From NCBI GenBank assembly GCA_903920455.1, contig CAIXLY010000095.1:1-54307 (forward strand): 54,307 nucleotides of DNA, in the 5' to 3' direction. The notes beneath the pieces are model-generated. The model made no database searches. It was not told the DNA's origin and saw only the letters and a list, made by a program, of their open reading frames with translations. The stretch comes from an uncultured bacterium. Its GTDB lineage: Bacteria; Bacteroidota; Bacteroidia; Chitinophagales; Chitinophagaceae. Positions within the stretch are counted from its first letter, which is position 1. The number at the start of each line of letters is the position of its first letter. Positions 1-54,307 of this stretch are shown one piece after another. A program made the translations under genes and the position numbers.

Positions 1-184
1 AGTTTCATATTTCTGAAATTCTTTTAATTGATAATGTCAAAATAAAAAAGTAGGTAATAAGATTTTCATTTTAAGTTTCTCTTAATTTGGGTACTTTCAA
101 AAATTGACACGTTAAGGGAACGATTTTCCTCAAAATAGGGGAAAGAATAGGGGAAAAACGGATTTTAGAACCCCTTAAAATGAA

Positions 185-211
185 ATAAGTGGTTGAAAAT
201 CAACCACTTAT
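185..211 (-). terminator. Hairpin terminator after tRNA-Gln
   Basis: A perfect 12-bp inverted repeat (185-196 with 200-211) has a 3-base loop. It lies 14 bases past the 3' end of the leftward tRNA-Gln and is followed on that strand by an A/T-rich stretch. It probably ends the tRNA transcript. The rest of 1-184 holds no gene I can support, only a short direct repeat of AATAGGGGAAA near 134-157. Confidence 0.6.
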
Positions 212-224
212 AACTCTTGAATTG

Positions 225-295
225 TTGCCCGACCTGGATTCGAACCAAGACAATCAGAACCAAAATCTGACGTACTACCATTATACTATCGGGCA
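225..295 (-). tRNA. tRNA-Gln (TTG)
   Basis: Read on the minus strand, the 7-bp acceptor stem is TGCCCGA/TCGGGCA, the T-arm is GGTTCGAATCC and the anticodon loop carries TTG (Gln). CCA is not encoded. A promoter of the TTG-N20-TAnnTTTG form lies just upstream at 313-343. Confidence 0.95.
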
Positions 296-312
296 TTCTA
301 CCAATAGGGTTG

Positions 313-343
313 CAAAAATAAGATTTTTCGGTTTTGATGCCAA
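313..343 (-). promoter_or_regulatory. Bacteroidota promoter for tRNA-Gln
   Basis: On the minus strand the -7 box TATTTTTG (313-320) is preceded by TTG (341-343) with a 20-base spacer. This fits the Bacteroidota consensus and sits 18 bases ahead of the tRNA. Confidence 0.6.
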
Positions 344-371
344 AAATATAACAGACTAACCCTGCGAAATA

Positions 372-1658
372 TTATTCAGCTGTTTTGACGAGGTAATGGT
401 TCTTTTTGCCCTTTTGAACCACCACATATTGATTGGCCAGTAAGCTGTTTGAATCAACTATAAAGGTGATGTCTAGTACTTTCTGCTTGTTAATGCTGAT
501 TCCACCACCCACGAGCATCTTACGAGCCTCCCCCTTGCTGGGCATGATGCCTGTTTCGAAAAGAAAGGAAACTACGTCTATGCCTGAATTTATTGTCGAA
601 GCAGCAATGCGCTGTAAAGGCACGCCATCCATCGCATTGAGTAGCTCGGCCTCACTCAGTTCATTCAGGTTGATCTCCTCTTTTTTACCAAATAGCTGTT
701 CAGTAGTTTGTCTTGCGGTCTCGAATTCTGCTTTCGCGTGTACAAAAATTGTGATGCACTCAGCCAATTTTTTCTGTAAAACCCTGCTACCAGGGTCTTG
801 CTTATGTTCGGCCATCAATTCATCGATCTCATTTTTGGGCAATAGCGTGAAAATTTTAATCCATTTTTCAGCATCTGCATCTGCCGCATTCAGCCAAAAC
901 TGGTAGAACTGAAACGGGCTTGTTTTTTCAGGATCAAGCCAAATATTTCCTTTTTCAGTCTTTCCAAACTTGCCTCCGTCGGTTTTTGTGATTAATGGGC
1001 AGGTAAAAGCAAACGCCTCGCCCCCCGACTTCTTTCTAATCAACTCGGTCCCTGTAGTAATATTCCCCCATTGGTCGCTTCCGCCCATTTGAAGCTTGCA
1101 TTTTTTGTTGGTATAAAGCCAGTAGAAATCATAGCCTTGCATCAGCTGATAGGCAAACTCGGTGTAGCTTATACCGGTTTCGCCTTCAATTCTTTTCTTC
1201 ACGCTGTCTTTAGACATCATGTAGTTTACGGTCATGTGCTTGCCTACATCCCTAAGAAAATCAATAAACCCCAATCCCTTGAACCAATCGTAATTGTTCA
1301 CTATTTCAGCGCAATTGGGTCTGTTAGGATCAAAGTCAAGAAACTTCTCAAGTTGTTTTCTAACACCAATAATATTTTTTTGTAAAGTTTCTTCGTCAAG
1401 TAGATTCCGCTCTTCGCTTTTTCCGCTTGGATCTCCAACCATGCCCGTAGCGCCGCCAATGAGTGCAATTGGCTTATGGCCATCTTGCTGCAGGTGATAC
1501 AGGAGTAATATGGGTACTAGGCTACCAATATGAAGACTATCTGCGGTGGGGTCGAAGCCGATATAAGAACTTGTGGGTTCTTTTTTCAGCTGTTCCTCCG
1601 TACCGGGCATGATATCCTGAAGCATGCCTCTCCAACTGAGTTCCTCAATCAAGCTCAT
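372..1658 (-). CDS. tyrS: Tyrosine--tRNA ligase
   Basis: This 428-residue class I aminoacyl-tRNA synthetase charges tRNA-Tyr in the cytoplasm. The HIGH-type motif is HIGS at residues 43-46, after the DPTADSL element. The Tyr-specific K-x-GKT version of KMSKS (KFGKT) is near residue 235, and the S4 RNA-binding domain fills the C-terminal 65 residues (GEARKML...). Length is normal for bacterial TyrRS. The ATG at 1658 is 17 bases below a TAnnTTTG promoter. The gene is read leftward toward tRNA-Gln and is divergent from porV2. Confidence 0.98.
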   Translation of the reverse strand: MSLIEELSWRGMLQDIMPGTEEQLKKEPTSSYIGFDPTADSLHIGSLVPILLLYHLQQDGHKPIALIGGATGMVGDPSGKSEERNLLDEETLQKNIIGVRKQLEKFLDFDPNRPNCAEIVNNYDWFKGLGFIDFLRDVGKHMTVNYMMSKDSVKKRIEGETGISYTEFAYQLMQGYDFYWLYTNKKCKLQMGGSDQWGNITTGTELIRKKSGGEAFAFTCPLITKTDGGKFGKTEKGNIWLDPEKTSPFQFYQFWLNAADADAEKWIKIFTLLPKNEIDELMAEHKQDPGSRVLQKKLAECITIFVHAKAEFETARQTTEQLFGKKEEINLNELSEAELLNAMDGVPLQRIAASTINSGIDVVSFLFETGIMPSKGEARKMLVGGGISINKQKVLDITFIVDSNSLLANQYVVVQKGKKNHYLVKTAE

Positions 1659-1674
1659 CGTTTATTACTTTGAG

Positions 1675-1705
1675 CAAATGTAGTATAGATTGGCTTTCCC
1701 TACAA
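1675..1705 (-). promoter_or_regulatory. Promoter of tyrS
   Basis: On the minus strand TACATTTG (1675-1682) is preceded by TTG (1703-1705) with a 20-base spacer. The -7 box ends only 16 bases before the tyrS ATG, so the 5' leader is very short. Confidence 0.65.
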
Positions 1706-1857
1706 GGGCTGAGAAGAAAGGGGGGAAAAATGTTACTTGTCAATATAACTGCCATTTAACACCGTATAATCAGCCCTATTGCGTAATTTTAGATCCAATA
1801 TCCCTTGTAATTCCATCAGTATCTAATGAAGCTCAATTATTATTCTTCAAGAGAAAC

Positions 1858-3036
1858 GTGGATCAAAAAGTACATCCGTTAGCTAGACCGTTCGTAAATC
1901 ATCATATCCTATCGCACAATAGCTTCAGGCCTGGCATTGCCATACTTGCCCTGTTTATCATTTCCATCAGTCAGGGTCACGCCCAGTTTAGAAAATATTC
2001 CAACGAATTCTTAAATATTGGGGCTGGTGCCAGAGGCTTGGCCATGGGCGGGGCGCAAGTGGCTTCAGTAGGTGACGTAACTGCCGGCTACTGGAATCCA
2101 GCTGGACTCATTGAAGTTAATAGCCACCCAGTGGCTTCACTCATGCATGCAGAGTATTTTGCGGGTATAGGCAAGTATGATTACGGGTCAGTTGCAATAC
2201 CCATAGGTGACCCAGAAAAAAGTATGAGGACATTGGGATTGTCTCTTATTCGTTTTGCTGTAGATGATATTCCCAATACCCTCTTTTTGGTTGAACCAGA
2301 CGGAACAATCAATTACAATAACGTTACCTCGTTTTCCTCTGCCGATTATGCCATGCTTATTTCTTATGCACAGATCATCTTTGAAGATGAGGAAAGTACT
2401 TTTTCTTTTGGCGCAAACGCAAAGATTATACACCGCAGTGTGGGTAGCTTTGCAAAGGCCTGGGGTTTTGGTTTGGATGCTGGGCTGCAGTATCGGTCAA
2501 GAAACCTGAGTTTAGGGATAATGGCTAGGGACATATCCACTACATTCAATGCCTGGAAATTTAATTTTACAGAGCGGGAAAAGGAAGTCTTATACTTGAC
2601 GAATAACAATATTCCTGTGAAATCGACTGAAATGACCGCCCCTCGTCTAGTGTTGGGAGCGTCATACAAGTGGAATATTTCTGAGTCTTTCAATTTGATG
2701 TCAGAGCTTAACCTTGACCTAACCTTTGATGGAAGAAGGAATGTGTTGTTGAGTTCCTCTGCATTGAATATGGATCCACGAATAGGGATGGAGATGGGCT
2801 TCATGAATCTGTTATTTGGTCGAGTGGGAGTATATAATTTTCAGCAGGGGTTAAAAGACGGCGATACTACAAACCTAAAAAAGGTTTGGATCTACCAACC
2901 GGGAGTTGGGGTTGGGTTCAAACTCAAAAATGTGGAGATTGATTATGCGTTTACAAATCTTGCGAATCAATCCAATCCTCTTTATACCCATATCTTTTCA
3001 CTAAAAATCGGTTTGGGTCGAAAAGAAAACAATTGA
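1858..3036 (+). CDS. porV2: PorV2-like type IX secretion outer-membrane protein
   Basis: This is a member of the PorV/PorQ outer-membrane beta-barrel family. The mature part begins with the family pattern (NEFLNIGAGARGLAMGGAQ, then GDVTAGYWNPAGL). A signal peptide ending ...QGHA|Q precedes it. Its partner is the C25 protease encoded next (stop and next start nearly touch), the usual PorV2-PorU2 pairing. In PorV systems such proteins deliver T9SS cargo to the PorU sortase. The start is uncertain: the open frame reaches back to a TTG at 1690, but it contains no ATG before the signal peptide. GTG 1858, with AAGAGAA just upstream, is the best candidate. Confidence 0.85.
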   Translation: MDQKVHPLARPFVNHHILSHNSFRPGIAILALFIISISQGHAQFRKYSNEFLNIGAGARGLAMGGAQVASVGDVTAGYWNPAGLIEVNSHPVASLMHAEYFAGIGKYDYGSVAIPIGDPEKSMRTLGLSLIRFAVDDIPNTLFLVEPDGTINYNNVTSFSSADYAMLISYAQIIFEDEESTFSFGANAKIIHRSVGSFAKAWGFGLDAGLQYRSRNLSLGIMARDISTTFNAWKFNFTEREKEVLYLTNNNIPVKSTEMTAPRLVLGASYKWNISESFNLMSELNLDLTFDGRRNVLLSSSALNMDPRIGMEMGFMNLLFGRVGVYNFQQGLKDGDTTNLKKVWIYQPGVGVGFKLKNVEIDYAFTNLANQSNPLYTHIFSLKIGLGRKENN

Positions 3037-3038
3037 TC

Positions 3039-6000
3039 ATGAAGTACAGGGCTAACTATAGATATTTATTGATCTTGTTTGTGATGGCATTGTTGTCATA
3101 TCACGCCAATGCACAGTACAACAATGAGTGGATAGATTTTAGCAAAAGTTACTACAAGTGTAAAGTTGGCGAAAACGGACTCTACAGAATTTCTCATTCG
3201 GTATTACAAACTGTGGGTTTACAAAATACATCCGCAGAACATTTTCAGTTATGGAGAAATGGAAAGCAAGTGCCTATTTATACGAGTACCCCTTCTGGCA
3301 CACTTGGTTCAAATGATTTTATTGAGTTTTATGGTGAGATGAATGACGGGAAACCGGATGCAGTTCTCTATAAAAAACCAGAGTTTCAATTGGCTGACAA
3401 ATGGAGCTTACAGACTGATACGGCTGTATATTTTCTTACTGTCAATTCAGCAAGTCATAATGCAAGGCTGATTGATGATGTTAATAATGTTGCGGGCAAT
3501 ACACTTCTACCTGAGCAATATTTCCTGTATACACTTTCAAAGAATTTTAAGGATCAAATTAACCCGGGATTTGCTGCAGTGATTGGAAGTTATGTGTATT
3601 CATCTTCCTACGATAATGGGGAGGGGTGGACAAGTAAATCTATTCAAAGTAACGCCCCATTGATTGATCAGTATAAAGAGTTGTTTGTTGCTTCAGTGCC
3701 CATTGATGCTAAATTTAAGTTTACTGCTTACGGGAATGCTGTCAATACAAGGAAATTGCAGTTGTTGGTGAATTCAAATCTTTTGGTTGATACTCAGATT
3801 GTGAATTTTAATTCAGTGATCAAAGAGATAAGCTTTTCTAGTTCTTTATTGGGAAGGCCAACAGATACGATTCGTTTCGCCAATGTTGCAGGTACAAATT
3901 CTGATAGGTCTGTGATTGGAAAATATGAACTTACCTATCCAAGGGTATTCAATTTTGGCGCTGCCACATTGTTTGATTTTGTGCTTCCTGCTACTGCAGT
4001 GGGCAATTATTTGGAAATCACAAACTTTAATAGTGGAGCAACGGCACCAATTTTATATGATCTTTCTAATGGTAGAAGGTACTTGGCAGATATCATTGTA
4101 AGTGGAAAAGTAAGATTTGCGCTACCTCCTGGTGGCGAAAGAAAGCTTGTGTTGATGAGTACAACTCCTTCTTCTGTTCGTCCTGTCTCCACACTTGCAA
4201 AGAAAGATTTTATTGATTATTCAATTTCTGCAAACCAGGGAGATTATCTAATCATCTCACATTCAAGTTTGCTCAGCAGCAATAACGGGAACGCCATACA
4301 AAACTATATCGATTATCGATCAAGCATGTTGGGCGGGTCCTATCTGCCCAAGAATTACGACATAGACGATTTGGTTGATCAATTTGCATTTGGCATCAAG
4401 AAGCATCCTTCATCAGTGAAAAACTTTTTGAGGTATGCGATGCTGGTTTTTTCTCCAGTCCCTAAATTCGTGCTATTGATGGGTAAAGGAATTACCTATG
4501 ACCAATATAGAATCAACGAGTCAAAGCCAATTACTGAACGCATCAACCTCATCCCCACCTTCGGTAATCCTGGATCTGATAATATTCTTGCATCAATCAC
4601 TAATGACCCATCCCCTGAAATTGCAATTGGTAGGCTGTCTGTTACTTCTGGGAATGAGATTAATGATTACCTCAATAAAGTAAAGCAGCACGACCTTTCA
4701 TTGGCTTCAATGACTCAAACCGTTCAAGAAAAAGCTTGGATGAAAAACGTCGTTCATGTAATTGGGGGTGGGGATACCTATTTGCAAGCAGTGATTGATG
4801 GATACATGACTAGTGCTAAAAAAATTGTTGAGGATACTTCATTTGGAGGAAAGGTGTATACTTTCAATAAATTATCTTCAGCAGCTGTTGAACAGGTGAA
4901 TTCTGGGTTGCTGAATAATCTATTTGTCGAAGGAATAGGACTGATAACCTATTTCGGACACTCCTCGGCAAATACATTGGAGTTCAACTTGGACGATCCT
5001 TCTATTTTCGACAATCAAGGAAAATATCCACTTTTTCTTGCCAATGGATGCAATGCCGGTAATTTCTTTATTTACGATACCCTCCGCGCCACTGCAGGCA
5101 AGAAAACGATTACAGAAAATTATGTATTGATTCCCAATCAGGGTAGTATAGGGTTTATTTCGAGTACCCATTTTGGGATTGTTAATTATCTCAATCTCTA
5201 CACAAATAGTTTCTATAAGCGTTTTGCTGTTGAGGATTATCAAGCAGCAATTGGCGAGTCGCAACGAGACGCCATTCGCGACATTATAGAAATTGCAGGG
5301 CTAGACGATTATTATAACCAAACTACTGCCGAACAAATTCTTTTGGGCGGTGATCCAGCAGTGAAATTATATCCTCATGCCTTGCCAGATTACGCAGTGG
5401 AAGATCCCCTGATTAAGATTAGTCCATCACCACTTTCTGTGAGCAATTCCTATTTTGAGTTAAAGGTCAAGTATCATAATCTGGGTAAGGCGGCTATGGA
5501 TTCAATTAGAATCAAAATCAGTTACGAATTGCCTGATGGATCTCTAGAAGAGCTTTATGATCATAGGCGGTTAGCTCCAAAGCATTCTGATTCAATATCG
5601 ACATCAGTTTCAATCGACCCGAGTAAACACAAGGGGCAAAATAAAATTATTGTCTCGTTGGACCCAGACGATTTACTCAGTGAGATTACGAATGGCAATA
5701 ATGAGGTGACAAAACCATTTGTAATCCTTGATGATGAAGTAAGGCCTGCCTATCCGGCCACTTTTGCTATAGTCAACAGCCCCTCTATTAAACTGATTGC
5801 ATCAACCAATGAATTTTTTAATACACCCAGAGAATATTTTCTTGAAGTAGACACCACCGATTTGTTCAATTCGCCATTGAAAGTGTCGCAGACAAAAACA
5901 TCCCTGGGTGGAGCAATTGAGTTTACACCCAGCCTGCAGTTACGTGACAGCTTGGTATTTTATTGGAGGGTGGCAAAAAAGCCGGATACAGGCATTGTAA

Positions 6001-8105
6001 GGCGCTGGTCATCATCATCATTCGTTTATCTCTCGCAAAGTTCAGAAGGGTGGAATCAGTCGCATTATTTTCAGGAGTTGAAGTCTTTCTATGATGGTCT
6101 TTATCTACCCCTGAATAGGACATTTACTTTTGATTCAACTGATAATTATATACTTGTTAATTCTGGGTTATATCCCACAATTCAAAATACAATCTCAAAG
6201 AATACGGTTATTTTATCTTCGATTGGCTGTTCACCATCATATGGCTCGTTGGAATTTATGATGTTTGATAATAATACAGGTAAGCCGATAAAAAATAAAA
6301 ATCTTGGAAATGTAGGCTTGTACAATAGTTTTTACTCAGCTATCTGTCCCACTTCCTTGACTTATAAATTTGATTTCTCCTATAACTCAATTCAGACTAG
6401 AAATTATGCAATGCAATTTTTTGATAGTATACCTAATTCAACTTCCATAGTCATCATGAATTGGACACATGCAGCACGTGCAAGTGCTCATCAATATATT
6501 AATGACTGGAAAACAGATACGTTGGTAAATGGGTCGGGGAAATCATTGTATCACAAACTAATGTCCTTAGGCTTAAATTTGATTGATTCATTTTACAGAA
6601 ATATTCCACTGACTTTTATAATTCAGAGAGATGTCAATGGTCAGTTTTCTGTAATTGACCAAAAGGTTGGATCTACAATAACAGATGTTTTAAAAACGGA
6701 ATTTGATTTTTGGTCTAGAGATAATGAGGGTAAGTCATCTTCTGTTTTAATTGGTCCTGCTCGTTCTTGGGGTAGCATGCACTGGAACGGATCAACTATT
6801 GATCCTGAACTGTATGATGTTATCAAACATGAGGTTTATGGTACCGATAAGAATCTCAATGAAGTATTGTTGTTCTCGAGTTTTAGCAAGAAGCTCGATA
6901 CTTCCCTATCATTCATTGATGCCTCAGTTTATCCTTATATACGGGTAAAAAAATTGCATGAGGATACTGTTTATAACACCCCCTGGCAGTCCAAATATCT
7001 TCAGGTTAAATATGAGCCAGTCCCCGAGGGTGCACTTGTGCCTGCAAGTGCTGTGTCAATGAATGATACCCTGGAAATTGGGGCACCAATAAAATTCTCC
7101 ATGGCGTTTAAAAATATCAGCAATCATCCTTTTGATAGTGTTCGGGTAATCATGACAAATACTGACCCCTCTAATAGCACAAAACTTATTTTAGATACCT
7201 TAAAGAAACCAATACTTGTAGGAGATAGCATCCAAGTTAATTATACGATTGATACCAAAAATCTTTCCGGTGATAACTCTGTGTATATCAATTTCAATCC
7301 CAATAATCATCAGCCTGAGCAATACTTGTTTAATAATTACATTTCCAAGAACTTTTATATTAGGCCTGATAATTATGCTCCTAATCTAGATGTCACTTTT
7401 GATGGTATTCATATCATGAACAAGGATATTGTTTCTCCCAAGCCTACTATTCTGATTAAGTTAAAAGACGATAGTCGCTATCTTGCCTTAAACGACACAA
7501 GTCTATTTTCTTTGAAACTGCGCTACCCCGATGGCAGTCTTCATGCTGTTAAAATTGATAATGATACACTGGTGTTTACTCCTTCAACTAATACGCCTGG
7601 TTCGGATGGAAATGAGGCCACGCTTATGTTCAAGCCTCACTTGATAGATGATGGTGAATATGAACTCATTGTTTCGGGCAAAGACCGTAGCAACAATCCA
7701 TCAGGAGCTATTGAATACAGGGTAATATTTGAGGTGTACAATAAGTCGATGATTACCAATTTGCTCAATTATCCAAATCCCTTTACGACTTCCACAGCTT
7801 TTGTATTTACACTTACTGGATCTGAGTTGCCAAGCAATTTTAGGATTCAGATTCTGACGATTACAGGAAAGATCGTGAAAGAGATCTCACGGCAGGAGCT
7901 TGGTTCGATTCGTATCGGGCATAACATCACAGAATACAAGTGGGACGGGAAAGATCAATTTGGTCAGGACCTTGCTAATGGAGTTTATTTGTATAGGTTG
8001 ATGGCTGATATACAGGGTAAAAAAATTGATAAACTGAACTCGTCTTCTTATAATACAGACAAGTATTTTCAAAGTGGGTATGGTAAGATGTATTTGATGC
8101 GATAA
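3039..8105 (+). CDS. porU2: PorU2-like C25 (gingipain-family) peptidase/sortase
   Basis: This is a large secreted protein of 1688 residues. A signal peptide (residues 1-26, ending ANA|Q) comes first, then an N-terminal beta domain, then the C25 cysteine-peptidase domain. The catalytic pair is visible as His641 in YFGHSS and Cys671 in NGCNAGNFF. Long CARDB/Ig-like regions follow, and an FlgD-like C-terminal segment (NYPNPF..., W-D-G-x-D-x-x-G-x-x-x-x-N-G-V-Y) resembles T9SS sorting domains. Classical PorU is nearer 1100 residues, so this fits the longer PorU2 group better. The ATG at 3039 is preferred over TTG 3033. It is probably an envelope protein acting with the preceding PorV2. Its true substrate is not evident. 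Confidence 0.85.
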   Translation: MKYRANYRYLLILFVMALLSYHANAQYNNEWIDFSKSYYKCKVGENGLYRISHSVLQTVGLQNTSAEHFQLWRNGKQVPIYTSTPSGTLGSNDFIEFYGEMNDGKPDAVLYKKPEFQLADKWSLQTDTAVYFLTVNSASHNARLIDDVNNVAGNTLLPEQYFLYTLSKNFKDQINPGFAAVIGSYVYSSSYDNGEGWTSKSIQSNAPLIDQYKELFVASVPIDAKFKFTAYGNAVNTRKLQLLVNSNLLVDTQIVNFNSVIKEISFSSSLLGRPTDTIRFANVAGTNSDRSVIGKYELTYPRVFNFGAATLFDFVLPATAVGNYLEITNFNSGATAPILYDLSNGRRYLADIIVSGKVRFALPPGGERKLVLMSTTPSSVRPVSTLAKKDFIDYSISANQGDYLIISHSSLLSSNNGNAIQNYIDYRSSMLGGSYLPKNYDIDDLVDQFAFGIKKHPSSVKNFLRYAMLVFSPVPKFVLLMGKGITYDQYRINESKPITERINLIPTFGNPGSDNILASITNDPSPEIAIGRLSVTSGNEINDYLNKVKQHDLSLASMTQTVQEKAWMKNVVHVIGGGDTYLQAVIDGYMTSAKKIVEDTSFGGKVYTFNKLSSAAVEQVNSGLLNNLFVEGIGLITYFGHSSANTLEFNLDDPSIFDNQGKYPLFLANGCNAGNFFIYDTLRATAGKKTITENYVLIPNQGSIGFISSTHFGIVNYLNLYTNSFYKRFAVEDYQAAIGESQRDAIRDIIEIAGLDDYYNQTTAEQILLGGDPAVKLYPHALPDYAVEDPLIKISPSPLSVSNSYFELKVKYHNLGKAAMDSIRIKISYELPDGSLEELYDHRRLAPKHSDSISTSVSIDPSKHKGQNKIIVSLDPDDLLSEITNGNNEVTKPFVILDDEVRPAYPATFAIVNSPSIKLIASTNEFFNTPREYFLEVDTTDLFNSPLKVSQTKTSLGGAIEFTPSLQLRDSLVFYWRVAKKPDTGIVRRWSSSSFVYLSQSSEGWNQSHYFQELKSFYDGLYLPLNRTFTFDSTDNYILVNSGLYPTIQNTISKNTVILSSIGCSPSYGSLEFMMFDNNTGKPIKNKNLGNVGLYNSFYSAICPTSLTYKFDFSYNSIQTRNYAMQFFDSIPNSTSIVIMNWTHAARASAHQYINDWKTDTLVNGSGKSLYHKLMSLGLNLIDSFYRNIPLTFIIQRDVNGQFSVIDQKVGSTITDVLKTEFDFWSRDNEGKSSSVLIGPARSWGSMHWNGSTIDPELYDVIKHEVYGTDKNLNEVLLFSSFSKKLDTSLSFIDASVYPYIRVKKLHEDTVYNTPWQSKYLQVKYEPVPEGALVPASAVSMNDTLEIGAPIKFSMAFKNISNHPFDSVRVIMTNTDPSNSTKLILDTLKKPILVGDSIQVNYTIDTKNLSGDNSVYINFNPNNHQPEQYLFNNYISKNFYIRPDNYAPNLDVTFDGIHIMNKDIVSPKPTILIKLKDDSRYLALNDTSLFSLKLRYPDGSLHAVKIDNDTLVFTPSTNTPGSDGNEATLMFKPHLIDDGEYELIVSGKDRSNNPSGAIEYRVIFEVYNKSMITNLLNYPNPFTTSTAFVFTLTGSELPSNFRIQILTITGKIVKEISRQELGSIRIGHNITEYKWDGKDQFGQDLANGVYLYRLMADIQGKKIDKLNSSSYNTDKYFQSGYGKMYLMR

Positions 8106-8118
8106 AAAACCTCTAACC

Positions 8119-9309
8119 ATGCCCCATGCCAGATATTCTCCTGAATTTAAATTGTTGCTGAGATGCCATGAGGCTCCTGCCAGCAGGGTGAAATTAGATT
8201 CGCAGATTCAGATATTGGCAACCCAATTTGATGAGAATATTTTTAAGTCGCTTCTTGTCCGACATCGAGTCGCTCCAATAGTATATCTTAACTTAAAAAA
8301 CCATCCATCTATTTCACCAGTGCTTAAGGATTGGTTAAAGTCAATGACTGAACAAAATCAACTCATTTCGTTGAAGTCTCTTCACATGATGTTGAATATC
8401 CAAAGAGAACTCAATAATCAAAATTTTGAAGGTGTATTTTTAAAAGGGGTTCCGCTGGCGGAAATGTATTATGGGGATACAGCACTGAGGGAGTCAATCG
8501 ATATTGATCTCTGGGTTGAGGAAAAAGCGATTGTTCCAATGTCAACATGGTTGAAGTCTCTTGGCTATGTATCCAACCTTAATATCGAAAACATCAACAA
8601 GCATCAGCTTCAATATATTAAAAGGACAGATTATCATCATGCATTAATCGCTACAAAGCCTGAGCTGTCAAGTAAAATTGAGTTGCACTGGAAGATTAGA
8701 GGAAGCTTGGGTGGCTTTAATCTTGATCCATCAAATCAGGATACCAACTTAATTACATGGTTTTATGGGGGGCTCGACTTAAAGGTATTTGATCATGTTG
8801 ATCAGTTTTTGTACCTCTGTACGCACGGTACAGAGCATGCTTGGTTTAGACTTAAATGGCTTTTTGATCTTCCTCAACTGATTGCAAAGATCAATTTCGA
8901 TTGGTGCGTTGTTAGGGAGCGGGCGAAAGTTCTAGGTTGTCTCGAACATCTTGAAATTTCTTTTTTGGTCTTGAAAGAAATTCTGAATATTGACATTCCA
9001 TTGCCTATTCTTGAACACATTGTACCAGGAAAGTATAAATATCATCTCAAGTATATTCTTCAGGCAATTAGATCTGACAGGGGATTTAATGAAAATGACC
9101 GAAATCGGAGTCGACACTTTTTATTTCTGTGGTCGCTTAGTAAAAAAAGACTCAATCCAAACCTATTTTTAAAATATTTGACAGGACCAGGCGATTGGAA
9201 ATATTTTCCCTTGCCAGAAAATCTCTTTTTTCTGTACTTTCCTTTAAGACCTTTTTTGTGGATTTCGCGCAGACTTTCCCATTCACTAAAATTTATGCTT
9301 ATCAAATAA
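8119..9309 (+). CDS. Lasso-cluster nucleotidyltransferase (NTP_transf_5 family)
   Basis: This 396-residue protein carries the pattern of the uncharacterised nucleotidyltransferase family PF14907: FLKG at about 108, YG, then an R-x-S-x-D-I-D-L-W acidic motif at about 125-134 that should bind metal-NTP. The family is known from RiPP and lasso clusters. In pseudomycoidin-type clusters such an enzyme modifies the phosphorylated C-terminus of the lasso peptide. Here it starts 13 bp after porU2 and its 3' end overlaps the convergent ABC gene by 24 bp. The presence of a kinase, RRE protein, B2 and cyclase nearby supports the lasso role, but the exact substrate is inference. Confidence 0.8.
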   Translation: MPHARYSPEFKLLLRCHEAPASRVKLDSQIQILATQFDENIFKSLLVRHRVAPIVYLNLKNHPSISPVLKDWLKSMTEQNQLISLKSLHMMLNIQRELNNQNFEGVFLKGVPLAEMYYGDTALRESIDIDLWVEEKAIVPMSTWLKSLGYVSNLNIENINKHQLQYIKRTDYHHALIATKPELSSKIELHWKIRGSLGGFNLDPSNQDTNLITWFYGGLDLKVFDHVDQFLYLCTHGTEHAWFRLKWLFDLPQLIAKINFDWCVVRERAKVLGCLEHLEISFLVLKEILNIDIPLPILEHIVPGKYKYHLKYILQAIRSDRGFNENDRNRSRHFLFLWSLSKKRLNPNLFLKYLTGPGDWKYFPLPENLFFLYFPLRPFLWISRRLSHSLKFMLIK

Positions 9310-11058
9310 ATCCTTAAATAATCCAGATTCTTGTATCAGTTCTTGGAAACTTCCCTCTTGAGCAATTCCTCCCTTTTCCATCACATAGATCCTGTCTGCG
9401 ATTTTTAGGTTATATAATCGATGGGAGATTAGAATTACAATACTGTCTTTGAATTCCGTTTTAATTTTCTCATACAGATTGATTTCTGAGAACCCATCCA
9501 GTGAGCTGCTGGGTTCATCAAGAATGACCAATGCCGCTTTTTTATAAAACATTCTCGACAAAACAACCTTCTGCCATTCTCCGCCACTCAGCTCTTGACT
9601 TCCTTCATGCATGCTGCCGAGCTTTGTTTTATATCCCAAGCTAAGTTTTTTCAGAAAATGATCTGCTTCTGATTGTTCCGCTGCGTATTCGGCTTGTCTG
9701 CTTATATCTTCATTTGGAGTAACTTGAAAGTGAATATTTTTTTCTGCCTCCATATAATATTTTTCATAGTCTTGGAAGAGGAAGGCTGTTTTCTGATAAT
9801 ATTCATCTTTTGATATGTCTTGAATATTCTTGCCATCTATTTTTATTGTTCCCAGCCCTGGCTTATACAAGCCGGCAATTAACTTGACCAGTGTTGATTT
9901 TCCTGAGCCATTTTCTCCAACGATTGCGATGGTCTCGCCTTTTCTTGCATTGATGTTGATGTGCTCAAGCATTGGTATGAGGCTATTGGGATACGTAAAA
10001 GATAGGTTTTGAATTTCGAGCTTTTCAAAACCAAGACTTGCTGCAAAACGATTGTTATGAGGCATTTCAGGCAGGTTGAAATACTCAATAAGGTCGCGTA
10101 CAAAAAGCCGCAGTTGAAAAATTTGCAGCACCGATTGCAAAAACGTTTTCGATGATATTTGCAGACGTTGAATTCCCTGAAGGTATAAAATGAACAAGCC
10201 GATGCTTATTGAATTGTTGATTGATTGATAGGCCAGATAAAGCATTGCTGCAGATATAGCCAAGACTTCCAGCAGCTCAGCAATAAGATTATTTTTTATG
10301 AAATCCAAATGAATGCTTTTTTTTGCTTTGGCAATCGAAGCACGGATTTTAAGGAATTCTTGTTGAAACATATTTCCAAATTGGAATGTTCTAAGTTCTT
10401 TTGCCCAGGGTAAGCCAGTGAGTATCCTAAATAGGTAAGACGATTCTCTTTCTTTTGGGGCAAGGGTGAATTCCAGGTCGGTTGTTTTTTTACCTTGATA
10501 CCATTTATTTATGGTCATTGGAACAGCCAAGATGAATATGGCCATGAAAAAGTAGGCTTTTAAAGATAGAAACAACAGTATTAGAAATACAAGCGATAAA
10601 AAATTTGATATTGCTCCATAGACCGCAGGTAAGAGTTGATTGATCCGATATTTCGCCTGTTGTTGAGCAAGATAGAGGGCGTTTTGAAAGGAGGGGTCCT
10701 CAAAATGAGTATATTCTATATGTATTGATTTCTGAATGATACGGTTCGCAAAAGAATCTGAAACAATTTGCTGAAAAGTATTTTCCCAGTAGGCGGAAGT
10801 TTGGTTTGTTAGAGCGATTGCTAGTTGGATGATGGCAAATTGAACAATGAGCGGGATCAATGCATCGGCGCGAAGGTTTCCTGCTATAATGATATCGACC
10901 AGATTTTTGATGCTATAGATTATACCCAAGGGGAGTATTGACTGCAATATTCTGCTAAAAAGTATGAGTGATGCTAGCCGTGGTTTCGTTAGCCAAATTT
11001 TCTTAGCGATTGCTCCAAATTGTTGAATGGAATGTATTATGCTTTCTTTAAACTTCAT
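9286..11058 (-). CDS. Lasso peptide ABC exporter (fused permease-ATPase)
   Basis: A 590-residue half-transporter. An N-terminal six-helix membrane domain (about residues 1-320) is followed by an ABC ATPase. Walker A is GENGSGKST (about 379-388), the signature is LSGGEWQK (about 489) and Walker B is LVILDEP with a following SSSLD. The family is that of McjD-like lasso exporters and other peptide ABC exporters; no peptidase C39 domain is present, consistent with leader removal by the separate B2 enzyme. It is the only cluster gene on the minus strand, divergent from the kinase gene with 49 bp between starts. Export and self-immunity is the likely role. Confidence 0.88.
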   Translation of the reverse strand: MKFKESIIHSIQQFGAIAKKIWLTKPRLASLILFSRILQSILPLGIIYSIKNLVDIIIAGNLRADALIPLIVQFAIIQLAIALTNQTSAYWENTFQQIVSDSFANRIIQKSIHIEYTHFEDPSFQNALYLAQQQAKYRINQLLPAVYGAISNFLSLVFLILLFLSLKAYFFMAIFILAVPMTINKWYQGKKTTDLEFTLAPKERESSYLFRILTGLPWAKELRTFQFGNMFQQEFLKIRASIAKAKKSIHLDFIKNNLIAELLEVLAISAAMLYLAYQSINNSISIGLFILYLQGIQRLQISSKTFLQSVLQIFQLRLFVRDLIEYFNLPEMPHNNRFAASLGFEKLEIQNLSFTYPNSLIPMLEHININARKGETIAIVGENGSGKSTLVKLIAGLYKPGLGTIKIDGKNIQDISKDEYYQKTAFLFQDYEKYYMEAEKNIHFQVTPNEDISRQAEYAAEQSEADHFLKKLSLGYKTKLGSMHEGSQELSGGEWQKVVLSRMFYKKAALVILDEPSSSLDGFSEINLYEKIKTEFKDSIVILISHRLYNLKIADRIYVMEKGGIAQEGSFQELIQESGLFKDLFDKHKF

Positions 11059-11107
11059 GCAGTTGGTGGTACCCTTTGTATATTTACTTTCTAAAGGTAA
11101 TGAATAG

Positions 11108-12022
11108 GTGTATTATTATTGGGCATATGGATTAACTGTAAAAAGTGAAATTGAATTTCCTGAGCTTTTTTCTATTCCAGAATCGAAGCAGGTGGATGTC
11201 GAGCTGTTGTTGGGTGAAATCCCCAACATAGACCTATCCCCAGGAGATTATAACTCTACTTTCAAAACAATTTCTGCAAAAGAATTTAGGCTTCTTGTAC
11301 CTGGAGTGGGCAGCTATTATTCAGGCTTTGGAGATAGGATAGTTTTAAGTCGCGAAGAAGGTGCTGATTGGGATAGCTTGAGGCTGTTTTGTCTCTCTAA
11401 TTCATTTGCCGCTATTTTGCACCAAAGAAAAATCATACCGATCCACTGTGCTGCTTTTTTATTTCGCGATCAGCTTGTGTTAATCTTTGGTCATTCAGGC
11501 GCAGGAAAATCTACTATTCTTGGAGTCATGATGAACAAGGGGTATCAAGTGTTTTCTGATGACGTCTGTGTTCCGGTTCTTGATCATGACAGCGGTTTAG
11601 TCAGCTTGTTAAGCTCTTACCCGATGTTGAAATATTGGAGCGATTCTCTGGGCCGACTTGGTATTGCTACAAATCAATTAAGCAGAAAAATTCTTCCAGA
11701 CATGGATAAGTTTGGTATTTATTTCCATGATAAATTTCTTATCGAGCCTCGAAAGCCGATATTTAGCTTTTTGCTGGAAGCCTTCAAAGAGCCAAAGCCT
11801 CTTACACTTCAGCCTATCAATGGAATCGACTTATTCCAGAGGCTAGAGCAAAATGCATATAGGGGAGAATATTTGGGGTATGCAAATTTAAAGCCTGAGC
11901 ATTTCAACTTGTTTACAAAATTGGCTAATCAATCCAAGAGTTTTTTGATTCAGCGTTCTGAAGAAGATGACACTGTCGATGATATTGTAAATCTAATTGA
12001 AGCAATGATAGCAAAAGGTTAG
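11108..12022 (+). CDS. HPr kinase-like lasso peptide kinase
   Basis: A 304-residue protein with an HPr-kinase/phosphorylase-like fold. The P-loop GHSGAGKST is at residues 128-136, preceded by PIHCAAF and followed by FSDDVC, which matches the metal-binding acidic motif of HprK. It lacks a recognisable PTS context. In the paeninodin cluster a homologue phosphorylates the side chain of the precursor's C-terminal Ser, and the precursor candidate here (14802-14951) does end in Ser. The start is GTG 11108 with AAAGG upstream; the nearby ATG at 11100 is out of frame and closes at once. Confidence is high for the fold and moderate for the substrate. Confidence 0.85.
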   Translation: MYYYWAYGLTVKSEIEFPELFSIPESKQVDVELLLGEIPNIDLSPGDYNSTFKTISAKEFRLLVPGVGSYYSGFGDRIVLSREEGADWDSLRLFCLSNSFAAILHQRKIIPIHCAAFLFRDQLVLIFGHSGAGKSTILGVMMNKGYQVFSDDVCVPVLDHDSGLVSLLSSYPMLKYWSDSLGRLGIATNQLSRKILPDMDKFGIYFHDKFLIEPRKPIFSFLLEAFKEPKPLTLQPINGIDLFQRLEQNAYRGEYLGYANLKPEHFNLFTKLANQSKSFLIQRSEEDDTVDDIVNLIEAMIAKG

Positions 12023-12050
12023 GCATTTGATATTCACTAATTTTATATTC

Positions 12051-12320
12051 ATGATAAGGTACATACATAACAAAGAAATTATACAATCTAAAATAGGAGA
12101 GGAGGTGGTGATGCTGGATATGGAATCGGGTTTTTACTTTGGATTAAATTCGGTTGCCTCTGTTATTTGGAAGATGATGGAGCAAGAGATTAGTTTTGAT
12201 CTGATGATTGAACGGCTGATGGGAACATTTAATGTTGAACGATCTCTTTGTGAATCTGATACCAAAGAATTAATTGATCAGCTGCTTGAAAAGAAAATCA
12301 TAAGGGAAGTAAATTCATGA
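12051..12320 (+). CDS. PqqD-like RiPP recognition protein (lasso B1/RRE)
   Basis: This small PqqD-family protein has about 89 residues. It has the family pattern GEEVVMLDMESGFYFGLN followed by a helical part with IW at the usual place (SVIWKMM). Such RiPP recognition elements bind the leader peptide, in lasso systems through the Y/W-x-x-P-x-L motif, and present it to the B2 protease. I chose ATG 12051 because the upstream in-frame start is a TTG (12027) that adds a hydrophobic tail unlike the family. Its stop overlaps the B2 start by 4 bp (ATGA), indicating translational coupling. Confidence 0.88.
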   Translation: MIRYIHNKEIIQSKIGEEVVMLDMESGFYFGLNSVASVIWKMMEQEISFDLMIERLMGTFNVERSLCESDTKELIDQLLEKKIIREVNS

Positions 12321-12730
12321 AAAAGGCTAGTATAAAAGACTATTTATTTTTCACTGAGGCCTGGGTATTACTCCACCTTGCCAAGGCATCCATTATTATA
12401 ATGCCATTTAAAAAACTAGCATTAAGTTTGGGAAGGAGTCAGAAAGAAACTGATTTTAGTTCTACAGAAGATACGGTTGCTCTTGATATTGCTCATGCAG
12501 TTCGACGAGCGGCAAGATTTACCATTCATGCCAGTAAGTGCTATGATCAGGCATTGACTGGCAAGTTGATGCTTAAATACAGAAAAGTTTCTTCTACTAT
12601 TTATTTTGGGCTTGCCAAAGATCAGAATTCAACACTTTCTGCTCATGCTTGGCTTAGATCTGGAAACATGGTTGTGACTGGAAGGAAGGCAATGGAGAGA
12701 TTCACTCCCGTTGCCTGGTTCGGCAGTTAG
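12317..12730 (+). CDS. Lasso peptide leader peptidase B2 (transglutaminase-like)
   Basis: A 137-residue protein of the PF13471 transglutaminase-like family that cuts the leader from lasso precursors. The nucleophile is Cys75 in SKCYDQALTGKLML, and the catalytic His is His110 in SAHAWL. The third triad residue is not obvious: the usual acidic position after HAW is in an S-G-N context. Separate B1 and B2 genes are the standard arrangement outside Proteobacteria. It is coupled by ATGA overlap to the RRE gene and is followed after 118 bp by the cyclase. Confidence 0.88.
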   Translation: MKKASIKDYLFFTEAWVLLHLAKASIIIMPFKKLALSLGRSQKETDFSSTEDTVALDIAHAVRRAARFTIHASKCYDQALTGKLMLKYRKVSSTIYFGLAKDQNSTLSAHAWLRSGNMVVTGRKAMERFTPVAWFGS

Positions 12731-12775
12731 TGATGTATATTTTCTAAAGTTCCCCCCGAGAATAAATAGGATAGT

Positions 12776-12793
12776 TATGTGTAATTTCACATA
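12776..12793. promoter_or_regulatory. Short palindrome ahead of the cyclase gene
   Basis: TATGTG and CACATA form a 6-bp inverted repeat around TAATTT. The 55 bases that follow, up to the cyclase ATG, are almost free of G. This could be an operator plus an unstructured leader, but nothing here proves it. Confidence 0.3.
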
Positions 12794-12848
12794 CCTCAAC
12801 ACCTAAACGACTCAACAAATAAACCTCCCTCAACCTCACTAAACCTTT

Positions 12849-14783
12849 ATGAGTAGCTTCTTCGGCATATTTCGTCCACAAGGAGGCTCAGTTAATCTGG
12901 AAGCCTTTGAAGACATGCGAAAAGCTAGTGAGCGGGATGGGTTTGATGTAATGTCAACACATGTCGAAGATAAGATTGCCATGGGGTATCTTATGCTGCG
13001 CGTTTCACCTGAGGATCAAGATGATCACCAGCCCTTAACAAGTTCATGTGGTAGGTATTTATTAGTCGGTCATTTTCGATTGGATTATCGAGATGATCTT
13101 GGAGATAAAATTGGATTAATCCAGTCGCAATTAGAAAAAACTCCTGATTCAGCAATCGCGTTGATGGCTTTTCAGAAGTGGGGCCAGAGATGTGTTCATC
13201 ATATGGAGGGTGATTTTGCCTTTGCGATTTATGACGGCTTAATTGGGGTCTTATCACTTCTTAAAGATCGATTTGGATCCTCCGCTTTGTTTTATGGTAA
13301 GCTGGGAAGTGACTTTATCTTTTCCACAGACCCTTGCCTTTTTACTAAGATGAATAATCGTTATAATTTTGAATTGAATGAAAATGCATTTTTCAGAACT
13401 GGAATTAAAGGATTAGGTCTCGAATCGGGTGAAACTTATTTTGATCATGTTTTCTCTCTTGAATGCAGTTGTATTGTATCAGTAGACGAAAAGCTTCATG
13501 TTCAGAAGTATCAATATTATAAAATTCCCTCTATAAAAATCCGCTATTCCTTTTGTGAAGATTATATATTTCAGTTTCATTCATTTATACATCAGTCTGT
13601 TTCCAATCGATTAAGGGCTTCAAGGGTAGGGTTGTTCCTGAGTGCAGGTCTTGACTCCTCAATGGTTGCATATTTTGCCGCTAAAGAAATGGAATATCAA
13701 AAGAGAAGGTTATCGACTTTCACTTCTTATCCTTATCACATCGGGCATATCAATGCTGAAAAACAATTACGGATTAGCGAGCATTCATTTGTTGAAAGAA
13801 ATGTCTCAGCCCTGTTAAATATAGAGCCAAATTTTTTCAATTTCCCTGATCTCATGCATTCCCAATTGATCGATTCAAATAAATTCAATAACATATTGAA
13901 TCCTGTCATTTCTTCAAATTCATTTTGGCTCGATGGAATAAATAATGCTGCAAGCAAGAATGGAATTAAGCGAATGCTTAATGGTCAGATGGGTAATTAT
14001 ATAGTGTCCTGGAATGCTCCGTTTTCAAGCTTGGACTACCTTTTTCGATTTCGGCTTTTAGCTTTGTATAAGACCTTAAAATATATTAACACAATTCGCA
14101 AAACAAGCATTATTGATTTTCTTGTTGGTGAGTTGGCAAAACCTTTCTACCAATTCATTAAAAACAGGATTAGTAGACTCGGGTATTTAATTTTTAAAAT
14201 AGGCTTGGATGTTAGTTTTTTAAAGTTTGATAAAAGAAAGATCAAAGTTGATTTCTCCAAACAATTTCACTCTCGCTTTTCCACTTTAATTGGTCCCAAG
14301 CGACTTAGATTACATTTGTTTGAATCCAACATGACCAATGTTGGTCAGAGGTGGTATGTTCAGGCCAATGAACATGCAGTGCAGTCTGCTGATCCTTTTA
14401 CAGATCTTCGGCTTGTTGAATATTCATTCTCTATTCCTGAGCTGTTGTATAATTTTTATGGTGATAAAAAATTCATTTATAAGAAACTCATGCAAGGTGT
14501 TATTGACTCGGATATGCTTTCAAGGTTAAGCGGAATGCCTCAGTCATATGATATTGGTCGCAGACTTCAGAGTGATAAACCGTTTGTGCAAATGATTGAA
14601 GCCTTAATTCTGCAAAAAAGTTTTCCGGACGATTTTGATTATGCTGGAGTAGAAAAAATGCTGAGTGTTCTACGATCAACCGATCAGGATTCTTTGATGA
14701 ATAAAAACGCTACAGAACTACTAAAATTCATTTCTCTTCACCTTTTTCTATCAAAATTTGTCAGCAACAGAATTAGTGAGTAA
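12849..14783 (+). CDS. Lasso peptide cyclase C (asparagine synthetase-like)
   Basis: A 644-residue AsnB homologue. The N-terminal half resembles a class II glutamine amidotransferase domain but begins MSSFFG, so the catalytic Cys2 of true asparagine synthetase is missing, as is normal in lasso cyclases that need no ammonia. The C-terminal half has the ATP-PPi loop SAGLDSS at about residue 264-270. By family, it adenylates the Asp/Glu side chain of the core peptide and joins it to the freed N-terminus to make the macrolactam ring. Location between B2 and the precursor candidate supports this. I see no frameshift. Confidence 0.9.
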   Translation: MSSFFGIFRPQGGSVNLEAFEDMRKASERDGFDVMSTHVEDKIAMGYLMLRVSPEDQDDHQPLTSSCGRYLLVGHFRLDYRDDLGDKIGLIQSQLEKTPDSAIALMAFQKWGQRCVHHMEGDFAFAIYDGLIGVLSLLKDRFGSSALFYGKLGSDFIFSTDPCLFTKMNNRYNFELNENAFFRTGIKGLGLESGETYFDHVFSLECSCIVSVDEKLHVQKYQYYKIPSIKIRYSFCEDYIFQFHSFIHQSVSNRLRASRVGLFLSAGLDSSMVAYFAAKEMEYQKRRLSTFTSYPYHIGHINAEKQLRISEHSFVERNVSALLNIEPNFFNFPDLMHSQLIDSNKFNNILNPVISSNSFWLDGINNAASKNGIKRMLNGQMGNYIVSWNAPFSSLDYLFRFRLLALYKTLKYINTIRKTSIIDFLVGELAKPFYQFIKNRISRLGYLIFKIGLDVSFLKFDKRKIKVDFSKQFHSRFSTLIGPKRLRLHLFESNMTNVGQRWYVQANEHAVQSADPFTDLRLVEYSFSIPELLYNFYGDKKFIYKKLMQGVIDSDMLSRLSGMPQSYDIGRRLQSDKPFVQMIEALILQKSFPDDFDYAGVEKMLSVLRSTDQDSLMNKNATELLKFISLHLFLSKFVSNRISE

Positions 14784-14801
14784 TTTCAATTAATTATCAT
14801 T

Positions 14802-14951
14802 ATGAAGACTTGGGAGAAACCAATTTTGATTTTTTTGGAAATTAAGTCTACTCACGGACTTTGTGAGGGAGCGCCGGAAGGTGAGGCACAGAAAATTTAC
14901 ACAGAAGGAAGTGACGCTGATTTGTTAGCCACTTGTTTTTATATTAGCTAA
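14802..14951 (+). CDS. Lasso peptide precursor candidate (49 aa)
   Basis: An ATG frame of 49 codons lies 18 bp after the cyclase stop. Residues 4-9 read W-E-K-P-I-L, then L12, E13, I14, K15, and Thr17 at position -2. This matches the lasso leader rule Y/W-x-x-P-x-L ... T-x and closely follows the paeninodin-type leader pattern K-P-x-L-x-x-L-[DE]-[IV]-K-x-T. Cleavage after His18 frees Gly19. Eight residues (GLCEGAPE) then give a Gly1-Glu8 ring, the same size and P-E ending as in microcin J25. The core would have 31 residues, with Cys at core positions 3 and 27 and Ser at the C-terminus, the residue a lasso kinase modifies. It ends 3 bp from the convergent ribE stop. The frame is certain; the identity is inferred from the motifs plus context. 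Confidence 0.82.
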   Translation: MKTWEKPILIFLEIKSTHGLCEGAPEGEAQKIYTEGSDADLLATCFYIS

Positions 14952-14954
14952 TTT

Positions 14955-15530
14955 TTATCTCTTTGTTACATACTTCCCCACTATATCAAACTCCAAATTA
15001 ACCTTGGAGTTTTTTTGTAACTGACTGATATTTGTATGGTTATAGGTGTAGGGGATGATGGCCACAGAGAATTGATTATCCAGAATATCAAAGGCAGTCA
15101 GGCTGGTACCATTTATACATATAGATCCCTTCTCGATGATTAGCCTACTGAATTTTTCATCAAACTCAAACGTGTATTTCCAGCTACCATCTTGTTCAAC
15201 TACATCAATACAGGTGCCCGTTCCGTCAATATGTCCCTGTACAAGATGCCCATCTAGGCGAGTCCCGAGGATCATGGCACGCTCAAGATTCACCTGTTTG
15301 CCCACCTGCCACAGCCCTAAGTTGGTTTTTTCTAAGGTCTCTTGAATCGCGGTAACCCGGTGAAGTGGGGCTTCTAGGGCGTCGATGGTCAAACAAACGC
15401 CATCATGAGCGAGGCTTTGATCGATTTTTAGCTCGCTAAAAAGCGGTGATTCCACCCAAAAATGAATGTTGCTTCCTTCTTGTTGGATCTCTTTTATGGT
15501 GCCAATATGCTCGATAATGCCTGTAAACAT
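14955..15530 (-). CDS. ribE: Riboflavin synthase, alpha chain
   Basis: A 191-residue enzyme that dismutates two 6,7-dimethyl-8-ribityllumazine molecules to riboflavin. It has the two lumazine-binding repeats (roughly 1-95 and 96-190). The N-terminus MFTGIIEHIG is diagnostic, with GVCLTI in repeat one and LGTRLDGHLVQGHIDG starting repeat two. The ATG at 15530 gives this exact start; the longer frame to 15560 adds ten unrelated residues. It is convergent with the lasso precursor, with only 3 bp between the stops and no hairpin, so their transcripts may overlap. It marks the right edge of the lasso cluster. Confidence 0.97.
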   Translation of the reverse strand: MFTGIIEHIGTIKEIQQEGSNIHFWVESPLFSELKIDQSLAHDGVCLTIDALEAPLHRVTAIQETLEKTNLGLWQVGKQVNLERAMILGTRLDGHLVQGHIDGTGTCIDVVEQDGSWKYTFEFDEKFSRLIIEKGSICINGTSLTAFDILDNQFSVAIIPYTYNHTNISQLQKNSKVNLEFDIVGKYVTKR

Positions 15531-15581
15531 GGGGGGTTCTTTGGACAAATTTCGGTCCATAAAATGAATTTCGGAATGTTT

Positions 15582-15611
15582 TTGTAAAAATGAACAGAAA
15601 TATTATCTTTG
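15582..15611 (+). promoter_or_regulatory. Promoter of rpsU
   Basis: TTG (15582-15584), a 19-base spacer and TATCTTTG (15604-15611) match the Bacteroidota housekeeping consensus exactly, 24 bases ahead of the rpsU ATG. Confidence 0.75.
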
Positions 15612-15635
15612 CTGCCCTATAAAAAAGGTAACTAT

Positions 15636-15830
15636 ATGCTAATTATCGATTCAAAAGATTGCGAGAACATTGACAAGGCACTTAAGAAGTACAAAAAGAA
15701 GTTTGAGAAGGCGAAGATTCTTCTTCAATTGCGTGATCGTCAGTCTTTCACCAAGCCTTCTATTAGGCGCAGGGGAGAGGTGCTAAAAGCAATTTATAAG
15801 CAGAAGCTTTTTACTGGAGAGATCGAGTAG
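15636..15830 (+). CDS. rpsU: 30S ribosomal protein S21
   Basis: A 64-residue basic ribosomal protein of the small subunit. The sequence starts MLIIDSKDCENIDKALKKYKKK and carries the S21 motif F-x-K-P-S-x-R-R-R. ATG 15636 lies 24 bases below a perfect TAnnTTTG promoter; the longer frame from 15609 begins inside that promoter and is not used. In Bacteroidota it usually precedes xerC and hpf, as here. Confidence 0.96.
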   Translation: MLIIDSKDCENIDKALKKYKKKFEKAKILLQLRDRQSFTKPSIRRRGEVLKAIYKQKLFTGEIE

Positions 15831-15884
15831 TTTACTCGGATTCTCTATTTAAAATACTAAGTAGTCATTTGGTTTCTTAACTTT

Positions 15885-16802
15885 ATGACTACTTTTTTTA
15901 TGCATGAAAGTCAACATCCTCATTTAGTTTCTTTCCTTGATTACATCAAGTTTGAAAAAAGGTTTTCTGCTCATACCCTAAGGGCTTACACGGATGACCT
16001 TTCAACTTTTTTTGATTTCATCAAATCGCAGTTTGAAATTCATGAACCGGCTCAAATTAGTGCTACCATGATTCGCTCTTGGATGGCATCCCTAACGTTG
16101 AGTAAGGTTCAGCCCCGCAGCATCAATCGCAAGATTTCATCCCTCAAATCATTTATAAAGTTTTGTCTTGTTCAAGGCATCATGGAAACCAATCCAACCA
16201 AAGCCATTCAGGTATTAAAAACCAAGAAGCGGCTCCCTTCTTATGTTGAGGAAGAGCAAATTGATCAGCTACTCAACCGCACTGAATTTCCTGATCATTT
16301 TGATGGAAGAACTGAATATCTTATTGTCTCGCTTTTATACCATACAGGTATTCGTGTTAGTGAGTTGGTCAACCTTCAAAGTGCTCAAATCGACTTCTCC
16401 CGAAAGCAGTTGAAGGTGCTGGGGAAGGGCAACAAGGAGCGGATCATACCTGTTCATGCAGACTTGCTTGAGCTGATCAAAAGTTACCTGGAAGAGAAGA
16501 AAATTATTCATCCAGAGGCAAGTTATACTCTACTGCTTCTTGCGCCAAAGGGCAAGCCGGTCACTTCAAGGCAGGCCTATGATATTGTCAAGAAATACCT
16601 CTCCCTAGTCACTACTGCTGAGAAAAAAAGTCCGCATATCCTCCGCCATAGTTTTGCCACGCACCTAACTGGGAATGGTGCTGAGTTGAATGCGGTAAAA
16701 GAGTTACTCGGTCACACAAGCCTTGCGGCTACACAGGTGTATACCCACAACAGCATTGAGCGCTTGCGCGACATCCACAAAAAAGCCCATCCCAAAGGAT
16801 GA
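15885..16802 (+). CDS. xerC: Tyrosine recombinase XerC/XerD-like
   Basis: A 305-residue tyrosine site-specific recombinase, most likely for chromosome dimer resolution at dif. An N-terminal SAM-like core-binding domain (about 10-95) is followed by the catalytic domain. The Arg of box I is in HTGIRVSEL, the HxxR is HILRHSFATHL, the third His is in LLGHTSLAATQ and the nucleophile Tyr is in VYTH. Conserved placement between rpsU and hpf argues for the housekeeping Xer rather than a mobile-element integrase. Whether it is XerC or XerD cannot be told from sequence alone. Confidence 0.92.
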   Translation: MTTFFMHESQHPHLVSFLDYIKFEKRFSAHTLRAYTDDLSTFFDFIKSQFEIHEPAQISATMIRSWMASLTLSKVQPRSINRKISSLKSFIKFCLVQGIMETNPTKAIQVLKTKKRLPSYVEEEQIDQLLNRTEFPDHFDGRTEYLIVSLLYHTGIRVSELVNLQSAQIDFSRKQLKVLGKGNKERIIPVHADLLELIKSYLEEKKIIHPEASYTLLLLAPKGKPVTSRQAYDIVKKYLSLVTTAEKKSPHILRHSFATHLTGNGAELNAVKELLGHTSLAATQVYTHNSIERLRDIHKKAHPKG

Positions 16803-16925
16803 TTTTTCGTTTCTTTCACGAATTTTTATTTTAATCTCTTCTGTATTTTTTGTACCTTATACATGAAAGAATGGAGCATTGAATATTTCACCCCACTCGC
16901 GATTTAACACCTCAAAACCATTATC

Positions 16926-17237
16926 ATGACAGTAAACATTCATGCAGTAAATTTTGAAGCTGACAGCAAGTTGTTGGATCATGTAAACAAGAAAATTTTG
17001 AAACTCAGCAATCATCACGACAGGATCATTAAGGTGGATGTGTTCTTGAAGCTTGACAACGTGATTCATAATATAAAAGACAAGGTTTCTGAGATTAGGG
17101 TAACGATTCCAAGGCATGAAATTTTTGTTAAACAGAGCTCAAAATCCTTTGAGGAATCTTTTGATTGGGCACTGGATTCGATCCTAACACAAATCCAGAA
17201 GGTAAAAGAGAAGCAACTCCCCACGCCAAGCAACTGA
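16926..17237 (+). CDS. hpf: Ribosome hibernation-promoting factor (HPF/RaiA)
   Basis: A 103-residue short-form hibernation factor that binds the 30S decoding region and silences ribosomes in slow growth. The fold pattern is V-N-I-H-A-V-N-F-E-A, with a basic helix (KKILKLSNHHDRI) and the strand VRVTIPRHEIFV-type segment. It lacks the C-terminal dimerisation domain of long HPF. It sits immediately upstream of the tRNA-tuf operon, the usual Bacteroidota arrangement. Confidence 0.93.
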   Translation: MTVNIHAVNFEADSKLLDHVNKKILKLSNHHDRIIKVDVFLKLDNVIHNIKDKVSEIRVTIPRHEIFVKQSSKSFEESFDWALDSILTQIQKVKEKQLPTPSN

Positions 17238-17267
17238 AATATTTACAAAATATACAGCTCAAAATTT

Positions 17268-17295
17268 TTGCTTTTGAAGAATTCCATTACCTTTG
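17268..17295 (+). promoter_or_regulatory. Promoter of the tRNA-tuf operon
   Basis: TTG (17268-17270) is followed after 17 bases by TACCTTTG (17288-17295), a consensus Bacteroidota promoter about 80 bases before the first tRNA. Confidence 0.65.
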
Positions 17296-17375
17296 CCTTC
17301 CCCAAAAAAAGGGTAGGTCTTTGTTTATTTTAGGTATACTTCAAAGAGGTCAACACCATTGTTCCGCAATTTTAT

Positions 17376-17448
17376 GCCAGAGTAGCTCAGCTGGTAGAGC
17401 AGCTGATTTGTAATCAGCTGGTCGGGGGTTCGAGTCCCTTCTCTGGCT
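17376..17448 (+). tRNA. tRNA-Thr (TGT)
   Basis: Acceptor GCCAGAG/CTCTGGC, D-arm AGCTCAGCTGGTAGAGC, anticodon TGT and T-arm GGGTTCGAGTCCC. First tRNA of the cluster ahead of tuf. Confidence 0.97.
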
Positions 17449-17496
17449 CAAAAGGCATTATGGAGATTCATCTCTCTGTAATGTTGTCGACTGTGC

Positions 17497-17578
17497 GGGC
17501 AGGTTCCAGAGCGGCCAAATGGGGCGGACTGTAAATCCGCTGTCTACGACTTCAGTGGTTCGAATCCACTCCTGCCCA
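17497..17578 (+). tRNA. tRNA-Tyr (GTA)
   Basis: Acceptor GGGCAGG/CCTGCCC, anticodon GTA, and an enlarged variable arm as expected for tRNA-Tyr, giving 82 bases. It lies 48 bases after tRNA-Thr. Confidence 0.97.
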
Positions 17579-17621
17579 CATTTTTAGGAATGGGTCTTGA
17601 ACTTTTTTGATAGTATACATT

Positions 17622-17694
17622 GCGGGAGTAGCTCAGTTGGTAGAGCGATAGCCTTCCAAGCTATAGGTCGCGGGTTCGAGCCTCGTCTCCCGCT
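17622..17694 (+). tRNA. tRNA-Gly (TCC)
   Basis: Acceptor GCGGGAG/CTCCCGC, anticodon TCC and T-arm GGGTTCGAGCC. Third tRNA of the cluster. Confidence 0.97.
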
Positions 17695-17719
17695 CATTAT
17701 TTGCCTGCAGGAGTCAAAA

Positions 17720-17845
17720 GCCTCTGTAGCGCTGTGGTAGAGTATCCCGTTGTATTGGGAAGGTCTGGGTGAGTATACAAATCAACGGTGTTTCCAGCTC
17801 AGTGATGTAAGGCTTCCGAGGAGTTGGAAGGTGGTTTCAGGAGCA
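17720..17845 (+). pseudogene. Decayed tRNA-like remnants
   Basis: Between tRNA-Gly and tRNA-Thr(GGT) are two tRNA-like stretches with no working T-arm. The first (about 17720-17772) aligns to the neighbouring tRNA-Thr through GCC..TGTAGC..GTGGTAGAG and AGGTCTGGG, but the anticodon loop is 8 bases and the T-arm is lost. The second (about 17797-17842) keeps AGCTCAGTG and a perfect CTTCC/GGAAG stem with an 8-base loop. They look like broken duplicates. This is a by-eye alignment, so confidence is low. Confidence 0.35.
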
Positions 17846-17858
17846 AAACATGAAAAAT

Positions 17859-17930
<72 letters not shown>

Positions 17931-17973
17931 CAGGTCCTACGGGAAAAAACTTTTTTAATCGTCACAAAGTCAA

Positions 17974-17981
17974 TAACTTTG
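17974..17981 (+). promoter_or_regulatory. Internal promoter of tuf (-7 box)
   Basis: TAACTTTG is a consensus -7 box 50 bases before the tuf ATG. The -33 region is T-rich (TTTTTT) rather than TTG. It probably adds tuf transcripts independent of the tRNA operon. Confidence 0.5.
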
Positions 17982-18031
17982 CGGCCATTTCAATAGGTAA
18001 ATCAAGTTCAAACAAACTAAAACGGATAACA

Positions 18032-19219
18032 ATGTCTAAAGAGACTTTCAAGCGGGACAAACCCCACGTAAACATTGGTACAATCGGTCACGTTGACCAT
18101 GGTAAAACCACACTGACTGCTGCAATTACTGAGATTCTTTCGAAAAGAGGTCTTGCGCAGGCTAAGAAGTATGACGAAATTGATGGTGCTCCAGAAGAAA
18201 AAGAAAGGGGTATTACCATTAACACGGCGCACGTAGAATACGAAACAGATGCTCGTCACTACGCTCACGTTGACTGTCCAGGTCACGCTGACTATGTAAA
18301 AAACATGATTACAGGTGCTGCCCAGATGGATGGTGCAGTATTGGTGGTTGCCGCAACTGATGGTCCGATGCCACAAACAAAAGAGCACATCCTTCTTGCT
18401 CGTCAGGTAGGTGTTCCTCGTATTGTTGTGTTCATGAACAAAGTTGATCTTGTTGATGATCCAGAATTGCTTGAACTCGTTGAAATGGAGATCCGTGAGG
18501 AGCTCACTAAGCGTGGTTTTGATGGCGATACAACACCAATTATCAAAGGCTCTGCAACAGGTGCACTTGCTGGTGATGAAAAATGGGTTGCTGCAGTTAA
18601 TGAATTGATGGATGCAGTTGATTCATACATTCCATTGCCTCCTCGTCCAGTTGATCTTCCTTTCCTTATGTCAGTAGAAGACGTATTTACGATCACTGGT
18701 CGTGGTACTGTTGCAACTGGTCGTATCGAGCGTGGTAGGATTAAAGTTGGTGAAGGTGTTGAAATTGTTGGTATGATGGAAGACAAATTGACTTCTACTT
18801 GTACTGGAGTTGAAATGTTCCGTAAGCTACTTGACGAAGGTGAGGCTGGCGACAACGCAGGTCTTCTTCTCCGTGGTATTGAAAAAAGCCAAATCCGTCG
18901 CGGTATGGTTATTTGCAAACCAGGATCGATCACTCCACACACTGATTTCAAAGGTGAAGTATACGTATTGAGCAAAGACGAAGGTGGAAGACACACTCCG
19001 TTCTTTAACAAATACCGTCCTCAGTTTTATTTCCGTACCACAGATGTAACTGGAGAGTGCGAACTTCCAGCAGGTACTGAAATGGTTATGCCTGGTGATA
19101 ACACCAGCATCACAGTGAAGCTTATTCAGCCTATCGCTATGGAAAAAGGGTTGAAGTTTGCGATCCGTGAAGGTGGCCGTACCGTAGGTGCTGGTCAGGT
19201 AACTGAGATCTTGAAATAA
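18032..19219 (+). CDS. tuf: Elongation factor Tu
   Basis: A 395-residue GTPase that brings aminoacyl-tRNA to the ribosome. G1 is GHVDHGKT near residue 19, G3 is [12 protein letters not shown] and G4 is NKVDLVD, followed by the beta-barrel domains 2 and 3 ([11 protein letters not shown]..., ending [10 protein letters not shown]). The correct start is ATG 18032 (MSKETFKR); the open frame continues upstream through tRNA-Thr and is not coding there. Confidence 0.99.
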
Positions 19220-19345
19220 GCCAATAAGATAGGATTCTTCTTAAGAGAATACCGTCCAAAAGCATAATAAAACGAAGTACCTGGATTTTCATCCGGGTAC
19301 TTTGTTTCTAAAAGGTACCATAAATTCGCTCTTTAACTTGTACGA

Positions 19346-19416
19346 ACGGGCATAGTTCAATGGTAGAATAGAGGTCTCCAAAACCTTTGATCTGGGTTCG
19401 AATCCTAGTGCCCGTG
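19346..19416 (+). tRNA. tRNA-Trp (CCA)
   Basis: Acceptor ACGGGCA/TGCCCGT with discriminator G, anticodon CCA, and T-arm GGGTTCGAATCCT. It lies between tuf and secE, the typical place in Bacteroidota. Confidence 0.97.
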
Positions 19417-19472
19417 CAAAATGAAAAGATTGACTAACTTTAACGTCCTTGCTTTTCTAAAACCGAAAGAAC

Positions 19473-19667
19473 ATGAACAAGATTCAGTCATACATTAAAG
19501 ACTCCTACAATGAATTGTTGGATAAAGTAACCTGGCCTAATTGGCAGCAACTTCAACAGTCTACCATGATTGTTTTGATAGCAACGCTGATCATTACCGC
19601 AATCATATGGGTACTTGATTTTGGTAGCAATTCAGTTCTTAAATTCATTTATTCATTGTTTAAGTAA
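19473..19667 (+). CDS. secE: Preprotein translocase subunit SecE
   Basis: A 64-residue single-span form of SecE, which stabilises SecY in the inner membrane. The amphipathic part carries the conserved ELLDKVTWPNW-type element before one membrane helix (about 31-50). The stop overlaps the nusG ATG by one base (TAATG), which couples the two. Confidence 0.96.
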   Translation: MNKIQSYIKDSYNELLDKVTWPNWQQLQQSTMIVLIATLIITAIIWVLDFGSNSVLKFIYSLFK

Positions 19668-20227
19668 TGGAAACAACTACACAGCAGGAAACCAAGTGGT
19701 ATGTACTTCGCGTAATCAGCGGGAAGGAGAGAAAGGTGAAAGAATACTTGGATAAAGATATTCTTCGCAATGGTTGGGATACGGTAATCAAACAGATTTT
19801 TCTTCCGGTTGAAAAGGTCTACAAGGTTCAGAACGGCAAGAAGGTAATGCGTGAGCGTAATTTCTATCCTGGATATGTAATGATTGAATGTGCAGGCGGA
19901 AAGCTTCACGATGACATTATATCTTCCATCAAGAACACCACCAATGTCATTCATTTTCTTGGCAAGGAAAACCCTGTGGCTTTAAGAAAGTCAGAGGTAA
20001 ACAAAATGCTAGGCAAAATTGATGAAATGACTGACGCTGGTGGAATGACCATGAGTGAACCATTTATCATCGGTGAAACCATTAAGATTGTTGATGGTCC
20101 ATTTAACGATTTCAATGGCGTTATCGAAGAAGTAAATGATGAAAAGAAAAAGTTGAAAGTAACTGTAAAAATCTTCGGTAGATCTACTCCTGTAGAGCTT
20201 AATTATATGCAGGTTGAGAAAATCTAA
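19667..20227 (+). CDS. nusG: Transcription termination/antitermination factor NusG
   Basis: A 186-residue protein with an N-terminal NGN domain (KWYVLRVISGKERKVKEYL) that binds RNA polymerase and a C-terminal KOW domain (VDGPFNDFNGVIEEVN). It links RNAP with Rho or the ribosome. It is directly coupled to secE and followed by a strong terminator, so its transcript does not run on into rplK. Confidence 0.97.
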   Translation: METTTQQETKWYVLRVISGKERKVKEYLDKDILRNGWDTVIKQIFLPVEKVYKVQNGKKVMRERNFYPGYVMIECAGGKLHDDIISSIKNTTNVIHFLGKENPVALRKSEVNKMLGKIDEMTDAGGMTMSEPFIIGETIKIVDGPFNDFNGVIEEVNDEKKKLKVTVKIFGRSTPVELNYMQVEKI

Positions 20228-20245
20228 TACACTATAATTGACATA

Positions 20246-20278
20246 ATAAAAAAGGGTAGCATTTGCTACCCTTTTTTT
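20246..20278. terminator. Bidirectional terminator between nusG and the H1-like gene
   Basis: GGGTAGC and GCTACCC form a GC-rich stem around ATTT, flanked by A6 and T7. It works as an intrinsic terminator for nusG and, read the other way, for the convergent gene at 20294. Confidence 0.85.
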
Positions 20279-20293
20279 GTGGACTCATTCAAT

Positions 20294-20860
20294 CTAGTTA
20301 GATGAACCTTCAGATTTTTCTGCTTGAGTTGCTGGAGAACTGGTTTCAGTAAAAGGCAATTCGTGACTGGTTATTACAGGGGATGATGTTGGAGTAGTAT
20401 CAACCGCTGGTGCTGTAACCAAAGGGTTAGAAATCATTTTTTTTGCTCTAGCTTTTTTTGCAACTTTCTTGGGAGCAGTCTTGATGACCACTGATGGTGT
20501 TGCGGGCTTCTTAGCTGCTTTTTTTGGGGAAGATTTTTTTACTGCCTTTTTTGGTGCAGCTTTTTTAGCAGCTTTTTTTGGAGCAACTTTTTTGGAGGCT
20601 TTCTTTACTGCTTTTTTAGGAGCAGCTTTCTTTGCAGCCTTTTTAACAGGTTTCTTTACTGCTTTTTTGGGAGCAGCCTTCTTAGAAGCTTTTTTAGCCG
20701 CTTTCTTCACTGCTTTTTTGGGAGCAGCCTTTTTAGCCGCTTTCTTTACTGCCTTTTTTGGAGCAGCTTTTTTTACAGACTTTTTAGCAGATTTCTTTAC
20801 AGCCTTCTTTGCAGTGGCTTTTTTAGCAGATTTTTTAACTGTTTTTTTTGCGGAAGCCAT
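20294..20860 (-). CDS. Histone H1-like Lys/Ala/Pro-repeat DNA-binding protein
   Basis: A 188-residue protein whose first 135 residues are nearly all repeats of the AAPKKAVKKAAKK type, giving a strongly basic, disordered tail like histone H1 or AlgP-type proteins. A non-basic Thr/Ser/Pro/Glu-rich tail follows (about 145-188). It probably binds DNA or RNA without sequence specificity. It is transcribed against the secE-nusG and rplK genes it separates. The repeat makes assembly and length polymorphism likely. The ORF in the other strand is a shadow of the repeat. Confidence 0.8.
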   Translation of the reverse strand: MASAKKTVKKSAKKATAKKAVKKSAKKSVKKAAPKKAVKKAAKKAAPKKAVKKAAKKASKKAAPKKAVKKPVKKAAKKAAPKKAVKKASKKVAPKKAAKKAAPKKAVKKSSPKKAAKKPATPSVVIKTAPKKVAKKARAKKMISNPLVTAPAVDTTPTSSPVITSHELPFTETSSPATQAEKSEGSSN

Positions 20861-20989
20861 GGTTTAATAATTTGAAAATGAATGGATTTGGTGTAGCGCC
20901 AGAAAATTAAGATTTATTTTTGAATCTAGTTAATTCAGTCACTACTATTTTTTTCTACTGGAATAGGTTAGAAATCCAAAAAACCACCT

Positions 20990-20997
20990 TACCTTCG
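20990..20997 (+). promoter_or_regulatory. Promoter -7 box of the rplK operon
   Basis: TACCTTCG (the TAnnTTYG variant) lies 86 bases before rplK. The -33 region has only TTA at 20968-20970. A separate promoter is expected, because a terminator and a reverse gene cut rplK from nusG. Confidence 0.5.
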
Positions 20998-21082
20998 CCG
21001 ACCCCAATCGAAAGTTCTTTTTGAATGGATTTGGGAGTTCCGGAATATTTCCGGAACGTTATCACCAAAAAAACAATTTAAT

Positions 21083-21526
21083 ATGGCTAAGGAAATTTCT
21101 GGCTATGTAAAGTTGCAGGTAAAAGGCGGTCAGGCCAATCCTGCACCTCCCGTTGGACCAGCACTTGGTTCGAAGGGTGTCAACATCATGGAGTTCTGTA
21201 AGCAGTTCAATGCCAGGACGCAAGATAAACCAGGTAAAGTATTGCCTGTGTTGATTACAGTCTACACTGACAAATCATTCGACTTCATCATCAAGACTCC
21301 TCCAGCACCTGTACAGTTGCTTGAGGCAATCAAGCTTCAAAGTGGTTCCAAGGAACCCAACCGATTAAAGGTTGGTAAGGTTTCATGGGAACAGGTAGAG
21401 GCCATTGCGAAGGACAAGATGCCTGATCTCAACTGCTTTACCCTTGATAGTGCCATGAAAATGGTCGCTGGTACAGCACGTAGTATGGGTATCACCGTTG
21501 AAGGCAAAGCCCCCTGGGAAAATTAA
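21083..21526 (+). CDS. rplK: 50S ribosomal protein L11
   Basis: A 147-residue L11 of the GTPase-associated centre, binding 23S rRNA helices 43/44. The start [29 protein letters not shown]-type N-terminus is typical and the C-terminal RNA-binding domain ends [12 protein letters not shown]. First gene of the rplK-rplA-rplJ-rplL set. Confidence 0.98.
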
Positions 21527-21551
21527 TTTCACACCTTAAATCTTTATTAAG

Positions 21552-22244
21552 ATGGGAATCACAAAAAAAAGAAAAGCAGTTGCCGGCAAAGTGGATGAAA
21601 AAAAGATTTATTCTCTTGCTGATGCATCTAGTCTTGTAAAAGAAGTTAACTGCACAAAATTTGATAGTTCTGTTGACCTTCATGTAAGGTTGGGCGTTGA
21701 TCCTAAGAAAGCCGATCAGGCAATCCGTGGTACCGTTACCCTGCCTCACGGAACCGGAAAGACAAAGAAAGTTCTTGTACTCTGTACACCAGAAAAAGAG
21801 GCGGAAGCCAAAGCAGCTGGTGCTGATTATGTTGGACTTGATGAGTTTATACAAAAAATTGAAAGTGGGTGGACTGACATTGATGTCATTATCGCTACGC
21901 CTTCTGTTATGCCAAAAATTGGTAAGCTCGGTAAAGTTCTCGGTCCTCGTAACCTTATGCCAAACCCCAAAACCGGTACTGTTACCAATGATGTGGCTGC
22001 TGCCATTCAGGATGTAAAAGCAGGTAAGGTTGCATTTAAGGTGGATAAAGCTGGAATTATTCACGCCTCTATTGGTCGCGTGAGTTTCTCTGCTGAAAAG
22101 ATAACTGAGAATAGCATGGAATTGCTCAACGCAATTATCAAGGCAAAGCCGTCTACCGCAAAAGGAACTTACCTGAAAAGCGTATTTATGGCCAGTACGA
22201 TGAGTCCTGCCATAGCGGTGGATACAAAAGTATTGGTTCACTAA
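21552..22244 (+). CDS. rplA: 50S ribosomal protein L1
   Basis: A 230-residue L1, forming the L1 stalk that assists tRNA exit. The signature [17 protein letters not shown] is present ([18 protein letters not shown]). It lies 25 bp after rplK in the same operon. L1 is also the usual autoregulator of this operon. Confidence 0.98.
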
Positions 22245-22281
22245 TCGCTGATCAGATTCTAAATCATTTAAAAGCTTCACA

Positions 22282-22791
22282 ATGACTAAGCAGGAAAAAA
22301 ACGAAGTAATTGAAATACTGAAAGGCAAGTTCGGTCAGTATAACAACTTCTATATCACCAATACCGAGTCGCTATCGGTTGAACAAATCACCAAACTCAG
22401 GAGAATCTGTTTCGACAAAAACGTTGAGATGAAGGTTGCCAAGAATACCTTGATTCGCAAGGCACTTGAACAACTTGATGAAAACAGGTATCAATCAACT
22501 TTTGATTCTTTAAATGGCGTAACAGCCTTGATGTTTTCTGAAAGCGCAAAGCAGCCCGCATTAATACTTACTGATTTCAGAAAAAGCATCAACGCAGAAA
22601 GACCAGTATTGAAAGCGGCTTTCATTGATGGAGATGTGTTTGTAGGCGACAATCAGTTGAGTGTTCTGAAAGGGCTTAAGAGTAAAAATGATCTCATCGG
22701 TGAAATCATTGGACTTCTTCAGTCTCCTGCCAAGCGTGTTCTTGCTGGTTTGTTACACCACCACGAGAAACAAGCTGCAGCAGCAGAATAG
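22282..22791 (+). CDS. rplJ: 50S ribosomal protein L10
   Basis: A 169-residue L10 that anchors the L7/L12 stalk. The N-terminal rRNA-binding domain (LRRICFDKNVEMKVAKNTLIRKAL) is typical, and the C-terminal helix that binds L12 dimers ends HHHEKQAAAAE. It lies 37 bp after rplA. Confidence 0.97.
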   Translation: MTKQEKNEVIEILKGKFGQYNNFYITNTESLSVEQITKLRRICFDKNVEMKVAKNTLIRKALEQLDENRYQSTFDSLNGVTALMFSESAKQPALILTDFRKSINAERPVLKAAFIDGDVFVGDNQLSVLKGLKSKNDLIGEIIGLLQSPAKRVLAGLLHHHEKQAAAAE

Positions 22792-22892
22792 TTCTATCGC
22801 ATTAATCCCAACGCCACTGAGGTTAAAATGTGGCATAATTTATAACCATCCGCTGGAGCAATAGCTTTGAAAGCGGTTTAAAAAGTAAAACA

Positions 22893-23267
22893 ATGGCAGA
22901 CGTAAAAGCATTAGCTGAACAACTAGTAAACTTAACAGTTAAGGAAGCACAAGAATTAGCTGACGTATTGAAAGCTGATTATGGCATTGAGCCAGCTGCA
23001 GCAGCAGTAGTAGTATCGGCTGGAGACGGTGGTGGCGCAGCCGCTGCTGAAGAGAAAACAGCTTTTGATGTTATCTTGGTGAATGGCGGCGCAAGCAAAT
23101 TGGGTGTTGTTAAAATTGTAAAAGAATTGACAGGTTTGGGGCTTAAAGAAGCAAAAGACTTGGTTGATGGAGCTCCTAAGCCTGTTAAGGAAGGAGTTTC
23201 TAAAGCTGAGGCTGATGACTTGGCAGCTAAGCTTAAAGAAGCTGGTGCTGAGGTTGAAGTTAAATAG
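22893..23267 (+). CDS. rplL: 50S ribosomal protein L7/L12
   Basis: A 124-residue stalk protein with an N-terminal dimerisation domain, an Ala/Gly-rich hinge (about 31-52) and the C-terminal domain that recruits translation factors ([20 protein letters not shown], then [20 protein letters not shown]). It is followed by a long perfect hairpin. Confidence 0.98.
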
Positions 23268-23303
23268 CCTTCGAACCCTAGTCCATCACGGTCTAGGCTT
23301 AGA

Positions 23304-23344
23304 AATAATAGAGAAAGCCCCAGTTTGGGGCTTTCTCTATTATT
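23304..23344 (+). terminator. Long perfect hairpin after rplL
   Basis: An 18-bp fully paired stem (23304-23321 with 23327-23344) encloses the 5-base loop AGTTT. The lower stem is A/T-rich and the upper stem is GC-rich. There is no long T tract after it, so it may be a partial terminator or an RNase processing site between rplL and rpoB. Confidence 0.65.
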
Positions 23345-23488
23345 ATAACCTGTGGTCATACCCAGCCAGTTATAACTGCTTGCAATTGCTATCCCCAAGC
23401 TTTAATTTTAACTGTTTTGTGGGGTTTTAGATGAGCTTCATATGATGGATGTTTAACAGCTCTTTTCTAGTCCCAAATACCCAATAAA

Positions 23489-23520
23489 TTTGTCTGATTC
23501 AAGCAATTATCCTACCTTCG
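23489..23520 (+). promoter_or_regulatory. Promoter of rpoB
   Basis: TTTG (23489-23492), a 20-base spacer and TACCTTCG (23513-23520) make a good Bacteroidota promoter. The 5' leader would be about 135 bases. Confidence 0.65.
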
Positions 23521-23661
23521 CCTTCCTTTAATTTAGGCCTAATACATTTAGAATTTCCATACTAGTCGTAATTAGCTGACTTTCAGCTTATTGCATTCTG
23601 CTTAACAGCAATGGTTTTCTTTTGTATTATCTCAAACACACTTTAAAAAGCACATCATACT

Positions 23662-26600
23662 ATGTCTTCAGCAAAAGTGGCTTCAAACAGGATGCATTTT
23701 GGTAAGGTAAAGCATCTGGCGGAAACGCCTGACCTTCTGGAAATTCAAATCCAATCATTTAAGGATTATTTTCAGCTCGAAACCACGCCGGATAAGCGTA
23801 ACCACGAAGGACTCTTCAGGGTATTCAAGGAGAATTTTCCTATCAACGATACGAGGAATATTTTCATGTTGGAATTCCTTGATTATTTCATTGATCCCCC
23901 CCGCTACACGATTGAAGAGTGTATGGAGCGTGGACTTACCTACGCTGTACCGCTTAAGGCAAAATTGCGCTTGAGTTGTAACGATGAGGAGCACGTCGAT
24001 TTCCAAACAATCGTTCAGGATGTTTTCTTGGGAAATATCCCATACATGACGCCTCGTGGAACGTTTGTAATCAACGGTGCTGAAAGGGTAGTGGTTTCAC
24101 AACTTCACCGTTCGCCTGGGGTATTCTTCGGACAATCACTGCATCCGAACGGAACAAAAATTTATTCTGCCCGTGTTATCCCTTTCAAAGGTGCTTGGAT
24201 GGAATTTGCAACAGACATCAACAATGTCATGTATGCTTATATTGATCGTAAGAAAAAATTCCCTGTAACTACATTACTTCGTTCTATAGGGTTCGAAACC
24301 GATAAAGATATTCTTGAACTCTTCGGTATGGCCGACGAGGTTAAAGCAGATAAAAAAGTACTTGGTGGTATGCTTGGCAAACGCCTTGCAGCTAGGGTGC
24401 TTAAAACCTGGGTAGAAGATTTTGTAGATGAAGATTCTGGTGAAGTTGTTTCACTTGAAAGAAATGAGGTTGTTCTCGAGCGTGATAAAGTGTTGAATGA
24501 AAAAGATGTAGAGGCAATACTTGAAACCGGCGTTAAGAGTGTATTCATTCAGAAAGAAGAGGTAAGCGGTGATTATGCAATCATCTACAATACCCTAAAC
24601 AAGGATACTTCAAACTCTGAGCTTGAAGCTGTTCAACACATCTACAAACAACTTCGCGGTGCTGATGCACCTGATAATGAAACAGCTCGTGGAATTATCG
24701 ACAAGTTGTTCTTCAGTGATAAGCGTTATGATCTTGGAGAGGTGGGTAGATACAAAATCAACAAGAAGCTTAACCTTGAATACGCGCTTACTCAAAAGAC
24801 ACTTACAAAAGAAGATATCATCGAGATCATCAAATACCTCGTTCGTCTTACCAATGGTAAGGCAGAGATTGATGACATTGATCACTTGAGCAATAGGCGT
24901 GTACGTACAGTTGGAGAGCAATTGTATGCACAGTTTGGTGTAGGTCTTGCGAGAATGGCTAGAACCATTCGTGAGCGTATGAACGTTCGTGACAATGAGG
25001 TGTTTACTCCGGTAGACCTTATCAATGCGCGTACACTTTCTTCTGTGATCAATTCGTTCTTTGGAACATCACAACTTTCTCAATTCCTTGACCAAACCAA
25101 TCCATTAAGTGAGATCACGCACAAGCGTAGGATCTCCGCACTTGGCCCTGGAGGTCTAAGCAGGGAGCGTGCAGGGTTTGAGGTACGTGACGTACACTAT
25201 TCACACTATGGTCGTCTTTGTACTATTGAAACTCCAGAAGGTCCAAACATTGGACTTATCTCAACTCTTTGTGTTCACGCAAAGATTAATGAGATGGGAT
25301 TCATTGAAACACCTTACCGTAAAGTAAATAACGGAAAAGTTGAAGTAAAAAAATTAACCTACCTCAGTGCTGAGGAAGAAGATACAGCCAAAATTGCACA
25401 GGCGAATGTTCCCCTGACTGAAAAAGGCGAGTTTGCTGAAACATCAGTAAAAGCCAGACAAACAGGTGACTTCCCAATCCTCGCGCCAAATGAAGTGGAG
25501 TTCATGGACGTTGCACCAAACCAAATTGTTGGATTGAGTGCTTCCTTGATTCCTTTCCTTGAGCATGATGATGCTAACCGTGCATTGATGGGATCAAACA
25601 TGCAACGTCAAGCAGTTCCTTTGATCAAGCCTGACGCGCCTATTGTTGGTACGGGACTTGAAGCAAAAGCTGCTCGTGATGCACGTATCCAGCTTCACTC
25701 AGAAGGTGAGGGTGTAGTTGAATTTGTTGACGCAAATGAAATTCATGTTCGTTACGAACGCGACGAGGCTCAAAAGCTTGTTAGCTTCGAGGACGATCTT
25801 AAAGTATACAGACTTACCAAGTTTATCAAGACCAACCAAGAAACTTCAATCACACTGCGACCTGCCGTATCGAAAGGTCAGCGTGTGAAAAACGGTGATT
25901 TCCTTACAGAAGGATACGCTGTGAAGAATGGTGAATTGGCCCTTGGTCGTAACCTGAAAGTGGCATTCATGCCATGGAAAGGATACAACTTCGAGGATGC
26001 CATAGTAATCAACGAAAAAGTTGTTCGTGAAGATCTTTTCACTTCAATCCATATTTCTGAATTTGAATTGGAAGTAAGAGATACTAAACTTGGAGAAGAG
26101 GAACTTACTCCAGATATTCCTAACGTTTCGGAAGAAGCTACCAAAGACCTTGATCAGTATGGTATCATCCGTATTGGTGCACAGGTTAATGAAGGCGATA
26201 TCCTTATCGGAAAGATTACTCCAAAAGGGGAAAGTGATCCAACTCCTGAAGAAAAACTATTGCGTGCAATCTTTGGAGATAAAGCTGGTGATGCCAAAGA
26301 CGCATCTTTGAAGGCTCCAAGTGGTACCGAAGGTGTTGTAATTGGAAAAAAATTATTCCAGCGCGCTAAAAAAGATAAAAACTCTAAGGTTAAGGAAAAA
26401 GCAGCAATCGAGAAACTCGAAGCTGTTCATACCCAAACTGAAAAAGATATTCTTGAACTGCTTGTAGGCAAACTGCAAATACTGTTGAAGGATAAAAATT
26501 CATCTGGTGTATCAAATAACTTTGGTGAAGTAATCATCCCTAAAGGGTCTAAGTTTAGTGCCAAATCATTGATTGGGATCGATTACCAAAATATCAATCC

Positions 26601-27471
26601 TTTGGGATGGACAAGTGATGCGAAGATTGATGATTCAATCAACACACTCTTGCACAACTACAACATCAGATACAACGAAGAATTGGGCCGATACAAGCGT
26701 GAGAAGTTCAACATCTCTATTGGTGATGAACTCCCTGCCGGTGTACTCAAGTTGGCTAAGGTATATCTCGCTGTTAAGCGTAAGCTTAAAGTGGGAGATA
26801 AGATGGCCGGCCGTCATGGTAACAAAGGTATCGTTGCCAAGATTGTAAGGGCTGAAGACATGCCATTCCTTGAAGATGGTACCCCTGTTGATATTGTACT
26901 AAACCCACTAGGTGTGCCTTCGAGGATGAACCTTGGTCAGATCTACGAAACCATTCTTGGATGGGCTGGAGAGAAGCTTGGATTGCGATTTTCAACGCCA
27001 ATATTTGATGGGGCAACTGTTGATGAAATAAAAGCCCTTATTGAAAAAGCAGGTCTTCCAGGATTCGGACATACCTATCTCTATGATGGGGAAACCGGAG
27101 ATCGTTTCCATCAGAAAGCAACCGTCGGTATCATCTATATGCTTAAACTCCATCACATGGTGGATGATAAAATGCACGCTCGTTCGATTGGACCATACAG
27201 CTTAATTACCCAGCAACCGCTTGGTGGTAAGGCACAGTTCGGTGGTCAGCGTTTCGGAGAGATGGAGGTTTGGGCTCTCGAAGCTTATGGAGCATCCAAC
27301 ATCCTTCAAGAGTTGCTAACCCTTAAGTCTGATGATATTATCGGAAGGGCTAAGACTTACGAAGCCATCGTTAAAGGTGATAATGTTCCTCGTTCTGGTA
27401 TTCCTGAATCATTCAATGTACTTGTACATGAACTAAGGGGATTAGGACTAGAACTCAAGTTTGACAACTAG
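23662..27471 (+). CDS. rpoB: RNA polymerase beta subunit
   Basis: A 1269-residue beta subunit, full length for Bacteroidota. The rifampicin region is intact ([19 protein letters not shown], then [20 protein letters not shown]), as are the switch and flap elements ([12 protein letters not shown] near residue 1050) and the C-terminal [18 protein letters not shown] clamp element. It has its own promoter. Unusually, it ends in a terminator and is followed by a convergent phosphate permease; rpoC is not downstream. Confidence 0.99.
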
Positions 27472-27496
27472 GCACTGGGCCGTAACCAAATAACAT

Positions 27497-27528
27497 AAAA
27501 AAACCATCCAATTTTGGATGGTTTTTTT
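27497..27528 (+). terminator. Intrinsic terminator after rpoB
   Basis: AAACCATCCA and TGGATGGTTT pair around ATTT, with A7 before and T7 after. It is a strong bidirectional terminator 25 bases past the rpoB stop, where rpoC would normally begin. Confidence 0.9.
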
Positions 27529-27589
27529 GTTGGTATAAGTTTTTACTCTTTATCTTTTGGGGTTGCCTAATAGATAAAGAGTGAATTGA

Positions 27590-29296
27590 TTAGAATAGGG
27601 TAATGATCCAATAGCTCAGTGCTGCGAGGATAGCACTTACAGGTATGGTAAGTATCCAGGCCACAAGCAATGACGAGGTAACGCCCCATCTAACAGCGCT
27701 TAGTCGCTTGGTTGCGCCAACTCCAATGATAGATCCAGTAATTGTATGTGTGGTTGATACTGGAATACCCATTTGCCCGGTAAAGAATAGGGTGAATGCT
27801 CCAGCAGTTTCAGCTGCTACACCTTCTAGGGGTGTTACTTTAGTAATTTTTGTACCCATTGTCTTTACAATTTTCCAGCCTCCGCTCATAGTACCTATAC
27901 CAATTGCTAGATAGCATGCAACTGGTACCCAATTTGGAAGCTGATTGAAGTCTTGAATGTTCCCATTTGCAATCAACGCCGCACCGATGATGCCCATTAC
28001 CTTTTGCGCATCGTTTCCACCATGCCCTATGCTGAATGCTGCAGAGCTAAACAATTGTAATTTCTTAAACATATTGGCTACAGAAGCAGCTGTAGGCGTT
28101 CTTATTTTTTCTACATACAAATAAACCAGCATGAAAAGTATTGACGTAAAGATTATACCCCATACAATATTGCTGTTGTTAGACTTCTCTATATCCTTTA
28201 CTAAAGATTTTTTGATGTCATATTTTTCTATCTTTTTCTTGACCCGTTCTGTGTTTTTGGGGTCGATTGGATAAATGGAATTTATCGCTACGAGGGCACT
28301 GTCTATACCAATCTCTTTTTTGAGAAATTGCTTAACAGGCTCTTTGTATTTTTCAGTAAGCAATTTTACTGTATCATATTCTTTCTTTTTTTGGGTGTTG
28401 TCAGCCGATAGGGCCTCCAGCACAAGAAAGTTATTTGCATTGCGTATTTCGTCTTTTAGTTTGCTAACCTCAATATCCTGAAGCAGTTTGTTATTGTATG
28501 CAAATGAAGCAATAGAATCTGCCCCAATTTTATCGTACTCTGATATTTTTGGTTCAAGGGAAAGATAAATTTCTTTTGCCTTGTTCATTTTTTTCTCTGC
28601 TGCTGCAAGTTCTTCTGAAGCCTTCAGATCATCCTTATTCAAGGTATAAGCAGATAAGGTCTTTTCATATTCTGCTTGGTACTTATCGAGTTTTATGAAC
28701 TTTTTAAATCCAGTTTCCATTTTACTTTGCTCAAAGGAATCAAACAGCATAACGGTAAGTGCTGTAGCTGCAATAATAATCCCCATCCGCAGAAACATAT
28801 TTCTTGTAACGGTAACAATCGTGATGAAGATGGAAATTGCCATACCTATAAGCGGAGCAAGAATGATGAAGATTACAGTTTTAATGATGGTGTCATTCTC
28901 AACTATCTTGCCCCATGAAAAGTTTCCACCAAGGTCTACAAGCGCATGAGCAAAGGCAGCACCCGCAAATCCTCCAATGAGGGTGTGAGAAGAAGAAGAG
29001 GGGATTCCGTACCACCAGGTCAGCAGATTCCAGAATATTGCTGCGATCAGTCCTGCTAAAATAACATTCAGGGTAATAAATTCTTTGTTCACCGTTTTGC
29101 TAATGGTATTTGCAACAGCATGGTCTTGGAAGATCCAATAGGCTACAAAATTGAAAAATGCAGCCCAGACTACCGCCTGAAATGGAGTCAAAACTTTCGT
29201 GGAAACTACAGTAGCAATGGAGTTGGCTGCATCATGGAATCCATTGATATAATCAAAGATTAGTGCCAGAACGATAATAACGATCAAAAGAGTCAT
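27590..29296 (-). CDS. pit: Inorganic phosphate permease, PiT family
   Basis: A 568-residue secondary phosphate transporter of the inner membrane. The two PiT signatures are present: DYINGFHDAANSIATVVST near the N-terminus and GIPVSTTHTITGSIIGVG near the C-terminus, plus GGNDAQKVMGI. Between the two halves (about residues 195-385) is a Lys/Glu-rich, mainly soluble insert longer than in PitA. It is last in a three-gene operon after the DUF47 protein, 33 bp apart, which is the common Pit accessory arrangement. Confidence 0.95.
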   Translation of the reverse strand: MTLLIVIIVLALIFDYINGFHDAANSIATVVSTKVLTPFQAVVWAAFFNFVAYWIFQDHAVANTISKTVNKEFITLNVILAGLIAAIFWNLLTWWYGIPSSSSHTLIGGFAGAAFAHALVDLGGNFSWGKIVENDTIIKTVIFIILAPLIGMAISIFITIVTVTRNMFLRMGIIIAATALTVMLFDSFEQSKMETGFKKFIKLDKYQAEYEKTLSAYTLNKDDLKASEELAAAEKKMNKAKEIYLSLEPKISEYDKIGADSIASFAYNNKLLQDIEVSKLKDEIRNANNFLVLEALSADNTQKKKEYDTVKLLTEKYKEPVKQFLKKEIGIDSALVAINSIYPIDPKNTERVKKKIEKYDIKKSLVKDIEKSNNSNIVWGIIFTSILFMLVYLYVEKIRTPTAASVANMFKKLQLFSSAAFSIGHGGNDAQKVMGIIGAALIANGNIQDFNQLPNWVPVACYLAIGIGTMSGGWKIVKTMGTKITKVTPLEGVAAETAGAFTLFFTGQMGIPVSTTHTITGSIIGVGATKRLSAVRWGVTSSLLVAWILTIPVSAILAALSYWIITLF

Positions 29297-29329
29297 AATA
29301 GGTTGTTTGTCTTAAGTGGACTGATTGCT

Positions 29330-29977
29330 TTACGCGTACTTGATGATGATTGACTCAATTACATTGGCAGCATCTTCGCATTTGTCTGTTGCGATTTCGA
29401 GTACTTGATAGATTTCTCTCTTTTTAATAACTTCCTTAAAATCATTCTCATTGTTGAATAGCATCTCAATACTCATGTCGAATACATCGTCGGCCTGATT
29501 TTCTATGCTGTTAATTTTAACAAGCGCCTCTGTCATCTCCCTCAGGTTTTTCATGTCTCTCAAGCCATGAACGGCTTTTTTGATTTCTATGCTTCCTTGA
29601 AGAATCAACTCAGTAAGCTTGTGAATACCGGTGTCGTTTGGATTAATCTTGTAGAAGTTAATTTTCTTTGCTGAAGCATATATGTAATCAGCGATATCAT
29701 CTAATGCACTTGCCAATTGGTGTATATCTTCCCTGTCAAATGGTGTGATAAAGTTTCTGCCCAATTCGGTAAAGATATTATGGGTCATGTCATCATTCTT
29801 GTGTTCCATATTTTCAATCTGCGCAAGAATACTAGCCCTTTTATCTTCATCTGCTTCATACACCATCTCTTGCAGGGTTATTCCCATTTTGTGTACAGTA
29901 TCTGCAACACTTTCAAAAAGGCTGTAAAAAATTCTGTCTTTTGGAAGGAAGATCTTAAAAAATGAATTCGTTGCCAT
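29330..29977 (-). CDS. DUF47/PhoU-like Pit accessory protein
   Basis: A 215-residue all-helical cytoplasmic protein of the DUF47 (PhoU_div) family. Typical features are FDREDIHQLASALDDIADYIYAS and ENQADDVFDMSIEMLF with the metal-binding acidic helices. Such proteins accompany Pit permeases and are thought to gate them. It lies 18 bp after the porin and 33 bp before pit. Confidence 0.92.
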   Translation of the reverse strand: MATNSFFKIFLPKDRIFYSLFESVADTVHKMGITLQEMVYEADEDKRASILAQIENMEHKNDDMTHNIFTELGRNFITPFDREDIHQLASALDDIADYIYASAKKINFYKINPNDTGIHKLTELILQGSIEIKKAVHGLRDMKNLREMTEALVKINSIENQADDVFDMSIEMLFNNENDFKEVIKKREIYQVLEIATDKCEDAANVIESIIIKYA

Positions 29978-29995
29978 GGTTCTGTTGTTTATTTA

Positions 29996-31210
29996 TTAAA
30001 AGTTGATTTGTGCTTGTAGTCTGAGTAGTCGTCCTTTCTGATCGTTATCCTTGAGTTTGCTGTCTTCAAATCTTCGATGAGAGATCACATAAGATGCTGT
30101 GAATTCAAATGTTTTATTCAATTGCCACTCCAGGCCGGACTCCAATTCTCTTACATGGTAAGTTCTTGCATCCAGCTCATGTTTTTTTCCTCCATCATAT
30201 ACCTGAAATCTTGAGAAAGGGAAAAATGTTTCGTCTTTCTTATTGCCAGGTATTTTATAGCTAACGGTAACATACCCACCCGATAGAGAGCGAACTTCAA
30301 TTGAATCCAGTGCAGGATTATATCTTGGTCCTTTACCCACATTATACTCTGCCTGGATCCCTAATGGTTTTGGGTAAAGTACAAATGTACCGGCAACTCT
30401 TTTCTCATTAAACTCAAAAGATGAAACTGCTTTTACATTAGTACTTCTGATATCCGAGGGAAGAACATATTTGCCCGCATAAGCTTGAATCCCAGGCTCA
30501 ATGTATTGATTACCTACTTTAATGGGAACACTTAGTCTACTCACCACATGAAGACTGTTATTCAATTCTGCCCTGTTGGCGGTCTGTCCATTGTAAACAC
30601 CAAACCCAAATACCCCATAGTCACCTGATCCTTTAAGATTTTCCTTTACAAATTCTGAGAACAGCTTTCTTGTTTGTTTCGGAGCCCAGTAGAAAAAGGC
30701 ACCCAAGTCACGTTCATTAGATACAGCTGAGTTCAGCGCATCTGCCCGGTCAAGGGGCAACCTGTTTTGACTAGACTGCATATTTTCGAAACCAAACGGA
30801 ACTTTACTTTGGCCAATTCTAACTCTGTATTCATTGTCTTTGTCAAATCCTACATCGAAATAAGCATCTCGTAGTTGAAATATATTAAGGGAGGTGCCTG
30901 CTGAACTTCCGAAGTCGGGTTGAATGTAGAAATAGATATTGTCAGTTACGTTCCCACTTAAAATAAGCCGACCACGCCTAATGATTAGCCCCCCATTGTC
31001 CCCCCATGATTTATCACATTGCTCACATTTGAGCTTGGAGTTGGTTTCTAGTAGTCTGTTGTATCGTACCTGCATATAACCTCGGAGTGAAATTGTTTCA
31101 TACCAATGCTTTGTCTCTTTTTTCGCAGGTGTTGTTTGTCCTGTGCCTTCGTTGTAGATCAACAATAAGGCAATAGCCATAAGGCCAATTGTCTTGGTTC
31201 TTTTGTTCAT
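29996..31210 (-). CDS. Phosphate-selective porin O/P family protein
   Basis: A 404-residue outer-membrane beta-barrel with a signal peptide (residues 1-24, ending GTGQ). The OprO/OprP family features are the N-terminal LRGYMQVRYNR strand, RRGRLILSGNV and YFYIQPDFG. It probably lets phosphate across the outer membrane for the Pit permease in the same operon. An unusual pair CEQC lies at about residues 63-66. The upstream region has palindromes that could be operators. Confidence 0.88.
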   Translation of the reverse strand: MNKRTKTIGLMAIALLLIYNEGTGQTTPAKKETKHWYETISLRGYMQVRYNRLLETNSKLKCEQCDKSWGDNGGLIIRRGRLILSGNVTDNIYFYIQPDFGSSAGTSLNIFQLRDAYFDVGFDKDNEYRVRIGQSKVPFGFENMQSSQNRLPLDRADALNSAVSNERDLGAFFYWAPKQTRKLFSEFVKENLKGSGDYGVFGFGVYNGQTANRAELNNSLHVVSRLSVPIKVGNQYIEPGIQAYAGKYVLPSDIRSTNVKAVSSFEFNEKRVAGTFVLYPKPLGIQAEYNVGKGPRYNPALDSIEVRSLSGGYVTVSYKIPGNKKDETFFPFSRFQVYDGGKKHELDARTYHVRELESGLEWQLNKTFEFTASYVISHRRFEDSKLKDNDQKGRLLRLQAQINF

Positions 31211-31246
31211 GTTAGGGTTCTTTTAATTGCATGGCAAAGATGTGGG

Positions 31247-31304
31247 ATATGGTAATTACGAATTATATTTACCATATTACCAAATTGTTAAGAATTCTTA
31301 ACAA
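31247..31304. promoter_or_regulatory. Palindromic operator-like sites ahead of the phosphate operon
   Basis: Two palindromes lie 37-94 bases before the porin start: ATATGGTAA/TTACCATAT (31247-31255 and 31269-31277) and a perfect 20-bp palindrome TTGTTAAGAATTCTTAACAA (31285-31304). Their place suggests a regulator of the phosphate operon, but the binder is unknown. Confidence 0.5.
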
Positions 31305-31308
31305 ATGG

Positions 31309-31458
31309 CCCCGCCAAGAATGGCGGGGCGTTGCAATTAAAAGATAATTTCTGCCTTTCGGCATCATTTACCCTGGCTTTTGGCCAGGGTGAAGATGACT
31401 TTTGTATGTAATCGGAGTGTTATGCCCTTGTTAAGCCTAAATGAACTTTAGGCTTAAC
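31309..31458 (-). terminator. Three hairpins after the YwaF-like gene
   Basis: CCCCGCC/GGCGGGG (about 31310-31329), CCCTGGC/GCCAGGG (about 31371-31388) and a perfect 12-bp stem GTTAAGCCTAAA/TTTAGGCTTAAC (31430-31458) follow the leftward gene at 31459. Together they should end its transcript before the phosphate operon promoter. Confidence 0.55.
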
Positions 31459-32178
31459 TTAATTCCTTCTCCATATCAACAGTTCCTTTTTGTTGATAAG
31501 CACTGTGAAATCGAATATCAGGTATAAAAACAAAAAGTGGACTAATGCCAATACCTCAAATATTAAAATATACCAAGGCCAATCACCCATGATTAATGGA
31601 TTGTTTGCAATGGGTGGACTTGCTAAATACATATAATTGGATTGTGTTATCCAGTTGAATATACCAACTCCAGCTGCAGCGAATTGGATTATAATAAAAG
31701 ACTTGAGCCAAGATTTTTTTTCAGGCACAAAACCATCATAGATTATCATATACAGACTGGCCAAAATTAATCCTCCATGGCTGATAAAATAGGCATAGAA
31801 AAAGAATCCTTGTGTGCCTAAATCGAATTCGGGTGTGAGTAGGGAATAAAATCCCCCAGTAAGTCCCCAATAATAAAAAATTTGCGCAGTGGGTCGGTGG
31901 TAACTAAATAACAACATAATAGACATGATGCTACTCATTCCACACAAATGGAGGGGTAAGTTTTCCTGAATATTCCAGCTGCCAATATACAGCCCATAAC
32001 AATTTTCAATAACCAGATTGCTAACTAGCATTATCGATAATGCCTTTCTATATATTTTATGGGTTGCCCATTTTCTATACTTTGGAAGGGCGAGTAAGAC
32101 AACGATTGCGAGAAAAACAATTGTGATATACGTCCACCAAATGGGAGTGAAGCTTTCCATAACCTCATGTCTGTTCAT
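31459..32178 (-). CDS. TIGR02206/YwaF-family integral membrane protein
   Basis: A 239-residue inner-membrane protein with about six or seven helices. The family pattern is ENLPLHLCGMSSI, then YWGLTGGFYSLLTPE and YFISHGGLILASLY. Function is not known. It stands alone, with hairpins behind it and the divergent Rieske gene ahead of it. Confidence 0.82.
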   Translation of the reverse strand: MNRHEVMESFTPIWWTYITIVFLAIVVLLALPKYRKWATHKIYRKALSIMLVSNLVIENCYGLYIGSWNIQENLPLHLCGMSSIMSIMLLFSYHRPTAQIFYYWGLTGGFYSLLTPEFDLGTQGFFFYAYFISHGGLILASLYMIIYDGFVPEKKSWLKSFIIIQFAAAGVGIFNWITQSNYMYLASPPIANNPLIMGDWPWYILIFEVLALVHFLFLYLIFDFTVLINKKELLIWRRN

Positions 32179-32268
32179 AGCATCTTTGGTTGTTTCTGAT
32201 TGTCAAATTAAGAATAATTGAACAAATTGAGTCTTGTGTTTGTTTTAAATCTTATGACACCAAGCAAA

Positions 32269-32706
32269 ATGGAAAGGAAAGATTTTTTAAATAAACTTAC
32301 TGGGGGATTAGCCTTTACCTGCGTAGCTTGTATTATGCAAGCTTGCTCTAAGGATGATGGTGCGGGGTCGGACAGTGGAAATTCCTCCGGAGGAGGAAAC
32401 ACTGCTGTATTGCTTACAGTTAATTTATCAAATGAGCTTTTATCCGTGGGCGATTTTGTAGCTAGGAGCGGAATCATTGTCGTCAGAACTGCAGATTTGA
32501 ATGTGGTTTCAAGCTTTACTGCCTTTTCTAATGTTTGTCCTCATGCAGGTGCAACGGTAACTTATATCCCCAATTCCAATAGTTTTAATTGCTCTGCACA
32601 TCAGTCGAATTTTTCAATTTCGGGAGCTGTTACAGGGGGGCCATCGCCTAGTGGATTGGTGAAAAAGATGTTGGTTCTTTCTGGAAATAGTCTGACAGTA
32701 AAATAA
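32269..32706 (+). CDS. Rieske [2Fe-2S] lipoprotein
   Basis: A 145-residue exported protein with a single Rieske domain. The cluster ligands are C-P-H-A-G and C-S-A-H (spaced by about 17 residues). The N-terminus is MERKDFLNKLTGG, a Tat-like start, and a lipobox (IMQAC) follows, then a Ser/Gly-rich linker. No partner oxidoreductase is next to it, so its electron partner is unknown. I chose ATG 32269; ATG 32254 adds five residues. Confidence 0.85.
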   Translation: MERKDFLNKLTGGLAFTCVACIMQACSKDDGAGSDSGNSSGGGNTAVLLTVNLSNELLSVGDFVARSGIIVVRTADLNVVSSFTAFSNVCPHAGATVTYIPNSNSFNCSAHQSNFSISGAVTGGPSPSGLVKKMLVLSGNSLTVK

Positions 32707-32716
32707 TCTCGAAGCC

Positions 32717-33598
32717 TTACAGCGATTGGATGATTGAGCGAATCTTAACTCTTAAGTCATCACTAATGCCTACAATAGGGAGCCTGAAATTGTATTTGAC
32801 AATGCCCATTTCATTGAGGTAGGCTTTTACTCCACTTGGACTTCCTTCTGCAAATATGGATTGAATAGCGGGAATCATTTTTTCATGAAGCGGTCTAGCT
32901 TCTGAAAACTTTCCTTGTAGACAAAGATTGACCATCTGAGAAAATTGTCTTGGATATGCATTTGCAATTACAGAGATCACTCCAATTGCTCCACATGCAA
33001 TAAGGGGTAGTGTTAGTGCATCATCTCCACTGATAACCTCGAAGCCAGCTGGTTTTTCCTTTATGATTTGCATAATCTGCTCCATATTTCCTGAAGCTTC
33101 TTTTGTAGCAATGATGTTCTTGCATTCTTTTGCTATGCGGAGTGTTGTTTGGGTGTTGATGTTGCTGCCGGTTCTGCCTGGAACATTATACATAATCACA
33201 GGAAGGGGAGCTGCATCGTTTATCGCTTTGTAATGCTGAAAAATTCCTTCGTTGTTTGGCTTGTTATAATAAGGACCAACGGAGAGTATTGCACTATAGC
33301 CGGTAAGGTCAAATGAGGTCAATCCTTGTACAACAGCTCTTGTGTCATTTCCTCCAATTCCTGCAACCAGCCGAACCCTGCCATTGTTGAATGTATTCAC
33401 CAATGAGAGCACAGTTGCCTTTTCTTCAAATGATAGTGTGGCCGTCTCTCCAGTCGTTCCAAGGGCTACAAGGTAGTCCACCTTGCCATTGATTAAATGC
33501 TCAATCAGTTTTCCAAGTGCAGTGATATCGATGTCTCCGTTGTCTAAAAATGGCGTTACAATTGCTACGCCCGTACCTGAGAAAGGATGTATGCTCAT
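32717..33598 (-). CDS. dapA: 4-hydroxy-tetrahydrodipicolinate synthase
   Basis: A 293-residue class I aldolase-type enzyme of lysine/diaminopimelate synthesis, joining pyruvate and aspartate semialdehyde. The YNVPGRTG motif with the catalytic Tyr, GTTGE and the Schiff-base Lys in IIATKEASG are visible. It follows accA after 9 bp in one operon. Confidence 0.97.
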   Translation of the reverse strand: MSIHPFSGTGVAIVTPFLDNGDIDITALGKLIEHLINGKVDYLVALGTTGETATLSFEEKATVLSLVNTFNNGRVRLVAGIGGNDTRAVVQGLTSFDLTGYSAILSVGPYYNKPNNEGIFQHYKAINDAAPLPVIMYNVPGRTGSNINTQTTLRIAKECKNIIATKEASGNMEQIMQIIKEKPAGFEVISGDDALTLPLIACGAIGVISVIANAYPRQFSQMVNLCLQGKFSEARPLHEKMIPAIQSIFAEGSPSGVKAYLNEMGIVKYNFRLPIVGISDDLRVKIRSIIQSL

Positions 33599-33607
33599 TA
33601 TCTGTGG

Positions 33608-34594
33608 TTAAATATCTTTTTCTGCCATTTCTTCCCAGAATCCCATCCTGGAAAATTTATCTATTCTTTGATCGATCCTTATTTCAGGGTCTATATCTTT
33701 TAGGTCTTCAATTGTTTTGACTATCTGTGCTTTTAGAAGTGATGCTGCTTCATCATGATTCCAGTGTGCACCACCGAGTGGCTCGGGAATTACGCCGTCA
33801 ACGAGTCCAAATTTCAGCATATGGTCTGAGGTGAGTTTTAATTCCTCCGCAGCCTTTTCTTTATGGTCCCAGCTCCTCCACAAAATAGAGCTACAACTCT
33901 CAGGAGAGATAACAGTGTACCAGGTATTCGCCATCATGTAGACTCGGTCGCCTACGCCAATGCCCATTGCACCACCACTTGCGCCTTCGCCTATGATGAT
34001 ACACACTACAGGAACTTTTAGCCTGAGCATTTCAATGATATTCTTTGCGATTGCTTCGCCTTGTCCTCTTTCCTCTGCTTCAATTCCAGGGTAAGCACCT
34101 GGGGTATCCACCAATGTAATAATGGGTTTGTTGAATTTTTCGGCAAGCTTCATAAGCCTCAGGGCTTTTCGATAACCCTCTGGATTTGCCATTCCAAAAT
34201 TTCTTAATTGTCTGGTCTTGGTGTTGTTGCCCTTTTGCTGCCCAAGGATCATCACGGTCTGGCCATCTATTTGTCCAAAGCCTCCAACAATTGCCTTGTC
34301 ATCCTTAAAGCTTCGGTCTCCATGAAGTTCAACGAAGTTGGTGCAGATTCTTTCGATGTATGAAAGGGTGTAGGGTCTGTCTGGATGGCGACTTAACTGT
34401 ACTTTTTGCCAGCTTGAAAGTCCATCTGTTATCTCTTTCTTTTTTTCCTCAATCTTTTCTTCCAATTGCTTTATTGAATCAGAGAGATCAATTTTGTTCT
34501 TCTCTGCGGTAATGCGCAATTGATCGATTTGTTCGTATAGGTCTTTGATTGGTTTTTCAAAATCCAGGAACTGACGAGTGCTGACTTCTCCCAT
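33608..34594 (-). CDS. accA: Acetyl-CoA carboxylase carboxyltransferase alpha subunit
   Basis: A 328-residue alpha subunit of the carboxyltransferase that makes malonyl-CoA with AccD. The N-terminal coiled coil ([16 protein letters not shown]...) and the crotonase-like core ([37 protein letters not shown]) are typical. It is first of the accA-dapA operon. Confidence 0.97.
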
Positions 34595-34713
34595 GGGTCA
34601 AAATTAGATTCGATGACCGTAAAGGTAGTAAAATTTCCCCCATTCATGCCCCAATCCAAGGGGTGTGAATAAATAGAAAAAATCGATTATGCAATCGCGT
34701 ATAAAAGGTTTTT

Positions 34714-35172
34714 TTAGATTGGCAGGGTAGTCGACTCCTTAATTTCATCCATAACAATAAGGCTGTTGATATGAGCCACCATAGTCAATGCAGACAATTT
34801 TTCTTGGTAAAAGCGATTGTATGTCTCCATATCTTTTGTGACAAGTTTGATATAGTAGTCAAAGTTGCCAGATACTAGGCTACAAGATGTTACTTCAGGG
34901 TATTGGGAGATGATTTTTTCAAATTCTGAAAAGTAGTTTTTGATTTGCTTGTCAAGCGTAATCTGACAGTGAACAACCAGTCCCAGCCCTAATTTCTTTC
35001 TATCCAAGATGGCTGCATACTGTTTAATGTACCCTTCTTTTTCCAGTCGCTTTATCCTGTCATGGGTAGGGGTCACTGAAAGATTAATTTTGGCACTTAT
35101 GTCCTTCAGTTTTGCCAAGGCATCTTGTTGAAGAATGCTTAAGATGGCAACATCAATGGAATCTAATGTCAT
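34714..35172 (-). CDS. Lrp/AsnC-family transcriptional regulator
   Basis: A 152-residue regulator with an N-terminal winged helix-turn-helix (LDSIDVAILSILQQDALAKLKDISAKI) and a C-terminal RAM effector domain (VVHCQITL...). It is divergent from alanine dehydrogenase, with a perfect inverted repeat between them, so it most likely senses an amino acid and controls ald and itself. Confidence 0.93.
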   Translation of the reverse strand: MTLDSIDVAILSILQQDALAKLKDISAKINLSVTPTHDRIKRLEKEGYIKQYAAILDRKKLGLGLVVHCQITLDKQIKNYFSEFEKIISQYPEVTSCSLVSGNFDYYIKLVTKDMETYNRFYQEKLSALTMVAHINSLIVMDEIKESTTLPI

Positions 35173-35267
35173 AAATCTTTTTTAGGCTGTAGAAATTGTT
35201 TCTGATATTTGAAGATCTGATGGCAAAAATAAAAATAATTTCTTGTATAAGCATATAAAAGAGAATT

Positions 35268-35300
35268 ATATTCTTATTTTATAACTGTAAATAAGAATAT
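35268..35300. promoter_or_regulatory. Inverted-repeat operator between lrp and ald
   Basis: ATATTCTTATTT (35268-35279) and AAATAAGAATAT (35289-35300) are perfect 12-bp arms around a 9-base spacer, 38 bases ahead of the ald ATG. The shape fits an Lrp-family dimer site. Confidence 0.65.
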
Positions 35301-35337
35301 TTCCTTTTTATATACATTGGATAAGAAATTGTATAAT

Positions 35338-36429
35338 ATGAGAGTTGGTATTCCAAAGGAAATTAAGATTCAGGAGTTTAGGGTTGGTATGACACCAGAG
35401 GGGGTAGATGCCTTGGTCAGGCTAGGACATCAGGTGTTTGTTGAAACTTCTGCGGGTTTGGGTTCTGGTTTTTCAGATGAAATATATAGAAGAGCAGGAG
35501 CAACAATTTCACCTTCAGCCAATGCGTTGTATGCCTCTGCTGAGATGATTGTAAAAGTAAAAGAGCCTTTGGCGACAGAATATGCGCTTATTTCTGCTGG
35601 TCAAATTGTATTTACCTATTTCCATTTCGCTGCTTCGAGAATCTTGACTCACGCTATGATTGCTTCACATGCTGTGTGCATTGCATATGAAACGGTGGAG
35701 CTCTCTGATGGATCTCTGCCATTATTGGTGCCTATGTCGGAGGTTGCCGGTAGGATGTCTATTGATATGGGGTCTTATTATTTGGGGAAACCCTTTGGAG
35801 GAAAGGGGAAAGTATTGGGTGGAGTACCTGGTGTTAAGCCAGCAGAAGTTTTGATACTCGGGGGAGGCGTTGTAGGTACACAAGCGGCTAAGATGGCTGC
35901 TGGTTTGGGGGCTAGGGTAACCATCATGGATACCAATCTAAGTCGGTTAAGATATTTATCTGACATGATGCCTCCAAATGTTGTCACCCAGTTCTCTACT
36001 TCTTTCGCTATTCGTGAAAAATTGCCTTCAGTAGATTTATTGATTGGTGCTGTGTTGTTGCATGGGGCTAAGGCGCCTCAATTGGTATTAAGAGATGATT
36101 TATCGTTGATGGAGCCAGGCTCTGTGATTGTAGATGTTGCTGTAGACCAAGGAGGGTGCATAGAAACTTGTAGACCTACGACACACGATAATCCTGTTTA
36201 TCTAGAACAGAATGTTTTGCATTACTGTGTAGCAAATATGCCGGGTGCTGTGCCACAAACTTCTACAAGGGCCTTGACGCAATCTACGTTGCCTTATGTC
36301 TTGGCCATCGCCAACAAAGGCTGGGAAACTGCTTGTGCAGAGATTCCGGCCTTGGCGAAGGGATTAAATATCGTTGGGGGTAAAATACTTCACCAAGGTG
36401 TTGCTGAATCTTATTCAATCAATGCATAG
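35338..36429 (+). CDS. ald: Alanine dehydrogenase
   Basis: A 363-residue NAD-dependent enzyme interconverting L-alanine and pyruvate plus ammonia. The N-terminus MRVGIPKEIK with REFRVGMTP-like QEFRVGMTPEGV, the K-V-K-E-P element and the NAD site GGGVVGTQAAKMAAGLGA are visible. The C-terminal part contains VDVAVDQGGCIET. ATG 35338 is used instead of TTG 35317. Divergent from the Lrp gene. Confidence 0.96.
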   Translation: MRVGIPKEIKIQEFRVGMTPEGVDALVRLGHQVFVETSAGLGSGFSDEIYRRAGATISPSANALYASAEMIVKVKEPLATEYALISAGQIVFTYFHFAASRILTHAMIASHAVCIAYETVELSDGSLPLLVPMSEVAGRMSIDMGSYYLGKPFGGKGKVLGGVPGVKPAEVLILGGGVVGTQAAKMAAGLGARVTIMDTNLSRLRYLSDMMPPNVVTQFSTSFAIREKLPSVDLLIGAVLLHGAKAPQLVLRDDLSLMEPGSVIVDVAVDQGGCIETCRPTTHDNPVYLEQNVLHYCVANMPGAVPQTSTRALTQSTLPYVLAIANKGWETACAEIPALAKGLNIVGGKILHQGVAESYSINA

Positions 36430-36546
36430 GCGGCATCAAATAAGTGAGGCAAAGTGATTTTGTGATCAGGTAGTAAGTCACTTTAATTTATTTATGTAAC
36501 CCCAAAATTAAATAAACTAATATCAATGTTGTCATACATTAGCAAC

Positions 36547-37215
36547 ATGATTATTATTCCAAAAGCAAGTAAATTCTTCAGCATACTCTTTGTTTTAATT
36601 GCACTACAGTTATTAGGATGCGCTCCTCGTCCTCCCCAAGAAACAGGCATTTTTAAAAAAAATGATCTTGTTGAATTGATCAACATTGATTCCTCTATCA
36701 AACTGGATATCCGATATGCCACCAGCAATAATTTTGCCGATCAACCTGTATACGAGGAAGCCAGGGCTTTTTTGCAACGTCCTGAAGCTGAAGCATTGAT
36801 AAGGGGAAATAACAACTTAAAAAAATTGGGATATGGCCTACTTGTATTTGATGGGTATCGACCATGGAGCGTCACCAAGTTATTTTAGGATATAACTTCT
36901 GAAGAAAACAAAAAATTTGTAGCAAATCCTAAGAAAGGATCCCGGCACAACCGTGGCTTTGCAGTTGACCTGAGTTTGTATGATCTAAAAACAGGCAAGG
37001 AAATTGATATGCCTGGTGCATATGATGAAATGACTGAGCGCAGTTATCCGAATTATGAAGGCGGGACTGACCAGCAACGAAAAATGCGTGACCTGCTGCG
37101 CAGCAAAATGGAAGAACAAGGATTTAAAGTATATTCATACGAGTGGTGGCATTTTGATTATCACGATTGGCAGTCATATCGAATTGGAAATATTCCTTTT
37201 TCCAGGATACAATAG
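36547..37215 (+). pseudogene. D-Ala-D-Ala dipeptidase (VanX/M15D) with in-frame stop
   Basis: The lipoprotein signal (ending LLGC at about residue 24) leads into a peptidase family M15D domain. The first part ends at a TAG (36886-36888) directly after SVTKLF. The same frame continues at once and keeps the zinc site: SRHNRGFAVDLSL and YEWWHFDY. So one base, probably TGG to TAG (the family often has W-D-I-T there), splits a otherwise intact gene. Such enzymes release D-alanine by cleaving D-Ala-D-Ala. It is either a recent nonsense mutation or a sequence error. Confidence 0.85.
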
Positions 37216-37253
37216 TTAGTGAAGTTTCATACTATTTAAATATTTTAGCTTTT

Positions 37254-38204
37254 ATGAAAAGGAGAAATTTTATAGGGTTGGGTTCAACCGTTGGCTTAAT
37301 AGCTGGTGCCATACCTGCTTTATCAATGTCAGATTCGGCAAAAGTAGAAAACAAGGAAAAGCGATATCAGCATGGCGCAAGTCCTTGGCCAATTTGTTTG
37401 GATACTGCAACTATTCGTCCTGCCTCTCTGATTGATAAAGTGAAAATTGCTGCAGAGGCAGGTTATGATGGCATCGAACCTTGGGATGGCGAACTAGAAG
37501 AATTTGAAAAAAATGGGGGTAATCTGAAGGAGTTGGGTGTAGAAATAAAAAAACTGGGTCTAAAAGTGCCTAGTGTGATTGGACTTTGGAATGCCATTCC
37601 AGACACGATGGACCTATTTATAAGTTCCCTGCCTGAAACCCGCCGTCGTATGCGAATAGCCAACGATATTGGTGCAGAACATATTCAAACTATTCCTAAC
37701 CAGCTTTCTGAAAACTATAATCAAAAGTGGGTAGCAGATAGGTATAGAGATATTATAGAAATTGGTTTGAAGGAGTATGATATTAAACCAGCATTGGTTT
37801 TTGTAAAATATTTTACAATTAAAACTCTGGGTCAAGCTGTGGGTATTGCCATGGATGCAAACCATCCAATAGCTAAGGTTATTCCTGATGTCTATCACAT
37901 GCATATTAGTGGTTGTGGCTTTGAAGGTTTAAAAATGTTAAAAGGCGATGCTATTGCCATATTCCAATTCAATGATGCACCTTCTACTCCGGCCTTTAAA
38001 GAGTTAAGAGATGAGCATAGGGTTTACCCTGGTGATGGAATATTGCCATTGGATTCAATATTTAAGGACTTAAAAGAAACTGGGTATAAAGGTTTTATTT
38101 CTCTTGAAATGTATAACCCCAATTATTATAAAGAGGATCTCTTGACTGTAGCTAAAACAGGACTTAAAAAAACATTAGAAGTACTTAAGAAGGCTGGGGT
38201 ATGA
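37254..38204 (+). CDS. Exported sugar phosphate isomerase/epimerase-like TIM barrel
   Basis: A 316-residue protein with a Tat-like start (MKRRNFIGLGSTVG) and a xylose-isomerase-like/AP endonuclease-2 barrel: AAEAGYDGIEPWDGE, PDVYHMHISG, FQFNDAP and the metal site with HRVYPGDGILPLDSI and FISLEM. It is typical of hydroxypyruvate isomerase-like Bacteroidota enzymes, whose substrate is mostly unknown. ATG 37254 is chosen, 38 bp after the M15 gene. Confidence 0.82.
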   Translation: MKRRNFIGLGSTVGLIAGAIPALSMSDSAKVENKEKRYQHGASPWPICLDTATIRPASLIDKVKIAAEAGYDGIEPWDGELEEFEKNGGNLKELGVEIKKLGLKVPSVIGLWNAIPDTMDLFISSLPETRRRMRIANDIGAEHIQTIPNQLSENYNQKWVADRYRDIIEIGLKEYDIKPALVFVKYFTIKTLGQAVGIAMDANHPIAKVIPDVYHMHISGCGFEGLKMLKGDAIAIFQFNDAPSTPAFKELRDEHRVYPGDGILPLDSIFKDLKETGYKGFISLEMYNPNYYKEDLLTVAKTGLKKTLEVLKKAGV

Positions 38205-38720
38205 TTTAGTATATCACTAGCATAATTTGAGTTATTTTTCAAGCTTTACTTTCGTTCTATTTTGCTATTTTTTGGAGGTCAAATCCCCTTAAGATTATTG
38301 CTTATAAACTTTTATTCATTTAGCATGGTACCGAGAAATACAATTGTAATTTCCTTCAATCAAGTCAACATTCTAGCATGTTGACCTGTCGTAAGCGCTA
38401 CTTCAACAGTTTATTTGATTTCTTTTTAAGGTGGTTTTCATCCTCAAATTATTGTATGTAATTTATTCATATATGTAAAAAAAAAGATTATTAATTCTGA
38501 TTACCAACCCAAAAAAACTTTTTATATTTTTTTACAATTTCCCCAAAATATTTTGTCTATTTGTGACTAATTATTTGATTTCTATTATAATCCGCCACTA
38601 TTGTAAGGCGTATTTAATTTAAGCCAAGTGATTTATTTAAACTACAAATTAGAGGCCAGAAACTAACAAAAACGGGGCGTATCCGAAAAGCCAAATGAGT
38701 AGGAGAAAAATAAAATCAAT
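38205..38720. other. Gene-free A/T-rich intergenic region (516 bp)
   Basis: No gene is supported here. One inverted repeat, GTCAACAT/ATGTTGAC, is at 38364-38385. The stretch before 38721 contains a purine-rich AGGAG (about 38701) that is a possible ribosome binding site for the next gene. Confidence 0.5.
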
Positions 38721-39287
38721 ATGAAAAAAGTACTTTTTGCAGTCTTGTTTATTTCAGGTGTTTTCACAACTCAAGCCCAAATGAAATTTGGCGCTAAAGG
38801 TGGTTTGAACCTTGCTAGCGTTAAAGCATCTGGCGGTGGTCAAGATATAACTAGTTCAAGTAGAACTTCAATTGCTGTGGGCGCTTTTGGTAATTTTTCT
38901 GTAAGCGACAAGTTTAAAATTCAGCCAGAGTTATTGTATGCTGGACTCGGTGGTGTTGAGGAAGGTGTAAAAATTAAAATGGATTATTTAGCAATTCCGG
39001 TTTTAGGACAATTTTATGCAACAAAGAAGCTATACTTGCAGGCTGGCCCACAACTTGGTATTTTACTTAAAGCAAAGCAGGCAGGGATTGATGCAAAGGA
39101 GTTTTTAAGAAGCACTGATCTTCAGTTATTGTTCGGCGGTGGTTTTTATATCACTAACAAGTTGAGTGTAGATTTAAGGTACGGCTTTAGTATGGGAAAC
39201 ATATATAGTGCCGAAGTTGTTAGTTCGACTGATGCTACAGGGAAAAACCGGGCTTTAAGCTTTACTTTAGGTTATTCTTTCAATTAA
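38721..39287 (+). CDS. Outer-membrane beta-barrel protein (OMP_b-brl_2 type)
   Basis: A 188-residue porin-family protein. A signal peptide ends TTQA|Q at residue 19, followed by the common Bacteroidota start MKFGAKGGLNLASV and alternating beta-strands to a C-terminal aromatic strand (SFTLGYSFN). Specific ligand unknown. Probably cotranscribed with the lipoprotein 7 bp behind it. Confidence 0.85.
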   Translation: MKKVLFAVLFISGVFTTQAQMKFGAKGGLNLASVKASGGGQDITSSSRTSIAVGAFGNFSVSDKFKIQPELLYAGLGGVEEGVKIKMDYLAIPVLGQFYATKKLYLQAGPQLGILLKAKQAGIDAKEFLRSTDLQLLFGGGFYITNKLSVDLRYGFSMGNIYSAEVVSSTDATGKNRALSFTLGYSFN

Positions 39288-39294
39288 TGTATTT

Positions 39295-39888
39295 ATGAAA
39301 ATTTCATTTCTGACAGCGGTAATTTTTACCGCTGTCATTTTTTCTTCTTGTGAAAAGAACAAATCTGACGAAAATACATTTTCGAATGTAATGAAAGTCG
39401 ATCCCAATAACTATTTCACTGCAACATTTGCCGGTAAAACAATAAAGACAAGTGGTGCCATTTTTACTATTAATGGCTCATTAAGTTTTACAGAAAGTAA
39501 TGCGGCTATAAATGCATTTCTACAAACCGAAAATGATAATTCAGGTGGTGGCGTTACTTCCACATTATGGATCAGTGTATCAGGTTCTGTTATGAACTTG
39601 GCATGGGGAGATCTTTATAAATTTCCCGTTCAGGATTGTAATGCAACTATTTATTTGACACGAAGCGGTAATGCAACTGGCAATTATCAAATTTTAGAGG
39701 GTCTTTCCAGCACAATTACTGATTTAACTGTCGGTAATAAAGTTTACGACTTGGATCCTGTGACAACCATTTTTACTGTTTCCTCTGCTGATGCTACTTT
39801 TGTTCAGGGAACATATACGGCTAATTTGATTGATGGCTCAAACAAAATACCGGTTAGCGGTAGTTTTAAGGTGAGAAAGCTGCTATAG
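39295..39888 (+). CDS. Uncharacterised lipoprotein
   Basis: A 197-residue protein with a lipobox at FSSC (Cys19). The mature part is Ser/Thr/Asn-rich and beta-strand-like. I do not recognise a family. It follows the beta-barrel gene at 7 bp and ends before a terminator. It is probably a surface or periplasmic accessory of the barrel. Confidence 0.7.
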   Translation: MKISFLTAVIFTAVIFSSCEKNKSDENTFSNVMKVDPNNYFTATFAGKTIKTSGAIFTINGSLSFTESNAAINAFLQTENDNSGGGVTSTLWISVSGSVMNLAWGDLYKFPVQDCNATIYLTRSGNATGNYQILEGLSSTITDLTVGNKVYDLDPVTTIFTVSSADATFVQGTYTANLIDGSNKIPVSGSFKVRKLL

Positions 39889-39941
39889 TTAATAAATACT
39901 TCGCTACGATAAATAGTCCTCGTATAATTCGTAAATTAATG

Positions 39942-39975
39942 AACCCCTTACAAATCATTTTTTGTAAGGGGTTTA
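39942..39975 (+). terminator. Terminator after the lipoprotein gene
   Basis: A 13-bp perfect stem (39942-39954 with 39961-39973) with loop TCATTT, rich in C and G at its middle. It ends the 38721-39888 transcript. Confidence 0.7.
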
Positions 39976-40186
39976 TCATATATTGAAGCGAACGGACTGC
40001 TCAATTCTCTTTCGGCTTGGCTAAGACGAAATCAAGGCGATTTACCTCTTCAAATTTTTTATGGTTTATTAAAAGACAAATTAAATCCCCTCATTTCTGA
40101 ATAGGTTTATTCCTGACCGGTAGATAAACCTTTTTAGCCTTGCGAATTATCTTTTAATCTTTTTTGAGTATGTATTCATAAATACG

Positions 40187-40215
40187 AAAAGGCCCTCATT
40201 TCTGAAGGGCCTTTT
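40187..40215 (-). terminator. Terminator of tRNA-Asp
   Basis: AAAAGGCCCT and AGGGCCTTTT pair around a 9-base loop, starting 1 base from the 3' end of the leftward tRNA-Asp. Confidence 0.75.
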
Positions 40216-40216
40216 G

Positions 40217-40290
40217 CGGACCGGACGGGACTCGAACCCGCGACCTCCGCCGTGACAGGGCGGCATTCTAACCAACTGAACTACCGATCC
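40217..40290 (-). tRNA. tRNA-Asp (GTC)
   Basis: On the minus strand: acceptor GGATCGG/CCGGTCC (one wobble), D-arm TAGTTCAGTTGGTTAGAAT, anticodon GTC in stem CCGCC/GGCGG, and T-arm CGGGTTCGAGTCCCG. Confidence 0.97.
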
Positions 40291-40307
40291 GGGTAATTTT
40301 GGGATTG

Positions 40308-40340
40308 CAAAGATAATGATTTTGTGTTTTCTATTGTCAA
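40308..40340 (-). promoter_or_regulatory. Promoter of tRNA-Asp
   Basis: Minus-strand TATCTTTG (40308-40315) with TTG (40338-40340), spacer 22 bases, 18 bases ahead of the tRNA. Confidence 0.6.
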
Positions 40341-40364
40341 TTTATTCAAAATAATAGGAGATAC

Positions 40365-40931
40365 TCAAAATTCTATATCCAAGCCGTATTTTTCCAATAA
40401 TCCATGTGCGCCCATTGAAGAAAATTTGGCCTTTTTTAACCTATTCCTCTCCGGGTCAATAGAAAAGTTGAACGCAGTCCTGAAATCTGATTTTTCCAAA
40501 TTTGTGTTCCAAAACACGCTGCGGTCAAGATCACATCCATCGAACTTAACTGATGTGAGGTTACTTTCCGAAAAGTCAATTTCATTCAAAATACAATGGT
40601 CAAAAAAAACCAATCTCATATCCATTTTACAGAATGACGAGACCCGTATAACGCATTTATTAAATGAAATCGAGAATAAAAAAGGATTACAATCTTCAAA
40701 ATGTATTCCTTGAATCTTACATTCCTTGAACGTGACATTTCTAAAGCCTGTATTTCCAGATTTGGTCAAATTAAAAAGGCATTTATTGAACAGGCAGTCT
40801 GTAAAACTGTAATTTGACAAATTCGAATTTGTGAAATCGCAATGTTCAAAATTGCATTCCTCGTAATCTCCTGCGGTAAGGGGGGAATTGCCGAAATCTT
40901 TATTTTCAAATCTTTGACTCTCAAAAAGCAT
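40365..40931 (-). CDS. Pentapeptide-repeat protein (Qnr/McbG-like fold)
   Basis: A 188-residue protein made largely of A(D/N)LXX-type five-residue repeats (CNFEHCDFTNSNLSNYSF..., DFSESNLTSVKFDGCDLD), which fold as a right-handed quadrilateral helix. The C-terminus (IDPERN, then GLLEKYGLDIE) resembles the dimerising helix of Qnr-like proteins. Those mimic DNA and shield gyrase, but this activity is not shown by sequence alone. I chose ATG 40931, as the longer frame starts at a TTG within the rnz 3' end. It is last in the STAS-rnz operon, 16 bp behind rnz. Confidence 0.82.
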   Translation of the reverse strand: MLFESQRFENKDFGNSPLTAGDYEECNFEHCDFTNSNLSNYSFTDCLFNKCLFNLTKSGNTGFRNVTFKECKIQGIHFEDCNPFLFSISFNKCVIRVSSFCKMDMRLVFFDHCILNEIDFSESNLTSVKFDGCDLDRSVFWNTNLEKSDFRTAFNFSIDPERNRLKKAKFSSMGAHGLLEKYGLDIEF

Positions 40932-40947
40932 GCTGCTTCGTGTTGTA

Positions 40948-41757
40948 TTAATGTACAAGATAGGTAACCCCTTCTCTCGACACCTCCGAATTTAGAAATG
41001 TCTTCTTTGCCTCCGCCTCAAATAAGGACGTATCATCATACTTGCTGCTGAAATGTCCGAGTAACAGCCTCTTCGCTCTGGATTTCAAGGCAATGTTTGC
41101 AGCCTGTGAGCTACTTGAATGGAATCTGGTAGACGCTTTTTCCATCTGATCATCCAAATAAGTCGCTTCATGATAGATTAAGTCAGCATTCATGATTGTT
41201 GGGATAATTGACTCATCATACTTCGTGTCTGCGCAATACGCATAACTCTTTGAAGGTGTCGCCGGCCTTATCAAGCCTCCATCTTTAATCCTTTCAGGCT
41301 TTCCTATTAGGGTGAATAAAAACCCCCAACAAGGAATCCTGTGTGATACTGCAAAACAAGATACTTTTATGTTGGGTAAATCGAGCAAGATCGTGGCCTC
41401 TCTTATGGGATGAAAGATGAATTCAAAGTTGAATGAAGAGTCTGATACCCTGAGTTGCAGATCAAGGATTTCCTTTAGCTCTGGTACAGCATATACATGA
41501 ATTGGTTCTGCGCGATTGGTAAGGCTAAATGTGTTCAGAAGGCCTGGTAGCCCATAATAGTGATCACCATGTAGATGTGATATGAAAATGTGATTGATCT
41601 TGCTCTTTCTAATTTTGTATCGCTGCATCTGCGTTTGAGTTGACTCTCCACAGTCAACTAAAAACAATTCATGATCTGCAGTAACCACCTGAGATGTTTG
41701 ATGGCGGTTGTGCATTGATAGTGCCGAATTGTTTCCAAGTATTGTAATTGCAAGCAT
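40948..41757 (-). CDS. rnz: Ribonuclease Z
   Basis: A 269-residue metallo-beta-lactamase-fold nuclease that matures the 3' ends of tRNAs lacking encoded CCA (all tRNAs in this window lack it). The zinc motif H-L-H-G-D-H is visible after FIS, with further ligands AVSH, D in AYCADT and GHFSS. It is slightly short of the usual 300 residues. ATG 41757 is used; the longer frame starts at TTG 41766. Confidence 0.95.
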   Translation of the reverse strand: MLAITILGNNSALSMHNRHQTSQVVTADHELFLVDCGESTQTQMQRYKIRKSKINHIFISHLHGDHYYGLPGLLNTFSLTNRAEPIHVYAVPELKEILDLQLRVSDSSFNFEFIFHPIREATILLDLPNIKVSCFAVSHRIPCWGFLFTLIGKPERIKDGGLIRPATPSKSYAYCADTKYDESIIPTIMNADLIYHEATYLDDQMEKASTRFHSSSSQAANIALKSRAKRLLLGHFSSKYDDTSLFEAEAKKTFLNSEVSREGVTYLVH

Positions 41758-41775
41758 GATAGGCAACTGATTTAT

Positions 41776-42150
41776 TTATAGATCGCTATCGAGTTCTCTT
41801 TCTATTTCTTCCATCAACACAATGTCATATGCTTCGGATTCAGTAGGGGTGTGGTTTATCATTTCCAGCAACCCAAGATCCCCAAACTCATTTTTAACGT
41901 CTGGGGTAAGTCCACATAGCACAAACGATTTTTTCTCACCATACATCTCCTGATGGATCTTCTTCATCAGTAATGCAACAGTTGCGTCAAGTTGCGTTAC
42001 TTTATTGAGGTTGATAATCAGGTTTTTAGGGTCATCTTGCTGTTTTTTAGCAAGAATTGAACTCAGTTCCTCTGCCATATTTGCAGTAAGCGCTGATTCC
42101 TCAATAGATATGACATGAAATGCTTCTTTGGTATCAATTTTGACCCTCAT
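41776..42150 (-). CDS. STAS-domain anti-sigma factor antagonist-like protein
   Basis: A 124-residue STAS-fold protein. The segment NLIINLNKVTQLDATVALLMKKI has Thr in the D-x-[ST] phospho-site motif. It may take part in a partner-switch circuit, but no kinase is nearby. It precedes rnz by 18 bp, so the two are cotranscribed, as in many Bacteroidota. ATG 42150 (MRVKIDT) is chosen over the upstream TTG-type extension. Confidence 0.85.
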   Translation of the reverse strand: MRVKIDTKEAFHVISIEESALTANMAEELSSILAKKQQDDPKNLIINLNKVTQLDATVALLMKKIHQEMYGEKKSFVLCGLTPDVKNEFGDLGLLEMINHTPTESEAYDIVLMEEIERELDSDL

Positions 42151-42318
42151 GGTTGTATGCTTAAATTCCGGTAAAAAAGACGATTTCGGCTGCAAATATA
42201 CCTCATTTGTTTAAGTCTGGTTAATATTACAGTCGTCATAGTACCACAGTATTGGTCTCATGTTTTATCTCGGATTTATTCATTATCATTGTGTTGTATC
42301 ACTTTAAATCTACCCTAT

Positions 42319-44853
42319 ATGGATAACAATTTTTCAGCACAGGTAAAGGAGATCATCTCTTACAGCAGGGAAGAAGCCCTGAGGTTGGGGAATGATTTTA
42401 TCGGTACAGAGCATTTGCTTTTGGGGGTCATCCGTGAAGGGGAGAATACTGCGCTTAAAGTGCTTCAGAACCTAAATGTGGATCTCTATGAATTGCGCAA
42501 GGAAGTGGAGCTGGCAGTCAAAGACAAATCAGGCAAAAACATTCAAAATATAAACAGCCTTCCACTTACGCGTCAGGCAGAAAAAGTAATTAGGGTTACC
42601 GTATTAGAAGCCAAAGCATTGAAAAGTCCTTTGGTTGAAACTGAACACTTATTGCTTTCAATTTTGAAGAACAAGGAAAATATTGCAACACAAATTCTAA
42701 ATCAGTTTGATGTTGATTACGATCTTTTCAGAAATGAATTGGGCGTGCTAAGAAGCAACGATGTAAAAAGTGAATTCTCAGACGAGCCAGAAGAAGAGTT
42801 TGATGAAGAGCGAAAGGGTTCTCAACAAAAGTCTCGTCCAGCGCAAGCTGCAGGGAAAAGCAAAACTCCTGTATTGGATAATTTCGGAAGGGATATTACC
42901 AAACTTGCTGAATCAGGAACATTAGATCCTATTGTTGGACGTGAGGCAGAAATAGAAAGGGTATCTCAAATTCTATCAAGAAGAAAAAAGAACAATCCAA
43001 TTTTGATTGGTGAGCCGGGTGTTGGTAAAACCGCAATAGTGGAAGGACTTGCACTTAGAATAGTACAAAGAAAAGTATCGAGGGTTTTATTCGATAAACG
43101 TGTTGTTTCCTTGGATCTTGCTGCACTTGTTGCAGGAACAAAATACAGAGGACAATTCGAGGAGAGAATGAAAGCAATCATGAACGAGTTGGAAAAAAAC
43201 CGCGATGTCATTCTTTTCATTGACGAGATCCATACAATTGTTGGAGCCGGTGGTGCAAGTGGATCACTTGATGCTTCAAATATTTTCAAGCCAGCACTTT
43301 CTCGCGGCGAGTTACAATGCATCGGAGCATCAACGCTTGATGAATATCGTATGCACATAGAAAAAGATGGCGCACTAGATAGACGTTTCCAGAAAGTACT
43401 TGTTGAGCCACCTTCCGTTGATGAGACCATACAAATACTGAATAATATAAAGTCGCGTTACGAAGAATACCACAATGTTGATTATTCTCAAGATGCTATT
43501 GATGCCTGCGTGAAACTGAGTGATCGCTACATGACGGATAGGTTATTGCCGGATAAAGCCATCGATGTATTGGATGAGGTTGGTGCAAGAGTTCATCTTA
43601 AGAACATCAACGTACCTGAAGAAATTATTGAGCTAGAAAAGAAAATTGATGACATCAAGCTGGAGAAAAATCGGGTAGTTAAAAGCCAGCGATTTGAAGA
43701 AGCTGCAAGTTTGCGTGATACTGAAAAAAGGCTTCAAGAAGAACTAGAAGCTGCCAAGACAAAGTGGGAGGAAGAATCAAAGCACAAAAGATTCCCAATC
43801 ACAGAAGAAGATATTGCCGAAGTGGTGAGTATGATGACTGGCATTCCTGTTAAAAGAATGGTGCAGGCGGAGACAGACAAGCTGCGGAATATGGGGTTGG
43901 AAATGAAGGCAATGGTTGTTGGCCAAAGTGAAGCAATTAGCAAGGTTGTTAAAGCAATACAGCGCAATAGGGTAGGCTTAAAAGATCCAAAGAAACCTAT
44001 CGGGACATTTATTTTTCTTGGTCCAACCGGTGTAGGTAAAACAGAGCTTGCAAGAGCCCTCTCTCGCAACATGTTTGATACAGAAGATGCATTGATTCGT
44101 ATTGACATGAGTGAGTATATGGAGAAATTCACGGTTAGCCGACTGATCGGTGCACCTCCCGGATATGTTGGTTATGAGGAAGGCGGACAGCTAACAGAAA
44201 GAGTGAGGAGAAAGCCCTATTCGGTAATTCTTCTTGATGAGATTGAGAAGGCTCATCCGGATATTTACAATATTCTTTTGCAGGTACTTGATGATGGGCA
44301 ATTGACCGACGGTCTGGGCCGCAAGGTTGATTTCAAAAACACGCTGATTATCATGACTTCTAATATTGGAGTTCGCCAGTTGAAAGATTTTGGTGAGGGA
44401 GTTGGTTTTGCCACCAGTGCCCGTCAGGCCAATGCGGAAGAAGCCAATAAAGCAGTAATTGAAAAAGCCCTGAAAAGGACATTCTCTCCTGAATTTTTGA
44501 ACCGCGTTGATGATGTGATCATCTTCAATTCTTTGGAAAAAGAACATATTTTCGAAATTATCGATATCCTGATGAAGTCAGTCATGAAGCGCCTAAGTGC
44601 CCTTGGCTTTTCACTGGAGTTGAGTACGGAGGCAAAAGAATTTATTGCTGAAAAGGGATATGATCAGCAGTTCGGCGCAAGACCGTTGCACAGAGCAATT
44701 CAAAAATATTTGGAAGATCCACTTGCCGAGGAGATTTTGAACATGAGTATCAAGGCGGGAGATCTTATGATTGCCGATTTTGACAAGGAAAACCAGAAAA
44801 TTATCTTCTCAATAAAGAAGCTACCTGAAAAGAAAGAAAAATCAAAAGCATAA
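42319..44853 (+). CDS. clpC: ATP-dependent Clp protease ATP-binding subunit ClpC
   Basis: An 844-residue Hsp100 unfoldase. Two N-terminal Clp repeats (EEALRLGNDFIGTEHLLLG... and the second near residue 85-140), NBD1 with GEPGVGKTAIVEGL, a middle UVR-type helix (EEAASLRDTEKRL) and NBD2 with GPTGVGKTELA are in order. Sensor-2 region (QFGARPLHRAIQ) closes the D2 domain. It feeds substrates to ClpP. ATG 42319 (MDNNFSA) is the start. A terminator follows. Confidence 0.98.
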   Translation: MDNNFSAQVKEIISYSREEALRLGNDFIGTEHLLLGVIREGENTALKVLQNLNVDLYELRKEVELAVKDKSGKNIQNINSLPLTRQAEKVIRVTVLEAKALKSPLVETEHLLLSILKNKENIATQILNQFDVDYDLFRNELGVLRSNDVKSEFSDEPEEEFDEERKGSQQKSRPAQAAGKSKTPVLDNFGRDITKLAESGTLDPIVGREAEIERVSQILSRRKKNNPILIGEPGVGKTAIVEGLALRIVQRKVSRVLFDKRVVSLDLAALVAGTKYRGQFEERMKAIMNELEKNRDVILFIDEIHTIVGAGGASGSLDASNIFKPALSRGELQCIGASTLDEYRMHIEKDGALDRRFQKVLVEPPSVDETIQILNNIKSRYEEYHNVDYSQDAIDACVKLSDRYMTDRLLPDKAIDVLDEVGARVHLKNINVPEEIIELEKKIDDIKLEKNRVVKSQRFEEAASLRDTEKRLQEELEAAKTKWEEESKHKRFPITEEDIAEVVSMMTGIPVKRMVQAETDKLRNMGLEMKAMVVGQSEAISKVVKAIQRNRVGLKDPKKPIGTFIFLGPTGVGKTELARALSRNMFDTEDALIRIDMSEYMEKFTVSRLIGAPPGYVGYEEGGQLTERVRRKPYSVILLDEIEKAHPDIYNILLQVLDDGQLTDGLGRKVDFKNTLIIMTSNIGVRQLKDFGEGVGFATSARQANAEEANKAVIEKALKRTFSPEFLNRVDDVIIFNSLEKEHIFEIIDILMKSVMKRLSALGFSLELSTEAKEFIAEKGYDQQFGARPLHRAIQKYLEDPLAEEILNMSIKAGDLMIADFDKENQKIIFSIKKLPEKKEKSKA

Positions 44854-44875
44854 CCGCATGTTATGAACTAAATTT

Positions 44876-44904
44876 GCCCTCGACATCATGTCGGGGGCTT
44901 TTTT
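44876..44904 (+). terminator. clpC terminator running into the sua5 start
   Basis: GCCCtCGACAT and ATGTCGgGGGC pair with a one-base loop, then six T bases. The next ATG begins with no spacing after the T tract. Confidence 0.7.
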
Positions 44905-45870
44905 ATGACTACTGAAATTGGAAATGATATAGATAGGGCAAGAGCATTCCTAGAAAGGGGTGAACTCGTTGCTATACCCACAGAAACCGTTTACGGATTG
45001 GCTGCAAACGGCCTCGATCCGCATGCCATATTAAAGATTTACAGTGCAAAAAATCGTCCCCAGTTTAATCCGTTGATTCTTCATGTCGCCAACGTTGATC
45101 AGGTTGAGAAGCTTGTGAAAGCAATTCCTGAATTGTGCAGGAAACTCATGAGTAATTTCTCTCCCGGCCCAATTACTTTTTTATTATCCAAATCTGACAT
45201 TGTACCAGATCTGGTTACTGCAGGAAGCAGCCATGTTGCAATTCGTATACCCGATCATGAACTCACAAGGGAACTTTTGGCCCAGCTTGATTTTCCACTT
45301 GCTGCACCCAGCGCAAATCCGTCAGGATATGTAAGTCCAGTATCTCCTAATCATGTCTTGGATGGCCTGGATGGTAAAATACCGTATATACTCGACGGTG
45401 GTATCTGTAGGGTGGGCTTAGAATCAACTATCGTTGGTTTCGAGGAAGAGGTTATTGTCGTACACCGACTAGGAGCAATCACCCCAGAAGATATAGAAGC
45501 GGTAACAGGTGCAAAAGTCGTTATTTCCCTATCTCATTCATCTCCCATAACCCCTGGTCAATTGAAAAGTCACTATGCCACAACAACACCATTGTTCATT
45601 GGGGACATCATAGAACTCGCCTCAGTTCATGCTGGTAAACGATTAGGGATACTATCTTTCAAAACGATTTATGATATTGCTTGTGCGAAGCAAATAATAC
45701 TTTCTGAAAAAGCTGATTTGGAAGAGGCTGCTGCAGGTCTTTTCAGCGCTATGAGGGAACTTGATGCAAGTGAAGTTGACGTGATTATAACCGAGCAATT
45801 TCCTGAGTATGGCATTGGGGCAGCGATTAATGATCGGTTGAGCCGGGCGGCCTTCACTGACAACGAGTAG
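44905..45870 (+). CDS. L-threonylcarbamoyladenylate synthase (Sua5/YwlC type)
   Basis: A 321-residue enzyme making threonylcarbamoyl-AMP for the t6A37 modification of ANN-decoding tRNAs. The N-terminal YrdC fold has ALP-type nucleotide motif GELVAIPTETVYGLAANG and KNRPQFNPLILHV; the C-terminal Sua5 domain follows (about 215-321). The length tells it is the long Sua5 form. Its ATG abuts the U-tract of the clpC terminator; no other in-frame start is available upstream of the conserved domain. Confidence 0.93.
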   Translation: MTTEIGNDIDRARAFLERGELVAIPTETVYGLAANGLDPHAILKIYSAKNRPQFNPLILHVANVDQVEKLVKAIPELCRKLMSNFSPGPITFLLSKSDIVPDLVTAGSSHVAIRIPDHELTRELLAQLDFPLAAPSANPSGYVSPVSPNHVLDGLDGKIPYILDGGICRVGLESTIVGFEEEVIVVHRLGAITPEDIEAVTGAKVVISLSHSSPITPGQLKSHYATTTPLFIGDIIELASVHAGKRLGILSFKTIYDIACAKQIILSEKADLEEAAAGLFSAMRELDASEVDVIITEQFPEYGIGAAINDRLSRAAFTDNE

Positions 45871-45923
45871 GAAATTTTTTGAATGCTATTTGTATTTGCC
45901 TCAAGCTATTCCTTGCTATGGTA

Positions 45924-47804
45924 TTACATCAGATCACTCAGCTCCAGCCACCTCATTTCTTTTTGATCAATCTCTTTTGCAATGGTTTCAAATCGTGTAG
46001 AGAGTTTTTCAATTTCAGTGTACTCGAGATTCGCTGCTGATAGGCGTTCTGAAATTATATTTTTCTCTTCGTTTAATTTCTTGATCTCTTTTTCAAGCAT
46101 CTCAAATTCACGCTTCTCGTTGAAGCTTGGTTTTTTCTTTGTGCCAGCTGCTTCTTTTTCAGGCTCTCTATTTACAATAATTTGAGATTTTATTTTTTCG
46201 GGGTCAACAGTTTTGTCAAGAAGTTCTGATCGGTACTCTCCATAATTTCCAGGGAAATCACGAATAACACCTTCGCCTTCAAAAACGAAGAGGTGATCAA
46301 CGATTCTGTCCATGAAATACCGATCGTGACTGATGATGATAAGGCATCCTGGGAAGTCCATCAGAAAGTTTTCCAGCACAGATAGTGTGGGAAGATCCAA
46401 GTCGTTGGTGGGCTCATCCAGCACTAGAAAATTCGGATTTTTAAAAAGAATGCTCAACAGATGAAGCCTTCTTTTTTCCCCACCACTCAATTTGCTGATA
46501 TAGCCATATTGTTGGTCTGGTGAGAATAGAAAGAGTTCTAGGAATTGCGCTGCACTTAGTGTTGCACCATTTGACAGCGGGAAGTGCTCTGCGATATTTT
46601 TTACAAATTCAATCACCCGCATGTCCTGCTTAATCTCCAGTCCCTTTTGAGAATAGTTGCCAAAAACAATGGTGTCACCAATATTGATCTTTCCGCTATC
46701 AGGCTCTTCAAGACCCTGGAGCATATTTACAAAAGTGGATTTTCCGGCTCCATTTTTCCCGATGATACCAACCCTTTCACCTTTTTTGAATGTATAATCG
46801 AATCCTGATAGTATTACTTTTTCTCCAAAGCTCTTGTATACTTTTTTGAGCTCTGCAATCTTGCCTCCAAGTCTGCTCATTTTCATTTGAAGATCAACCT
46901 GGCGGTCTTCAATTTTTTGTTTGGCTATTTTTTCTATCTCATAATAATTGTCTTGCCTGCTCTTTGATTTTGTTGTTCTGGCCTTGGGTTGTTTTCGCAT
47001 CCACTCCAGTTCTTTTCTGAACGTATTTTTGGCTTTGTCTATGGTAGCCAAGTCGCTTTCAATTCGGGCAGCCTTTTTTTCAACATAGTTGTGATAATCC
47101 CCTTTATACACATAGATTTTACTGTTGTCTAGTTCCCATATTTCATTGCATACAGCATCAAGAAAATACCTATCATGTGTTACAAGAAGTAAAGTAATTT
47201 TTTCTTTGTCTAGGTAGTGCTCAAGCCATTCAACCATTTCAACATCGAGGTGATTGGTTGGCTCATCCATGATTAGGAGACAGTGGCTATCGTTAAATCC
47301 TATGTCGATGAGGGTTCTGGCAAGGGCAACTCTTTTTCTTTGTCCGCCGCTTAGACTACCTACAATTTGATCGAGGTGGTGAACGTTTAGCTTGCTTAGA
47401 ATCTGTTTTACTTTTGCATCAAAATCCCAGGCATTGTGGTCTTCCATATCTCCCAATGCGTCAGTAATTCGCTCAGGGTCATTGGAATCTTCAGCAGCTT
47501 CATACTTTTTTATTGCATTAATCACAGGGTGGTTGTGAGCAAAAATATTATCGAGAATACTTGAAGATTCATTGAATATCGGGTCCTGTTCAAATAGAAC
47601 GGTATTCACATCTTTATTAATCCAGACCTTGCCTTCACCGGCAGTTTCTGTTCCGGCAAGAATTCTGAGTAGGGTTGATTTACCGGATCCGTTTCTTGCG
47701 ATCAGGGCTATTTTGTCCCCCTCGTTGATGTGAAATGAAATGTTGCTGAATAAAGGCTTAATTCCATATGATTTTCCCAGGTTCTCTACAGACACATAAT
47801 GCAT
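45924..47804 (-). CDS. ABC-F family ATPase (Uup-like)
   Basis: A 626-residue soluble protein with two tandem ABC domains and no membrane part. Walker A motifs are NGSGKST and GKNGAGKST, signatures LSGGQRKR and LSGGEKRR, and each half has LDEPTNHLD/DEPTNDLD. The linker and C-terminal coiled coil are Lys/Glu-rich. ABC-F proteins act on ribosomes or, for Uup, on replication; Uup-like here because of the C-terminal extension. ATG 47804 is placed 4 bases after a TAnnTTTG box. Confidence 0.92.
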   Translation of the reverse strand: MHYVSVENLGKSYGIKPLFSNISFHINEGDKIALIARNGSGKSTLLRILAGTETAGEGKVWINKDVNTVLFEQDPIFNESSSILDNIFAHNHPVINAIKKYEAAEDSNDPERITDALGDMEDHNAWDFDAKVKQILSKLNVHHLDQIVGSLSGGQRKRVALARTLIDIGFNDSHCLLIMDEPTNHLDVEMVEWLEHYLDKEKITLLLVTHDRYFLDAVCNEIWELDNSKIYVYKGDYHNYVEKKAARIESDLATIDKAKNTFRKELEWMRKQPKARTTKSKSRQDNYYEIEKIAKQKIEDRQVDLQMKMSRLGGKIAELKKVYKSFGEKVILSGFDYTFKKGERVGIIGKNGAGKSTFVNMLQGLEEPDSGKINIGDTIVFGNYSQKGLEIKQDMRVIEFVKNIAEHFPLSNGATLSAAQFLELFLFSPDQQYGYISKLSGGEKRRLHLLSILFKNPNFLVLDEPTNDLDLPTLSVLENFLMDFPGCLIIISHDRYFMDRIVDHLFVFEGEGVIRDFPGNYGEYRSELLDKTVDPEKIKSQIIVNREPEKEAAGTKKKPSFNEKREFEMLEKEIKKLNEEKNIISERLSAANLEYTEIEKLSTRFETIAKEIDQKEMRWLELSDLM

Positions 47805-47808
47805 GGCG

Positions 47809-47839
47809 CAAAGGTACGACAAAGCGAGGCAGTCTGCAA
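47809..47839 (-). promoter_or_regulatory. Promoter abutting the ABC-F start
   Basis: Minus-strand TACCTTTG (47809-47816) with TTG (47837-47839), spacer 20. The box ends 4 bases before the ATG at 47804, so the transcript is leaderless or almost so. Confidence 0.65.
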
Positions 47840-47865
47840 ACCCTCTAATCTAGTGATATTGTGAA

Positions 47866-48519
47866 TTATCGACGACTCCCAAAAAATACAATCAGACAAA
47901 GAATGATGGTGATAATGATTGCTACTGGAACTGTAAGGCCTGAAAGTTTCTCTTCACGTTTTAATTTGATAACAATCGATTCCCATTCACTCCGTTGTTC
48001 TGGTTTTTTTTGCAGTAGGGGTTCAAAATGCTTCATCATCATGGATGCACCGACGCTATCCAAATTCTCGGAGGTTCTTATTGCCGTCTTTATTGCCTCC
48101 TTAACCATCGTCAGGTTTTCTTCCCTAAGAATGGTGTTTAATCTTGAAAGGCTGTATAGTTCTTGGAGCTGTTGCAATAGCAGTTCTTTATTTAAACGGA
48201 ATTTATCTGACTGGGCAATGTATTTTTCCACTTTGATGAACAGCTTAAGAATTTGCTCAGCACCAAGTGATTCATCAAGTGCATATCCCATCGATTTTTC
48301 CAGCCAACGCTGATAATGGTATTGTTCCCTTTTTTCAGCATCTGAGAGTACAGCATATGCCTCTTGAATTTCACTAAAATAGGTATTGTATTGTGCTGAA
48401 TCTGCTTGTTTATCAGGATGATAAGTCATCGCCAATTTTCTAAATGCCTTCTTGATCTCAGCAGCACTAGCCCCTGCGGGGATATTGAGGACATGATAGT
48501 AATCTTTTACTGACATCAT
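47866..48519 (-). CDS. DnaJ-domain tail-anchored membrane protein
   Basis: A 217-residue protein with an N-terminal J domain (residues 4-65; HPD in MTYHPDKQ) that stimulates Hsp70, a helical middle and one C-terminal membrane helix (about 193-214) followed by SRR. No zinc-finger or substrate domain of classical DnaJ is present, so it is a type III J protein placed on the membrane. Two adjacent Met codons leave the start at 48519 or 48516; a TAnnTTTG box (48522-48529) lies right beside it. Confidence 0.85.
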   Translation of the reverse strand: MMSVKDYYHVLNIPAGASAAEIKKAFRKLAMTYHPDKQADSAQYNTYFSEIQEAYAVLSDAEKREQYHYQRWLEKSMGYALDESLGAEQILKLFIKVEKYIAQSDKFRLNKELLLQQLQELYSLSRLNTILREENLTMVKEAIKTAIRTSENLDSVGASMMMKHFEPLLQKKPEQRSEWESIVIKLKREEKLSGLTVPVAIIITIILCLIVFFGSRR

Positions 48520-48521
48520 TT

Positions 48522-48529
48522 CAAAGGTA
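48522..48529 (-). promoter_or_regulatory. Promoter -7 box touching the DnaJ-like start
   Basis: TACCTTTG on the minus strand ends 2 bases from the ATG at 48519. A -33 TTG at the right distance is not clear. If used, it implies a leaderless start or initiation at 48516. Confidence 0.45.
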
Positions 48530-48678
48530 AGTTCCTTTTAGGCTTCCTCTTAGTTTTTGGTTGATTCTCATTTTTATGGCCTCAATGGCATTTCATGCTC
48601 GCAGGATTTCTATCATTTTAATGAATTTGTGCCTTTTGCTGTCCTTTTTGATACCCTATAGGCAATGGCTAAAGATAG

Positions 48679-48686
48679 TATCTTTG
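48679..48686 (+). promoter_or_regulatory. Promoter -7 box of the purine phosphorylase gene
   Basis: TATCTTTG lies inside the longest open frame but 14 bases before ATG 48701, which supports the shorter start of the gene. Confidence 0.5.
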
Positions 48687-48700
48687 CGAAAATCGATTGT

Positions 48701-49519
48701 ATGTCGGAATCAATCCGAATTGCTGAGGCTGTCAACTTTGTAAGGGCTGTATGCTCTTACAAGCCAACGATTGGAGTGATATTGGGTAGTGGGTTAGGTG
48801 GGTTTACTGAAGGTGTTCATATTGAAGCCGAAGTACCCTACACTGATATTCCCCATTTTCCTATATCAACCGTAAAAGGCCATGGTGGTAAATTGATTAT
48901 TGGTACAATTGAAGGAACTCGGATCGTTATTATGTCTGGGCGCTTCCATTATTATGAGGGATATTCATCCACTGAAGTTGTCTTTCCCATAAGGGTTCTT
49001 CATCAGCTGGGTGTAAAAACGCTGTTGATTTCAAATGCTGCCGGTGGCGTAAATGCTGATTTTACCGTAGGGGATCTCATGGTTATTTCAGACCATATCA
49101 GTTTTGCCGTTGTGAATCCATTAATCGGCCCGAATCATGATGATCTGGGCCCAAGGTTTCCTGATATGAGTGAGCCGTACTCAAAAGAATTGATTGCCAG
49201 GGCCCATGCAATTGCAACTGAAGCGGGCATAAAGTTGAAACAAGGAGTTTATTTTGCGGTTACGGGGCCTTCATTTGAAACCCGTGCTGAGTATAAGTTG
49301 ATTCAACGTCTTGGTGCTGATGCAGTAGGAATGAGTACTGCTCAGGAAGTGATTGCTGCTGTGCATTGTGGTATGACTGTTTTTGCCATAAGCGTGATCA
49401 CTGACCTTGGGATTAGGGAAGAGAATAATAAATTTACACATGAGGAAGTTTTGGATGCTGCAAATGCCGCAGCACCATTGTTGACCACGATATTCAATAA
49501 AATGATTGCAACGCTATAG
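48701..49519 (+). CDS. punA: Purine nucleoside phosphorylase
   Basis: A 272-residue trimeric-type PNP that splits (deoxy)guanosine and inosine with phosphate. Motifs are GVILGSGLGGF, PHFPISTVKGHGG, MSGRFHYYEGYS, and TGPSFETRAEYKLI with the base-binding region. The open frame begins at 48665, but a TAnnTTTG box at 48679-48686 and family length favour ATG 48701 (MSESIRI). Confidence 0.93.
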   Translation: MSESIRIAEAVNFVRAVCSYKPTIGVILGSGLGGFTEGVHIEAEVPYTDIPHFPISTVKGHGGKLIIGTIEGTRIVIMSGRFHYYEGYSSTEVVFPIRVLHQLGVKTLLISNAAGGVNADFTVGDLMVISDHISFAVVNPLIGPNHDDLGPRFPDMSEPYSKELIARAHAIATEAGIKLKQGVYFAVTGPSFETRAEYKLIQRLGADAVGMSTAQEVIAAVHCGMTVFAISVITDLGIREENNKFTHEEVLDAANAAAPLLTTIFNKMIATL

Positions 49520-49587
49520 TGTGTTTTTCTGGGTAAGATTTTGCAATTGTTATGAGAAAAAAATGATCTGTTTTTTTGTTAATTATT

Positions 49588-51660
49588 ATGATGAAGGTAG
49601 CAATGTATTCGAGTATGAGATGTTGGCTTAAGGGGAAGTATTTTATTTCACTCTTGATTTGTCTGTGTATGGCTTTGGTTGATTCCAATACGCTCCATGC
49701 ACAAATGCGCTCTGTGATGAACAGAGTTAGTAATGCAGGGAGCTCAAGGGGAGGAGAGGGTAAGCGTGGCGGAGGTGATTCTCTATCTTTTGAAAAAAGA
49801 AACTTTGCTGATGATTCAGTTAATGTAAGATATAGGTATCTGGACACCGCGAGGTACAGTAATTTTGATTCCTCCATTAGTGATTATTACACGCGTGTGC
49901 CATTGAAGCCAGAATTCATTCAAATTGGACACAATGGAAATGCAACAAGGCCTATCTTATTTTCTCCGCTAAGGATGCCCGGTTGGGATGCGGGATTTCA
50001 TGCACTTGACCCATTTGCTTTGACTATTGCCGATACCCGTTTTATGAATACGACAAAGCCCTATACCGAATTGGCTTATCTGGTAGGAAGCAAGGCTGAG
50101 CAACAAATCGGGATTCTTCATACCCAGAATGCTACACCCGATTGGAATTTTGTCGTACAGTATAAATTGCTGAATGCCCCAGGTAGTTTCAATTCGCAGA
50201 ACACCAGCCATAATAATATTCGTTTCAATACAGATTTCACTTCTAAGAATAAACGATATCATGCCTATTTGATATTAATGTCAAATGCCCTGCAATCATC
50301 TGAAAATGGGGGTATAATTGATCAAAGTTTATTGATCAATCCAAATCCGGCTTACAATGATCGATTTAATATTCCTACCAATTTAGCAGCAACAGCTTAT
50401 GCTTCCAGAAACTTTTTTAATGTGAAACTGATTACTGGAAATCGGTATGTTGATAAAACCTTTTTACTTAGGCAACAGTATGATTTCGGGAATAAAGATT
50501 CGTTGGTCACTGACTCCACTGTTGTGAAGTTATTCTATCCCAGGCTTCGCTTTGAACATACTATTCAATCAGCAAGTTATGCCTATAGGTATTTGGATGT
50601 TCAGGCTCCAGGAGCCGAGAGTTTTTACCAAAGCAATTATGGATTTCTCTCTGTTCCAGACACAGTAGACCTTAACTACAAAATGAGTGTACTGAAAAAT
50701 GATTTTTCCATAGTGCAGTTCCCTGATGCAAAAAATCCTTTGCAATTTTTCAAGGCGGGGGCAACCCTCATGAATTATACTACCAGTCCGGATTCATTGC
50801 GTGATGCATTTACAAACATTATGGCACATGGGGAATATCGAAATCGTACCCGCAATAAAAAGTGGGATATGCTTCTTTATGGTGAATTTTATGCAGCAGG
50901 AAGAGATATTGGTAATTACTCTGTTCAAGCAAAACTTCAACGGACGTTGGGGCAAAAAATAGGTTCCCTTGAACTTGGTTTCCAAAACATCAACAGATCT
51001 CCATCTTATCTTTATGCACAAAAAACTGCTTTTCCAATTGAAAGGAATACTGAATTAAATGACGAAAATGTCAGTTCAATTTATGGTTCATTGTACCTGG
51101 CGCCGTTGAAGACCAAATTAACATTTGATTATTTTCTTCTATCCAATTATACCTATTTAACTGGGTATACCTCAGTTGCCCAATATTCAACTGTATTCAA
51201 CTTTGTTAGGGCAGGCATTTCCAGGGAAACTTCTCTTGGTAGGCGATTTAAGTGGTATATGGATTTTTATCTCCAAACTCCGGCCGGGAATGCACCCATC
51301 CATCTCCCGTGGCTATATACCCGCAACAGGATTGCTTACGAGGGAAAGCCTTACAGAAATCTCGTATTGGCTACCGGATTTGATTTACGCTATTACAGTG
51401 ACTATTACGCTGATGGCTACTCACCACTACTAGGTCAATTCTTTTACCAGACCGAGCAAAAGATTGCAATCAGGCCAGAATTGGCTTATTATATTAATTT
51501 TCGCATCAGAAGCTTTACTACTTATTTGAGGTTTGAGAACCTAAATACAGCTAGCACTCAGTATGGATTTGGTTTTAAGGTCAACAATATGGCAGCCCCC
51601 CTCTATCCCAATCCAGGCATGGTATTTCGATTGGGTATATTTTGGAATTTTGTTAATTAA
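49588..51660 (+). CDS. Putative porin, Bacteroidota family
   Basis: A 690-residue outer-membrane protein of the 'putative porin' family. The signal peptide (ending NTLHA|Q) precedes the mature N-terminus; the barrel strands alternate to a C-terminal aromatic end (RLGIFWNFVN). Conserved family text includes ATRPILFSP and GFHALDPF. Substrate unknown. The start is unsure: Met codons are at 49588, 49591, 49603 and 49615. Confidence 0.82.
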   Translation: MMKVAMYSSMRCWLKGKYFISLLICLCMALVDSNTLHAQMRSVMNRVSNAGSSRGGEGKRGGGDSLSFEKRNFADDSVNVRYRYLDTARYSNFDSSISDYYTRVPLKPEFIQIGHNGNATRPILFSPLRMPGWDAGFHALDPFALTIADTRFMNTTKPYTELAYLVGSKAEQQIGILHTQNATPDWNFVVQYKLLNAPGSFNSQNTSHNNIRFNTDFTSKNKRYHAYLILMSNALQSSENGGIIDQSLLINPNPAYNDRFNIPTNLAATAYASRNFFNVKLITGNRYVDKTFLLRQQYDFGNKDSLVTDSTVVKLFYPRLRFEHTIQSASYAYRYLDVQAPGAESFYQSNYGFLSVPDTVDLNYKMSVLKNDFSIVQFPDAKNPLQFFKAGATLMNYTTSPDSLRDAFTNIMAHGEYRNRTRNKKWDMLLYGEFYAAGRDIGNYSVQAKLQRTLGQKIGSLELGFQNINRSPSYLYAQKTAFPIERNTELNDENVSSIYGSLYLAPLKTKLTFDYFLLSNYTYLTGYTSVAQYSTVFNFVRAGISRETSLGRRFKWYMDFYLQTPAGNAPIHLPWLYTRNRIAYEGKPYRNLVLATGFDLRYYSDYYADGYSPLLGQFFYQTEQKIAIRPELAYYINFRIRSFTTYLRFENLNTASTQYGFGFKVNNMAAPLYPNPGMVFRLGIFWNFVN

Positions 51661-51681
51661 AATTATCTGTATTTTTACATT

Positions 51682-52062
51682 GTGAAAAAGGTTCTTGTAA
51701 TCATCTTGCTATTGATTCATTCTGCTGCAAGCAGCGGTACAGTTTTGAGTGCGCATTATTGTATGGGTGATTTTTCCGGACTTCGCTTCGGGCACAACAA
51801 TAAAGAGGTTGATCATTGTTCAACCTGTGGAATGAAAGATATGGGCTGTTGCCATGACGAGCCTAAAGTTATTAAACTCGACAACAACCAAATTCAACAA
51901 ACATCAATTGGTTTATCGGATTTTAAAATCCCTTTCTTACCCCCTGCACCAAGTTATACATCTTTCTCAATTGTCCTCATTAAGGGTAACTTCCTCAGCA
52001 AATCTTCCTCACATCTAGGGCGAACGCCGTCCTATGTGCTTAATTGTTCCTACAGGATTTGA
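51682..52062 (+). CDS. HYC_CC_PP family small exported protein
   Basis: A 126-residue exported protein with a signal peptide (1-20) followed by the family's hallmark HYCMG, C-x-x-C (CSTC), and GCCHDE motifs. The Pro-rich end (PFLPPAPS) completes the HYC-CC-PP pattern. The family clusters with copper/heavy-metal genes in Bacteroidota, as here; metal binding by the His/Cys groups is inferred. Start is GTG 51682. Confidence 0.85.
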   Translation: MKKVLVIILLLIHSAASSGTVLSAHYCMGDFSGLRFGHNNKEVDHCSTCGMKDMGCCHDEPKVIKLDNNQIQQTSIGLSDFKIPFLPPAPSYTSFSIVLIKGNFLSKSSSHLGRTPSYVLNCSYRI

Positions 52063-52255
52063 TAACATTATTTTCTATCGCTGAGTACGAATCAAGCTTT
52101 TAGTTCAACAGCACTATTGCAATCAATACATTTTTTATTTCCTGTTGATAGACTCGGCTCTTCTATTTTCAAGCCTATTATTGTGCACATCAACTTATGA
52201 TCTGTTTAATTAATTATAGCCAATTCAATTTTTTATCAACTTAAATTTCAACATT

Positions 52256-52720
52256 ATGAAATCTAAATTTGTATTATCATCAGTTCTTTTCATGTTTGTT
52301 TTTTCAACAGCCCTTTTTGCTCAAAAAACAACGAAAGAAGACATTAAAGTATGGGGCAACTGCGGCAACTGTAAAAAAACAATTGAGGCAGCTGCTTTAA
52401 AAGCTGGCGCAACAAAAGCAAGTTGGAGCGAGACTTCAAAAATTCTTGCTGTTGCCTATAATAAAAAGAAAGCTGACCAGAGCAAGATTCAGGAAGCTAT
52501 TGCGGCATCTGGTTATGACACCCAAGATTTTACAGCACCTGCGGATGCGTATAACCAACTTCCACCATGCTGCCAGTATGACCGTAAACCGGCCTCAAGT
52601 AATCTTGGTGGTGGCGAAGTAAAGGCATGTTGCGCAAAAGAAAATTGTGACCATAAAGGCGACAAAAAAGCTTGTGCAAAAGAATCATGCGATAAAGAAA
52701 AAACCTGCTGCAAATCATAA
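52256..52720 (+). CDS. Periplasmic HMA-domain protein with Cys-rich tail
   Basis: A 154-residue exported protein. After a signal peptide (1-22) comes a heavy-metal-associated domain with G-N-C-G-N-C-K-K, the CxxC of copper chaperones. The C-terminal 60 residues are Cys-rich with repeated C-C, C-D-H-K and C-A-K-E-S-C-D-K groups, giving about ten more thiols. It probably binds several metal ions in the periplasm. First of three tightly placed metal-type genes. Confidence 0.85.
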   Translation: MKSKFVLSSVLFMFVFSTALFAQKTTKEDIKVWGNCGNCKKTIEAAALKAGATKASWSETSKILAVAYNKKKADQSKIQEAIAASGYDTQDFTAPADAYNQLPPCCQYDRKPASSNLGGGEVKACCAKENCDHKGDKKACAKESCDKEKTCCKS

Positions 52721-52793
52721 TTCATTCGGCCCGGCCTATAGGCCGGGCCGAATCTTTTCTACTATAAATGAGCATTGACATAAACATCAATCC

Positions 52794-53342
52794 ATGAAAA
52801 AATTCTTGCTAATCCTACTCGCTTTTTTATTTTCTTCAGCTGTCATTAACGCACAGATAACAAAAGCAAGCCTTCAGGCAAGTGGATTAACTTGTGCCCT
52901 ATGTTCAAAATCCATATATGATAACCTTAAACAACTTTCCTTTGTTGATTCAGTAGATACTGACCTAAACGCTTCAGTTTTTCTAATCTCTTTTAAGCCT
53001 GGTTCAGTAGTTGATCTTGATATGCTAAATAAAAAGGTTGGAGATGCAGGATTTTCAATTGCTTCCCTTCGTGTTACTGCATTATTTTCAAACAAATTGG
53101 TTGAAAATGATTCACATGTCTCTCTAGATGGACAGGTATTTCATTTTGTAAATATAGGCCGCCGCACTCTTAACGAAAAAGTTGAGCTAACAATCATTGA
53201 CAAGCATTTTGTGTCATCAAAAGAATTTAAGAGGTACAGTTCAATGACTAGTCTTGAATGCATTAAAGCTGGAAAAGCTGCAAGTTGCTGTAATCCTTAT
53301 GCTGTAAGTGTGGGAACACGCATATACCATGTAACGATTTAA
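52794..53342 (+). CDS. Exported HMA-like metal-binding protein
   Basis: A 182-residue exported protein with a signal peptide (ending NA|Q at about 21) and an HMA-type fold starting ASGLTCALCSKSIYDNL, where C-A-L-C is the metal loop. A second part ends with a C-C-N-P motif. Function is probably metal sensing or hand-over; it follows the Cys-rich protein and precedes the barrel protein by 2 bp, so the three form one operon. Confidence 0.75.
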   Translation: MKKFLLILLAFLFSSAVINAQITKASLQASGLTCALCSKSIYDNLKQLSFVDSVDTDLNASVFLISFKPGSVVDLDMLNKKVGDAGFSIASLRVTALFSNKLVENDSHVSLDGQVFHFVNIGRRTLNEKVELTIIDKHFVSSKEFKRYSSMTSLECIKAGKAASCCNPYAVSVGTRIYHVTI

Positions 53343-53344
53343 TA

Positions 53345-54211
53345 ATGAAAAATACTACACGATCACCAATTGCTCAACTCAGTAGGGTAGTATTATATGT
53401 ATCAATATTTTTATCTATCACTGCAAGCGTAGATTCTCAGGAGCTATATGTCTTTAGCAGTCCTGCTTCCAATGTGCCTGCAAAGTCGCTTTCTTTTAAA
53501 TACGGTAGCAAATGGATTGGGGGCAATAACATGCATCACTCATCGAATGCCAGTAGGCACATGCTTGAATCACAATTTGGGATCAGTAAAAAAATGATGT
53601 TGCGTGCAGCAGTTTCTTTAACTGATATGTATTCACAAAAAAAACAGCAATTTGAGTCGTTTTCAGTGTTGGCCAAGTATCGTTTTTTCTCCAATGATGA
53701 TGTACACCGGCACTTTAGGGCAGCGGTATTTTTGAATACTGTTTTTAGCAAGAATGACTTAAGGTATGATGAGTTAACTGTTGAGGGCGATCAGTCTGTT
53801 CTTCAAGGAGGTGTCATACTCACCCAATTGATCAATAGGCTTGCTGTATCAACTACTCTTGCGCTTACTGAAGTTGTTGATCCTGAACGCTGGCAAAAAT
53901 ATGGTGGTTCTAGGCGATTTGGTTATCAAGGAATAAATTATAACTTTTCTAGTGGTTATCTTTTACTGCCTAGAAAGTATACTAGTTACAAGCAGCCCAA
54001 TCTCAATATCTACTTTGAATGTATTGGTGGATTTGGACTTGATAAACGTTTTTCGTACACAGATCTTGCGCCTGCTGTACAAGTCATTTTGAATAGCAAT
54101 TCAAAAATTAATCTTGGCTATAGATTTCAACTTGTCGGTCAAGTTGAGAGAATGGCCAGATCTGGTGTCTATTTTAGTTATGAGCGGACATTTTTGAATG
54201 CATTAAAGTGA
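53345..54211 (+). CDS. Outer-membrane transporter-like barrel protein
   Basis: A 288-residue exported beta-strand-rich protein. A signal-anchor-like N-terminus (ending VDSQ) is followed by repeated aromatic strand endings (AKYRFFS, FSYERTFLN). Its place directly after two HMA proteins suggests a metal-efflux or metal-sensing outer-membrane protein. I do not recognise a named family. The 96 bases after it hold no supported gene. Confidence 0.65.
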   Translation: MKNTTRSPIAQLSRVVLYVSIFLSITASVDSQELYVFSSPASNVPAKSLSFKYGSKWIGGNNMHHSSNASRHMLESQFGISKKMMLRAAVSLTDMYSQKKQQFESFSVLAKYRFFSNDDVHRHFRAAVFLNTVFSKNDLRYDELTVEGDQSVLQGGVILTQLINRLAVSTTLALTEVVDPERWQKYGGSRRFGYQGINYNFSSGYLLLPRKYTSYKQPNLNIYFECIGGFGLDKRFSYTDLAPAVQVILNSNSKINLGYRFQLVGQVERMARSGVYFSYERTFLNALK

Positions 54212-54307
54212 AACTAAAAAGTGCTTTTATTTTATATGTTTTAGCGCTAAAGTTATTTTCTTGAAATTCTTCGATCTATCGAGGCCTATCTTTAATACTG
54301 AAATACC

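Follow-up and report, generated by a model that had tools for sequence, protein, structure and literature searches.

A 49-aa open frame lying directly behind a lasso-type cyclase gene in the 54,307-nucleotide stretch of Chitinophagaceae DNA analysed here (the window) is near certain to be a lasso-type RiPP precursor, and the ring of its product may be closed inside the core, from the side chain of an internal Lys to an Asp six or seven residues further on. The constant feature of the family, which a preliminary description of this frame had missed, is one Lys with an Asp at +6 or +7, two Cys and a terminal Ser. The best reading of these sequences would combine an internal ring between the Lys31 side chain and Asp38, a leader cut after Thr-x, a disulfide and a phosphorylatable Ser; we give this combination an even chance. 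That the Lys-x5/6-Asp pair is the ring pair in some form is considered quite likely, and closure of this ring by the Lys side chain is rated at about one chance in two.

The frame (14802–14951, + strand) starts 18 nt past the cyclase stop (14783), its genus counterparts are found at the same site, and its translation is MKTWEKPILIFLEIKSTHGLCEGAPEGEAQKIYTEGSDADLLATCFYIS followed by a stop codon. In the leader recognition motif W4-x2-P7-x4-L12-x4-T17 (14811–14852, +), W, P, L and T do not vary across the 14 precursors aligned as A2. The presence of this motif agrees with the paeninodin-type leader proposed earlier, and the residues listed at that time (W4, K6, P7, L9, L12-E13-I14-K15, T17, G19 and P25-E26, with E26 as residue 8 from G19) were read correctly. 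Both the [YW]xxP motif and the Thr at −2 of lasso leaders are present, with the cut placed by prediction after Thr-x. The Thr(−2) rule, as seen in 17 of 21 outgroup cores and as described in PMC10368454, gives a predicted core of 31 aa from Gly19 to Ser49 (14856–14948, +). Within this core, all on the + strand, are Cys21 (14862–14864), the first of exactly two core Cys; Glu26 (14877–14879), the ring acceptor of the preliminary description, which lacks family support; Lys31 (14892–14894), the sole core Lys and proposed ring donor; Asp38 (14913–14915), at Lys+7, the proposed ring acceptor; Cys45 (14934–14936), the second core Cys and putative disulfide partner; and the C-terminal Ser49 (14946–14948), a proposed phosphorylation site for which the kinase PadeK, acting on the C-terminal Ser in paeninodin-type clusters, is the precedent (PMC9266682).

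The strict motif W-x2-P-x4-L-x4-T occurred in one of the 766 window ORFs (six-frame, at least 20 aa), which was the precursor frame, and a leader profile of 11 relatives, with the window row excluded, ranked the same frame first of the 766 (E 0.053). That E value is weak by itself; positional homology is the stronger evidence. The window peptide gave no match in Pfam or NCBIfam. The paeninodin model NF033524 did not match it either, and matched one of nine relatives scanned at 22.5 bits, below the cut-off of 27; another of the nine showed a weak StsA match (E 0.083). A search of 60 genomes with the single peptide found nothing convincing beyond the window's own genome (best E 0.04), and two of its weak matches, G030:C243 and G025:C202, were later recognized as real precursors by profile A2. 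The best single-peptide match, G023:C188:1043, was rejected, as it is not that contig's precursor.

Upstream of the frame are genes for an NTP_transf_5 nucleotidyltransferase (8119–9309, +; PF14907, 4.8e-39), an ABC exporter comprising permease and ATPase (9286–11058, −; PF00005, 1e-30), an HprK-like kinase (11108–12022, +; TIGR04352, 1.1e-8, below cut-off; P-loop GHSGAGKST), a B1 protein, or RRE, of the PqqD family (12027–12320, +; PF05402, 2.5e-15; NF033536, 58.8 bits, below the cut-off of 80), a leader peptidase B2 (12317–12730, +; NF033537, 86.9 bits, above the cut-off of 33) and an asparagine-synthetase-like, lasso-type macrolactam cyclase (C) of 644 aa (12849–14783, +; NF033535, 173 bits, cut-off 525; GATase_7 and Asn_synthase). 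The RRE, the B2 peptidase and the cyclase, the set by which lasso clusters are recognized, are all beside the precursor, B1 and C being homologous though below the NCBIfam cut-offs. The Cys and His of B2 are kept in 12 of 12 aligned sequences, where nothing genus-specific was seen at these residues, and S265, G267, D269 and S270 of the cyclase adenylating loop S-x-G-x-D-S are invariant in 10 of 10. The pairing of an HprK-like kinase with a C-terminal Ser that marks paeninodin-type clusters is also present, the kinase being recognized by weak models only and its activity predicted. An ATP-grasp domain, the mark of graspetide clusters, is absent from the seven cluster proteins.

Of 41 genomes of the genus, 24 had matches to the B2 model, some of these matches belonging to another system. 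We read 18 lasso-type clusters (16 loci, L104 and the window), and 13 records of the genus clusters are metagenome bins. The cyclase 3' end was assembled in 15 of the 18, and the precursor was directly behind it in all 15, window included, as a separate ORF in 14 and as an in-frame fusion in one; for G030 the cyclase 3' end is on a second contig and was assumed by inference to be of the same gene, and three clusters that end before the precursor (L046, L050, L051) were left out. The earlier proposal of a 49-aa lasso-type precursor behind the cyclase was thus supported; it had been made to depend on homologues adjoining other lasso cyclases, and these were found in the genus clusters. An ORF starting MLIIDSKDCENIDK, presumably ribosomal protein S21, was located less than 900 nt downstream in 11 of 12 other loci examined, so that the cluster appears to occupy a fixed genomic place. 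The phylum and family searches covered samples of 395 and 394 genomes from larger groups; in the profile search of the 394 family genomes, the precursor outside the genus was represented by one weak match (G510, 3.5e-4).

In the fusion (L067:4968–7073, the same as L047, G025:C202) cyclase and precursor form one open frame of 702 aa, a natural enzyme–substrate fusion, unless the assembly has lost a stop; an in-frame ATG at L067:6942 could start the peptide alone. An AlphaFold model of the 702 aa had a mean pLDDT of 67 and a disordered precursor tail, and was uninformative on docking. Foldseek with this model retrieved 7ylz, asparagine synthetases, and beta-lactam and carbapenam synthetases, matches that confirm the predicted cyclase fold only. 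At L174 (G023:C240, 3635–4260; the G023 genome is 7% contaminated) B2 is followed directly by a 36-aa precursor that has the leader, one Lys and Asp at Lys+6, and is without Cys and without a cyclase.

In genomes, the ring of a lasso peptide is located by counting along from core residue 1 and taking an acid at residues 7–9. The Thr of the genus leaders is at the outgroup leader position or one residue earlier and the cut is therefore expected after Thr-x; counts were made on 15 distinct genus cores numbered from the residue after Thr-x. The identical cores of G021, G453, L054 and L055 were counted once with L053, the decayed G015 copy was left out though Asp at Lys+6 is kept there, and a second Lys of G455 at Thr+1, where the leader is predicted to end, was not counted as core. 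Asp or Glu at 7–9 was found in 6 of the 15 cores, compared to a shuffled mean of 5.98. The preliminary description had drawn a ring GLCEGAPE from Gly1 to Glu8; residue 1 is Gly in just 3 of the 15, and with the acceptor rule at chance in the family (6 of 15 versus 6.0) the Gly1–Glu8 arrangement in the window is no evidence of a ring, and such a ring is unlikely.

Exactly one Lys follows Thr-x in each of the 15 cores, at any location from core residue 1 to 13, and Asp is at Lys+6 (11 cores) or Lys+7 (four cores) in all of them; shuffling within cores gave a mean of 2.39, and none of 20,000 shuffles reached 15. For the first 12 cores, pooled shuffles produced 4.65 one-Lys cores of 12, and none of 20,000 reached 12. 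A C-terminal Ser was present in 15 of 15, two Cys in 14 (the exception being the G023:C240 remnant), the first Cys fell between Thr and Lys in 11, and the distance from Lys to the end ranged from 12 to 25 aa. Judged by eye, no acceptor spacing was fixed from Cys or from the C-terminus. The Lys-Asp pair was spotted post hoc, in cores related to one another. An abundance-corrected scan of residue pairs and offsets scored it at 3.3e-13, the best value in 120 shuffled sets being 1.2e-5; an uncorrected all-pairs scan was not decisive, as a pair present in all 12 cores also arose in 1 of 300 shuffled sets. The rule, first noticed in 12 cores, held in each of three later ones (reached in 71 of 20,000 shuffles), these three being only partly independent: for two of them the profile match extended into core columns, one of these being G030, which is similar to L047, and the third matched by leader only.

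The outgroup comprised 21 hand-picked cores from 14 loci of Acidobacteriota and of the family and class to which the window belongs. These were cut with Thr at −2 for 17 of the 21 and with Ile/Val at −2 for L109, L112, L116 and L135, following PMC10368454; excluded were precursors with other leader types or unclear cuts (two in L119, L121, two in L122, L126 and L128), a near copy in L110 and the L131 pair, which is distant from the cyclase. An acid at 8 or 9 occurs in 21 of 21 outgroup cores (expected for an acid at 7–9, 7.5). They are 13–22 aa long and vary at residue 1 (G, A, S, N, V, F and others); none contains Cys, 19 of the 21 contain no Lys, and one has the Lys-Asp spacing. In a tree of 39 cyclases the 14 genus sequences fell on one side of a branch supported at 100/100 and present in 100% of 200 bootstrap trees, with L047 and L048 as long branches. 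The nearest outgroup cyclases, L117, L120 and L121 (support 94/85), have precursors of 32–35 aa between kinase and cyclase (L117, 11389–11496; L120, 11034–11141; L121, 6247–6345) without Thr at the leader place, without Cys and without the Lys-Asp spacing; a cut behind E-I-N-[AN] would put Asp at 7. With Thr absent, their ring is not countable in the same way, and they are not among the 21. The switch would therefore go with the genus clade of cyclases. Two Acidobacteriota clusters carry classic lasso precursors in tandem behind one cyclase, five in L070 (6801–7973) and three in L071 (6605–7281). At L131 (4890–5722) there are two precursors of another family; in the first, Thr-Glu is followed by a stretch with Lys as residue 1 and Asp as residue 9, which could be a lasso closed at Lys1.

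The pathway that we propose is predicted as to its cut site, ring bond, threading, disulfide, phosphate and export. B1 would bind the leader through W-x2-P-x4-L, the kinase could phosphorylate the terminal Ser, and B2 would cut after Thr17-His18, a site suggested by leader geometry and the literature. The cyclase would then adenylate Asp38 and join it to the side-chain amine of Lys31, not to the new N-terminus, to give a ring of 8 residues and 29 atoms in the window and of 26 atoms in the Lys+6 relatives. Classic 7- to 9-residue rings have 22–29 atoms, and 26 and 29 match the classic 8- and 9-residue Glu rings. An N-terminal tail with Cys21 and a C-terminal tail with Cys45 would leave the ring, probably bridged by a disulfide, and the ABC protein would export the product.

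The main rival, which we regard as unlikely though well ahead of a bare possibility, is a classic lasso starting at the Lys: B2 or a second protease would trim the peptide back to Lys31, whose alpha-amine, now that of residue 1, would close on Asp7 or Asp8 in a ring of 22 or 25 atoms. It draws on the same Lys-Asp statistics, and the 12–25 aa from Lys to the end are near the 13–22 aa of the outgroup cores, i.e., the length of a classic core, which fits this rival and counts against the side-chain reading. In L053–L055 the Lys is core residue 1 after Thr-x, an arrangement compatible with a side-chain ring and with a Lys1 lasso alike. The place of the leader Thr, however, is fixed, yet the distance from Thr to Lys runs from 2 to 14 residues, and a product starting at Lys would be short of one of two Cys in 11 of the 15 cores. 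Given that 11 of 15 have a Cys between these two residues and that 14 of 15 retain a Cys pair, we argue that the part preceding the Lys is kept in the product. Nor does an alpha-amine donor explain an invariant single Lys, as residue 1 of the outgroup varies. The side-chain donor is preferred over the Lys1 alpha-amine for these reasons: every core has a Lys and none has two, residue 1 differs from core to core as it does in the outgroup, and Cys precedes Lys in 11 of 15.

Two further readings were each judged improbable. A classic ring from Gly19 to Glu26, as in the preliminary description, would leave a 31-residue core with a long tail, in which Lys and Asp are kept for, e.g., target binding; the window alone fits it, with G1, E8 and Thr at −2, but 9 of the 15 distinct cores have no Asp or Glu at 7–9 and the other 6 are at the shuffle level. 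Alternatively, no macrolactam is formed: the product would be a disulfide-bridged phosphorylated peptide in which Lys-Asp is a salt bridge and the cyclase has another role, as the two Cys of 14 of 15 cores and the persistence of orphan precursors with unchanged core where a full cyclase was not found would suggest. Because these orphans keep Lys-Asp where the cyclase was not found, the pair may have a cyclase-free use, a point that also weighs against the side-chain ring; in the clusters read, nonetheless, the gene after the peptidase encodes a cyclase, whose adenylating loop is invariant in 10 of 10 aligned. That the frame is a chance ORF has next to no probability: it is short and has no Pfam or NCBIfam match, but its positional homologues were present in 15 of 15 clusters and one core of its relatives carries third-position-only substitutions, which refutes this reading.

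We know of no lasso cyclase that uses a Lys side chain, and literature searches, in the excerpts that they returned, turned up no example of a lasso-type peptide whose ring is closed at an internal Lys. Lys to Asp/Glu side-chain lactams are known from graspetides, where ATP-grasp ligases make them; the bond proposed here is of the same type, with the difference that no ATP-grasp ligase is in the cluster. In disulfide lassos of classes I, III and IV the ring is closed at residue 1, whereas the acceptor rule from residue 1 fails for the genus family; the likeness is in core Cys able to bridge (PMC9266682). Lariocidin B (PMC11451635) has a classic first ring, Ser1–Asp8, and a second ring formed by an isopeptide from the Lys2 side chain to the C-terminal carboxyl of Arg17, Gly18 being removed by the clostripain-like LrcF; this second bond is the nearest chemistry that the literature searches gave. 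Metanodin (PMC12670498) begins, unusually for a lasso, with Asn, and its ring is still at residue 1, unlike the internal Lys ring proposed here. Paeninodin-type clusters, which have a kinase, an NTP transferase and WxxP leaders, are called restricted to Bacillota in PMC13381572. The window resembles the paeninodin type (PadeA) in its W-x-x-P leader, Thr at −2, B1/B2/C set, HprK-like kinase, NTP_transf_5 and C-terminal Ser, but the genus cores have no conserved acid at 7–9, they carry the internal Lys-Asp pair and two Cys, and the host is of the Chitinophagaceae.

One 20-aa core, KNFIQCDGIGVPGEDYACFS, is identical in L053, L054, L055, G021 (L169) and G453 (L170). Pairwise comparison of its 20 codons showed 5–13 synonymous and no non-synonymous changes, all at third positions; the 20 codons before it had 9–13 non-synonymous changes per pair except for G021 versus G453, with one. 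Over the 40 codons of core and leader, G021 and G453 differ by 12 synonymous changes and 1 non-synonymous. No full cyclase and no B2 were found in G021 and G453, genomes that are 87% and 84% complete and whose assemblies may be missing genes. Near its contig end G453 has a 51-residue cyclase remnant, and the sequence upstream of it is common to G021, which makes a single ancestral deletion likely. G455 (L171) has an intact orphan precursor obeying the Lys-Asp rule and G015 (L173) a decayed one, joined to the beginning of an unrelated frame, and no full cyclase or B2 was found in either genome. The four orphan precursors (L169, L170, L171, L173) are at the usual site, intact in three and decayed in G015. 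An orphan peptide may be processed by enzymes elsewhere, or it may have its own use. A search of viral_contigs detected neither a relative of the cyclase nor the frozen core.

Taken together, the genus may hold a donor-switched cyclase clade that joins an internal Lys, anywhere in core residues 1–13, to an Asp 6–7 residues on, to make a two-tailed ring peptide, perhaps threaded and disulfide-locked, of which one 20-residue product is unchanged in five genomes, with the enzymes not found in two; we put this fuller account at slightly under an even chance. If Lys-Asp closure inside the core is true, the residue-1 counting rule mis-assigns a whole genus, and a lasso cyclase would act as a side-chain to side-chain ligase, leaving a free N-terminal tail in a scaffold unknown for lasso enzymes. 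The genus also bears on the role of such peptides, as it combines hypervariable cores with a core that five genomes share unchanged, and retains precursors after the apparent loss of the enzymes.

Within the genus, loci L017, L018 and L020–L023 carry a second B2-like gene, whose neighbours are in most cases an epimerase-like gene and a frame starting MGICLNMIVKNE or similar. A distant asparagine-synthetase-like match is near several of them. These loci represent a different system, perhaps for surface polysaccharide. Elsewhere in the window, 20294–20860 (−) encodes a highly repetitive Lys/Ala/Pro-rich protein with KKAAPKKA repeats, adjoining a frame that we take to be nusG; like frames occur at the same place in some relatives.
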